Below, in pieces: positions 1-40,829 of a DNA stretch of 40,829 nucleotides (position 1 is the stretch's first letter; the number at the start of each line of letters is the position of its first letter). The notes below the pieces were generated by a model. It had not been told where the DNA came from. It saw nothing but the letters and a program-made list of their open reading frames with translations, and ran no database searches. Origin of the DNA: Gammaproteobacteria bacterium (GTDB lineage: Bacteria; Pseudomonadota; Gammaproteobacteria; UBA4575); contig JABDMD010000009.1 in the NCBI GenBank assembly GCA_013001685.1, positions 1 through 40,829 on the forward strand, written 5' to 3'. A program made the position numbers and the translations under genes.

Positions 1-114
1 GGTTCACCACTCGGTATGATAGAAAGCAAAGAGTTCTCTATGGCTTTGTTTGGCATTTGGTTAGGTGATACGCCAGTTCAACAAAATCTAAAAGATAAAT
101 TGTTAGGTAAATAA
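1..114 (+). CDS. Chalcone isomerase-like domain protein, C-terminal fragment
   Basis: The window opens inside this gene. The first base is in frame and 37 codons precede a TAA stop. The tail contains an IWLGDTP motif and ends in a leucine-rich LKDKLLG segment, which resembles the C-terminus of bacterial proteins with a chalcone-isomerase-like domain (small periplasmic or lipoprotein-type proteins of unknown substrate). The N-terminal part lies outside the window, so signal peptide and length cannot be judged. Assignment rests on the short IWLG motif only. Confidence 0.6.
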   Translation, partial: GSPLGMIESKEFSMALFGIWLGDTPVQQNLKDKLLGK

Positions 115-202
115 TATTTTCTTAGAAAATGTTACTCAAACATGCCAAATATAATTGCACATTTTGTGATAAATAAATTTTTCAGAAGGACTTTAATAAG
201 AC

Positions 203-694
203 ATGCGTATTTTAACTTTAGTGCGCCATGCTAAATCTAGTTGGAACGATGCAGATTTACGTGATTTTGATCGACCTTTAAATAACAGGGGGTTAAAAAC
301 AGCACCTGAGATGGGCAAGCGTCTTGCTGAAGCTGGTTATAAAGTTGATATCATAATTTCAAGCCCCGCGATAAGAGCGATTACAACTGCGAAAATAATT
401 GCTAAGGAAATTGGCTTTAGTGTGCAGAAAATTCAGCAAAATAGTGAAATCTATGATGCCAGCGTTAATACTTTAATTGATATCGTGAGTTCTCTAGTGG
501 ATAGCTCTAAACGGGTAATGCTAGTGGGTCATAATCCTGGTTTTACTATTTTGGGTAACTATCTTAGTAATGCCAGAATAGATAACATGCCCACCTGTTC
601 TATTGCACAAATTCAATTTGATGTGGGTAGTTGGGAATCTATCACCGAACATTCAGGTGAGCTGATAGACTTTGATTACCCTAAAAAGCCATAA
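203..694 (+). CDS. sixA: SixA-type histidine phosphatase
   Basis: This 163-residue protein starts with the phosphoglycerate-mutase-like catalytic signature LVRHAKSSW (catalytic RHA near residues 8-10). It has a second conserved arginine in the SSPAIRA segment and the late GHNP motif (VGHNPGF near residue 109). These are the hallmarks of SixA-like phosphohistidine phosphatases of the histidine phosphatase superfamily. In E. coli SixA removes phosphate from phosphohistidine in HPt or PTS-type carriers; the substrate here is unknown. The length matches the family. A GAAGGA Shine-Dalgarno sequence lies upstream of the ATG. The next gene, a kinase-like protein, starts 33 bases downstream on the same strand, so the two are probably cotranscribed. 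Confidence 0.88.
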   Translation: MRILTLVRHAKSSWNDADLRDFDRPLNNRGLKTAPEMGKRLAEAGYKVDIIISSPAIRAITTAKIIAKEIGFSVQKIQQNSEIYDASVNTLIDIVSSLVDSSKRVMLVGHNPGFTILGNYLSNARIDNMPTCSIAQIQFDVGSWESITEHSGELIDFDYPKKP

Positions 695-726
695 CATTAA
701 AAAAATAATTAAAATGTATTATAGAA

Positions 727-1458
727 ATGCCGCGACTGATAAAACCAAAATTTACTGAATTTAATCTGCCAGCAGGGCGTGTAATCGCCAAGAAATATGA
801 AATCCTTTCCAAACTTGGAGGCGGTTACGAGGGCGAGGTGTATAAAATTCGCGAAATCAGTACACGTATAGAGCGTGCTGCAAAATTATTTTACCCCAAT
901 CGCAATGAAAAAGATCGCGCAGTTAAATTTAACGCACAAAAACTTCATAAGCTTAGGCAGTGTCAAATACTTATCCAGTATCACACCAAAGAAAGCTTTG
1001 TCTTTAAAAGAACACCGGTAACAGTACTTATTTCAGAATATGTCGAAGGGCAATTGCTTTCAGAATTTATCAAGTCATTTCCAGGTAAACGCTTAACACC
1101 ATTTCAAGCATTGCATCTTCTATATGCATTAACTAAAGGCATTGAATGTATCCACAGCTTGAATGAGTATCACGGTGATTTGCATTCAGATAACGTAATT
1201 GTTAACAAATTTGGGTTAGAGTTCGATTTGAAGTTAGTCGATTTATTTTCTGCAAAAGAATCCAAACTTGAAAGCAGAAGGTTTGATATTTTGACTTTAA
1301 TCCAAGTGTTTCACGAGTCATTGGGTGGTGCAAAGCATTATGCTAAACATCCTGATGCGATTAAATATATTTGCTGTGGTTTAAAATCAAATCTAATATT
1401 GAAAAAATTTAAAACTGCAGGGCAGTTGCGTCGACATATAGAGAGTATGGATTGGTGA
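727..1458 (+). CDS. Small protein kinase-like protein (Hanks type)
   Basis: This is a 243-residue stand-alone kinase domain. Visible elements in order are a degenerate glycine loop (GGGYEGEVYK, about residues 31-40), an ATP-lysine candidate (AAKLF, about residue 53), a catalytic loop HGDLHSDN (about residues 148-155) with aspartate and asparagine retained, and a metal-binding motif changed from DFG to DLF (LVDLFSA). It has no transmembrane helix, PASTA or sensor region. The HGDLHxxN loop is typical of eukaryotic-like and lipopolysaccharide/aminoglycoside-type kinases, so the substrate could be a protein or a small molecule. It follows the SixA phosphatase closely, which suggests a kinase/phosphatase pair, although the chemistries (Ser/Thr versus His) differ. 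Activity is plausible but untested. Confidence 0.7.
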   Translation: MPRLIKPKFTEFNLPAGRVIAKKYEILSKLGGGYEGEVYKIREISTRIERAAKLFYPNRNEKDRAVKFNAQKLHKLRQCQILIQYHTKESFVFKRTPVTVLISEYVEGQLLSEFIKSFPGKRLTPFQALHLLYALTKGIECIHSLNEYHGDLHSDNVIVNKFGLEFDLKLVDLFSAKESKLESRRFDILTLIQVFHESLGGAKHYAKHPDAIKYICCGLKSNLILKKFKTAGQLRRHIESMDW

Positions 1459-1502
1459 GTACATGGATGTATGACTAAAAGATAAATCAGATTTCTACTC
1501 AA

Positions 1503-1530
1503 ATGTCCGCTTTGGATCGAAAGCGAACAT
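1503..1530. repeat. Palindromic intergenic repeat, copy 1
   Basis: An imperfect inverted repeat with arms ATGTCCGCTTT and AAAGCGAACAT (one mismatch) sits in the 217-base gap between the kinase gene and the PLP-enzyme gene. Related copies occur at 2893-2922, 2995-3007 (half) and 3461-3492. It resembles a REP-type dispersed palindrome and could form a hairpin in RNA. The rest of this gap shows nothing else I can support. Confidence 0.7.
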
Positions 1531-1675
1531 GAAACCCTTATCTGAGTTAATAGCTTCAGCTATTAGGTTATTTATACACCCCAATTACAGGTTTACTAGT
1601 TTATTTTATAGTTCCCACTGTCTACACTATCTTTGCACCAAATAAGTTCGATAGTAATAAAACAAGGGCAATGTC

Positions 1676-2854
1676 ATGAAAAAAAAGACCAACCTGGGTC
1701 TAGCCACCCATTGCGTTCATGCAGGAGATACTCTTGACGAACACGGTGCTGTTTTTACCCCTCTATACAATTTCTCCACGTTTGGTTTTCCCGACACACA
1801 AAGCGTACTTGATGTAGTAGAGGGACGAGTAGAAGGAAGTCTATACACTCGCTATGGTCTAAATCCAACGATTCAAGCCGTTGAAAAAAAACTGGCTGCA
1901 ATTGAAGGCGGTGAAGCTGCCTGGATATTTAGCTCTGGAATGGCAGCCGAAACGGCTACATTTTTAGCACGCTGTAAATCTGGCGACCATATTATTTGCT
2001 TTGGGGACGTATATGGAGGTACTTATGAATTACTCGACACCTGTTTACCCAATCTCGGAATTACAACCACTTTCATGTTGGGTAGCGAAATTAACCAGCT
2101 TAGTGATTCAATAAAAAGTAACACACGCATAGTTTTTTTTGAAACACTTACGAATCCAAATATGGAAGTGTTAGATATTGCTGCGATAGTTACGATTGCA
2201 AAAAAACACGATGTACTTGTAGTGGTAGATAATACCTTTGCTACTCCAGTAAATCTGAATCCACTTGCATTGGGCGTGGATCTCGTGGTTCACAGTACTA
2301 CTAAATATTTAGGAGGTCACAGCGATCTCACAGGAGGTGTGGTTATTGGGTCAAAAGAATTACTCAAACCTATTTGGCATTGGCGCAAGAATCTTGGTCA
2401 GGTGATGGCGCCAGAAGTTGCTCATTTGCTGGCACGTAGCTTGCGCACACTTGTTGTAAGGGTGAATGCGCATAATGCGTCTGCACAAATCCTTGCAGAA
2501 AGATTGATTGAGCATCCTCGAATAATTAAAGTAAATTATCCTGGTCTGCCTGATTCTGTTGGGCACAACATTGCTAAACGTCAGATGAACGGCTTTAGTG
2601 GAATGGTCAGTTTTGTGATTGATGGAAGCACGCAGGAAACTGCGGATCTAGTTGACCGACTTAAACTATTCACGATTGCTCCAAGCCTAGGTAGTGTTGA
2701 AAGTCTTGTAACTCAACCAATCATAACTACACATCACAATTTAACTTCCGCAGAAAGAACAAAGCGCGGCATCGTTGATAGTATGATCCGTATTTCAGTC
2801 GGACTGGAAGATGTTGAAGACCTTTGGGATGATCTTGAACAAGCATTAAAATAA
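1676..2854 (+). CDS. Cys/Met-metabolism PLP-dependent enzyme (cystathionine gamma-synthase/gamma-lyase family)
   Basis: A 392-residue fold-type I PLP enzyme of the trans-sulfuration family, at the usual full length. The PLP-binding lysine is in the HSTTKYLGGHSDLTGG region (about residue 209). Other family marks are YTRYGLNPT near residue 57, the SSGMAA motif near residue 86, the VDNTFATP aspartate motif near residue 186, and the late SLGSVESLVTQP motif that binds the substrate carboxylate. Members include cystathionine gamma-synthase, cystathionine gamma- and beta-lyase, methionine gamma-lyase and O-acetylhomoserine sulfhydrylase, and sequence inspection does not separate these. The gene is monocistronic, flanked by palindromic repeats, and has no methionine-pathway neighbours. 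In a sulfur oxidiser it most likely serves assimilation of sulfur amino acids. Confidence 0.88.
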   Translation: MKKKTNLGLATHCVHAGDTLDEHGAVFTPLYNFSTFGFPDTQSVLDVVEGRVEGSLYTRYGLNPTIQAVEKKLAAIEGGEAAWIFSSGMAAETATFLARCKSGDHIICFGDVYGGTYELLDTCLPNLGITTTFMLGSEINQLSDSIKSNTRIVFFETLTNPNMEVLDIAAIVTIAKKHDVLVVVDNTFATPVNLNPLALGVDLVVHSTTKYLGGHSDLTGGVVIGSKELLKPIWHWRKNLGQVMAPEVAHLLARSLRTLVVRVNAHNASAQILAERLIEHPRIIKVNYPGLPDSVGHNIAKRQMNGFSGMVSFVIDGSTQETADLVDRLKLFTIAPSLGSVESLVTQPIITTHHNLTSAERTKRGIVDSMIRISVGLEDVEDLWDDLEQALK

Positions 2855-2892
2855 TTGCGAACTTTTTTAATTATCAGCAGAGATTTATATAT

Positions 2893-3007
2893 GAATTTCC
2901 TCCATTAGACGAAAGTGGGCATGAATTAAACCTTTAAGGGGGAAGTCAGGTTGGAAATCTCAAAGCAGCGTAGTTTAATGATCGCTAACGACTCAAAGCG
3001 GACATTC
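2893..3007. repeat. Palindromic intergenic repeats, one degenerate copy and one half copy
   Basis: The gap between the PLP enzyme and the next gene contains a degenerate copy of the palindrome (2893-2922, core CGAAAGTGGGCAT) and a right half-copy (2995-3007, AAAGCGGACATTC). Both are recognisable against the well-preserved copy at 3461-3492. They indicate a dispersed repeat family that is decaying at this site. Confidence 0.55.
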
Positions 3008-3027
3008 GTGATATGTCTTAATAATAA

Positions 3028-3444
3028 ATGACAGTAAAGTATTTACAGTTAGAACCAACATCAGAAGTGCCTGACATATCAGCATTGAATCCTTTTCGTG
3101 CTGTTGTAATTGTCGAAGAAAATGTCTCTCTAGAATGGCAAATAAAAATTAGTAATTGGCTTGTTAGTTCTGGCTGTTTATATATGATGGCATGGGGTCT
3201 AAATTGTGTTACTTGGGATGATTCAGTTGATCTAGCAAATCTTGAACAATTCAATCATGGCGACATCCCAGATGAAAAATTTGTTATCACAACCTGGCAT
3301 GAGAATGAACCACTGAAACAAGTATTTTGGTTTTCAAAACATAGTGCTTTTCATCCAGATGTAGATATTAAAAATAACCTCCTACTACACATTTCAAAAC
3401 AAAATAACGAAAAGTATCTGTTAGATAAATACACAAAAGCATAG
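3028..3444 (+). CDS. Conserved hypothetical protein, soluble
   Basis: A 138-residue protein with no signal peptide or membrane segment. It is rich in tryptophan and acidic residues and has a central block CLYMMAWG...WDDSVD, followed by FNHGDIPDEKF and TTWHENEPLKQVFWF. The density of Trp, His and Asp in this block suggests a conserved fold, and I believe it belongs to a small bacterial domain-of-unknown-function family, but I cannot name it with certainty. The start has no good Shine-Dalgarno sequence. Palindromic repeats flank it on both sides, which isolates it from its neighbours as a single-gene unit. No function can be proposed. Confidence 0.7.
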   Translation: MTVKYLQLEPTSEVPDISALNPFRAVVIVEENVSLEWQIKISNWLVSSGCLYMMAWGLNCVTWDDSVDLANLEQFNHGDIPDEKFVITTWHENEPLKQVFWFSKHSAFHPDVDIKNNLLLHISKQNNEKYLLDKYTKA

Positions 3445-3460
3445 ATTTATAGTTAATATT

Positions 3461-3492
3461 GAATGTCCGTTTAAGGCCGAAAGCGGACATTC
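3461..3492. repeat. Palindromic intergenic repeat, best-preserved copy
   Basis: A near-perfect inverted repeat: left arm GAATGTCCGTTT, right arm GAAAGCGGACATTC, with a short GGCC-containing centre. It lies 17 bases after the hypothetical gene's stop and could act as a transcript-end hairpin as well as a mobile REP-like element. No long T tract follows it. Confidence 0.7.
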
Positions 3493-3556
3493 TAAATAAA
3501 AAATTCATGCCCATTGTTATTAAATTGCTCTAATCTCTATAAAGGAGACTTTTATC

Positions 3557-3997
3557 ATGTCTATTAAGACAACAGCGCTGCTAATTGGAGGATTTTTACC
3601 GGCATTTATATACGGTGGATCTGCTATTTTTCAAAAGCTGAGTACTAATATTGGCATTAGTATTTCAATGTATCTTATAGCAGTTGGTATTGGAGTTATG
3701 ATTGCTGGGATAGGGTTTTATTTTTTAGATAACACAACAGCTTTTTCGATTAAAGCTAGCTCCTATGCAGGTATATTTGGATTAACGTGGGGTATTGCTA
3801 GTGGGCTTGTAGCTTATTCATTACTTAACTTTAATGTGCCTATTTCTCAATTAATCCCTCTTTACAATATGAACACCTTGGTAGCAGTATTACTTGCCTT
3901 ACTCATATTTAGCGAATGGAAAGATTTGCATACAATTAAATTGATTTCAGGCAGCGTACTAATCGTAATTGGCGCAATTTTCGTTGCTAACGCATAA
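3557..3997 (+). CDS. Half-size EamA/DMT-type membrane protein
   Basis: A 146-residue integral membrane protein with about five hydrophobic segments. It ends in a typical EamA C-terminal unit: ISQLIPLYNMNTLVAVLLALLI, then FSEWKDLHTIKLISGSVLIVIGAIFVA (quoted in parts). Drug/metabolite transporters normally have two EamA units and ten helices (about 300 residues). This protein has one, so it would have to work as a dimer or belong to the short DMT subfamily. An AAAGGAG Shine-Dalgarno sequence 9-10 bases before the ATG supports the start, so it is not an obvious truncation. Substrate unknown. Confidence 0.75.
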   Translation: MSIKTTALLIGGFLPAFIYGGSAIFQKLSTNIGISISMYLIAVGIGVMIAGIGFYFLDNTTAFSIKASSYAGIFGLTWGIASGLVAYSLLNFNVPISQLIPLYNMNTLVAVLLALLIFSEWKDLHTIKLISGSVLIVIGAIFVANA

Positions 3998-4105
3998 AGA
4001 GATAGATCCATAATACTTCCTATTATTGTGTTGGTTATTTGAGCAAAATTTTAAAAGATATCAATGAATAGAAAATGTGTTAGATCAATTAATAATTAAT
4101 TAAAT

Positions 4106-4768
4106 TTAAAATTTCCTGCCGATTCCAGTAAATAATACCCATGGGTCTATATCAATATCTACATCACGACTTACTCCGTTTGTTTTCAATGTAGCGTCAG
4201 CCTCAATATCTACATACCAGATTGCAGCATTAATAAACCAATTGTTATTGATTGAATAATCCATGCCGGCTTGAACAGCTAATCCCCATGAGTCATCTAC
4301 ATCTAATCGTGTTTTGCCTCCAAGAGCAGTTTCTAGGGATGAGGAGACATTCTCATCTGGGAAGTGAGTGTAATTAATTCCTGCTCCTACATATGGATGG
4401 AATTTAGTGGTGCCATCAAAGTGATACTGTAGCGATAGTGTGGGTGGAAAAACATCTACATCCGCGATTTTACCTAATGCTCCTATTCCATCTTTGCCAC
4501 GTAAATCATGCTTTGATGGTGTAACACCTAATAACTCAATTGCATATTTAGAAGTCAACATATAGCCAATGGTGAATCCCAAGGTGACATTGTTGTCTAC
4601 ACGTACTCCCGTATTAGCTAAGCCTTCGACATCATTACTGCTATCGTTTGGTTCAATTAATGCAGGGCCAATTCTGGCGAACCAAGTTCCTTGTTCATAT
4701 GCAATACAAGGAGAGACGAGTATTACAAAAACAAATACTATTAAACTTATATATAAACTAAAACGCAT
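4106..4768 (-). CDS. ompW: OmpW family outer-membrane beta-barrel protein
   Basis: An outer-membrane protein of about 220 residues with a Sec signal peptide (hydrophobic run after MRFSLY, ending near SPCIA). The mature part has OmpW features: WFARIGPALIEPND near the start, alternating beta-strand patterns, the block YHFDG...FHPYVGAGINYTHF, and a terminal strand ending in aromatic Phe (GRKF). OmpW proteins form small eight-stranded pores for hydrophobic molecules. I chose the ATG at 4768 because AAGGA lies 5 bases upstream; upstream ATGs at 4783 and 4798 have poorer sites. An FNR-like palindrome with a matching -10 lies upstream, in line with the known oxygen-linked control of ompW in enterobacteria. 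Confidence 0.88.
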   Translation of the reverse strand: MRFSLYISLIVFVFVILVSPCIAYEQGTWFARIGPALIEPNDSSNDVEGLANTGVRVDNNVTLGFTIGYMLTSKYAIELLGVTPSKHDLRGKDGIGALGKIADVDVFPPTLSLQYHFDGTTKFHPYVGAGINYTHFPDENVSSSLETALGGKTRLDVDDSWGLAVQAGMDYSINNNWFINAAIWYVDIEADATLKTNGVSRDVDIDIDPWVLFTGIGRKF

Positions 4769-4840
4769 TACGTTCCTTTTCATGATTATTTTATCCACGG
4801 TGATACGTTGGTAAACGCTACTTAACGAATTGCTTTAAAT

Positions 4841-4882
4841 AAGATAGCAAGAATCGTTATGTAAGTTTCTGATATAAGTCAG
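4841..4882 (-). promoter_or_regulatory. Candidate FNR-type promoter of ompW
   Basis: On the minus strand, an FNR-like palindrome CTGAC-TTAT-ATCAG occupies 4869-4882. A -10-like hexamer TATCTT occupies 4841-4846, with its end 34.5 bases from the palindrome centre. This is the spacing expected when the activator sits at -41.5 (class II). The half-sites differ from TTGAT/ATCAA at three positions, so affinity would be lower than at 9586-9599. Confidence 0.5.
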
Positions 4883-4962
4883 TTAAGAATAATTTATCTT
4901 GCTAGATATTTTGGATGGTAGAGCGATAGTTTTCTAATTGCAGGATAGTATGAAAATAAAAT

Positions 4963-5004
4963 TTGATTCATATCAGACTTGTAAGTTGTATACACATCTA
5001 TACC
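4963..5004 (+). promoter_or_regulatory. Candidate FNR-dependent promoter of sirB2
   Basis: The palindrome TTGAT-TCAT-ATCAG (4963-4976) matches nine of ten bases of the FNR/Anr consensus TTGAT-N4-ATCAA. A -10-like hexamer TATACC (4999-5004) lies with its end 34.5 bases from the palindrome centre, so a start near 5011 would place the site at -41.5. The geometry is identical to that of the cco promoter. Confidence 0.62.
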
Positions 5005-5047
5005 TTACTTATGCATAATATATTGTATCTAAGCTGGTCGATTTAAA

Positions 5048-5428
5048 ATGTCTCTATACGAAACGATTAAAATCACTCATATTACAACTGCATATATATC
5101 AATTATAGGGTTTTTAATTCGCGGTATTTGGATGATGCAATCTTCATCTAGGTTACAGCAAAGGTGGGTTAAAGTTGCACCGCATATTAATGACACAATT
5201 TTATTGTTGTCAGCAATTGTTTTGGTAGTAATTAGCTCACAATATCCAGGAGCGATTGACTGGATCAATGCAAAAATTGTAGCCTTAATTTTCTATATTA
5301 TTTTAGGAACCATTGCATTAAAGCGCGGTAAAACGAAAACAATACGGATCGTTGCATGGTGCTCTGCAATACTAGTGTTTGCATATATCTTAGCTGTGGC
5401 AGTTAGTAAAAATGTACTACTAATTTGA
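5048..5428 (+). CDS. SirB2-like four-helix membrane protein
   Basis: A 126-residue inner-membrane protein with four hydrophobic segments. It has the SirB2 family pattern: an early histidine motif in KITHITTAYISIIGF, an RGIW motif, PHINDTILLLSA in the second helix and a lysine-rich cytosolic loop (LKRGKTKTIR) before the last helix. SirB2/InvJ-type proteins are widespread in proteobacteria and their function is poorly defined; they often sit near respiratory genes. Here the gene has its own strong FNR-like promoter and lies next to ompW and the regulator gene, so it belongs to the low-oxygen set. Confidence 0.8.
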   Translation: MSLYETIKITHITTAYISIIGFLIRGIWMMQSSSRLQQRWVKVAPHINDTILLLSAIVLVVISSQYPGAIDWINAKIVALIFYIILGTIALKRGKTKTIRIVAWCSAILVFAYILAVAVSKNVLLI

Positions 5429-5504
5429 TTAGTATATTATTTTTTGTAGTAGAGTTTATCTAAGAAAACATCAAAAGAAAGCTTGGTTATTTAAAATGGA
5501 TTAA

Positions 5505-6242
5505 TTAGTTTAAGCTTTGCTCACCTTCGGCAACTCCGCATAATGCATCATGATCTAGGATTGATATTTTTTTTCTATTAGCATCTATAATTTTATTATC
5601 TTTGAATCTAGAAATTAATCGGCTTACTGTTTCATCTGCAAGACCTAAGTAGTTTCCAATGTCATATCGGCTCATGGTGAGATCAAATTCATCGGCCGAA
5701 TAACCGCGTGCCTTAAATCTACCAGAAAGATTTATAAGAAAGGTTGCTAATTTCTGCTCTGCATTACGTCGCGCTAGCAACATCAACATTGTATGGTCTT
5801 TAGTAATCTCATTACTTATCAAACTGAGTAATTGTTGTTGTAAGCCAGGAATTTTTACGCACAAAACATTTAGATCACCTATTGGAAGCTCACATATTGT
5901 AGCCGTGTCTAGCGCAACACCAGAACAGCTATGGATTTGGTTATCCATTCCATCGAGACCAAGGATTTCACCAGGGAGATGAAAACCTAAAATTTGCTCT
6001 TCACCATTTTTAGCAGTGGTGAATGTTTTAACTGAGCCAGAACGAACTGCATATATACAACCAGACTTTTCTCCTTGGCTAAAAATGTTTTCATTTTTAT
6101 GTACCAGTCTGCGCTGCTGAATTATATCATCTAAGGTACTCAAATCGCTATTATTGAGACCCCTAGGCAGGCAAAGCTCTATTAATGAACAGTTTTGGCA
6201 CGATGCTTTTAGGGACTTAAAATTTACTTTTTGCTCATTCAT
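5505..6242 (-). CDS. fnr: FNR/Anr-type oxygen-sensing transcription regulator
   Basis: A 245-residue Crp-Fnr family protein. The N-terminus carries CQNCSLIELC (Cys15, Cys18, Cys24), which matches the FNR spacing CxxCx5C. A fourth cysteine, Cys106 in IHSCSG, matches the position of E. coli Cys122, so all four ligands of the oxygen-labile [4Fe-4S] cluster are present. The cyclic-nucleotide-like beta-barrel follows, then the dimer helix and a winged helix-turn-helix whose recognition helix reads DETVSRLISRF. The E-SR residues are those that read the TTGAT half-site. It should therefore dimerise under low oxygen and bind TTGAT-N4-ATCAA. It is transcribed away from the GST operon, and FNR-like motifs in the shared upstream region suggest autoregulation as well as control of neighbours. 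Confidence 0.92.
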   Translation of the reverse strand: MNEQKVNFKSLKASCQNCSLIELCLPRGLNNSDLSTLDDIIQQRRLVHKNENIFSQGEKSGCIYAVRSGSVKTFTTAKNGEEQILGFHLPGEILGLDGMDNQIHSCSGVALDTATICELPIGDLNVLCVKIPGLQQQLLSLISNEITKDHTMLMLLARRNAEQKLATFLINLSGRFKARGYSADEFDLTMSRYDIGNYLGLADETVSRLISRFKDNKIIDANRKKISILDHDALCGVAEGEQSLN

Positions 6243-6363
6243 AACTTATGGTTTCTAGTGTACCTGTTATATGTCAAAACCGTTATAAATTAATTAGATA
6301 GATAAAAAAATAAAGGCGACAAGTGGGATCAGAGGCTCTCTTCTAGCTAAAACACTCAATAAT

Positions 6364-6377
6364 CTGACACAGATCAG
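6364..6377. promoter_or_regulatory. Weak FNR-like palindrome between fnr and the GST-AlkB operon
   Basis: The 345-base gap between the divergent genes fnr and GST1 holds two FNR-like palindromes. This one reads CTGAC-ACAG-ATCAG, with three departures from the consensus. No well-placed -10 is seen relative to it in either direction, so it may be an autoregulatory or accessory site, or chance. Confidence 0.35.
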
Positions 6378-6425
6378 TAAATTAGTATTCTGCTTGTATG
6401 CAGAAATATCTATATCACTCGTTTA

Positions 6426-6467
6426 CTGATATGGATCAGCACATTCTTTAATGTGCATTAGTAGTCT
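6426..6467 (+). promoter_or_regulatory. Candidate FNR-type promoter of the GST-AlkB operon
   Basis: A symmetric palindrome CTGAT-ATGG-ATCAG (6426-6439) differs from the FNR consensus only at the two outermost bases. A weak -10-like hexamer TAGTCT (6462-6467) sits at the same 34.5-base distance from its centre as in the sirB2 and cco promoters. The start would be near 6474, giving a leader of about 110 bases before the first GST gene. Confidence 0.48.
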
Positions 6468-6587
6468 GCATTCCATGCATTCTTGTTAAGCAGCTTTTTT
6501 CCATAGAAAGAATATGGAATAGTAAATTAGAGCTACGCAAGTCCTTACACAATTTGAGCAACTGCAGAATAAATTACGGAGTTAATT

Positions 6588-7184
6588 ATGGGTCTATTTA
6601 GTAAATCGAAAGCAAAAGTAAGTGAGACACCAAAGCTAAAATGCATGTCTGGTGATGTTTCGTCATATAAATGTTTATTTTTAGCCTCTTATAGAAAAAT
6701 CCCTGTTGAAATCAAATGGGAAGAGGCGTCTATTCTCGATGACAAAATGTCTGAGTCACTGAAAATGTCTAATTTAAATCGTTATCCATGCATAGAAGAT
6801 GGTGATTTTACTGTATGTGGTGAGCACGCAGTGATGACCTATCTAAATATAAAGGGCCGCACTCCAACAATACATCCAAGAAAAGCAAGAGTACTTGCTA
6901 TGCAGCAATATTGGATTCAAGCATTAAAAACAAAGTTTACATCGCAAGTAGAAGACCAGGGTGCTGTTGTACTAGGTGTTTTAGATAAAGTTCTTACAGA
7001 TCAGAAATATATTGTCGGAGAATTTTCACTAGCGGATATACATTGGGCTGCTGAATTTAAAGTTCTCGAAGATAGTGGTAAAGCTTCTATTTTCAACAAA
7101 TATCAAAACATTACCGACTGGTTAGCAAGGATTAAAACAGAAATTCCTGATTTTGATGTAAAGAGTGAAAAAGTTGCTGCATAG
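6588..7184 (+). CDS. Glutathione S-transferase-like protein 1
   Basis: A 198-residue protein that fits a GST architecture. The N-terminal thioredoxin-like half (about 16-88) has the KLKCMSGDVSSYKCLF start, a YPCIEDGDFTVCGEHAVMTYL segment where GSTs have the cis-proline and the Ser/Glu that binds glutathione, and an all-alpha C-terminal half. The C-terminal half contains YIVGEFSLADIHWA, the GST N-capping/hydrophobic-staple-like region, and a closing W-LARIK helix. It has more cysteines than usual (Cys19, Cys28 and others), so a redox or chaperone role is possible. It is the first gene of a four-gene operon and its neighbour is a paralogue. A CGGAG site precedes the ATG. I see no signal peptide. 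Confidence 0.72.
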   Translation: MGLFSKSKAKVSETPKLKCMSGDVSSYKCLFLASYRKIPVEIKWEEASILDDKMSESLKMSNLNRYPCIEDGDFTVCGEHAVMTYLNIKGRTPTIHPRKARVLAMQQYWIQALKTKFTSQVEDQGAVVLGVLDKVLTDQKYIVGEFSLADIHWAAEFKVLEDSGKASIFNKYQNITDWLARIKTEIPDFDVKSEKVAA

Positions 7185-7218
7185 GTTTTTAAAGATTAAC
7201 GGAGATAGGTAAATAGTT

Positions 7219-8013
7219 ATGACTGATTTATTTGAATTAATGGCAGAGAAATCTGGTTTAAAAGAAGATGCTAAATATGGCGCATCTGGCGACATGAAGA
7301 AAACACAATATGTGTTAGAGCTTATTGGTAGTCCGGCTGATCCAGATACACTTAAATGCATTATCACTTCTGCTGAACAGGGTATGGAAATGAATTGCTA
7401 TAGCACAGTTACTGACGGTGTAAGTAATCTCGATGAATGTATTTCTGAGCTATCGCCGCTTTCTATTACTCCGTGCTTAAAAGAAGCAGATTTCTATACC
7501 TGCGGTGCTGATGCCATTACAGCATTTACAGATGCAAGAGGCTTGGGTTATGCGTTAACACCTCGCAATGCTGCGCTAGCAGCCATGCAAAATTATTGGG
7601 TAGATATTGCAGTTACAAATGTGGCACCTCATGTGAAGCTAATAACGGATGAGGTTTTCGTAAAAAATTATAGCGATCCATCATATTCTGCAGATATGCA
7701 AGTAGTTAATACTGCAAATGAGGATTTAAAAATATTTTTTGATGCTTTGAATCAACAACTAGAGGGAAACAAATATATTGTCTGCGATAAATATACCTGG
7801 GCGGATCTTCACTGGTCAGCTTATGTGCATCTGTGTGAGATTGCTGGTTGCAATTCATTAATTGATGAAAGAAAGAATGTTAAAGATTGGTTTAACCGCA
7901 TAAAAACACGAAAAGCACAATGCGGACAAGATGAAGTTGCATTCGACATGATGCCAAGTACAGAGGAAGCTAAGCAAGGCAAATTAAGGTCAGTAGTTAT
8001 TAACAACTACTAA
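7219..8013 (+). CDS. Glutathione S-transferase-like protein 2
   Basis: A 264-residue divergent paralogue of the preceding gene. Aligned blocks include TPCLKEADFYTCGADAITAF (compare YPCIEDGDFTVCGEHAVMTY), RNAALAAMQNYWV (compare KARVLAMQQYWI), KYIVCDKYTWADLHW (compare KYIVGEFSLADIHW) and VKDWFNRIKT at the end. It carries an extra N-terminal stretch, an inserted region around residues 145-170 and a longer C-terminal tail. It is rich in cysteine. It may form a heterodimer with protein 1. The gene lies 34 bases after the first GST gene and 43 before alkB-like, all on one strand, so cotranscription is very likely. The exact glutathione-binding residues are not evident, so catalytic activity should not be assumed. 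Confidence 0.68.
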   Translation: MTDLFELMAEKSGLKEDAKYGASGDMKKTQYVLELIGSPADPDTLKCIITSAEQGMEMNCYSTVTDGVSNLDECISELSPLSITPCLKEADFYTCGADAITAFTDARGLGYALTPRNAALAAMQNYWVDIAVTNVAPHVKLITDEVFVKNYSDPSYSADMQVVNTANEDLKIFFDALNQQLEGNKYIVCDKYTWADLHWSAYVHLCEIAGCNSLIDERKNVKDWFNRIKTRKAQCGQDEVAFDMMPSTEEAKQGKLRSVVINNY

Positions 8014-8056
8014 ATAGTTAAAAAAATAATAGTAAATTTTTAGCGAGGATAAAAAA

Positions 8057-9244
8057 ATGCACAAGTTTTTAGTAAATATTCGGTACTTTGAGACTCCAAT
8101 ATTAATTTTCGCCACGTTGGTGGGTCTTGTTATTGGCGGTCCATGGGTGTGGACAGGTGTAGTACTCTTAATAGCGTCCATCATCATCGACTGGGCAACC
8201 AGTGCTAGCAAGCTTTTTCATTGTGAGCCAGCTGGCAGAGATGAAAATGGTGATTTATATGGAATAGATTGGTTTTTGAAACTGATGATGTGGGTGCAAT
8301 ACCCAGTATTTGTCATGCTTCAACTTGCGCTTGTCTGGCGGGTTTATGAATTTGCAACAGGAAACTCATTTGGTCCAAATGAAATTTTCGGAATCACCAT
8401 TCACCATGGTGTAACTGGGTGGGAGATGTTTGGTGCAACCGTTTCAGCAGGTATTTACATGGGTCTTGGTATTATGTTTGGACATGAGCTTGCACATACT
8501 AAAGGTCCAACATTTGTATTAGCCCGTTGGATGATGGCTTTAAGTGGCATCGCGCATTTCTGTTATGCGCATGTTTACAACCATCATTTAGAGTTGGGTT
8601 GTGAAGATGATCCTGCAACTTCACCTAGAGGTCGCAATATCTATAAGCACTATTTGCTTTCACACTTTGGTCAATCACGATTTTTATATGTGATGGAACA
8701 ACAGCGTCTAAAGAAAATAGGTGTGCCTTTTATCTCATGGCAAAATCGTTGGATACGCGGTTATGCGATGAGCCTTCCAACCATTTTCATGTTTTGGTTT
8801 GCAGCAGGGTGGATTGGTTTAGGTGTAATGATAGGCTCTTGGGTGATTTCTGCATTTGAATTAGAAGTGCTTAATTATTTAGAGCACTACGGTCTAATTC
8901 GTGAAAAAGGGCAACCGATTGATTATCACCATTCATGGGATGTAGCAGAATCTCCATTTACACAATGGGGATTTATTGAAATTGGTCGCCAAGCGGACCA
9001 CCATGATAGAGGAGAAACTCATTTTTGGGAGTTAGAAGATTGCGGTGCTCCAGATACAGGTTACGGTTATTACGCAATGCTTGCGCTGCTTCTTGTACCA
9101 CCAGCTTGGGAGCGGTTTATTAAACCGCGCCTAGCAGATTGGGATGAAAATAGAGCCAGTGAGGGTGAGCGCAAAATTGCAGCACGAATGAACTATCTCG
9201 CAGGCTGGTATGACATGCCTTTGTGTGACAAACCAATTAAATAA
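8057..9244 (+). CDS. AlkB-like membrane di-iron monooxygenase/hydroxylase
   Basis: A 395-residue integral membrane protein of the alkane-hydroxylase/fatty-acid-desaturase superfamily, near the AlkB family length. Histidine motifs appear in the AlkB order: HELAHTK (His143-His147), AHVYNHHLELG (His172, His176, His177), the HYG motif NYLEHYGLIR (His277) and QADHHDRGETHFW (His315, His316). Several hydrophobic helices lie between. The HYG motif favours AlkB-type over soluble desaturases. The second box deviates from the usual EHxxGHH, so the enzyme is divergent and the substrate (n-alkane, fatty acid or another lipid) is open. No rubredoxin gene is present in the window. It sits after two GST-like genes and before a small membrane protein, with GCGAGGA ribosome sites in front of both this gene and the next. 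Confidence 0.82.
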   Translation: MHKFLVNIRYFETPILIFATLVGLVIGGPWVWTGVVLLIASIIIDWATSASKLFHCEPAGRDENGDLYGIDWFLKLMMWVQYPVFVMLQLALVWRVYEFATGNSFGPNEIFGITIHHGVTGWEMFGATVSAGIYMGLGIMFGHELAHTKGPTFVLARWMMALSGIAHFCYAHVYNHHLELGCEDDPATSPRGRNIYKHYLLSHFGQSRFLYVMEQQRLKKIGVPFISWQNRWIRGYAMSLPTIFMFWFAAGWIGLGVMIGSWVISAFELEVLNYLEHYGLIREKGQPIDYHHSWDVAESPFTQWGFIEIGRQADHHDRGETHFWELEDCGAPDTGYGYYAMLALLLVPPAWERFIKPRLADWDENRASEGERKIAARMNYLAGWYDMPLCDKPIK

Positions 9245-9274
9245 TTTTTAAAAATTAAAAGCGAGGAAATACTA

Positions 9275-9487
9275 ATGTCAAAAGTTCAACAAGCATTGTT
9301 AGCTATAGTAGCGTTTACTGGTGTAACTGGGTTTATACTCTATACATTAGGAGTAGGTGATCATCACTTTAATCCACTATGGGCGCTTGGTACCTCTATC
9401 GTCTTTTTAGTAATTTTACTAATTGATGTTTGGATGTTTTTTGCAATCTCAGGTGAAGATGCGTTTAAGTGGGACTCGGAAGCTTGA
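9275..9487 (+). CDS. Small two-helix membrane protein of the AlkB-like operon
   Basis: A 70-residue protein with two predicted membrane helices (about residues 6-25 and 35-57) separated by a short loop containing the metal-ligand-like GDHHFNP. It has an acidic cytosolic tail (GEDAFKWDSEA). It begins 30 bases after alkB-like with the same AGCGAGGA ribosome site and is the last gene before a strong terminator. It may be a subunit or stabiliser of the AlkB-like enzyme. No known family was recognised. Confidence 0.72.
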   Translation: MSKVQQALLAIVAFTGVTGFILYTLGVGDHHFNPLWALGTSIVFLVILLIDVWMFFAISGEDAFKWDSEA

Positions 9488-9511
9488 TGGTGGTTTAGAA
9501 CAATTGCTAAT

Positions 9512-9544
9512 AAAAACCGCAGTATTAATTACTGCGGTTTTTTT
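9512..9544 (+). terminator. Rho-independent terminator of the GST-AlkB operon
   Basis: A perfect 13-base-pair stem (9512-9524 paired with 9530-9542, loop TTAAT) has CCGCAG in its core and runs into a T tract ending at 9544. It starts 25 bases after the stop of the two-helix protein, so it closes that operon and separates it from the cco promoter. Confidence 0.92.
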
Positions 9545-9585
9545 ATATGAGTTTTAAAAATATTAAAAAATACGCATGCTTGAAA

Positions 9586-9627
9586 TTGATTTGAATCAAT
9601 AAATACATCAATTAATTTCTATATAGT
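9586..9627 (+). promoter_or_regulatory. FNR-dependent promoter of the yip1-ccoNOQP operon
   Basis: The sequence TTGAT-TTGA-ATCAA (9586-9599) is a perfect match to the FNR/Anr consensus. A -10-like hexamer TATAGT lies at 9622-9627; a start near 9634 puts the palindrome centre at -41.5, the textbook class II activation position. No good -35 hexamer is visible, as expected for an activator-dependent promoter. Anaerobic or microaerobic induction of cbb3 oxidase by FNR/Anr is well known in proteobacteria. Confidence 0.82.
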
Positions 9628-9673
9628 TTTAAAGTATCCAGGTCTTAGCACTAAAAATAAAAAAACTATTACT

Positions 9674-10288
9674 ATGCAAAGTGCATTCTCACCACGTTTA
9701 ATGTTACGGCTACTGTTTCAGCCAAATATTGTTTTTAAAGAATTGGCTGAATTGGAACCGTCATCCATAGCAGTGTTTTTCAAAGTTGCCCTATGGTTCG
9801 GTGTGTTACCACCACTTTTTGCTTATATTGGTGCTTCGAAATTTGGGTGGCGCTTGGGTACCGTCGAACCACTATCTTTACAAAAAGAGATTCTTTTAAG
9901 CATCAGTGTTGCTTACTTTATCGCATTATTATTTGGGTTTATTAGTGCTGCAATTGTGTCACGTTGGATGGCGAATACATATGGAGCTCGACAATCACTT
10001 GGAATCCATTTTGCAATGATTACGGTTGTTGGTGCACCGATTGCAGTAGGTAGCATTGTGCACTTATATCCAAATGTCTTTATAAATGTTCTTGTACTGA
10101 TACCTGCTTTGCTATGGAGTATGTACTTACTTTATCGAGGCTTGCCCATCGTGCTACATACAACACCAGAACGTGGAATGTTGATGTCGTCATCTTTGAT
10201 TGGTTATTTGTTAGTAGCATTTGTTAGCTTATTGGGGATAACTGTATTTTTATGGATTAATGGCATAGGTCCCTTAATGGGAGTTTGA
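9674..10288 (+). CDS. Yip1/DUF1282-like membrane protein
   Basis: A 204-residue integral membrane protein with about five hydrophobic segments. It starts with a short amphipathic region followed by [17 protein letters not shown], the typical Yip1-family opening (a P-x3-F-x-E/L motif before the first helix). Yip1-type bacterial proteins have no agreed function. Here the gene is first in the cco operon, directly behind the FNR promoter, and its stop lies just before the ccoN start, so it is cotranscribed and probably translationally linked with ccoN. This suggests a role in oxidase biogenesis, but that is inference. Confidence 0.75.
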
Positions 10289-10290
10289 AT

Positions 10291-11733
10291 ATGCCAGATC
10301 CAGCCAAAAAATTATCTGTAGAAATTTATAGCGATCGTGTGGTGACAACGCTTGTGATGTTCTCAGTAATTTGGGCGGTGATTGGCATGCTGGCAGGTGT
10401 ATATGTTGCAGCAGAGATGGTGTGGCCTGCGCTTAATTTTGATCAATCGTGGTTATCGTTTGGCAGATTGAGAACATTTCACACCAATGTGGTGATATTT
10501 GGTTTCGGTGTATCTGCTTTGATGGGTACTGCATACTACAGTGTTCAGCGTACCAGTCATGTACGTCTTTATGCTTCAAATCTGGCATGGTTTACATGTT
10601 GGGCTTGGCAAATTGCAATTCTTGCTGGCGGTATCTCATTATTAATGGGACTGACGACTTCTAAAGAATATGCCGAACTCGAATGGCCTTTTGACATTGC
10701 AATCACATTAGTATGGGTTTGTTTTGCGATTGTATTTTTTGGCACGATTGCAAAACGACGTATCAAACAAATTTACATCTCGAACTGGTTCTATGGCGGG
10801 TTAATTATCGTCATTGCCATGCTGCATATCGTTAATAATCTTGCCCTGCCAGTTACTTTAACTAAATCTTATTCTTTATATGCTGGCGCGCAGGATGCGA
10901 TTGTACAGTGGTGGTACGGACACAACGCAGTTGGGTTTTTATTAACGGGTGGATTCTTAGGCATGATGTATTACTTTTTGCCTAAGCAAGCAGAAAGACC
11001 TATATGGAGCTATAAGTTATCTATTGTTGCATTCTGGGCCTTTACCTATAGTTATATTTGGGCAGGACCCCACCACTTACATTTCAATGCCATTCCTGAG
11101 TGGGTACAAAACCTAGGTATGGTAATGAGCTTGGTTTTACTTGCGCCATCATGGGCATCGATGGTGAACGGCATCATGACGGTGAGTTCAGCATGGGAAA
11201 AACTACGCAGTGACCCTTCGTTAAAATTTATTGTTCTAGCACTTGCATTTTATGGACTCGCTACTTTTGAGGGACCCATGCTGGCAATTAAAAGTGTCAA
11301 TATCATTAGCCATTTTACTGAGTGGACGATTGGCCATGTACATTCAGGTGCGCTCGGTTGGAATGCAATGATCACCTACGGTACTTTTTATTTTCTCGTT
11401 CCAAGATTAGTTGGTGGAAATTTATATAGTGTTCGATTAGCGAATATACATTTTTGGTTAGCATTAGCCGGCACGATACTTTATATCGTAGCGCTTTGGG
11501 GTGCGGGGGTATCGCAAGGAGTGTTGTGGTTGAGTCTCGATGACCTCGGAGAGTTACGTTATAGCTTTACCGAAGTTATGGCAGCCATGAAACCATATTA
11601 TCTATTACGTTTAGTAGCCGGTATTTTATTTTTTATTGGCACGCTTTTAATGATCTATAACTTTTTTAAAACCATTGTAGGGCGTCGCACTATTGCGGTT
11701 AGACCCCCAATCGAATCATTGGCTGTAGCATGA
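10291..11733 (+). CDS. ccoN: cbb3-type cytochrome c oxidase subunit I
   Basis: This is the catalytic haem-copper subunit, about 480 residues with twelve or so helices. Ligand motifs are present: [11 protein letters not shown] (low-spin haem b histidine), [16 protein letters not shown] (first CuB histidine), [16 protein letters not shown] (the two further CuB histidines) and [17 protein letters not shown] (haem b3 and haem b histidines). The enzyme reduces O2 to water with very high affinity and pumps protons. I chose the ATG at 10291, which has GGGAG 7 bases upstream, over a TTG at 10285. The stop overlaps the ccoO start (ATGA), so the subunits are translationally coupled. Confidence 0.95.
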
Positions 11734-12356
11734 ACGGTGTTCAGTTACATCAGGTTTTAGAAAAAAATATTGGCTTGCTAATTTTTGGCATTTTATTTGT
11801 TTCTGCAATTGGTGGTTTGGTGCAAGTGCTACCTAGTTTATTTCAAGAATCACTGAAAACGGCAAGCCCAAATACAAAAGTTTATTCGCCTCTAGAATTA
11901 GTTGGACGTGATGTATACATAAGAGAAGGTTGTAGCACCTGTCATTCGCAACAAATTAGACCATTGGTTGCCGAGGTAGAACGCTATGGAACCTATTCTC
12001 GTGCAGGCGAGTTTGTTTATGACCGACCTTTCTTGTGGGGATCAAAACGAACTGGGCCAGATTTACATCGCATAGGCGGTAAATATTCTAATGAATGGCA
12101 CCGCATTCATTTAATAAATCCGCGTGATGTCGTTCAAAACTCTATTATGCCAGCTTATCCATGGTTAGCAGAACGTGCAGCGAACCAAGATGGTGACATT
12201 AAAAATAAACTTCAAGTGTTAGTGAAGCTTGGTCATCCTTACACAGATGATGATATTGAATCATCCGGTTCCATGCTTGAAGGACAATCCGAGCTAGATG
12301 CTTTAATTGCTTATCTGCAAGTGCTTGGCACTGCATATGCCAAAGGAGAACAGTAG
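11730..12356 (+). CDS. ccoO: cbb3-type cytochrome c oxidase subunit II (mono-haem)
   Basis: A 208-residue membrane-anchored cytochrome c with one N-terminal helix and a single haem site, [12 protein letters not shown]. The CcoO-specific blocks [31 protein letters not shown] and [17 protein letters not shown] (quoted in parts) are present; the methionine in IMPAYPWL is the axial haem ligand. It passes electrons from CcoP to the CcoN haem b. Length and motifs are canonical. Its ATG overlaps the ccoN stop, and its own stop overlaps the GTG start of ccoQ. Confidence 0.95.
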
Positions 12357-12499
12357 TGGCTTATTTTATTTTTATCGGCGACATGTTTGTCATGGCTTTT
12401 ATGATTGCAATCGTAATTTGGGTTTCAATGAAGTCATCCAGAGAAAGTACAAATAAAGCGGCAAGAATTCCATTAGAAGATGAGGATATCGATGGCTGA
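12356..12499 (+). CDS. ccoQ: cbb3 oxidase small subunit CcoQ
   Basis: A 47-residue ORF with a GTG start that shares its first base with the ccoO stop codon. One membrane helix (about residues 2-24, with FIGDMFVMAFMIAIVIW) is followed by a charged cytosolic tail ending in PLEDEDIDG. Position between ccoO and ccoP, length and topology match CcoQ, which stabilises the oxidase complex. Its last codons overlap the start of ccoP (ATGGCTGA). Sequence conservation of CcoQ is low, so the call rests on context and topology. Confidence 0.85.
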   Translation: MAYFIFIGDMFVMAFMIAIVIWVSMKSSRESTNKAARIPLEDEDIDG

Positions 12500-13778
12500 T
12501 ATGCCTACAGATTTTTGGGCAGGATGGATTATTGTGCTGACTGCTGTCAGTGTGCTTGGGTTTTGTTGGTTAGTATTTAGTATTTATTTTTCCGCAAATC
12601 GAGAAGAGCAAGAAGAGTCGCCTGTCTGGGACGAAACACTTTCAGAAGGGGATAACCCAGCCCCTATGTGGTGGTTCTGGATGACTTTGGCTGCTTTAGT
12701 GATTACGGTAATTTATTTAATGTTATATCCAGGCCTAGGTTCGTTTAGTGGCGCATTGAAATGGTCGCAGCATGGAAGGCTTGATCACAGCTTTGCCCGC
12801 TATGATGCAAAGTTTTCACCACTACGCAAAAATATTTTAAAACGTCCTATCTCAGAATTGCAGAATAACAATGCCATTATGGAATCTGCACAGAGAGTTT
12901 TTGTGCAAAATTGTACAGCTTGTCATGGAGTAGATGGTAAGGGTCAAGCTTTGGCTTTCCCAAATTTAAAGGATGATGATTGGCAATGGGGAGGAACTGA
13001 GGAAGCGATTACTCAGACCTTAATGCAGGGCCGGCAAGCTGCAATGATAGGTTGGCAAGATGTCATTGGTGAGGATGGTGTATCGCAAGTAAAAAATTAT
13101 GTAAAAACTCTGGCTAGCAAAAGTAATATTGGTGCAAATAGTGGAGGTAAAAAAATCTTTCAAAATAATTGCGCGGCTTGTCATGGTTTGCTGGGTGAAG
13201 GTAATCAAGCACTAGGTGCCCCCAACCTTACAGACGACATTTGGTTATATGGAAGTTCAGATGATGCATTGCATCAAACCATAGCATCTGGGCGTAGTGG
13301 TGTGATGCCAGCATTTGGCGATCGGCTTGATGCAACACAAATCCGAATGCTCGTGGCCTTGCTTATGGTCGAAGCTGAAAGCGTTGTAGAGGTTGTTTCT
13401 GATACACAAGAAAATGTTGTGGTTAATGAATCTACTGAAGACGATGCTGTATTAAGTGAACAAATTTCGGGTGAAAAAATTTATGAAAAATATTGTTTGG
13501 CATGTCATCAAAGTAATGGAGAAGGTTTGCCGGGTGTTTTTCCATCTTTGGTAGGTAATGAAACTGTATTAAATGAAGATGCAAGCCAACATATCGATGT
13601 TATTTTAAATGGGCTAAAAGATAAAGTAATCGCAGGCGTGATCTATCCAGCACCCATGCCTGGGTTTGCTGCGCAATTAAGTGATGAAGAAGTTGCTGCT
13701 TTAGTTAATCACGAGCGCTCACAATGGGGTAACGATGCAGTGAAAATTACAAGTGATGCTGTAACCGCAAGAAGATAG
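12492..13778 (+). CDS. ccoP: cbb3 oxidase subunit III with three c-type haem sites
   Basis: About 428 residues against about 300 for ordinary CcoP. It has two N-terminal helices (about 9-33 and 59-80, the latter with PMWWFWMTLAALVITVIYL), then three CXXCH haem sites: CTACH (Cys141), CAACH (Cys227) and CLACH (Cys335). The first two fit the normal CcoP di-haem region. The third is an added C-terminal cytochrome c domain joined by an acidic, Val/Glu-rich linker (about residues 295-325). Its axial methionine candidate lies in PAPMPGFAAQLSDEEVAALV. I chose the ATG at 12492 (MADMPTDFW) because it overlaps the ccoQ stop; an in-frame ATG at 12480 adds only four residues. A third haem domain is known in neisserial CcoP, where it feeds electrons to a nitrite reductase. 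Confidence 0.93.
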   Translation: MADMPTDFWAGWIIVLTAVSVLGFCWLVFSIYFSANREEQEESPVWDETLSEGDNPAPMWWFWMTLAALVITVIYLMLYPGLGSFSGALKWSQHGRLDHSFARYDAKFSPLRKNILKRPISELQNNNAIMESAQRVFVQNCTACHGVDGKGQALAFPNLKDDDWQWGGTEEAITQTLMQGRQAAMIGWQDVIGEDGVSQVKNYVKTLASKSNIGANSGGKKIFQNNCAACHGLLGEGNQALGAPNLTDDIWLYGSSDDALHQTIASGRSGVMPAFGDRLDATQIRMLVALLMVEAESVVEVVSDTQENVVVNESTEDDAVLSEQISGEKIYEKYCLACHQSNGEGLPGVFPSLVGNETVLNEDASQHIDVILNGLKDKVIAGVIYPAPMPGFAAQLSDEEVAALVNHERSQWGNDAVKITSDAVTARR

Positions 13779-13826
13779 CTCTTTTATTTAGTAGGCAATT
13801 AAAATTCAAGGTTTAAAGGATTAAGT

Positions 13827-14213
13827 ATGTATTACATAGCTGAGACAGAAAAGTCATTTTCACAAGCTGTAACCGATTTAGAGGCAGCTGTAACAAAACA
13901 TGGATTTGGAGTGTTGCATATTCATGACTTAGGTAAAACGCTTCGAAGTAAAGGTGAAAGCTTTGAAGAAGAATGTAAAATATTTGAAGTGTGTAACCCT
14001 AAGCAAGCTGTAAAGGTATTGTCTACAGATATGCGACTAAATATGGCACTACCCTGCAGAATTTCTGTATATACAGAGAATGCAGCTACAAAAATTGGTT
14101 TAATTAGACCTGAAAAAATGTTGTCTGCATTATCTCAGGATCTAGCGCTTGAAGAGATCGCAAATGAAGTTGAAAAAAAGACAATTCAAATGATAGATGA
14201 TGCAAAAGCATAA
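13827..14213 (+). CDS. DUF302 family protein
   Basis: A 128-residue soluble protein with the DUF302 pattern: KSFSQAVTDLEAAVTKHGFGVLHIHDLG near the start, the block ECKIFEVCNPKQAVKVLSTD in the middle and LPCRISVYTENAATKIGLIRP at the end (quoted in parts). These small alpha/beta domains are common beside sulfur-oxidation and c-type cytochrome genes, and a possible metal or haem role is only inferred. It is on the same strand 48 bases after ccoP, with AAAGGA before the ATG, and probably belongs to the cco transcript. Confidence 0.83.
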   Translation: MYYIAETEKSFSQAVTDLEAAVTKHGFGVLHIHDLGKTLRSKGESFEEECKIFEVCNPKQAVKVLSTDMRLNMALPCRISVYTENAATKIGLIRPEKMLSALSQDLALEEIANEVEKKTIQMIDDAKA

Positions 14214-14263
14214 AAATTTATGAAACTCTGAATCCATAGATATTGCTTGCCACGATGTAGGAT

Positions 14264-14370
14264 GTATTGGGTGATGCACTAGATGAACCAACTTTAGAAG
14301 CGTGGGCAGAACGTATACCTTTCTTGCAGAAGTTTTTATTGGTAAGGAAAAAGAACTTTACGACAGCTAA
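14264..14370 (+). pseudogene. Remnant of a globin (flavohaemoglobin/Vgb-like) gene
   Basis: No intact gene fits the 226-base gap between the DUF302 gene and the reductase gene, but a clear fossil is present. Read from 14264 the frame gives VLGDALDEPTLEAWAE..., which matches the VLG-A-x-D-x-L-AW-x-A block that closes bacterial globin domains (Hmp, Vgb). After about 60 bases the match moves to another frame and reads EVFIGKEKELYDS then TAA at 14368-14370; this matches the family's VFI-x-x-E-x-x-LY ending. A frameshift therefore separates two halves of the same motif, and the upstream globin (distal residues and proximal histidine) is missing. Confidence 0.62.
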
Positions 14371-14439
14371 AAATATAAAAGGTAATTTACACCAGAGCGA
14401 AACATCCTTGTTGCGAATCTAATTCGCGCTTCCATGCGC

Positions 14440-15183
14440 TTACCAATAACTCTCAGTTGTAATCTGTCCAGGGCTACGGCGTAAGTTTTTCTTGAGACCT
14501 TTCTTTTTTAGTGCATTCCGAGTATCTACTAACATATCGGGATTACCGCACATCATTACTTGAGAATGCTCAGCAGTGAATTGTAAATTTGCTTTTTCTT
14601 CAAGTATTCCATTTTCTATTGCAGCAGGTATACGACCAGGCAATGCAAAGTCGGCTTCCTCACGACTTACAAAAGGGATCGTTTGAAATCGATCTTTGAA
14701 CTTATCTTTTAAATTAGCAGCGTCTTCTTGGTAGGTTAATTCTTTTTTAAAACGAACGGCGTGCACTAATACAATATTTTTAAAACGCTGCCAAACTTCT
14801 TCAGAATTTAGTATTGATAAAAAAGGGCCAAGTGCAGTTCCGGTTGCCAACATCCATATATCTCGACCATCAGGAACTTCATTTAATGTAAAAAATCCAT
14901 TAACGCGTTTGTCTATATAAATAGAATCGCCAACATCTAATTTTGCTAGCCTTGGTGATAGTGGGCCTTCAGATACAGTGATGGAATAAAATTCTAGTAA
15001 TGGTTCATGTGGTGCATTTACAAATGAGTAAGGACGTCCAACAATCTGGTCATCAATTTCTAAACCAAGGCGCCCGTACTGACCCGCTACAAATGGATCA
15101 ATGTCTGCTTCAATGCGTAGAGAATAAAGCAAATCCGTCCAATGCTTATTCTCAACAACTTTTCCTTCTACCCAATTACTCAT
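14440..15183 (-). CDS. fpr: Ferredoxin-NADP+ reductase
   Basis: A 247-residue FAD enzyme of the bacterial Fpr type. The FAD-binding motif is GRPYSFVNAP (about residues 54-63). The NADP-binding part starts at ATGTALGPFLSIL (about 103-115), followed by VMMCGNPDMLVDTRNAL (about 210-226). The C-terminus SPGQITTESYW ends in an aromatic residue, as in subclass II reductases. It exchanges electrons between NADPH and ferredoxin or flavodoxin. It is convergent with the cco-DUF302 unit and is followed, on the minus strand, by a short GCGAAT...ATTCGC hairpin without a clear T tract. Monocistronic. Confidence 0.92.
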   Translation of the reverse strand: MSNWVEGKVVENKHWTDLLYSLRIEADIDPFVAGQYGRLGLEIDDQIVGRPYSFVNAPHEPLLEFYSITVSEGPLSPRLAKLDVGDSIYIDKRVNGFFTLNEVPDGRDIWMLATGTALGPFLSILNSEEVWQRFKNIVLVHAVRFKKELTYQEDAANLKDKFKDRFQTIPFVSREEADFALPGRIPAAIENGILEEKANLQFTAEHSQVMMCGNPDMLVDTRNALKKKGLKKNLRRSPGQITTESYW

Positions 15184-15305
15184 ATGACTTAATAGTTACA
15201 TATATATTTAATAATTTATGTGTGCTCGCAACATAGAGGGGCAAATGATAAAAAGCAACTATCCATGTCTAGGTGCTGGTGGCTTCAAGTCTAGCTTTGT
15301 GAGAA

Positions 15306-15335
15306 AACCTTAACGCTATTAATAGCGCTAAGGTT
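15306..15335 (-). terminator. Terminator downstream of the DUF4126 gene
   Basis: A 30-base near-perfect palindrome with arms AACCTTA-CGCTATT and AATAGCG-TAAGGTT lies just after the DUF4126 stop. On the minus strand it is followed by TTTTCTC. The stem has one mismatched pair. It separates the DUF4126 gene from fpr. Confidence 0.75.
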
Positions 15336-15346
15336 AGATGTGAGGT

Positions 15347-15994
15347 TTACTTGTTTATAGGTAGATTCGAGTCAGTAGAGTTATTTAAGTTACCGCCAAA
15401 TAGATTGATAAAAAATTGCAGTACGCGCTTGATGCCACGCCATAGTTTTGGCAATAACCAAATCATTAACAAAATAAACGCTATAAGTAATCCAATGAAT
15501 ACATACGGGTGAGCAATTGCGGCCCATAACCCCGCGAAAACTGCAATGTCTTCTGTAATAGAAGCTGCCCAGTTGGATACGGGTTCAGGTGAGGTATTAA
15601 TCAGTACGCGACTACCCGCTTTTGTGAAATGGGTGCCAGCAGCCAGACTACCCCCAACTATAGCCGCTGCCATTTCGGCTGCAGGTGTTACATCACCAAT
15701 TGCGCCTGCTGCGAGTAGCGCCCCTGCAGGTATTCTTACAAAAGTATGTAAAGTGTCCCAGCCAGTATCAACTCCTGGAACTTTGTCAGCAAAAAATTCA
15801 ACGCCATACATTAATCCCGCAGCTGCTATGACTAATGGATCACCAACCACTTGTAGATCAACAGGTAAATCTACATAGCCAGTATTGGACATGATGCCTA
15901 GTGCTAGCAGTGTGCCGTATAGATTTATGCCACTTGCCCAAGCCACACCCATGGTCAATGCGATGGTTTGTATCAGTGTTGAATATTCTTCCAT
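15347..15994 (-). CDS. DUF4126 family membrane protein
   Basis: A 215-residue polytopic membrane protein rich in Gly and Ala. Family-type segments are ALTMGVAWASGINLYGTLLALG at the start, the loop EFFADKVPGVDTGWDTLHTFVRIPAGALLA (residues about 66-96, quoted in parts), and GSLAAGTHFTKAGSRVLINTSPEPVSNW. These are characteristic of the DUF4126 family. The last 45 residues form a further helix with a basic tail (LPKLWRGIKRVL). Function unknown. The gene is alone on the minus strand between its own terminator and a 160-base gap. Confidence 0.82.
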   Translation of the reverse strand: MEEYSTLIQTIALTMGVAWASGINLYGTLLALGIMSNTGYVDLPVDLQVVGDPLVIAAAGLMYGVEFFADKVPGVDTGWDTLHTFVRIPAGALLAAGAIGDVTPAAEMAAAIVGGSLAAGTHFTKAGSRVLINTSPEPVSNWAASITEDIAVFAGLWAAIAHPYVFIGLLIAFILLMIWLLPKLWRGIKRVLQFFINLFGGNLNNSTDSNLPINK

Positions 15995-16160
15995 ATTAAA
16001 CCTTTACTTTTTCAAGTTACTTATAAGACTATATGTATTCAGATTAGTGCCTTGAAAACAGCAGCTTAACGTAAAATAATGTGGCTAAAAAAGGTAATTT
16101 TTACAAGGTTAATATTGAAATTCATTTACACTACCCTCATATAGCCATTCTATAACCACG

Positions 16161-16490
16161 CTACTTTATAGAGTTGAGAGAAACTTCTATACGATCGTTT
16201 TGAATGCGGACTTGATAACGTTGCAAAGCTTCTGTGGCAGGTTCTTCCATTGGTTTGCCGGTGCGAACATTGAAGCGACTACCGTGTAAAGTGCAATAAA
16301 CGAGTTCACCTTTAAGGCAGCCTAGAGATAAAGATGAATCTTCATGGGTACACATATCGTCAACGGCATATATTTTGCCATCAACGTTGGCCAGTAAGAT
16401 GTCATTATTATCAATAGTAAACTTTTTGGTTTTTCCTGCTGGCAGGTCGTTTACTGATGTAATATCAACGAAGGTAATTTCTTTTTCCAT
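16161..16490 (-). CDS. Rieske-type [2Fe-2S] ferredoxin
   Basis: A protein of about 109 residues with both Rieske cluster motifs, CTHEDSSLSLG (Cys-x-His) and CTLHGSRF (Cys-x2-His). These are the pattern of soluble dioxygenase-type Rieske ferredoxins such as NirD/BphF relatives, with no signal peptide or membrane anchor. I chose the ATG at 16490 (MEKEITFVD), not the more upstream codon, because the family starts there. Such ferredoxins pass single electrons between a reductase and an oxygenase or other acceptor. No oxygenase subunit genes adjoin it. The divergent 79-residue gene starts 38 bases away. Confidence 0.9.
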   Translation of the reverse strand: MEKEITFVDITSVNDLPAGKTKKFTIDNNDILLANVDGKIYAVDDMCTHEDSSLSLGCLKGELVYCTLHGSRFNVRTGKPMEEPATEALQRYQVRIQNDRIEVSLNSIK

Positions 16491-16527
16491 GTTATTTATC
16501 AGACTAATTATCAAAGAAAGCTAAATC

Positions 16528-16767
16528 ATGCCGTACTTTATATATAAAATCACTTCAGGTTCTACTGGTTCAATAAAGAATCTTGAGTGTATTGATAAAT
16601 ATGACGAATACAAACAAGCAAAGAAATATATTCGAGAGAAACGTACTGAATTTGTAAATGATAGCCGTACTACTCTTAAAATGATTTTTGCTGAAGATGA
16701 GTTTGAGGCTGAACAGCGGTTAGTTGCTACGCGCGATGCGCCTATTCTTCGTGAGTGGGAAAAGTAG
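16528..16767 (+). CDS. Small conserved hypothetical protein
   Basis: A 79-residue soluble, highly charged protein. It begins MPYFIYKI and has a helical middle (YDEYKQAKKYIREKR) and a C-terminal helix (DEFEAEQRLVATRDAPILREWEK). The layout, a short beta start followed by helices and a closing REWEK, resembles small proteins often found upstream of the Cys-rich gene that follows here in other gammaproteobacteria, as far as I remember. No function is known. It is followed at 35 bases by the Cys-rich gene and then by the glycosylase-like gene, all on one strand. Confidence 0.7.
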   Translation: MPYFIYKITSGSTGSIKNLECIDKYDEYKQAKKYIREKRTEFVNDSRTTLKMIFAEDEFEAEQRLVATRDAPILREWEK

Positions 16768-16802
16768 GCTGCGTAGTCGGATATTGTCATTCATAAATAC
16801 GT

Positions 16803-17258
16803 ATGGATGAAAAGCATTACAAGAATACGTATAAGGATATAAATCCGCAACGTTGCATATTTGAGAAAGCTATCAATTCACGTATATGTAATTGTAATAA
16901 ATCACAACGTTTTAATTTAGCAGATCGTGAAGGTGTGGCTTGTACATCAAAAACTAGCCTTGCTCGTTGTAATCAGCTATTTACCCACCTTCATAATAAT
17001 GCTCGCTTTGCTATGCAACGCTTGGATGTAAATCAATTAGGTCACGCGCAAGAAATAAAAATACAAAATGGTGGATTATTAGGTTTGCAATCCCAGTTAA
17101 TTACTGAGGAAAATATCAAGGTCGAAGATATTGATGCACTTATTGCAGATGCAGAAAAAGTATTTAAAGATATTGAAGATTTTCCATATTCAATAATTAT
17201 GCAGGTTATTAGTGCATATCGTATTCGCCCTAAGAGAATACGTGCAAAAAAAGATTAG
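16803..17258 (+). CDS. Cys-rich conserved hypothetical protein
   Basis: A 151-residue protein whose first half carries five or more conserved-looking cysteines: RCIFEKAI, SRICNCNKSQRF, EGVACTSK and LARCNQLF (between residues 18 and 56). The spacing suggests a zinc or Fe-S site. The second half is helical (HLHNNARFAMQRL, EIKIQNGGLLGLQ) and ends in a very basic tail (IRPKRIRAKKD). It resembles a conserved proteobacterial protein of unknown function. Its position between a small hypothetical gene and a glycosylase-like gene, only 15 bases before the latter, suggests a shared operon and possibly a nucleic-acid-linked role. Confidence 0.72.
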   Translation: MDEKHYKNTYKDINPQRCIFEKAINSRICNCNKSQRFNLADREGVACTSKTSLARCNQLFTHLHNNARFAMQRLDVNQLGHAQEIKIQNGGLLGLQSQLITEENIKVEDIDALIADAEKVFKDIEDFPYSIIMQVISAYRIRPKRIRAKKD

Positions 17259-17273
17259 CCTGGTAATCACATC

Positions 17274-17876
17274 ATGGCTGCAGCTACCAAACTTGATAAG
17301 CTATTAACCGAAGTTCGTGCCTGTCGTGTTTGTGAGGCTGGTCTGCCATTAGGTCCAAACCCTGTTTTACGTGTCAAACGTAGTGCAAGAATATTAATTA
17401 TAGGTCAAGCACCTGGTACAAAAGTGCATGAAAGCGGCATTCCTTGGAACGACCCTAGTGGAAAACGTTTGCGTGAATGGATGAAGGTAGATGATGAGGT
17501 ATTTTATAATCAAGCTAAGATTGCGATTGTTCCTATGGGGTTTTGTTATCCAGGAAAAGGTAAGTCTGGAGATTTACCCCCAAGAGAGGAGTGTGCACCT
17601 TTATGGCATAAACCGTTGTTAACACATCTGCCAAATATAAAATTAACTTTGCTGATAGGACAATATGCGCAAAATTATTATTTATGCGACTCAAAGTATT
17701 ATAGTGGTGGCACCGTTACAGAAACTGTAACGAACTGGAAAAAATTTTCACCTAAGTATTTCCCTTTGCCACATCCATCACCAAGAAATACTTTATGGCT
17801 TAAGAAAAATAGTTGGTTTGAAAGCAAAACGCTTCCACAATTGCGTAAACAAGTACGTAATGCATTAAGAAGCTAA
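17274..17876 (+). CDS. Uracil-DNA glycosylase superfamily protein
   Basis: A 200-residue protein with the two superfamily motifs. Motif A is IIGQAPGTKVHESGIPWNDPSGKRLREWM (starting near residue 41, quoted in parts by GQAPG and DPSG), as in family 4/5-type glycosylases. Motif B is LPHPSPRN near residue 165. A CRVC pair near residue 17 plus Cys91 and Cys103 could bind an Fe-S cluster, as in family 4 enzymes. The usual catalytic residues of motif A are only partly conserved, so it may excise uracil or another damaged base, or bind DNA without cleavage. It is third in the 16528-17876 gene set. Confidence 0.82.
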   Translation: MAAATKLDKLLTEVRACRVCEAGLPLGPNPVLRVKRSARILIIGQAPGTKVHESGIPWNDPSGKRLREWMKVDDEVFYNQAKIAIVPMGFCYPGKGKSGDLPPREECAPLWHKPLLTHLPNIKLTLLIGQYAQNYYLCDSKYYSGGTVTETVTNWKKFSPKYFPLPHPSPRNTLWLKKNSWFESKTLPQLRKQVRNALRS

Positions 17877-17896
17877 ATTAGAATTAGGAGTTGAGT

Positions 17897-18283
17897 ATGT
17901 CTGAAAATGATACACAAGCAGAACACACACAGATTCTAAGTACAGGTATTGAGAATTATGAAAACCTAAAGGACATCACAACTCTGGTGTACCTTTTGCA
18001 GGCTCTATTCTTTGTTGGCTTTACACCAATAATTGGTCTCATCATTAATTACTTTAAAAAAAGTGATGTAAAAGGTTCTATATTAGAAAGCCATTTTCGT
18101 TGGCAGATAAAAACATTTTGGTGGAGCTTGTTTTGGTACTGCTTGGCCAGTGTCTTAATTTTTACCTGGATAGGAGCGCCTATTGGCTTTCCTATTTTGG
18201 TAATTATTACTATTTGGTGGATCTATCGCTTTGTGAGGGGATGGCTAAGATTGAATAAGGATCAACCAATGTATATGTCTTAA
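17897..18283 (+). CDS. DUF4870-like membrane protein
   Basis: A protein of about 128 residues with a polar N-terminus (about 30 residues) and three to four membrane helices. Blocks TLVYLLQALFFVGFTPIIGLIINYFKK, ESHFRWQIKTFWWSLFW and a closing WIYRFVRGW (quoted in parts) fit small DUF4870/TIGR-type membrane proteins, in which a HxxFQ/W-Q motif follows the first loop. I chose the ATG at 17897, which has TAGGAG 6 bases upstream, over the TTG at 17891. Function unknown. It follows the glycosylase-like gene by 20 bases. Confidence 0.75.
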   Translation: MSENDTQAEHTQILSTGIENYENLKDITTLVYLLQALFFVGFTPIIGLIINYFKKSDVKGSILESHFRWQIKTFWWSLFWYCLASVLIFTWIGAPIGFPILVIITIWWIYRFVRGWLRLNKDQPMYMS

Positions 18284-18309
18284 TAGGCTTACCGCTCATC
18301 TAAATTACT

Positions 18310-18391
18310 AATATATTATACTTATAAAACAGTAAGTTATAATATATTTAAGAATCTATCTATATTGGTATATTATAAAACTCTAATATAC
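18310..18391. repeat. Two AT-rich inverted repeats upstream of a small membrane-protein gene
   Basis: Two perfect inverted repeats follow each other: AATATATTATA (18310-18320) with TATAATATATT (18338-18348), and GTATATTA (18368-18375) with TAATATAC (18384-18391). Nearly all of this stretch is A+T. They lie between the DUF4870-like gene and the 65-residue gene at 18444. They could be promoter elements, operator sites or an unstable DNA region; no T-tract terminator structure is seen. Confidence 0.5.
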
Positions 18392-18443
18392 TAAGTAACA
18401 TTTGATCAATTAAAGATTTAAACCATTTTTTAAGGACAGTGTT

Positions 18444-18641
18444 ATGAATAACTTTTTTAGTAAAATAAATAAACCAGATACCAATTCAACTTACCACAAT
18501 CCATATAAATTTCTAACTACAGAAAGCTATAGTGAGAAAAAATCTACTAGAGTGGGTGATTTCGAAACTACTTTATGGATGGAAACGGCTGGCCTTACTG
18601 TATTTATGTCACTCGTTGTACTAGTGCCTACATTTTTCTAG
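18444..18641 (+). CDS. Small C-terminally anchored membrane protein
   Basis: A 65-residue protein with a polar N-terminal 45 residues and one C-terminal hydrophobic segment (about residues 48-64: ETAGLTVFMSLVVLVPTFF in part). The topology is that of a tail-anchored single-pass protein. A TAAGGA ribosome site lies upstream of the ATG. It is a single-gene unit: AT-rich repeats lie ahead and a strong terminator follows about 78 bases after the stop. No family was recognised. Confidence 0.65.
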   Translation: MNNFFSKINKPDTNSTYHNPYKFLTTESYSEKKSTRVGDFETTLWMETAGLTVFMSLVVLVPTFF

Positions 18642-18718
18642 AGAGTTACCAGGTAACGCAGTAAATCTGAAATAAGGTTTTGATTTAAGGAAGAAACTAC
18701 AAACACGGAAAGTTTCTT

Positions 18719-18757
18719 AAGCCGGCTGTAATGATTTCATTACAGCCGGCTTTTTTT
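18719..18757 (+). terminator. Strong rho-independent terminator
   Basis: A perfect stem of 16 pairs, containing AGCCGGCTGTAATGA and its complement, closes on a tiny TT loop and is followed by a run of seven T residues. It closes transcription of the 65-residue gene. Confidence 0.92.
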
Positions 18758-18909
18758 ATGCATGCCAGTAAAGAAACTTAGGTTTTGAACTAGAATAAAG
18801 GCCGCTCCTATAAATGATTTTATTTTCTGAACTTGTGTGTTTTCTAAAACTCAAAGCAATAGCTAATTACTTTGAATATAGATATTCCCAGGTTTGCACC
18901 ATTTTGTTC

Positions 18910-19719
18910 ATGAAAAAGTTTAATGCATTAGTTTGTCTGCTGGTTTGTTCTTTACCTTCAATGGCTTATGCAGATACAGTTTTGCTATTACATGGATATC
19001 TTGGTTCCAGTTATGAATGGCAACGTTCAAGTATTATTGAACAACTGGATGATGTAGGTTGGTTGAATGCTGGTGTATTACATATAAACAAAAATCGTGT
19101 GATGGCCAGTAATGAGAAACACAATCACACACGCCGTTTATATAGTTTGGAATTAGCGAGCGAAAAAGCGATTGATGCACAGGTTAAACAACTAGATCAA
19201 TATATAGAGTATGTGCGCCATTGGCATACGGATGAACAAATTATATTAATAGGTCATTCTGCAGGAGGTGTTGTTGCACGCTCATACATAGTTAATAAAC
19301 CAAATGCTGATCTTATTGCATTGGTGACCATTGCCAGCCCACATTTAGGTACAAAAAATGCAGAGTTAGCTCAATCCGTTTCAGAAAACTTATTAGTCTG
19401 GGTAGGTGAATTACCCGGTGTTGAGAAAATTTATCGTTCGCAAGGATTGTTTTTTGACTTGATGCCTAATCGTTCTGACAATTTAATTGGCTGGTTAAAT
19501 CATCAACCACATCCGCTAGCTGAATATTATTCTATTGTTAGACAAGAAACAGATGATGCAATGCAAGACTTTGTTGTTCCGAGCTGGAGTCAAGATATGA
19601 ATAAGGTATATGCGCTAAGAGGCCGAAGTAAAACCTATTCCGTTAAGAGTATGCATAGTCTGTCATATAAAGATGGCCAAGTAATTAAAAAGATATTGAT
19701 GGATCTATATACAATCTAG
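18910..19719 (+). CDS. Secreted alpha/beta hydrolase, lipase-like
   Basis: A protein of about 269 residues with a Sec signal peptide (MKKFNALVCLLVCSLPSMAYA). An in-frame upstream ATG at 18814 would hide this signal, so I chose 18910. The mature part starts at once with an alpha/beta-hydrolase strand VLLLHGYLGSSYEW (oxyanion region HGYLG). The nucleophile elbow is GHSAGG (IGHSAGGVVARSYI, about residue 112) with catalytic Ser. The SPHLGT segment that follows is typical of lipase/PGAP1-like hydrolases. A late histidine in MHSLSYKD is the likely third member of the triad. It is exported to the periplasm or beyond; the substrate is probably a lipid or ester. The CAP-domain gene starts 5 bases after the stop, suggesting an operon. 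Confidence 0.83.
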   Translation: MKKFNALVCLLVCSLPSMAYADTVLLLHGYLGSSYEWQRSSIIEQLDDVGWLNAGVLHINKNRVMASNEKHNHTRRLYSLELASEKAIDAQVKQLDQYIEYVRHWHTDEQIILIGHSAGGVVARSYIVNKPNADLIALVTIASPHLGTKNAELAQSVSENLLVWVGELPGVEKIYRSQGLFFDLMPNRSDNLIGWLNHQPHPLAEYYSIVRQETDDAMQDFVVPSWSQDMNKVYALRGRSKTYSVKSMHSLSYKDGQVIKKILMDLYTI

Positions 19720-19723
19720 ACGA

Positions 19724-20233
19724 ATGTTAAATATCTATAAGATTAGTCAGTTTGTTGTTTTTATGGTCTTACTGATGTCATGTGCAGCAGCTAATCACGT
19801 ATCAGAAAGAAAAAACACTAAAGCAGTACCATCAACTGGATTTGAAAAATTATTTCTAAGTAAAGTAAATGTCGTTAGATCAAAAGCTAGGAAGTGTGGC
19901 GATGAATATTTTCCAGCAGCGCCTGCATTAATTTTAAATCACATTTTAAACAAAGCTGCTCATAAACATTCACAAGATATGTCTAAGCATCAATTCTTAG
20001 AACACACAAGTTCAAATGGCGATACTTTGGTGGAGCGTATGCAGGATGTGAATTATTTGTGGAGTGCAGTTGGTGAGAATATTGCGCATAACCAAAACAG
20101 TATAGGGCAGGTTATAGAAGATTGGTTAAGAAGCCCCGGGCATTGTAGTAATATGATGTCAGCAGACTACACACAAACAGGTGTTGCAAATGTAAACAAG
20201 TATTGGACACAAGTTTACGCTACACCCAAATAA
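19724..20233 (+). CDS. CAP/SCP-domain lipoprotein
   Basis: A 169-residue protein with a lipoprotein signal (VLLMSCAAAN, lipobox cysteine near residue 20) followed by a CAP domain. Conserved CAP marks are LNKAAHKHSQDMSKHQFLEHTSSNGDTLVERM (His in HSQDM and H-TSSNG, quoted in parts), VGENIAHNQ and VIEDWLRSPGHCSNMMS, with the cavity histidine in PGHC. Bacterial CAP proteins (YkwD-type) are exported proteins of mostly unknown function. The start ATG lies 5 bases after the lipase stop, so the two are cotranscribed and both products are envelope proteins. Confidence 0.88.
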   Translation: MLNIYKISQFVVFMVLLMSCAAANHVSERKNTKAVPSTGFEKLFLSKVNVVRSKARKCGDEYFPAAPALILNHILNKAAHKHSQDMSKHQFLEHTSSNGDTLVERMQDVNYLWSAVGENIAHNQNSIGQVIEDWLRSPGHCSNMMSADYTQTGVANVNKYWTQVYATPK

Positions 20234-20251
20234 ATAAATTATTGGATAGAT

Positions 20252-20587
20252 ATGGAAATTGAAGGGCCGTTAATATTTAGAATTATTAGCTACGATGACT
20301 CGGATGACCGAGAAGTCCATGTGGATTTTAAAGAAGAATTTCAACAATTGGAGTTAGAAGAGCAAGCCAGTCAATTTTCTGATCATGTTAGCTCGCTAAA
20401 ATCACGAGCAATAGAACTAGAGGAAGATTCACAAGAAAGACATGGGATATTATTTGTGCTTCAGTTCTTAGAGGAGTTAGTGCCACGTATTCAGGTGGGT
20501 GATATTCCACTTAATGAAACCATTGTTGTTAAGGTGCAGGAGGAGTCACCGTTAAAACAATTAATTTCAGGTTTGCAAATTAATTAA
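20252..20587 (+). CDS. Acidic hypothetical protein
   Basis: A 111-residue soluble, strongly acidic protein. It has an N-terminal beta pattern (GPLIFRIISYDDSDD), a helical acidic middle (LELEEQASQFSDHVSSLKSRAIELEED) and a C-terminal half with ILFVLQFLEELVPRI and IVVKVQEESPLKQLISGL (quoted in parts). No family was recognised. It lies 18 bases after the CAP gene on the same strand and may be the third gene of that operon; it may be a small regulatory or adaptor protein, but that is only a guess. Confidence 0.65.
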   Translation: MEIEGPLIFRIISYDDSDDREVHVDFKEEFQQLELEEQASQFSDHVSSLKSRAIELEEDSQERHGILFVLQFLEELVPRIQVGDIPLNETIVVKVQEESPLKQLISGLQIN

Positions 20588-20617
20588 GGGAATTGCGTTT
20601 GTTGGAATAAATACCAA

Positions 20618-20959
20618 CTAACGCAATAGATTTACTTTAAAATAATCGCGTGCGCGGCCCATTGCATCTTTTGCGATATCGTTTGCATAAAACTCACGAA
20701 TTTGCGCAACGGGCTCAATGCGATTCGCACCTGATCCGGTTAAACACTGATCTTTTCTATCTACTGCCCACATTACATATGCAGTAAAGCCTACAAAGTC
20801 TTCTGGGAATTGATCTTTATGCGGAATGCCAGTGTGCTCAACGCGGTCGCCTTTAAGTTCTGTTTATATACGAGCTAATTCTTTCATGAGATCATTTACA
20901 TCTTCACCATCCCACTGACTAACAACCTCACCTTTTCTGCTTGTAATATCGTTTGACAT
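20618..20959 (-). pseudogene. 113-codon gene interrupted by one in-frame TAA
   Basis: On the minus strand an ATG at 20959 opens a frame of 113 codons ending in TAG at 20618-20620. One TAA codon at 20864-20866 (codon 32) breaks it. The two parts are clearly one protein: residues 1-31 end in DVNDLMKELARI and the frame resumes with TELKGDRVEHTGIP, DFVGFTAYVMWAVDRKDQ and a helical end AKDAMGRARDYFK. The frame is otherwise intact and codon choice is even. A single C-, G- or A-to-T change could explain it (for example CAA to TAA), as could a sequencing or assembly error. It follows the CbbQ-type ATPase gene by 151 bases on the same strand. No family was recognised. Confidence 0.7.
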
Positions 20960-21110
20960 GTTATTCCTTATACATGAGTAGTTAGAATTTAGAATTAATA
21001 AATTTTTAGTATGAATGATGCTAATTCAAGTAGCTTAAAATATATGAGTGAGTTAACAAATTTATTAAAAAATTGTAATTAATTTTACTTTCTCAAATAA
21101 TTAAATATAC

Positions 21111-21923
21111 TTAAAAAACAGAAGAACTTAATTCGTTCACTGCGACGAGCATTTCGGCATCGTCGGTTAGTGCTTGAGAAATGCAACTTGAGCATGCGGT
21201 TACCGGGCTTACGCCAGTCACGATTAATTTTCCTGCATGCACCAATAAGCGCGTACTCGCGCCTTCATCTAAACCACTGCCTTTCAAGTTACGAGTCATT
21301 TGTGCAAACTTAACTAATAGTTTGGCGGTGTTTGTGTCGACATCAGTTTCTTTTTCTACAATTTTTTGTTCGGTGCTGGCATCAGGATAGTCAAACTCCA
21401 ATGCTACAAATCGTTGACGAGTACTTTGCTTCAAATCTTTCAAAACACTTTGATAGCCAGGGTTGTAGGAAATTGCCATACAAAAATCTTTAGGTGCTTC
21501 TAAAAGCTCGCCGAGTTTTTCCATCGGTAAAACGCGTCGGTCATCACAAAGAGGATGGATTACCACAGTTGTGTCTTTTCGTGCTTCGACAATTTCATCT
21601 AGATAACAAATGCTTCCTGCACGCACTGATCGTGCAAGTGGGCCATCCACCCAAACCGTTTCTCCGCCCGTGACTAGATAACGTCCAACCAAATCTGATG
21701 CAGTTAAATCATCGTGACAGGAGACCGTGATTAGTGGACGTTTTAATTTCCAACTCATATATTCCATGAAGCGGGTTTTGCCACATCCGGTTGGGCCTTT
21801 CAGCAATACAGGTAATTGATTGGAGTAGGCCGCTTCAAAAATATCAATCTCACTGCCTACAGGCTCGTAATAAGGCTCTTTTTCAACAAAATATTCTTCC
21901 GGTTTAAACGATTTGGCTTGCAT
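21111..21923 (-). CDS. CbbQ/NorQ-type AAA+ ATPase (MoxR family)
   Basis: A 270-residue MoxR-type ATPase with the CbbQ/NirQ/NorQ layout. Walker A is [10 protein letters not shown] (about residues 38-47). [16 protein letters not shown] is the family-specific block. Walker B is [11 protein letters not shown] (about 104-114), followed by the sensor region [11 protein letters not shown] and an arginine-rich [11 protein letters not shown]. Such ATPases work with a VWA protein (CbbO/NorD) to activate metal enzymes, for example Rubisco or NO reductase. No CbbO or NorD gene lies in this window, so it is an orphan here. It is divergent from aprM across a 306-base gap, and only the broken gene lies downstream. 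A role in maturing AprBA or another enzyme is possible but unproven. Confidence 0.87.
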
Positions 21924-22229
21924 AGGTAACTTGTTTTTACTTTGGTTAACTGATTCTAGTGGAAATGCGCGATTTAGCGAATTGGAATTGTCTGAATCAA
22001 TGACCTATTTATGTAGGGTTGTTTCATTGTGTTGTACAGTTAGTTGGATAATCAATGGCCTATAGATATGATCAGAAATCATAATATAAGTGATTGGAAC
22101 ATCAACAGTTTAAATAATAGTGCTATAAGACTACTTAAAACCGCTATAACTTTATTTATATTGAATTGTTACAGAATAGCTAGCAGACTTGACGGCCCAA
22201 AAAAAATAACTTAGCGGAAATCCTTAATA
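21924..22229. promoter_or_regulatory. Divergent promoter region between the CbbQ-type gene and aprM
   Basis: This 306-base AT-rich gap must carry the promoters for both directions. Two related 12-mers, TTGGATAATCAA (22044-22055) and TTGGAACATCAA (22094-22105), lie exactly 50 bases apart, and a looser form (TTGGA 21982-21986 with ATCAA 21996-22000) lies further left. They are candidates for a repeated operator. The centre spacing does not fit FNR. I see no convincing -35/-10 pair. Confidence 0.35.
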
Positions 22230-23084
22230 ATGTTATCAATAAATCCTTTCGCAGAACTTTCGGCTGTAATTTCGCCCTCAATTATACAGGGGTACATTGT
22301 ACTTATGTTCATTATGGTTATCGGTGGCACGATTCTCGATATGTTGCACAAAAAGAGTGCTAAGTACTTTTTTGAAAATGCTGAAAAAGCAAAAAAGAAT
22401 GCTAAGCGTACTTTAAGTGGTGGCGAAAAAGCATCACTTGCAGTTGCAACAGTGGCTAATGAGGTTTTAACCTCGGGCGAATTTGCATGCAGGCCAAGTC
22501 GTCGCTATTCTCATCTGCTGACGATGTATGGTTTCATTATTTTTATTGTAACCACCGTATGGCTGGTTTTTGGTTACACACCTCAAATTGAACCTGCACC
22601 AAAAGCATTGACTGCTTTGTGGCACATCGGAGCACTCATGCTGTGTCTGGGTGGTTACTGGTTCTGGTTTTTCATCCGTGTAGACGTCTCTTCTGAAGGC
22701 GTAAAGTGGTACAACTTCAACGGTCGCGGTGACATTTTCATCGTCTCTCTGATTACTATGGCTACTTTTGCATTACTGTGGTCCGGTACACTGGCTAGTG
22801 GTGGCATACTGAACATGATTTTCTTGGTGTTGTTCATTGCGTGTAGCACGATCCTGTTCAGTACAGTTTTTTGGTCCAAATTTGCCCACATGTTTTTCAA
22901 GCCCGCTGCTGCTTACCAGAAGAAGCTCATCAAGGCGGACGGCTCATATGAGAATCTGCCTGAGCTAGGAGAGCTTTCTGATCCTGCCTTACAAGCAAAA
23001 TTTCCGGATATCCCGGAATATATGGGCAACAATCCACCTAACATGGGGCTTGGAATCAAGAGCGAAGCCCCGCGCCATTTTTAA
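22230..23084 (+). CDS. aprM: APS reductase membrane anchor AprM
   Basis: A 284-residue membrane protein with about six helices. It has a cytosolic loop rich in Lys and Ala between helices 1 and 2 (KSAKYFFENAEKAKKNAKRT) and a helix-rich core related to respiratory cytochrome b/DsrM/QmoC-type membrane subunits, with FACRPSRRYSHLLTMYGF and TALWHIGALMLCLGGYWFW (quoted in parts). The hydrophilic tail ends in NNPPNMGLGIKSEAPRHF. It lies directly upstream of aprB and aprA, which is the aprMBA order of many phototrophic and chemotrophic sulfur oxidisers. AprM is proposed to anchor AprBA to the membrane and pass its electrons to quinone. Histidines in the core could bind haem, but this is not certain from sequence. 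Confidence 0.87.
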   Translation: MLSINPFAELSAVISPSIIQGYIVLMFIMVIGGTILDMLHKKSAKYFFENAEKAKKNAKRTLSGGEKASLAVATVANEVLTSGEFACRPSRRYSHLLTMYGFIIFIVTTVWLVFGYTPQIEPAPKALTALWHIGALMLCLGGYWFWFFIRVDVSSEGVKWYNFNGRGDIFIVSLITMATFALLWSGTLASGGILNMIFLVLFIACSTILFSTVFWSKFAHMFFKPAAAYQKKLIKADGSYENLPELGELSDPALQAKFPDIPEYMGNNPPNMGLGIKSEAPRHF

Positions 23085-23120
23085 TTTATATCCGTAACGA
23101 ATTTTAGAGAGAAAAATATT

Positions 23121-23603
23121 ATGCCAACTTTCGTATATATGACTCGCTGCGATGGCTGTGGACATTGCGTAGATATCTGCCCTTCAGACATCATGCATAT
23201 CGACACAACTACTCGACGTGCTTATAACATTGAGCCCAACATGTGCTGGGAGTGTTACTCCTGTGTTAAGGCTTGTCCTCACAACGCGATAGACGTTCGA
23301 GGTTATGCAGACTTTGCTCCATTGGGACACTCAGTGCGAGTAATCCGTGATGAAGAAAAAGGTGTTATAGCTTGGCGCATCAAGTCTCGCAACGGTAAAA
23401 AAGATATGAATCTGCTAGCGCCGATTACCACAAAGCCTTGGGGTAAGCATATTCCTCAATTATCTGAAGAGGCTGCTCCAAGTAAAGAAATGAAGGACAG
23501 TCAATTACTTTTTAACGAGCCAAAATATATTCGTCTGGATGACGGAGATATACACACGCTAGAGTCTAACGGCTTGGAGATGAAAGAAGGGGTGTACTAC
23601 TAA
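23121..23603 (+). CDS. aprB: Adenylylsulfate reductase beta subunit
   Basis: A 160-residue iron-sulfur subunit. Two [4Fe-4S] motifs are present: CDGCGHCVDICP (Cys10 onward) and CWECYSCVKACP (about Cys42 onward). A C-terminal tail (PWGKHIPQL to EMKEGVYY) embraces AprA in known structures. It passes electrons from the AprA FAD to the membrane partner. The stop overlaps the aprA start by one base (TAATG), so translation is coupled. A GAGAGAAAAAT ribosome region precedes the ATG. Confidence 0.96.
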   Translation: MPTFVYMTRCDGCGHCVDICPSDIMHIDTTTRRAYNIEPNMCWECYSCVKACPHNAIDVRGYADFAPLGHSVRVIRDEEKGVIAWRIKSRNGKKDMNLLAPITTKPWGKHIPQLSEEAAPSKEMKDSQLLFNEPKYIRLDDGDIHTLESNGLEMKEGVYY

Positions 23604-25486
23604 TGGGCTACAAAACTATTGTCGAAGACGATATCGATATCCTAGTTGCTGGTGCTGGCATGGCCGGCACGGGTGCAGCTTTTGAAGCAAGATATTGGGG
23701 TCAGGATAAGAAAATTGTTATTGCCGAGAAGGCTAATATCGATCGTTCCGGTGCGGTGGCACAGGGTTTATATGCGATTAACACGTATATGGGAACTCGT
23801 TTTGGTGAAAACAATCCTGAAGATCATGTACGTTATGCGCGCATCGATTTGATGGGAATGGTTCGTGAAGATTTGCTGTTCGATATGGCACGTCACGTGG
23901 ACTCAGCTGTACATCAGTTTGAAGAATGGGGTTTGCCACTAATGCGCGATCCTAAGACAGGCGCGTATCAGCGTGAAGGTCGTTGGCAGATTATGATTCA
24001 CGGTGAGTCTTATAAGCCTATCGTTGCGGGTGCTGCAAAAAAATCGGCAGACGAAATATTCAACCGTATTTGTGTAACGCATCTATTAATGGATGATGCA
24101 AAAGAAAACCGCGTAGCGGGTGCAGTTGGTTTTAATGTGCGTACCGGCAACTATCACGTATTCAAATCCAAAACTGTTATCTGTGCTGCCGGTGGCGCCT
24201 CGAATATCTATAAGCCTCGTTCAGTTGGTGAAGGTGCGGGTCGTGTTTGGTATGCGCCGTGGTCATCGGGTTCAGCGTATGGCTTGATGATTAGTGCAGG
24301 CGCGAAAATGACGCAAATGGAAAATCGCATTGTATTGGCGCGTTTCAAGGACGGTTACGGTCCTGTTGGCGCGTATTTCTTGCATCTCAAAACCTACACT
24401 CAGAATGGTATGGGTGAAGAGTATGAATCAAAGTGGTGGCCGCAACTCCAAGAGATGGTAGGTAAGGAATACCTGGATCCAGAAGCTTCGCATGCTACGC
24501 ATCGTCCCATTCCGACTTGTCTTCGTAACCATGCATTTATTTCAGAAGTAAATGCTGGTCGTGGTCCAATTCACATGGTGACTATGGAAGCGTTCCAAGA
24601 TCCTCATCTAGAAGAGATCGGTTGGCACAACTTCTTAGGTATGACGGTTGGGCAGGCAGTTCTGTGGGCAGCTACTGATGTAGATCCTAAGTACGAGAAT
24701 CCTGAGCTCACTACATCTGAGCCTTACGTAATGGGCTCACACGCTACAGGCTGCGGTGCTTGGGTGTCAGGTCCAGAAGATTTATCACCTCCAGAATACT
24801 TCTGGGGCTACAACCGAATGACTACTGTTGAAGGTTTGTTTGGTGCCGGTGATGCTGCTGGCGGCACGCCACATGCATTCTCATCCGGTTCATTTACTGA
24901 AGGTCGCTTGGCTGCAAAAGCTGCTTGCCAGTACATTGATGATGGTAAGGCGGAAGGCATCAAAGTTTCTCAGCAGCAGATCGATAAGCGTCGTGAAGAA
25001 ATTTACAAGCCTATGGAGCATTACAAGATTTATCGTAATGAAATTACTGCAGGAAGTGTTAACCCGAACTACATTAACCCACGTCAAGGACTTGATCGCT
25101 TGCAGAAGTTGATGGACGAATACGGTGGTGGTGTAACCGTTAGTTACATGACTAATGAAAAACTACTTAACATTGGTCTGAAGAAAATGAAAGCTTTGGA
25201 AGAGGACCTTGAGAAGATAGCTGCAGAAAACATCCATGAACTACTTCGTGCCTGGGAGCTTAAGCATCGTACTCTCGCCTCTGAAGCCGTCTTGCAACAC
25301 ACTTTGTTCCGTAAGGAAACTCGTTGGCCAGGTTACTACTACCGCGGTGACTTCATGAAGGTGGATGATCAGAACTGGCATGTACTGACTGTTTCTCGTC
25401 GTGATCCAGAAACCGGTGAGTACACGATGGAAAAAGCACCTTGCTATCACTTAGTCGGTGATGAAGAGAAAAAGGCTGCTGCTTAA
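23603..25486 (+). CDS. aprA: Adenylylsulfate reductase alpha subunit
   Basis: The 627-residue catalytic flavoprotein of dissimilatory APS reductase, at the family length. The FAD-binding Rossmann start is DILVAGAGMAGTGAAFEARYWG (about residues 11-32, quoted in part by GAGMAG). A second FAD segment is LFGAGDAAGGTPHAFSSGSF (about residue 408). Family blocks include CLRNHAFISEVNAGRGPIHM, YENPELTTSEPYVMGSHATGCGAW and HVLTVSRRDPETGEYTMEKAPCY (quoted in parts). In sulfur oxidisers it joins sulfite and AMP into adenylylsulfate (APS). Because dsr and sat genes lie elsewhere, direction is inferred from the aprM linkage and the aerobic context. Codon use is biased to C-ending codons, which suggests high expression. 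A hairpin terminator follows. Confidence 0.97.
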   Translation: MGYKTIVEDDIDILVAGAGMAGTGAAFEARYWGQDKKIVIAEKANIDRSGAVAQGLYAINTYMGTRFGENNPEDHVRYARIDLMGMVREDLLFDMARHVDSAVHQFEEWGLPLMRDPKTGAYQREGRWQIMIHGESYKPIVAGAAKKSADEIFNRICVTHLLMDDAKENRVAGAVGFNVRTGNYHVFKSKTVICAAGGASNIYKPRSVGEGAGRVWYAPWSSGSAYGLMISAGAKMTQMENRIVLARFKDGYGPVGAYFLHLKTYTQNGMGEEYESKWWPQLQEMVGKEYLDPEASHATHRPIPTCLRNHAFISEVNAGRGPIHMVTMEAFQDPHLEEIGWHNFLGMTVGQAVLWAATDVDPKYENPELTTSEPYVMGSHATGCGAWVSGPEDLSPPEYFWGYNRMTTVEGLFGAGDAAGGTPHAFSSGSFTEGRLAAKAACQYIDDGKAEGIKVSQQQIDKRREEIYKPMEHYKIYRNEITAGSVNPNYINPRQGLDRLQKLMDEYGGGVTVSYMTNEKLLNIGLKKMKALEEDLEKIAAENIHELLRAWELKHRTLASEAVLQHTLFRKETRWPGYYYRGDFMKVDDQNWHVLTVSRRDPETGEYTMEKAPCYHLVGDEEKKAAA

Positions 25487-25540
25487 ATTACGGATTCCAA
25501 AGGTCTCTACTTATAGGGGCCTTTAATCCTGGCTGTAGTT

Positions 25541-25568
25541 AAAAGATCAACAACTGTTGGTCTTTTTT
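25541..25568 (+). terminator. Terminator after aprMBA
   Basis: The stem AAAAGATCAAC/GTTGGTCTTTT (one G-U pair, 4-base loop) ends in a T tract at 25563-25568, 55 bases after the aprA stop. Just upstream, at about 25499-25523, a weaker hairpin with G-U pairs (AAAGG...CCTTT) may add to it. This separates aprMBA from the genes that follow. Confidence 0.85.
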
Positions 25569-25617
25569 CATTTATGAAGGTACAAAATTTGTTGTAAAAA
25601 ATGCTATAGAGTTTCAC

Positions 25618-25968
25618 ATGAACATTATTGAAAAAACAGATGACGAAATTTTAGAAATTGCTCATCCAATGTGGGATGACCTCATTAAGTATTCCAATGA
25701 AGGTGAATATGGCAAATTTATTCGTAAGTTTTCTTATGATTTGTTGTTTGGGCTTAATGAAGTTGAAGTTGGAAAACAGTTTGCCAAAAGTGATCTGACC
25801 AGAAATTTAAATACAGATTATGATTATCTTGGCCTTATTCGTCGTGGTGAACATGTAACAGTTTTATATCGCATGACCAGTACCAAGAAAGAAGGTGAAT
25901 GGCTTGGACGTATGGTGCTAGGTTACGAAAAAGGTGAGGTGAGAATATTTGGGGCATCGGTCTTTTAG
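25618..25968 (+). CDS. Hypothetical protein, NTF2-like in pattern
   Basis: A 116-residue soluble protein. It has a helical N-terminus (EILEIAHPMWDDLIKYSNEGEYGKFIRKFS, quoted in part by IAHPMWDDL) followed by beta strands (LGLIRRGEHVTVLYRMTS, EWLGRMVLGYEKGEVRIFGASVF). The helix-then-sheet pattern with a hydrophobic strand end resembles small NTF2-like or cystatin-like folds, but no motif allows assignment. It is the first gene after the apr terminator and may start the downstream set 25618-30410. The AT-rich leader has no clear ribosome site. Confidence 0.62.
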   Translation: MNIIEKTDDEILEIAHPMWDDLIKYSNEGEYGKFIRKFSYDLLFGLNEVEVGKQFAKSDLTRNLNTDYDYLGLIRRGEHVTVLYRMTSTKKEGEWLGRMVLGYEKGEVRIFGASVF

Positions 25969-26045
25969 CAATAATTTGAAAAAATGCGGCAAAGCTAATT
26001 TACTGAATATGTTTTACAAACTAAATAGTGATTCGTAATTTGAAC

Positions 26046-26585
26046 ATGAATGAAATAGTTAAAGAAGTGATCTCCGATGAAAAGTATGTTGAATTGACAT
26101 ACAAAGTCATTGACTTAAAAACTGAGACAGTTCTGACGACGGTTGAATTTCCGATTGGCTATATTCATGGTGTAACTGAAGCGCTCGCACCACCAGTAAC
26201 TGCAGCACTAGTTGGGAAAGCTTCTGGGGATGTAATCGAAGTACCCATTGACTGCAATAAAATATACGGGAAACGTGATGAATCATTAGTTGTTATTGAT
26301 CATATTGATAATGTTCCTGAAGAGTATTGTGAGGTTGGCATGTCGATACTGATGGAGAATGAACAAGGTGAAACTAAAAGTTTTCTTGTAACAAGAGTCG
26401 ACGACAAGTCGGTTACTATCGATGGTAATAATCCACTCTGTGGTCGAGAGGTGATTTTTAAGCTTGAGGTTCTAACTGTGCGCGATGCAACCGATGAAGA
26501 AATAGAAGCCGGTGGACCAGTAAATGCTGAGCCGGATATAAGTGAGATTGTTGGAACCAATCAAAAAGTACAACCAATAAATTAG
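26046..26585 (+). CDS. FKBP-type peptidyl-prolyl isomerase, SlyD-like
   Basis: A protein of about 179 residues with SlyD features. The FKBP part opens KYVELTYKVIDLKTE. The insert-in-flap region EEYCEVGMSILMENEQGETKSFLVTRVDDKSVTIDGNNPLCGREVIFKLEVLTVRDATDEEIEAG (quoted in parts by NPLCG and VRDATDEEIEAGG) matches the SlyD signature (VTVDGNHPLAGxxL..VxxVRxAT). The metal-binding His/Cys tail of E. coli SlyD is absent; the C-terminus is instead acidic. It is a cytosolic folding catalyst and metallochaperone-type protein. I prefer the ATG at 26046 over GTG at 26028 since the fold starts there. It lies between an unknown gene and a TPR gene. Confidence 0.8.
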   Translation: MNEIVKEVISDEKYVELTYKVIDLKTETVLTTVEFPIGYIHGVTEALAPPVTAALVGKASGDVIEVPIDCNKIYGKRDESLVVIDHIDNVPEEYCEVGMSILMENEQGETKSFLVTRVDDKSVTIDGNNPLCGREVIFKLEVLTVRDATDEEIEAGGPVNAEPDISEIVGTNQKVQPIN

Positions 26586-26626
26586 TTTCTCATAAGTTAG
26601 TTAAATTAATCTTACGGAGGAACACG

Positions 26627-27736
26627 TTGCCTCATAATCTGTATGCCGAAACACTGTTAACCCCAGGCCTGGGAGTTCCAATTGTTTGGCGGTATCAAAA
26701 TCAAGCACAGTATTTGATTGATCTACTTGATCCTGATTCACCCGTCTGCAGTGCGCTTTCTCAGGCCATTGATCGATATGGTGATACCTTTTTTGAGTTA
26801 GCGCCTAACAAAAAAACTTTGATTGAGTGGGCTAATTCACAAAATACGCTGGTAGATACTGCAGATGTTAGAGAATTAAGACTGGGTGGAGCACATGTTT
26901 TTCAACAATCCATCGAGCTCTTCCAAGGTTTGCAAATGATGGTCGAAAGAGAAGATGATCCTGTTAAATGGTCTGCTATTCATCACAATATTGGTGATGT
27001 AATGGGCTTCATAGGGCAACGCAGTGGCAGTTCACATTTTCTTGAACAAGCAGCCATGTCCTATGAACAGGCATTAGAAGAGCGCACCTTTGAGCAGACT
27101 CCATTTGAATGGGGCATCACTCAATACAATTTCGGCGTTGCATTGCAAACACTCGGACAACTAGAAGATGATCTAAACCTGCTAAAGCAGGCGGGTGAGA
27201 TTTATAAACAAGCATCTACCGCATTAAAAAGAGAAGAACATCCAGAAGATTGGGCAGCTGCTTTGTTAAGTGTTGGCAATGTACTTTGTTTACTAGGAGT
27301 GCATCGCAGAGGGCCTAGAACCTTAGAGCAGGCGGTGGTTGTCATGCGTAATGCTATGGTTGAGCGCACGCCAGATAAATCTCCTTTTGGTTGGGCGGTC
27401 ACACAAAATAATCTAGCGGTTGCATTACAGTCTTTGGGTACACATGAAGAAGATATCCAGTCGCTTGAGGAATCTATCCCCATTTATGATGCAACATTGA
27501 AGGCTTTGCCAAAAGATGATGTACCTATGATGTGGGCAATGGTAACCGCAAATCGCGCTTCTGCCATGCATGCTTTGGCAGAGGAATCAGATTACGTTGA
27601 TATGGCACTTATGGCAGCAACTGAATTTGATGAGGTAGCTAGATTGTTTGCCAGTGTGGAACTGTCGAGTTACCAACAACTGGCTGAAGAGCGTAAAGAA
27701 CAGTCTGAAGCATTAGTCAAATTACTTCAGGTGTAA
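26627..27736 (+). CDS. TPR-like repeat protein, TTG start
   Basis: A 369-residue soluble protein built from helical repeats of about 50 residues. Repeat-type blocks are WSAIHHNIGDVMGFIGQ, WGITQYNFGVALQTLGQ, WAAALLSVGNVLCLLG, WAVTQNNLAVALQSLG and WAMVTANRASAMHALA, each followed by LEQA/LEES-type helices. This is the W-x-TQ-N-LG-AL-x-LG type of tetratricopeptide repeat. An unusual TTG start at 26627 is supported by a near-perfect CGGAGG site 6 bases upstream, so translation is likely strong. There is no signal peptide. TPR proteins are scaffolds for protein assembly. The next gene follows with almost no gap. Confidence 0.78.
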   Translation: MPHNLYAETLLTPGLGVPIVWRYQNQAQYLIDLLDPDSPVCSALSQAIDRYGDTFFELAPNKKTLIEWANSQNTLVDTADVRELRLGGAHVFQQSIELFQGLQMMVEREDDPVKWSAIHHNIGDVMGFIGQRSGSSHFLEQAAMSYEQALEERTFEQTPFEWGITQYNFGVALQTLGQLEDDLNLLKQAGEIYKQASTALKREEHPEDWAAALLSVGNVLCLLGVHRRGPRTLEQAVVVMRNAMVERTPDKSPFGWAVTQNNLAVALQSLGTHEEDIQSLEESIPIYDATLKALPKDDVPMMWAMVTANRASAMHALAEESDYVDMALMAATEFDEVARLFASVELSSYQQLAEERKEQSEALVKLLQV

Positions 27737-27745
27737 TTGAAAAAC

Positions 27746-28639
27746 ATGATTAAGACTTATTCGCAGCGCCTTCTGCCTCCCTATTATGGGCTGGCTCAAA
27801 TCGCTGAATCTGAGCGCGCGCGCGCAGTAACGGCAGACGGTCAAACCTGGGAAATTCAATTTCTTCATCAAGGGAACAATGGATTAACTCAATCAAGTAA
27901 TGGCTCTAAGCAATCAAATCTTCGTTATAGGCGTGCGGTTACGATCAGTAACAGCGAAATTCAACAAAAGAATATAGGTCTAGATGAGGAACAAATTGTT
28001 GATGAACGAATTCTCGAGTTAACGGAATTTCTTGCTGATATCACATTGCCATTTCCCGCAGCAGACCATTTTGAGTACTGGTTGTTGGATGCCAAAGATC
28101 AATCTCCATTGGCATTAATTTTTTCCGCAAAAGATCCAGAACAAATGAATGCTTATCCATCGCGCCCTGAGTGGACGGCATTACCCGCTGCAGTGATGCC
28201 AATTGAAATGACCGAAGATGAACAATCTTATTCATCTGCACCCGTGAACTATCGTTTGGAACGCCTTGTTGCCGAGAGAGCTGGCATTAATCCAAAGGCT
28301 AAATGGTTCACAAGGAGTTTGAATGAGGAGCAATTGTTTCCAACTTTAATGTTGACGGAAGATTGGCTTGAAGAAGAAAGTGTCGATTTATGTCAGCGAT
28401 ACCTTAAGCGTCAGGCGTCAAGATTATTGATGCTGCATAGTCTAAATCAAGAACAACGAAGACAGCTGGAAATTAATGCACGTTCAAATGCTATTGAGGT
28501 TGCGCGCTTTTACCAGCTTTATCCCGAAGTCGTGGATCAGGTATTAATGAACGCTATACTTGTCGAGGCAAAATTACGCAGTGTTTCAGAAGATCAACCT
28601 GAATTACATAAACGCAGAGACGGTATTCACTATCTTTAA
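27746..28639 (+). CDS. Hypothetical protein coupled to the TPR-like protein
   Basis: A protein of about 297 residues with no membrane segment or signal. The first part is beta-rich (YYGLAQIAESERARAVTADGQTWEIQFLHQG, quoted in part by SERARAVTADGQTWE). The middle has EYWLLDAKDQSPLALIFSAKD. The C-terminal half is helical (YLKRQASRLLMLHSLNQEQRRQLEINARSNAIEVARFYQLYPE, quoted in part by RFYQLYPE). No family was recognised. The preceding stop TAA directly touches the alternative TTG start (27737), and the ATG at 27746 is only 9 bases on, so the gene is translationally coupled to the TPR gene. The pair probably forms one complex. Confidence 0.7.
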   Translation: MIKTYSQRLLPPYYGLAQIAESERARAVTADGQTWEIQFLHQGNNGLTQSSNGSKQSNLRYRRAVTISNSEIQQKNIGLDEEQIVDERILELTEFLADITLPFPAADHFEYWLLDAKDQSPLALIFSAKDPEQMNAYPSRPEWTALPAAVMPIEMTEDEQSYSSAPVNYRLERLVAERAGINPKAKWFTRSLNEEQLFPTLMLTEDWLEEESVDLCQRYLKRQASRLLMLHSLNQEQRRQLEINARSNAIEVARFYQLYPEVVDQVLMNAILVEAKLRSVSEDQPELHKRRDGIHYL

Positions 28640-28748
28640 TGATGTACTAAAAACGCATGCTAGTTTGAACTAGACCACTCCCCCAATAACCCAATAAAGG
28701 ATTAGTGTGAACGCTGTATTATTTGTTAGAAACGAGAGGAAATAATAA

Positions 28749-29075
28749 ATGCCACAATATATTTTTATTTACCTAGGGGGTGATACCCCTAGCAATCCTG
28801 AAGAAGGTAAGAAGCACTTCGAGAAATACCAGGAATGGTTAAGGTCTTTGGGTGATACGGTGGTTAGTCCTGCCATTCCCTTTAAGGATACCCATACCGT
28901 GCATACGGATGGTAAGACGGAGCAAGGAACGACTACACTAATGTCGGGTATGAGTATCCTCAAGTTTGAATCGATGCAGGTTGCACTAGAAGCAGCAAGA
29001 TCATGCCCATTTCTGGAAATTAACGGCACACTTGAAGTTTCAGAAATGATTGAAATGTCTGAGGCTGTAAATTAG
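28749..29075 (+). CDS. YCII-related domain protein
   Basis: A 108-residue protein of the YCII/dimeric alpha-beta barrel type. The first strand is MPQYIFIYLGGDTPSNPEEG, a helix reads KKHFEKYQEWLRSLGDTVVSP, and the block FESMQVALEAARSCPFL--NGTLEVSEMIEM follows (quoted in parts). This fits YCII-like proteins with the -EEG- helix and the -ARSCP- motif seen in DGPF/YCII family members. Function in the family is not settled. A GAGAGGAAATAATAA ribosome region precedes the ATG. It is the first of three short genes before the 53-residue gene. Confidence 0.75.
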   Translation: MPQYIFIYLGGDTPSNPEEGKKHFEKYQEWLRSLGDTVVSPAIPFKDTHTVHTDGKTEQGTTTLMSGMSILKFESMQVALEAARSCPFLEINGTLEVSEMIEMSEAVN

Positions 29076-29086
29076 AAAAGTACATT

Positions 29087-29413
29087 ATGGTGCATAAGTT
29101 AGTTCAAAAACATTTATTGTATGGTAGACGAGAATTTGAGTTACGTGATGATATTGTCAAAATTAAAGTCAATAGCCTGCTGGATGAAAATAAAGATTTT
29201 GAAGTTGAGTTAGCTATGATCAACCCTGATCCCATTATCAGCAAGTCGAGGTTGGAGTTCCATAGTCGTGTGAAGTGTAGGCCGCTAATATCTCTGTATT
29301 TGAATAAGCCTAATGCAGAAGAATTTAACGCCTTTGTAGATGCGTTGAAAACAAAAGCAAAAAATGAGTTTGATGCATTTGCAGGAATAAAGAATTTGGA
29401 AAAATCTGCGTGA
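29087..29413 (+). CDS. Hypothetical protein, short tandem paralogue
   Basis: A 108-residue soluble protein that aligns over its whole length with the N-terminal half of the next gene product. Shared blocks are KLVQKHLLYGRREFELRDD (next: KLTQKHLLKGTCEYEIVGD), MINPDPIISKSRLEFHSRV (next: VLNPEPVITRSHLEFVSRV) and PLISLYLNKPNAEEFNAFVDALKTKAKNEFDAF-G (next: PLLSLALSRPNVTEFNDFVNTLKQKAQEEYNAISG). The pattern is beta-rich first and helical at the end. The stop overlaps or abuts the next start, so the pair is coupled. No family was recognised; it looks like a recent tandem duplication of a domain. Confidence 0.78.
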   Translation: MVHKLVQKHLLYGRREFELRDDIVKIKVNSLLDENKDFEVELAMINPDPIISKSRLEFHSRVKCRPLISLYLNKPNAEEFNAFVDALKTKAKNEFDAFAGIKNLEKSA

Positions 29414-29415
29414 TT

Positions 29416-30060
29416 ATGAGTACCAAACTTACTCAAAAGCATTTGCTCAAGGGTACATGTGAATACGAGATCGTTGGCGATCAGGTTCATGTGAACATTA
29501 AGTCTAGCTTTAAAAAAGAAAAAAAAGAAATGCTTAGCGTTACGCTTGCTGTGCTCAATCCCGAGCCCGTGATAACACGATCACACCTTGAGTTTGTAAG
29601 TCGCGTGAATGGTGAGCCATTGTTATCTCTGGCTTTGTCCCGCCCTAACGTGACTGAATTTAACGACTTTGTTAACACGCTTAAGCAAAAGGCGCAGGAA
29701 GAATACAATGCTATTTCCGGGATGAACGTCACGGCTATACCTACTGCACTTAATGGTAATTTATATGAAGATCCGCCCGAATTCGTTGAAGTTTCTCCAG
29801 TAAATATTAGCAAAGGTAAAAACATCAACGTTGAAGGACTTGAGAATGCAATTAGGATGTTGGAAACGTATGTAGATAATGAAGAAATTCGACCCTTAAT
29901 TACTACCTTAGAGTCCCTCAAACAAGCTCCGCAAGACCACTCGAGGTTGGTAGAGCTCTCCACAGTATTTAATGAACTTGGAGCTAGCCAGGGCGCAGTT
30001 TTAACCTACGCACCCTATATCACGATCATACTTTCAGATGATCCGTTTGGTTCAGGGTAA
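29416..30060 (+). CDS. Hypothetical protein, long tandem paralogue with C-terminal extension
   Basis: A 214-residue protein. Residues 1-100 are the same domain as in the preceding gene. Residues about 101-214 add a proline/acidic linker (NLYEDPPEFVEVSP) and a helical domain (GLENAIRMLETYVDNEEIRPLITTLESLKQ, AAFNELGASQGAVLTYAPYITIIL, quoted in parts). The extension has no obvious relative. An alternative GTG at 29410 adds two residues; the ATG at 29416 is the better start. The protein is probably cytosolic, and hetero-oligomers with the short paralogue are likely. Confidence 0.75.
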   Translation: MSTKLTQKHLLKGTCEYEIVGDQVHVNIKSSFKKEKKEMLSVTLAVLNPEPVITRSHLEFVSRVNGEPLLSLALSRPNVTEFNDFVNTLKQKAQEEYNAISGMNVTAIPTALNGNLYEDPPEFVEVSPVNISKGKNINVEGLENAIRMLETYVDNEEIRPLITTLESLKQAPQDHSRLVELSTVFNELGASQGAVLTYAPYITIILSDDPFGSG

Positions 30061-30248
30061 AGTTAAATACTTGGTACATTCAGTTAGCTGTGGGACACGA
30101 TATTCTAATTAAACCAGATTGTTTATTGGGTTATGGCTCGCTATAGGTATGTTTTTACTATGCATAAAGGGAAGGTGTCATCCTAAAGCGCTATTTTGGT
30201 AAAATTAACCAATTGAACAATTTCTATTTTTCGAGCAAAAGGTGATCT

Positions 30249-30410
30249 ATGAGTGATGATAAAAATACCAGGCCCAAGGTACCAGAGGGCGAGACAGAAT
30301 ATTACAAAACTCGTCAGATGGACCCTAATGATAAAGGCTTCGTTGGCTATGAAACTGAGTGGAAATCTTTCCAGAAAGAAGCAGAGTATAAAACGCCAAA
30401 ACAACCTTGA
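30249..30410 (+). CDS. Small hydrophilic protein, 53 residues
   Basis: An intact 53-codon ORF starts at an ATG with AAAGG 8-9 bases upstream and ends before a terminator. The product is hydrophilic and charged, with no cysteine or membrane helix: MSDDKNTRPKVPEGETEYYK, then QMDPNDKGFVGYETEWKS and a C-terminal KTPKQP. A 188-base gap separates it from the previous gene. The Shine-Dalgarno sequence, codon use and terminator support a real gene. No function can be given. Confidence 0.68.
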   Translation: MSDDKNTRPKVPEGETEYYKTRQMDPNDKGFVGYETEWKSFQKEAEYKTPKQP

Positions 30411-30446
30411 GTTTAGTTGGCTAAATCTAGTTTCACAAAAACGAAT

Positions 30447-30475
30447 AAAAGGCCCTCATTAGAGGGCCTTTTTTA
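30447..30475 (+). terminator. Terminator after the 53-residue gene
   Basis: The stem AAAAGGCCCTC pairs with GAGGGCCTTTT across a short loop (ATTA) and runs into a T tract. It closes the apr-downstream gene set and precedes the acetolactate-synthase-like gene. Confidence 0.93.
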
Positions 30476-30613
30476 TTATTGCTTTTACACCTTTTTAGAA
30501 ACTAGCTAATTGAGATGGCTTGGTCTGTTACAGATTTAACGTTATAGTCAATTTCACAGCGATATAATGCCCAGACGACATTCGCTGTACGTATTAAATT
30601 TTTTTAGAACACT

Positions 30614-32452
30614 ATGCAACAAGCGCTAGCCAAAGAAGAAAATCACCCCTTAGCTGGAACTAAAATGACCGGCTCGGATATTATAGTGCAAGTGCTTGCA
30701 CAAGAAGGTACCGATGTAATATTTGGTTACAGTGGCGGTGCGATCTTGCCAACCTATGATGCAGTGTTTCGTTTCAACGCAGAAACCAACGAATCCATGC
30801 CATTAATTGTACCTGCCAATGAGCAAGGAGCAGGTTTTATGGCATCTGGCTATGCTCGTGCTAGTGGTAAGGTCGGTGTTGTGATGGTGACGTCTGGACC
30901 TGGTGCAACTAACACCGTTACTCCGGTTCGAGATTGTATGGCCGATTCTACGCCTATCGTTGTAATTTGTGGGCAAGTGCCCACACCAGCGATCGGTAGC
31001 GATGGCTTCCAAGAGGCACCGATAGCGAACATTATGGGCGCGGTTGCTAAGCATATTTTCTTAATTACCGATCCAACAAAATTAGAAGCGACAATACGCA
31101 CTGCATTTGAAATTGCGCGCACTGGACGACCTGGCCCAGTGGTAATTGATATTCCTAAAGATGTACAAAATTGGGAAGGTGTGTTTCAAGGCAAAGGTCA
31201 ATTACCAATACGTGGTTACCGAGAACGTATCGATGAGATTGCAGAAAATCTGTTAGCCGATGAAGATTGTGAGTCATTTTATGCAGCATTTGCAAAATCT
31301 AAACGCCCACTTATTTATGCAGGTGGTGGTGTAATTAATGCAAACGCACATGCAGAAATGTGCAAGTTTGCAGATAAATTCAGTATTCCGGTGGTTACTA
31401 CTTTAATGGGTATTGGTGCGTGTGATACCACCCAACCACTTTCATTACATATGCTGGGTATGCATGGCACCGCATTTGCAAACTATGCAGTAGATGATTG
31501 CGATTTTCTAATTGCTATAGGCGCGCGTTTTGACGATAGGGTTGCTGCGGTTCCGCCTAAATTTGCTCCGAATGCAAAATTTATTGCACACTTTGATATT
31601 GATCCCTCCGAAATTCATAAAGTAAAAACGGTTGATTGGCACCACGTGGGCTTGTTGCCACAAGCGATGAATAAGTTATTAGATTTTGGGGTAAACAAAG
31701 CAAAAATTTCAAGTGACTTTTCTGACTGGCATTCACATGTAGCGGATCTTAAAAGCACTTATGCCATGAACTACGACAAGAATAGTGAGTACATCCAACC
31801 CTATGCTGTAATTGAAGAGTTGAATAAACATGCTAAAGGTGAAGCAGTTATCAGCACTGGTGTAGGTCAACATCAAATGTGGGCGGCACAGTATTTCGAT
31901 TTTAAATCACCTCGACTTTGGTTAACTTCTGGAAGCATGGGAACCATGGGTTTTGGTTTGCCAGCTGCTATAGGCGCGCAATTTGCAAAACCAAACTTAG
32001 TAGTTATAGATATTGATGGTGATGCAAGTATACGTATGAACCTAGGTGACTTAGAAACCGTAACTACCTATAAACTGCCAATTAAAGTTGTTGTACTGAA
32101 TAATCTTGGTGACGGGATGGTTAAGCAGTGGCAGAAATTGTTTTTCAAAGGTCGTTTATCCGCAAGTGATAAATCATTGCATATGAAAGATTTCGTTAAA
32201 GCTGCCGAAGCAGATGGTTATAAGTATGCTGTACGTTTAGAAAATAAAACAGAACTTTCAAAAGTGATTAAAGAGTTCATGGAATTTAAGGGGCCTGCAT
32301 TTATTGAGGTGATGATTGATCCCGATGCAGGTGTGTATCCTATGGTTGGTCCAGGTATGACCTTTGATCAAATGATCACTGGTGACTATATTCCTTCACG
32401 TACTGCAAAAGTGGATACGAAGACTGAAGTAGATTCTTCAGAAATGTTTTAG
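30614..32452 (+). CDS. ilvB: Acetolactate synthase-type thiamine-diphosphate enzyme
   Basis: A 612-residue catalytic subunit. Family marks are [28 protein letters not shown] (start of the PP module), the catalytic glutamate in [23 protein letters not shown], the SGPGATN loop, the FAD-linked [31 protein letters not shown], the ThDP/Mg motif [29 protein letters not shown] and [16 protein letters not shown] (quoted in parts). These fit the large subunit of acetohydroxyacid synthase (valine/isoleucine synthesis). The regulatory subunit gene ilvN is not next to it, and no other ilv or leu gene is in the window. A sulfoacetaldehyde acetyltransferase is less likely, because the RFDDRV and QWQxLF motifs are ALS-type. 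Upstream lies a terminator, so it starts its own unit. No strong ribosome site is visible. Confidence 0.87.
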
Positions 32453-32952
32453 TGTTTTTGAAACGCAATCTTGTCCAACACTGCTAGTAATAAGGCAGAT
32501 ACTACAAATGTTATATGAATAAGTGTATACCACATTAGTTTGTCGTTTTCGATAGATTCAGCTTTCATGAATATGCGTAATAAGTGAATTGAAGAAATCG
32601 CTACGATGGATGCCGCTACTTTAAGTTTTAATGTATTGGCATCTAGCTTCCCTAGCCAATCAAGTTTGTCAGTGTCTTCGTTAAGATCAATTTTAGAAAC
32701 GAAACTTTCATAACTACTGAACATCACCATTACAATCAAGCTGCCTACTAAAGACATATCAATCAGTGTTAACACTGTCAAAATTAGATCAGATTCTTTC
32801 ATGGTAAAAACATGCTCAAAGATATGAATTAATTCTTGAAAGAATTTGATTCCTAGAGCGAAAACTGCAAGCGATAAACCCACATAGATTGGTGCAAGCA
32901 ACCAGCGACTTGCATACATGGTTTTTTCTACAATTAGCTCTAATGACTTCAT
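32449..32952 (-). CDS. YqhA/UPF0114 family membrane protein
   Basis: A 167-residue inner-membrane protein with three to four helices. The YqhA family start is [18 protein letters not shown]. The second block is [29 protein letters not shown] (quoted in parts), and there is a [27 protein letters not shown] helix. Function unknown. It ends four bases into the convergent ilvB-like gene. Alone on the minus strand. Confidence 0.87.
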
Positions 32953-33057
32953 ACTAAGTAAGTTCCTGTTTATTCGTAAAAATTTTGTTTGAATTGTAAT
33001 TTAAATTCTTTAAATAACATATCTCTGATATGATTTATGTCTAAGATAAAAGGTTAT

Positions 33058-33552
33058 ATGATGAATTTTTATACAAGAGCTTTGTTGCCATTGCTATTAT
33101 TTACCGTCGCTGCATGTTTTCACAATGAAAGAACAGAGCCTGACAAGGTTTCAACGTCTAAAAATTCTGTAACGAATTCAGAAGAAATTTTAAATAGACA
33201 GCGAGAGATCTATGATGAAGCAGCCGCAAATCCTCAGCAATTTAAAGCTGATTTAAAAGATAATTGCCCACATTTTGGTACTACACTGCTTACAACCGCA
33301 GAAACAATCCAGCTTGGAACCCGAGTTTTCAATGCAGGCGGAGTAAGTCTTACTAAACGAATATATGAAGGCACGATTTATAAATTATTATTTACGATAA
33401 AAGATGATTGTATGAATTTAAGCGATGCTTTGCAGGCTGGTTTAGCAAAAGCATATGAAAGTGAAGATCATCATGATCAAGCTTGGGCAATGCGTAATGC
33501 ATTAGATCTGATTATGGGTGGCCCACCACTAAAGCCACCTGGTGCGCAGTAA
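33058..33552 (+). CDS. Hypothetical lipoprotein
   Basis: A protein of about 164 residues with a lipoprotein signal: MMNFYTRALLPLLLFTVAAC, with VAAC as lipobox. Translation probably starts at 33058 or 33061, where AAAAGG lies 4-7 bases upstream; an ATG at 33037 gives seven more residues. The mature protein is soluble, with helical blocks (EEILNRQREIYDEAAANPQQF) and two cysteines (DNCPHFG and DDCMNL) that may form a disulfide. It ends in GGPPLKPPGAQ. No family was recognised. It is first in a row of envelope-type genes on the plus strand. Confidence 0.68.
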   Translation: MMNFYTRALLPLLLFTVAACFHNERTEPDKVSTSKNSVTNSEEILNRQREIYDEAAANPQQFKADLKDNCPHFGTTLLTTAETIQLGTRVFNAGGVSLTKRIYEGTIYKLLFTIKDDCMNLSDALQAGLAKAYESEDHHDQAWAMRNALDLIMGGPPLKPPGAQ

Positions 33553-33566
33553 TTGTTGATTTATTT

Positions 33567-33968
33567 ATGCTTCTCGTAAGATCTACAAAAAAATATCTTG
33601 CCACATTGCTACTAGTTTTTTCTCCTCTAGTTTTTGCAGGCGAAAATGTAATTACTGATAAAGAAAGCTTCGCCCAAGAGTATGCTCAATTAGGTTTGTT
33701 GTTAGAAAAAGTTCAAGATAAACAAACTGCGAGACTTTATAAACCGCAGATTATAAAAGAGTTGAGTAGAATTAAATCAAGTGTTGGCGAACAAAGTGAT
33801 TTTGAAAACTTATCACCGATAGAAAAGAAAATATTTGTAAATAAATTTCAAAATAACAATCTTCACTGTGGTTATGTAACCAAGGTAGTTGATGAGCGCA
33901 ACAGGTTGTTGCTCAATAAAGAAGCAAAAAATGAATTAGGTGACTTGTTGGATCAATTATTACAGTAA
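33567..33968 (+). CDS. Hypothetical exported protein
   Basis: A 133-residue protein with a Sec signal (hydrophobic stretch YLATLLLVFSPLVFAGE). The mature part is helical and charged (FAQEYAQLGLLLEKVQDKQTARLYK, quoted in part by LLLEKVQDK) with one cysteine near LHCGYVTKVV. It lies 15 bases after the preceding lipoprotein gene, so the two are likely cotranscribed and may act together in the envelope. No family was recognised. Confidence 0.65.
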   Translation: MLLVRSTKKYLATLLLVFSPLVFAGENVITDKESFAQEYAQLGLLLEKVQDKQTARLYKPQIIKELSRIKSSVGEQSDFENLSPIEKKIFVNKFQNNNLHCGYVTKVVDERNRLLLNKEAKNELGDLLDQLLQ

Positions 33969-34040
33969 AAAAAAGTTATTTTTAAATTGTTAGCATAGTG
34001 ACCATTCTATATAGCTTTCATATGTGCCAGTATTTCTAGT

Positions 34041-34646
34041 ATGTCCTTTCTAAGATTACTTCAAATTCCAAATATCTATTTAAAACTGCTTTTAATTCCA
34101 GCTGTAATTTTCTCCACAGCTTCATGCGCATTATTACTTCTTAACGGAAACTTAAGCCATGGATACTATGAGGCTAAAAGCGAAACTTTTAGATGTAAAT
34201 TGCCGGGTGGTGCGCTGAGTTCTAAAGTTGAGATTATGGATCGTAGTAATGAGCTTGGTGAAACGGCCACTTTTACTTTAAATATCGGATTATTATGGCG
34301 TATTGATCATTTGCGTATAGGTAAACATAAGCTAGCAGTACTTGATACGTCAGTGGATAAAAGACAACAGCTTGATCAAGCAAAAGATAATTATATGAGT
34401 TCGTACTTAGCCCAGAATGCAGATCAAGTAGAGGTAGAATGGGAACAGTTTATGGCCGTAGATGATGTAGAAGTGTTATTTACCAATACTTATGTTAATT
34501 GGGATGATCAAGAAGAAAAAAGAGAATTGCTATTTTCAATAGATGGTGATTATTTAAATGTTGTACATTTTGCACAAAACATGTCTAGTAATTTGCAAAC
34601 GTTTACAACAGGAGCGGCGGGATTTTACAAGAGTTGTGAGTTTTAA
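34041..34646 (+). CDS. Hypothetical membrane-anchored protein
   Basis: A 201-residue protein with one strong N-terminal hydrophobic stretch (about residues 14-36, ending SCALLLLNG), acting as an anchor or uncleaved signal; the lipobox is not canonical. The outer part has beta patterns (ETATFTLNIGLLWRIDHLRIGKHKLAVLD) and a region with YVNWDDQEEKRELLFSIDGDYLNVVHFAQ (quoted in parts), closed by two cysteines (FRCKL near 52 and KSCEF at the end) that may form a disulfide. No family was recognised. It is 26 bases before marC on the same strand. Confidence 0.65.
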   Translation: MSFLRLLQIPNIYLKLLLIPAVIFSTASCALLLLNGNLSHGYYEAKSETFRCKLPGGALSSKVEIMDRSNELGETATFTLNIGLLWRIDHLRIGKHKLAVLDTSVDKRQQLDQAKDNYMSSYLAQNADQVEVEWEQFMAVDDVEVLFTNTYVNWDDQEEKRELLFSIDGDYLNVVHFAQNMSSNLQTFTTGAAGFYKSCEF

Positions 34647-34671
34647 TTATATTGTTTAGTTTTATTAAAAA

Positions 34672-35262
34672 ATGAATTTAATTCAGGCAACAGTATTATT
34701 ATTTCTAATAATGGACCCTGTAGGAAATTTGCCAATATTTAATTCTATTTTAAAAAATAGACCCGCACATGAAAGTGTAAAAATAATAATCAGGGAACTC
34801 GTTTTCGCATATTTATTATTGATTGGGTTTTTGATATTAGGCGACTACGTTCAGTCTTATTTAAGTCTCAGAGTTTCAACACTGCATATAGCAGGCGGCA
34901 TCATTCTTTTATTAGTGGCTTTGGGTATGGTTTTCCCTGGAATTGGCATGAAGATGGTAGATGGTAATGAAGAGCCGTTTTTCGTTCCCCTCGCAATGCC
35001 ATTAGTAGCGGGACCAGCAGCGATTGCTATTGTGTTGATATTGGGGAGTAGTCAACCTGCTAACACAATAACATGGGTAATCGCCTTATCTATTTCATGG
35101 AGTCTTGCAGCATTAATTTTGGTTCCATCGCCATGGGTTTTTAAATTTATAGGTGAGAAAGCAGCCCGAATACTAGAAAGGCTAATGGGCATGATTTTAA
35201 TCATGCTTGCAGTGCAGATGTTTTTAAATGGTGTTGAGCTATATGTAGGTACAAACTTTTAA
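34672..35262 (+). CDS. MarC family membrane protein
   Basis: A 196-residue integral membrane protein with six helices. The MarC start is MNLIQATVLLFLIMDPVGNLP, and the DPxGNxP motif is typical. Other marks are ELVFAYLLLIGFLILGDYVQSYL, LHIAGGIILLLVALGM, and MPLVAGPAAIAIVLIL (quoted in parts), with the second-repeat motif of this two-repeat family. MarC proteins were once linked to multiple antibiotic resistance but are now regarded as of unknown function. Length is normal. Convergent with the AAA+ gene. Confidence 0.9.
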   Translation: MNLIQATVLLFLIMDPVGNLPIFNSILKNRPAHESVKIIIRELVFAYLLLIGFLILGDYVQSYLSLRVSTLHIAGGIILLLVALGMVFPGIGMKMVDGNEEPFFVPLAMPLVAGPAAIAIVLILGSSQPANTITWVIALSISWSLAALILVPSPWVFKFIGEKAARILERLMGMILIMLAVQMFLNGVELYVGTNF

Positions 35263-35288
35263 GCTAATTAATTAAACACTTAATTAGC
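35263..35288. terminator. Possible bidirectional hairpin between marC and the AAA+ gene
   Basis: A perfect inverted repeat GCTAATTAA (35263-35271) and TTAATTAGC (35280-35288) covers the stop of the AAA+ gene and lies right after marC. The stem is A+T-rich and no long T tract follows on either side, so it would be a weak terminator at best. Confidence 0.35.
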
Positions 35289-36761
35289 ACTTACAGTACG
35301 TGTGCGTGCCCAGTCTCTTAATTTTTCTACCTTTTCTGCCATGACCACAGATAACGGTTTGGTGTTGAGTAATTCTTCCAATAATTGAATTTGTTTCAGC
35401 GGGGATTTTTCAGCATGTGCTGCATAGAGGGCAGAAACTACAGCTTGTTCAATCTCAGCGCCTGAAAATCCCTCGCTAATTTGTGCAAGTCTGTTCAAAT
35501 CAAACTTGTCTATTGTAACGTCTCTTTTATCTAAATGAATTCGAAATATTTCTTGTCTAGTTTCGCGGTCGGGTAGGTCAACAAAAAAGATTTCATCTAA
35601 ACGGCCTTTGCGAATCAGTTCAGGTGGTAAGGCTTCAATATTGTTAGCGGTTATCGCTAAAAATACTGGCTTTTTACGTTCTGCCATCCAGGTCAATATA
35701 GTACCCAAGACTCGATCGCTAGTACCTGTGGTGTCGTCGCCAGAGCTAATGCCTTTTTCAATTTCATCTATCCATAATATGCAAGGTGACATCACTTCAG
35801 CTGTCTTGATTGCCTCACGCAAGTTCTTCTCAGTTTCACCAATGAACTTATTAAATAAACTTCCCATATCTAAGCGTAGTAGTGGTAAGCCCCAAACACC
35901 GGCAATGGCTTTAGCGGTTAAACTTTTACCACTTCCTTGCACACCTATCAGCAATACACCTTTAGGACGATCCAAACCTTTGGGTGGATTTTCTGCAATG
36001 AAAATTTGCTTACGATGGTTTAGCCAATTTTTTAGCTTCTTCATTCCTGCAACATCAGAAAACTTTGCTGTGTCATATTCAAATGACAAACCATTATCGC
36101 GACTAAGCAAACGATATTTAGCAGACATGATCTCAGGTAAATCAGAAACGGTAAGTGCGTCATCCTCAGCGATAGCAGTACGTGCGAGTCGACGTACATC
36201 TTGTTCAGGTAAACCGGCTAGGTTACGTGCTAATAGATCAACGACTTGGTTATCTTGAACTACATGTTTAGAATTATTCTTGCCTTGCCAACGAATGGCT
36301 TCTTGAACGATGATATTGCGCAATTTTTTGCTATTAGGTAAACGCAATTCAAAATGGGCGACAAATTTTTCTAACTCAGCAGGTATTTTTAAATTATGGC
36401 TAACAAATACTAGCGTATTGGGTTTTTCATCATACTGTAGAGCGATCTCTTTTATAGTGCGAATATTAAAAGGATCTTCCATATAAGGATGAAAATCCAT
36501 AAACAAATAAATGCCGGACTTAGAGCCGCCTCGGATATGTCGAAGTGCTTCTAGTGGTTCTTTGTTGAATGCTTGAGGAGGCATATCGTTTACATCGATT
36601 CTTTGTAAGCCTTCCGTTACTGCCCATTTGAAAAGCTGTAGTGGGAACTCAATCACTAATTGTGTAAACAATTCCAATACACGCGCTTCTTCATGAGTCT
36701 CAATGACTACGATAGGCATCTTAGACTTGATTAAGACTTTAAGATCATTTAGCTCATGCAT
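35280..36761 (-). CDS. Ycf46-like AAA+ ATPase
   Basis: A 493-residue soluble protein. The N-terminal part (about 1-230) starts MHELNDLKVLIKSKMPIVVIETHEEARVLE, as in Ycf46-type proteins. A single AAA+ module follows: Walker A GVQGSGKSLTAK (about 272-283), Walker B ILWIDEIEKG (about 326-335), sensor and arginine-finger region RKGRLDEIFFVDLPDRETRQEIFRIHL, and the closing GFSGAEIEQAVVSALYAA (quoted in parts). Ycf46 relatives occur in cyanobacteria, plastids and many proteobacteria; their role is not well defined, though a link to stress or CO2 uptake has been proposed. Alone on the minus strand. Confidence 0.85.
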   Translation of the reverse strand: MHELNDLKVLIKSKMPIVVIETHEEARVLELFTQLVIEFPLQLFKWAVTEGLQRIDVNDMPPQAFNKEPLEALRHIRGGSKSGIYLFMDFHPYMEDPFNIRTIKEIALQYDEKPNTLVFVSHNLKIPAELEKFVAHFELRLPNSKKLRNIIVQEAIRWQGKNNSKHVVQDNQVVDLLARNLAGLPEQDVRRLARTAIAEDDALTVSDLPEIMSAKYRLLSRDNGLSFEYDTAKFSDVAGMKKLKNWLNHRKQIFIAENPPKGLDRPKGVLLIGVQGSGKSLTAKAIAGVWGLPLLRLDMGSLFNKFIGETEKNLREAIKTAEVMSPCILWIDEIEKGISSGDDTTGTSDRVLGTILTWMAERKKPVFLAITANNIEALPPELIRKGRLDEIFFVDLPDRETRQEIFRIHLDKRDVTIDKFDLNRLAQISEGFSGAEIEQAVVSALYAAHAEKSPLKQIQLLEELLNTKPLSVVMAEKVEKLRDWARTRTVSAN

Positions 36762-37063
36762 CTTGGGTGTAGGTGCTGGGTGTGAATTATTATTTCTGGA
36801 ATAGGTAGCGTTTTAGCACTGATTTCCTCATGCATGCAAGAATTTGCATACTAAAGTGTGCGATAGGGTGGATTATCCGTGCCAAACGAGTAAATGTCAG
36901 CAAGCTAATGTTAGCTGCAGTGTGTGCTTTTTTGACATAGCATCGAATTTTCATCGATGTGTACAGGCATTAATAATCTTTATTTATCTCTTAGCTTGTG
37001 AATCTGCATACTAACACTCAATTATTTGTATCGAGCAAACAACTTGAGTTTAGAGAAAACGAG
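36762..37063. other. Divergent intergenic region
   Basis: This gap of about 300 bases lies between the AAA+ gene and the GalT-like gene. It holds a -35-like TTGACA at 36932-36937 (plus strand) without a convincing -10, and the short palindrome CATCGATG near 36952-36959. I see no FNR-type palindrome, RNA gene or ORF in it. Confidence 0.4.
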
Positions 37064-38152
37064 ATGAATGACAAAAAAACGCATACAGATCTGCGTGAAA
37101 TTCGTATTAATCCAATTGTTCCTACAGAATCAGTGCTGGTCTCTACTGCACGTGGTTTGCGTCCACGCAAAGATGAAAAGCCACTGGCTACCAGTACAGA
37201 ATCTAAAGTAGATAAATGTCCGTTTTGTAAAGGCAATGAAGATAAAACGCCACCAACACTTATCAGCTGGCCAAGTGAAGATGAGTGGCAAATTCGTATT
37301 GTTGAAAACTTGTTTCCAGTATTAAGCGACCGACAGATCTCGCAAAACCTAAGCTTTGGTTTGCAACATGTTATTGATGGTTATGGACGTCATGAAGTGG
37401 TGATTGATCACGACAACCATTCCATTCATGTAGACCATATGTCACAAGAACATTTGTACGCATTATTCAAAATCTATAGAGATCGTATGCAAGTGCTCTA
37501 TGATAGCGACGCACGTATAAAATACGTTCTAGTTTTTAAAAACTTTGGCCCTGCAGCGGGCGCCAGTATTGCGCATACGCATAGCCAAATTGTTGCTATG
37601 CCGGTAGTACCGGAAAATGTAGCAAATGAGCTAGAACATGCACATGCTCATTATGAAAAATATAATCAAAACATCTTTTCACACCTAGTAGATGAAGCGC
37701 TTACATTTGAAGCTACCATTTATGATCGTGAATCAGGAGAAGTGCGAAGAAAAATTGATGTCGGCCAATATGTGATCGAAAAAACCAAACGTTTTATTGC
37801 AATTAAACCTTTTGCCAGTCGCTTTGAATGGGAAGTGCAAATATTTCCGCTGTTTTCACAAGCAGATTATCTAGAGTGTAGTGATGATGATCTAGAAGAT
37901 TTTGCTTTATTAGTTAAACGCACCATGATGCGACTTAATAAAGTTATTGGAGGAGCTCAATATAATTACTTTTTACATTCTATTCCTCATGGTGATGAAT
38001 TTAAAAAACATAAAGATAGTTATATATGGCATCTAGAGATTTGTCCGCGCACTAGCATTCCTACTGGTTTTGAGCTGGGCTCAGGCTTGTTTGTGAGTAC
38101 GGTCAGTCCTGAAGATGCTGCGAAACAATTGCGAGAAGCTTCTATTAACTAG
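37064..38152 (+). CDS. GalT-superfamily nucleotidyltransferase (possible APS:phosphate adenylyltransferase)
   Basis: A protein of about 362 residues of the HIT-like GalT superfamily. It has a Zn-type CPFCKG pair (Cys52, Cys55), the N-terminal substrate block LREIRINPIVPTESVLVSTARGLRPR, the active-site motif AHTHSQIVAMP (His171, His173, Gln175) and the C-terminal HLEICPRTSIPTGFELGSG with PEDAAKQLREA (quoted in parts). In GalT the HPHxQ histidine forms a covalent nucleotidyl intermediate. The proline at the second position of HPH is Thr here. No galK or galE is near. A GalT relative, ADP sulfurylase of Thiobacillus denitrificans, acts as adenylylsulfate:phosphate adenylyltransferase, so a role in APS turnover is plausible in this organism. 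I chose the ATG at 37064 over an upstream GTG (36998) because family homology starts there. Confidence 0.8.
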   Translation: MNDKKTHTDLREIRINPIVPTESVLVSTARGLRPRKDEKPLATSTESKVDKCPFCKGNEDKTPPTLISWPSEDEWQIRIVENLFPVLSDRQISQNLSFGLQHVIDGYGRHEVVIDHDNHSIHVDHMSQEHLYALFKIYRDRMQVLYDSDARIKYVLVFKNFGPAAGASIAHTHSQIVAMPVVPENVANELEHAHAHYEKYNQNIFSHLVDEALTFEATIYDRESGEVRRKIDVGQYVIEKTKRFIAIKPFASRFEWEVQIFPLFSQADYLECSDDDLEDFALLVKRTMMRLNKVIGGAQYNYFLHSIPHGDEFKKHKDSYIWHLEICPRTSIPTGFELGSGLFVSTVSPEDAAKQLREASIN

Positions 38153-38156
38153 CAGG

Positions 38157-38519
38157 TTAAAAGCGTAGCTGAAATTGCGGTGCCGCTTCTGGACTTTTGG
38201 CTCCCTCACCTACATCTTTCGAGCTAGAGCCAAATGGATCGAGCTGCGGGTTTGCTTCGTAGATAGATTTTGCGCCCCAACGCACCTCTCTTTTTTGTTT
38301 TTGCTTGGGCTTGCGCCATTCATTTTCTTCTTTTTTAGGTTTACGCATACTTTCTTCACGACTAAAAATAGTATCTACATTCAAGTTATTAAAATCATCC
38401 GGAAGATCCAATTGTGAATTTGGGTCTGCTATTACAATAGAAGAGATTAGTATAAGTAACGCAAATGGATACGTATACTCTCGTGGTAGCTTGCCAAAAT
38501 AATAGAGTTGTGGAAGCAA
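38157..38519 (-). CDS. Hypothetical exported protein
   Basis: A 120-residue protein with an N-terminal hydrophobic segment (TYPFALLILISSIVIADPN; likely a signal or anchor) and a hydrophilic, highly charged rest. The middle is Lys/Arg/Glu-rich (MRKPKKEENEWRKPKQKQKREVRWG), and the C-terminus is NPQLDPFGSSSKD...APQFQLRF (quoted in parts). It looks like a disordered envelope protein. It starts 4 bases after the binding-protein gene stop, so it is cotranscribed with it. No family was recognised. Confidence 0.62.
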   Translation of the reverse strand: MLPQLYYFGKLPREYTYPFALLILISSIVIADPNSQLDLPDDFNNLNVDTIFSREESMRKPKKEENEWRKPKQKQKREVRWGAKSIYEANPQLDPFGSSSKDVGEGAKSPEAAPQFQLRF

Positions 38520-38522
38520 CGT

Positions 38523-39317
38523 TTAATCCTTTTTCCACTCTAAAGACTCAAACCAATATTTATGTTTGGCAGGCAACCATCCTTCTGCATCCCTAGCAGT
38601 GATCCATGCATTTAAATAGTTTAAAAAATCTTGCTCCCCCCTGTTGACAGCCATTCCAGTTTTGTAACTGAGTAACGGCTTACTAAGAGGAACATCGACT
38701 TGTTCCGGATATTTCATGGCTAATAATTTTGGCCCCGGTGAAGATTCTACTAATGCGTGAATTTCGCCTTCAAGCACTGCGTTAATTGCGTCTTCACTTT
38801 TTACAAAAGACTTTATTTTTGCTTTGCTAAATACTTGTTCAGCAAGTTTTTCTGAAACCGTGTTTGAAACGGCGCCAATCGTCACTTTTGGATTATTTAA
38901 TTCATCAAGTGATTGCATATCCTCAGTTTGCGAAATGCAAGCTGCAAGACTAATGCCGGAACTTGCATAAGGGTTAGAGAAGTTTATACGAAGCGCACGT
39001 TCTGGAGTAATCGCCATACCAGCGATGACGACATCGATTTCTTTCGATTCTAATGCATCGATTAAATTTTCCCATTCAACTACTTTAAACTCTGGTTTTG
39101 CTCCTAAATCTTTCGCTAACTGTTTAGCTATTTGAATTTCAAAACCATCTAATTCCCCGTCCTTATTTTTTATCGCCCATGGCTCAAATAATGAAACACC
39201 TATGCGTATTGTTCCTGTTTTGAGCACTTGCTCAAATGTATTTGCCTGTGAGACTCCAGCCAGACTTATTAATAAAGCAATGATTACGAAATGAAAAAAA
39301 TGTTTTAATTGTTTCAT
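38523..39317 (-). CDS. Periplasmic amino-acid-type solute-binding protein
   Basis: A 264-residue protein with a Sec signal (hydrophobic HFFHFVIIALLISLAGVSQA, cleavage near VSQA-NTFE). It has the bacterial extracellular solute-binding family 3 pattern: KTGTIRIGVSLFEPWAIKNKDGELDGFEIQIAKQLAKDLG, EIDVVIAGMAITPERALRINFSNPY (the substrate-binding arginine/aspartate block), and GAVSNTVSEKLA (quoted in parts). Such proteins bind amino acids or related compounds for an ABC importer. No permease or ATPase gene adjoins it, so it is an orphan binding protein or a sensor partner. The small exported-protein gene follows on the same strand. Confidence 0.88.
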   Translation of the reverse strand: MKQLKHFFHFVIIALLISLAGVSQANTFEQVLKTGTIRIGVSLFEPWAIKNKDGELDGFEIQIAKQLAKDLGAKPEFKVVEWENLIDALESKEIDVVIAGMAITPERALRINFSNPYASSGISLAACISQTEDMQSLDELNNPKVTIGAVSNTVSEKLAEQVFSKAKIKSFVKSEDAINAVLEGEIHALVESSPGPKLLAMKYPEQVDVPLSKPLLSYKTGMAVNRGEQDFLNYLNAWITARDAEGWLPAKHKYWFESLEWKKD

Positions 39318-39551
39318 ACTGATGAAAATCCTAGATATTTCATTGGATACATAATTATATTTTTGAGTAAGTTACAAATAGATTACTGATAAGCAACCTT
39401 ATTACGAATTTTTATTCTAGTCATTAATTTTCAATTGTATCAGTTTAAGCATAAATGCAACACATTTTATATGGTGATAGAAAGTTTTATCTTCGTTAGA
39501 ATGTTGGTATCGATTTATTTATATGGATCGTAAAGTTAATTAAGGTGCTAT

Positions 39552-40517
39552 ATGAAAACAATCAAAGCAATAGCCTTTTCCTGTATGGTTTTATTAACAC
39601 TTACCGCGGGCAAATGTTTTGTAGTTAGCAGTTTTGATAGTAGTCATGATGATGACGATGATGAAGGCCTTACCATCGTAGTCACCAATGCGGAAACGGC
39701 GAACAGCGAAGTCGTACAATCCTTAAACCAAACTTTTGCGGTTGCAGAAATTGCGAGTCAATCTGCACAATACGTTAATGATATTTATTTATCAGATCCA
39801 TTAAGCATCTCCTGTAATAATGCAGAAGGTGTTATCAAGCTTATGGTTAATGATGAAGATCATTCCAATAGAATATCTATAGGAGATGATTTATTTCTTA
39901 GCTATACGAATTGTAATGTAAATGATATGGATGCAAATGGTGAGTTAGAGATTACGATGTTAGATGCAAAAGGAATTGACATCGGGCGTTTTGATAGCGG
40001 AACAGATTGGTCGTGTGATTTGAGTGTAAAGGCAACATCTTTTCAAGTTAGTGCAAACAATAATACGTTTAGTGTAAATGGCGATTTGGAAATCGCTTTG
40101 CAGTTCAATGCTACTAGCGCGATACTGAAATCCAAGATCGTGAATAACTCATTAGTATTAGAATCTGAATTTCAGCGCGTCTTATCAGAAATGGAGATTT
40201 CACAATTCATTAATCTAGCAGTAGTGCCTTCCGGTTATTCATTGAGTATTGATTCACTAGACTTATCAAGTAATGCACTAAACGGAAAAGTAAGTGTGGT
40301 AACAAATTTAGTGCCGCTTTCTGGTATGGAGTGGTTGAAGCCAAGCGAATATTTTGTAGAGCTGCAAGCACCAGAAAGTGGCGCGTTATATATAACAGGT
40401 AAAAACTCCAATGCTGAGGTTTTAATCTCATCAAGCGAGTTGGTTTCAATTAATATTGACGCTGATGGAGATTCAATTTTGGAAGCAGAAATATATTCTA
40501 TTTGGCCACAAATTTAG
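39552..40517 (+). CDS. Hypothetical exported protein with acidic start
   Basis: A 321-residue protein with a Sec signal (AIAFSCMVLLTLTAGKC; no canonical lipobox) and an acidic DDDDDE stretch just after it. The rest is beta-rich, with alternating hydrophobic patterns (ISIGDDLFLSYTNCNV, ELEITMLDAKGIDIG, LSVKATSFQVSANN) that resemble a secreted beta-sandwich or barrel. Four to five cysteines could form disulfides. An AAGG ribosome site lies 8 bases before the ATG. No family was recognised; likely a periplasmic or surface protein. It converges with the partial lipoprotein gene at the end of the window. Confidence 0.68.
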   Translation: MKTIKAIAFSCMVLLTLTAGKCFVVSSFDSSHDDDDDEGLTIVVTNAETANSEVVQSLNQTFAVAEIASQSAQYVNDIYLSDPLSISCNNAEGVIKLMVNDEDHSNRISIGDDLFLSYTNCNVNDMDANGELEITMLDAKGIDIGRFDSGTDWSCDLSVKATSFQVSANNNTFSVNGDLEIALQFNATSAILKSKIVNNSLVLESEFQRVLSEMEISQFINLAVVPSGYSLSIDSLDLSSNALNGKVSVVTNLVPLSGMEWLKPSEYFVELQAPESGALYITGKNSNAEVLISSSELVSINIDADGDSILEAEIYSIWPQI

Positions 40518-40565
40518 CTACCATTTTTACTAAACATTTATAGCAGATCTCTCAACTATTAGACC

Positions 40566-40829
40566 TTAGTCAATATGATCGACGATTACTTTCGCAAACT
40601 GCGCAAGAGTGTCATTTAATGCGGCCACCCGTGCGGAATAACTCGTATTAATTGCGCTAGCGTTAAATTCCGAATGCATTGTCTTAAGATTTGATATTTC
40701 TTTATCATGTGTTAATTGCCAATGCACAACTAACAATGCATCACCATTGGCATTATTTTCAAACTTGATGACTTTTGCGTTGATTCGATAAGTAAATTCC
40801 AGTGTAGAAGACCATGGATAACTATGTAT
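40566..40829 (-). CDS. PqiC/YmbA-type ABC-transport auxiliary lipoprotein, C-terminal fragment
   Basis: The window ends inside this minus-strand gene; 87 codons before the TAA are present. The visible part reads YPWSSTLEFTYRINAKVIKFEN, then VVHWQLTHDKEISNL and a final helix ARVAALNDTLAQFAKVIVDHI (quoted in parts). This matches the C-terminal region of PqiC/DUF330 lipoproteins, which work with MCE-type proteins (PqiAB) in lipid transport between membranes. The signal peptide and partner genes lie beyond the window. The call rests on the closing helix pattern and is moderately sure. Confidence 0.65.
   Translation of the reverse strand: MHSYPWSSTLEFTYRINAKVIKFENNANGDALLVVHWQLTHDKEISNLKTMHSEFNASAINTSYSARVAALNDTLAQFAKVIVDHID

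Follow-up and report, generated by a model that had tools for sequence, protein, structure and literature searches.

Gene organisation and putative FNR control

What reaction could an AlkB-like membrane protein carry out when its gene shares an operon with two GST-like proteins, next to the gene of an oxygen-sensing regulator? The locus that raises this question lies in a stretch of gammaproteobacterial DNA of 40,829 nucleotides, referred to as the window. Four co-directional ORFs on the + strand encode GST-like protein 1 (198 aa, 6588..7184; Pfam GST_C 1.3e-7; homologues in L055, L088, L037, L041, L057 and L095), GST-like protein 2 (264 aa, 7219..8013; GST_C 1.1e-8), a putative AlkB-like membrane di-iron oxygenase (395 aa, 8057..9244; Pfam FA_desaturase 8.7e-25; phmmer matches to 8sbb and 8f6t) and a two-helix membrane protein (70 aa, 9275..9487). 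The intergenic gaps are 34, 43 and 30 bp, and a Rho-independent terminator with a 13-bp stem and T tail (about 9512..9542, + strand; fold -18.1 kcal/mol, z -5.87) lies 3' of the 70-aa gene. The ORFs, their spacing and the terminator bear out the four-gene unit of the initial annotation. For the promoter of its own that was also claimed, a sigma-70 promoter scan gave nothing beyond shuffle expectation. A chance or artefactual gene set was rejected, the set recurring in many genomes. The window also carries aprM/aprB/aprA-like genes. Its genome encodes three AlkB-like paralogues, and a ferredoxin-GST-reductase-small protein set is found on a different contig.

Divergent to the operon is the gene of an FNR-type [4Fe-4S] oxygen-sensing regulator (5505..6242, - strand), which scored 271.9 bits against NCBIfam PRK11161 Fnr (cut-off 228) and whose cysteines C15-X2-C18-X5-C24 and C117 have the spacing of the FNR cluster ligands. 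FNR is retained in 6 of the 16 loci of the window's own family (window-type loci). An FNR-box-like palindrome with two mismatches, CTGATATGGATCAG (6426..6439, + strand), was found 162 bp before the first gene; taken alone it could be a chance match, 0.45 sites of this quality being expected between the two genes. L055, a near relative, carries FNR sites of this kind at -161 and -101, and in more distant family members (L037 and L041) a perfect TTGATNNNNATCAA precedes the AlkB-like gene. The FNR link annotated initially is upheld by the Fnr score, the four cysteines and the sites conserved in relatives, weak as the window site is by itself, and the window paralogue is probably under FNR control. 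Its position next to fnr and to an operon for a cbb3 oxidase makes expression at low oxygen probable, in settings where oxygen comes together with sulfide, methanethiol and DMS.

Fold, iron site and phylogeny of the AlkB-like protein

The structure model of the AlkB-like protein (pLDDT 81) has a predicted AlkB fold, with TM helices and a cytosolic histidine domain. VIA matched it to 8f6t at Z 37.0 (358 residues, rmsd 2.7) and to 8sbb_A at Z 34.3, and Foldseek gave TMq values of 0.74-0.76. VIA rows at Z 13 and below were set aside; helical proteins reach such values by chance. Desaturases were absent among the close fold and sequence matches.

The alignment showed Q312 in 77/77 rows of the clade to which the protein belongs versus His in 17/17 outgroup rows, at the first His of box 3 (HxxHH to QxxHH). 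An extra histidine, H322, is present in 76 of the 77 clade rows; the model is weak in this region (pLDDT about 51, residues 311-330). The nine iron-ligating histidines of AlkB have been held invariant across species (PMC10110569), and the clade departs from this set, with Q312 replacing one ligand. The box 2 histidines (H172, H176 and H177) are all kept, and the changes there are E to A and G to N. The initial reading of the motifs had seen correctly a divergent AlkB-like protein with an altered second box, and had taken as intact the third box, where the ligand is lost. A Gln-bearing di-iron site may fail as a hydroxylase.

In the tree, the 77 rows are set apart from the characterised alkane hydroxylases and XylM with 100/100 support, with limited outgroup sampling and long branches flagged. 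The protein is divergent in phylogeny, as first described; neither a tight grouping with alkane hydroxylases nor a lack of conserved GST genes beside it, which together would have spoken against the original reading, was found. Placement of the family as an ordinary alkane hydroxylase was rejected on the tree and the iron-ligand change. The hosts are mainly sulfur-oxidising and DMS-degrading gammaproteobacteria, and the family signature is GRQ[AG]DHHDRGETHFWEL. The window-type members form their own clade of 16 rows, usually with two GSTs instead of one.

Conserved partners and linkage to methanethiol oxidase

Pfam detected GST_C above cut-off in both GST-like proteins, with the N-domain below cut-off or not seen, and residues 33-233 of GST-like protein 2 match solved GSTs at 6e-10. 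The 70-aa protein had no Pfam match. Co-occurrence of the gene set was confirmed in the window-type loci, where a GST gene stands beside the AlkB-like gene in 15/16 and the small protein gene in 14/16; the latter is also found beside it in other operon types. Almost every window-type locus has a homologue of GST-like protein 2 next to its AlkB-like gene, and in M. sulfidovorans (L199) one sits between the mto cluster and the AlkB-like operon. Conserved Cys residues are often kept in the GST-like proteins. Forty clade loci (mostly PS1-like and Porisulfidus-type paralogues) have few partner genes nearby, which counts against the function proposed below.

Sister operons of the clade contain a 4Fe-4S ferredoxin (Fer4_19) and a 2Fe-2S/FAD reductase as electron-carrier genes, together with a truncated globin, a FadL/TodX porin and a NorQ/NorD-type pair. 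In one lineage (L107-type), the cluster comprises the AlkB-like protein, ferredoxin, GST, reductase, small protein, FadL, MtoX and an SCO1/MauG MtoX-maturation protein, and its MtoX exceeds the NCBIfam equivalog cut-off. In another locus (L050, genome G121), mtoX starts less than 1 kb past the small protein gene. In contrast to the Polaromonas desaturase-type locus, the conserved neighbourhoods contain no recognisable gene for an alcohol dehydrogenase, an aldehyde dehydrogenase or a CoA ligase. The AlkB-like gene is retained even in genomes of about 1 Mb.

SBP56, the methanethiol oxidase family, was found in 29 of 30 clade genomes. In a class sample of 369 genomes it was present in 13/13 clade-bearing genomes versus 38/356 others (Fisher 1.6e-12, kinship not corrected), and among 24 Methylophaga species the identical two carry both the AlkB-like gene and mtoX (p = 0.0036). 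A phylum sample of 398 genomes held no clade members beyond the window genome and adds nothing to the co-occurrence test. A bona fide MtoX is encoded in the window genome (L192:2696-4075; NF052453, 754 bits versus a cut-off of 650). The window AlkB-like copy is itself not beside mtoX; family members elsewhere lie in an mtoX operon or cluster.

Published data on Methylophaga thiooxydans

The AlkB-like gene of M. thiooxydans lies 8 kb from the mtoX gene MDMS009_211, whose position here is exactly the published one (PMC6548844, scaffold 1104571000268: 256503-257906). DMS-induced genes in this species include a "fatty acid desaturase" (MDMS009_226), a flavin reductase (MDMS009_61), a FadL-like porin (MDMS009_906) and a catalase (PMC6548844). 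Tags 226 and 61 fall inside the tag range seen on the mtoX scaffold. Of the two PF00487 proteins in the whole genome, the non-clade one is on another contig, and we infer from the tag ranges, rather than from a record, that MDMS009_226 is the AlkB-like gene. DMS growth also yields sulfide, and induction therefore does not single out DMS.

Homologues of DmoA and DMS dehydrogenase are absent in the six Methylophaga studied (PMC6548844). According to Boden 2010, as cited in PMC6548844, assays of DMS-grown M. thiooxydans for DMS monooxygenase activity were negative, and a methyltransferase was put forward. Such assays could miss a membrane enzyme through its loss; we count this as an excuse, not as evidence. 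The methyltransferase was proposed without a gene, and Methylophaga, M. thiooxydans included, has since lacked an assigned enzyme for the first step of DMS breakdown (PMC6548844, PMC9563715). M. thiooxydans also showed sulfide oxygenase activity, for which persulfide dioxygenases are the candidates and no gene is proven (PMC6548844).

Proposed function and alternatives

Our proposal, held at slightly better than even confidence, is a membrane di-iron monooxygenase with the AlkB-like protein as its catalytic subunit, which would convert DMS, or a close methylated sulfide, to methanethiol by demethylation. Comparisons among sulfur bacteria suggest this family as the one performing the long-missing first step of DMS breakdown. 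NADH would supply electrons, relayed by the reductase and ferredoxin to the di-iron site for hydroxylation of one methyl group of the substrate; the hydroxymethyl product would break up into methanethiol and formaldehyde. Methanethiol would then be oxidised by MtoX, formaldehyde burned by H4MPT-type enzymes and formate dehydrogenase, and sulfide by sulfur-oxidation enzymes. The GST-like proteins may use glutathione to process the resulting thiol or formaldehyde, the small protein may be a structural oxygenase subunit, and the NorQ/NorD pair may aid in loading or activating the metal site. The substrate assigned to the window copy is putative, and the paralogues may differ in substrate. Sulfur-related chemistry, one of the options raised in the initial annotation, is favoured by the genomic and operon linkage to MtoX.

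The inorganic counterpart of this chemistry is unlikely. Here the di-iron protein would oxidise hydrophobic elemental sulfur, polysulfide or glutathione persulfide, with FadL importing S8 and the GSTs carrying sulfane sulfur on glutathione. Most named hosts are indeed sulfur oxidisers, the window holds apr-like genes, the GST-like proteins often have conserved Cys, and M. thiooxydans has the sulfide oxygenase activity described above. However, operon linkage goes to methanethiol oxidase and not to inorganic sulfur genes, only the two mtoX-bearing species among 24 Methylophaga have the AlkB-like gene, known AlkB-fold enzymes hydroxylate C-H bonds, and persulfide dioxygenases are the published candidates for the oxygenase activity (PMC6548844). 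Within the same pathway, the window paralogue (GST1-GST2-AlkB-small under FNR) might use another substrate, such as dimethyldisulfide or methanethiol. The three paralogues of the window genome and the separate window-type clade with its usual second GST are consistent with this, but the partner sets overlap and nothing shows substrate divergence; we hold it to be quite improbable.

The AlkB fold, together with the GST and the FadL/TodX porin that the operons encode, would also fit an oxygenase whose substrate, a small hydrophobic alkane or alkene, enters via FadL, the GST-like proteins opening the epoxide; in isoprene degradation, IsoI opens the epoxide. The strict MtoX association, the change in an invariant AlkB iron ligand, neighbourhoods without recognised dehydrogenases or CoA ligase, and retention in genomes of about 1 Mb argue against it, and its probability is low. 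Still less probable is a lipid desaturase or hydroxylase repairing or adjusting membranes damaged by H2O2 from methanethiol oxidation, as was suggested for MDMS009_226 (PMC6548844). The Pfam label FA_desaturase and the joint induction with catalase by DMS speak for it. The fold and sequence are nevertheless those of AlkB (Z 37), desaturases are not among the close matches, ferredoxin, reductase and porin are encoded within the sister operons themselves, and the gene is missing in the other 22 Methylophaga, most of which have a separate PF00487 protein. The lipid hydroxylation or desaturation first considered for this locus is unsupported because the family's conserved neighbours (ferredoxin, reductase, FadL porin and methanethiol oxidase) are not lipid genes.

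Among the biogenic sulfur gases of the ocean, DMS is the main one. If DMS demethylation is the true function, the candidate gene set would predict which marine bacteria consume DMS, with GRQ[AG]DHHDRGETHFWEL as a marker, and the di-iron site departs from a rule thought invariant for AlkB.

Comparison with known systems

In open-licence papers, no AlkB-like DMS enzyme, AlkB-GST system in sulfur oxidisers or AlkB-like partner of MtoX was found beyond PMC6548844, in agreement with the initial statement that no system with this gene set had been described. AlkB of Fontimonas thermophila (8f6t/8sbb) shares the fold over nearly the whole chain and the HELxH, HxxxHH and NYxEHYG boxes. The clade differs from it in the QxxHH of box 3 and the added H322, at 23-24% identity, and its sister operons bear a ferredoxin and a 2Fe-2S/FAD reductase, where AlkB uses rubredoxin as electron donor, along with GST and small-protein partners. 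XylM (pWW0) belongs to the AlkB superfamily and is likewise encoded with a 2Fe-2S reductase partner, but it is about 28% identical, lies on a separate branch and keeps the box-3 His. DmoA, DdhA, Tmm and DsoB all consume DMS, and none of them is known to belong to the histidine-rich di-iron proteins of the membrane. DmoA of Hyphomicrobium oxidises DMS to methanethiol (PMC13360808), the reaction proposed here. Clusters of MtoX (SBP56) with the SCO1/MauG maturation protein are contained in or adjoin some clade operons, but MtoX acts on methanethiol, which is the next step.

The four-gene unit and its host

The host genome (2.64 Mb, 192 contigs, 99% complete), of which the window forms contig C15, is judged from its sequence to be that of a sulfur-oxidising gammaproteobacterium; aprM/aprB/aprA-like genes (22230-25486) and a cbb3 oxidase operon starting at 10285 were assigned in the window by eye from sequence. 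Four forward-strand genes encode a GST-like protein (6588-7184), a second GST-like protein (7219-8013), the AlkB-like protein (8057-9244) and a small two-helix protein of 70 aa (9275-9487), divergent to the reverse-strand gene of an Fnr-type regulator (5505-6242). The ORF coordinates, the uniform spacings of 34, 43 and 30 bp and a 13-bp hairpin terminator at the end (z -5.9) bear out the four-gene unit proposed in the initial annotation. Elsewhere, at 29087-30060 of the window, lies a tandem pair of apparently paralogous ORFs of unknown family; one encodes 108 aa and the other, which has an additional part, 216 aa.

Fold and iron ligands of the AlkB-like protein

The only credible PDB sequence matches of the AlkB-like protein were to AlkB (8sbb, 5e-26; 8f6t, 6e-24). 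A structure model built from 33 clade members (pLDDT 81, pTM 0.85) gave Z 37.0 across 358 residues against 8f6t, and in a tree of 94 rows the 77 clade members formed a single group on a long stem (support 100/100), in agreement with the divergent AlkB-like identity first assigned. The FtAlkB structure has two irons and nine histidines called invariant and indispensable, with HxxHH as box 3 (PMC10110569). Eight of the nine are kept in the clade. In 77/77 clade rows Gln (Q312) takes the place of the first box-3 His, which 17/17 outgroup rows retain, and a new His (H322), six residues beyond H316, is kept in 76 of the 77. The initial annotation had placed the change in the second box and called the third intact; box 2 keeps its three histidines, and the ligand is lost from box 3.

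Partner genes and distribution

Co-occurrence of the genes, which had been marked for checking, was found at most of the 16 window-type clade loci, with GST-like genes beside the AlkB-like gene in 15 and the small protein gene in 14. Other subclades add a 4Fe-4S ferredoxin (Fer4_19), a 2Fe-2S/FAD reductase, a truncated globin and a FadL/TodX porin to this core, and contig C12 of the window genome carries a ferredoxin-GST-reductase-small protein set. Methylophaga loci also have a divergent NorQ/NorD-type ATPase-VWA pair with the core. A CbbQ/NorQ-type MoxR ATPase in the window (21111-21923, reverse strand) is 64% identical to the Methylophaga one divergent beside the AlkB-like operon, and an oxygenase-maturation role is therefore worth testing.

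A flavoprotein resembling acyl-CoA dehydrogenases, and more remotely SfnB, DszC and FadE16, recurs near AlkB-like genes in other genomes (L208:15121-16284 and L050:4954-6141, both reverse strand; L122:20196-21140), as does a PAS sensor kinase at L208 and L050; either could be an additional component or a regulator. Near the AlkB-like operon, and again near the MtoX cluster, there is a small SCO4226-like protein of cluster c108 (L122:15851-16132 and, on the window genome's MtoX contig, L192:7994-8266).

The genome-collection scan yielded 78 loci, among them the window's close kin (75-95% identity) and Thiodiazotropha and other lucinid symbionts (68-70%). Further holders are a Thiohalocapsa MAG, Piscirickettsiaceae MAGs, Porisulfidus sponge symbionts and marine lineages of roughly 1 Mb; just two, Methylophaga thiooxydans and M. 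sulfidovorans, are named species in culture. At a membership cut of ~48% identity, set by us, the clade was present in 13 of 369 gammaproteobacteria in the class sample, and the window genome was the sole holder among 398 genomes of the phylum sample. Many genomes hold 2-5 paralogues, the window genome three. Porisulfidus-type genomes also encode a second AlkB/desaturase-domain protein of ~820 aa near the clade member (L074:14985-17441, also L083, L086 and L124), with a weak GlnE-like part and, in the last three, an adjoining YcaO cyclodehydratase.

Association with methanethiol oxidase

L107-type operons run AlkB-like gene, ferredoxin, GST, reductase, small protein, FadL, methanethiol oxidase (MtoX, SBP56 family) and a SCO1/MauG fusion, their MtoX scoring 693 against an NCBIfam methanethiol-oxidase cut-off of 650; at L050, mtoX starts <1 kb beyond the small gene. 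SBP56 occurs in 29/30 clade genomes. The class sample gave 13/13 clade genomes versus 38/356 others, a figure that ignores kinship, so the test within one genus matters: among 24 Methylophaga examined, two carry the AlkB-like gene, and SBP56/MtoX occurs in exactly those two. The window genome's own MtoX (score 754) lies together with genes for MtoX maturation and C1 genes of the formylmethanofuran (H4MPT) type, and formate dehydrogenase-like genes are also adjacent in the sister genome G044 (C1 assignments by eye from sequence).

Kroeber and Schaefer (2019) compared growth of M. thiooxydans on dimethylsulfide (DMS) and methanol (PMC6548844). Up on DMS were the two MtoX, MDMS009_226 (a 'fatty acid desaturase'), MDMS009_61 (an 'NAD(P)H flavin reductase') and MDMS009_906, a FadL-like porin. 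The comparison revealed no first DMS enzyme; a methyltransferase had been proposed after DMS monooxygenase activity was not seen. MDMS009_226 was read by the authors as lipid maintenance. They placed MtoX MDMS009_211 at 256503-257906 of scaffold 1104571000268; M. thiooxydans contig C25 carries MtoX at exactly 256503-257906 and the AlkB-like gene at 247672-248847, and the one other PF00487 gene of this species lies on a different contig. Since the tags given for mto-cluster genes are all <300 (PMC6548844), MDMS009_226 and MDMS009_61 are very probably on that scaffold. A FadL-like porin gene ~5 kb from the second mtoX of M. thiooxydans (L197:16046-17254) is probably the DMS-induced MDMS009_906.

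Probable regulation by FNR

The FNR box initially noted at 6426 proves little alone, because it has two mismatches and ~0.45 such sites are expected by chance in the stretch. In the near relative L055, palindromes of this type stand at -161 and -101. Sites that match TTGATNNNNATCAA perfectly or with one mismatch lie ahead of the AlkB-like gene, or in the direction of fnr, in L037, L041 and L057. As the fnr neighbour is retained only in the window's own family (6/16 window-type loci), these sites make FNR control likely for that family of organisms but do not extend it to the entire system. A perfect box, TTGATTTGAATCAA, stands at 9586-9599, upstream of a Yip1-domain gene and the cbb3 oxidase operon. 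An oxygenase under FNR, initially thought unexpected, need be no paradox, as a microaerobe that feeds at a sulfidic interface would need both a high-affinity oxidase and an oxygenase.

Proposed function

The analysis shows gene content, fold, conservation and linkage, whereas substrate and chemistry are inferred; the interpretation shifts from lipids to methylated sulfur. On the favoured reading, electrons would pass from NADH through the reductase and ferredoxin to the di-iron site, where O2-dependent hydroxylation of one methyl group of DMS would be followed by spontaneous release of methanethiol and formaldehyde, and then by MtoX, C1 oxidation and sulfur oxidation. The GST-like proteins may deal with the thiol or aldehyde formed, the small protein may be an oxygenase subunit, and NorQ/NorD may help the metal site. 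DMS is less sure as the substrate of the window copy than of the family, because that copy is not beside mtoX.

The AlkB-like protein is a candidate, open to testing, for an enzyme that has been missing from the marine sulfur cycle. We regard it as a variant of the AlkB kind, within a gene system for which our literature search found no description. The window protein is like FtAlkB in fold but breaks the nine-His ligand rule; with Q312 where AlkB has its box-3 His, it is AlkB-like in fold and not AlkB by that rule.
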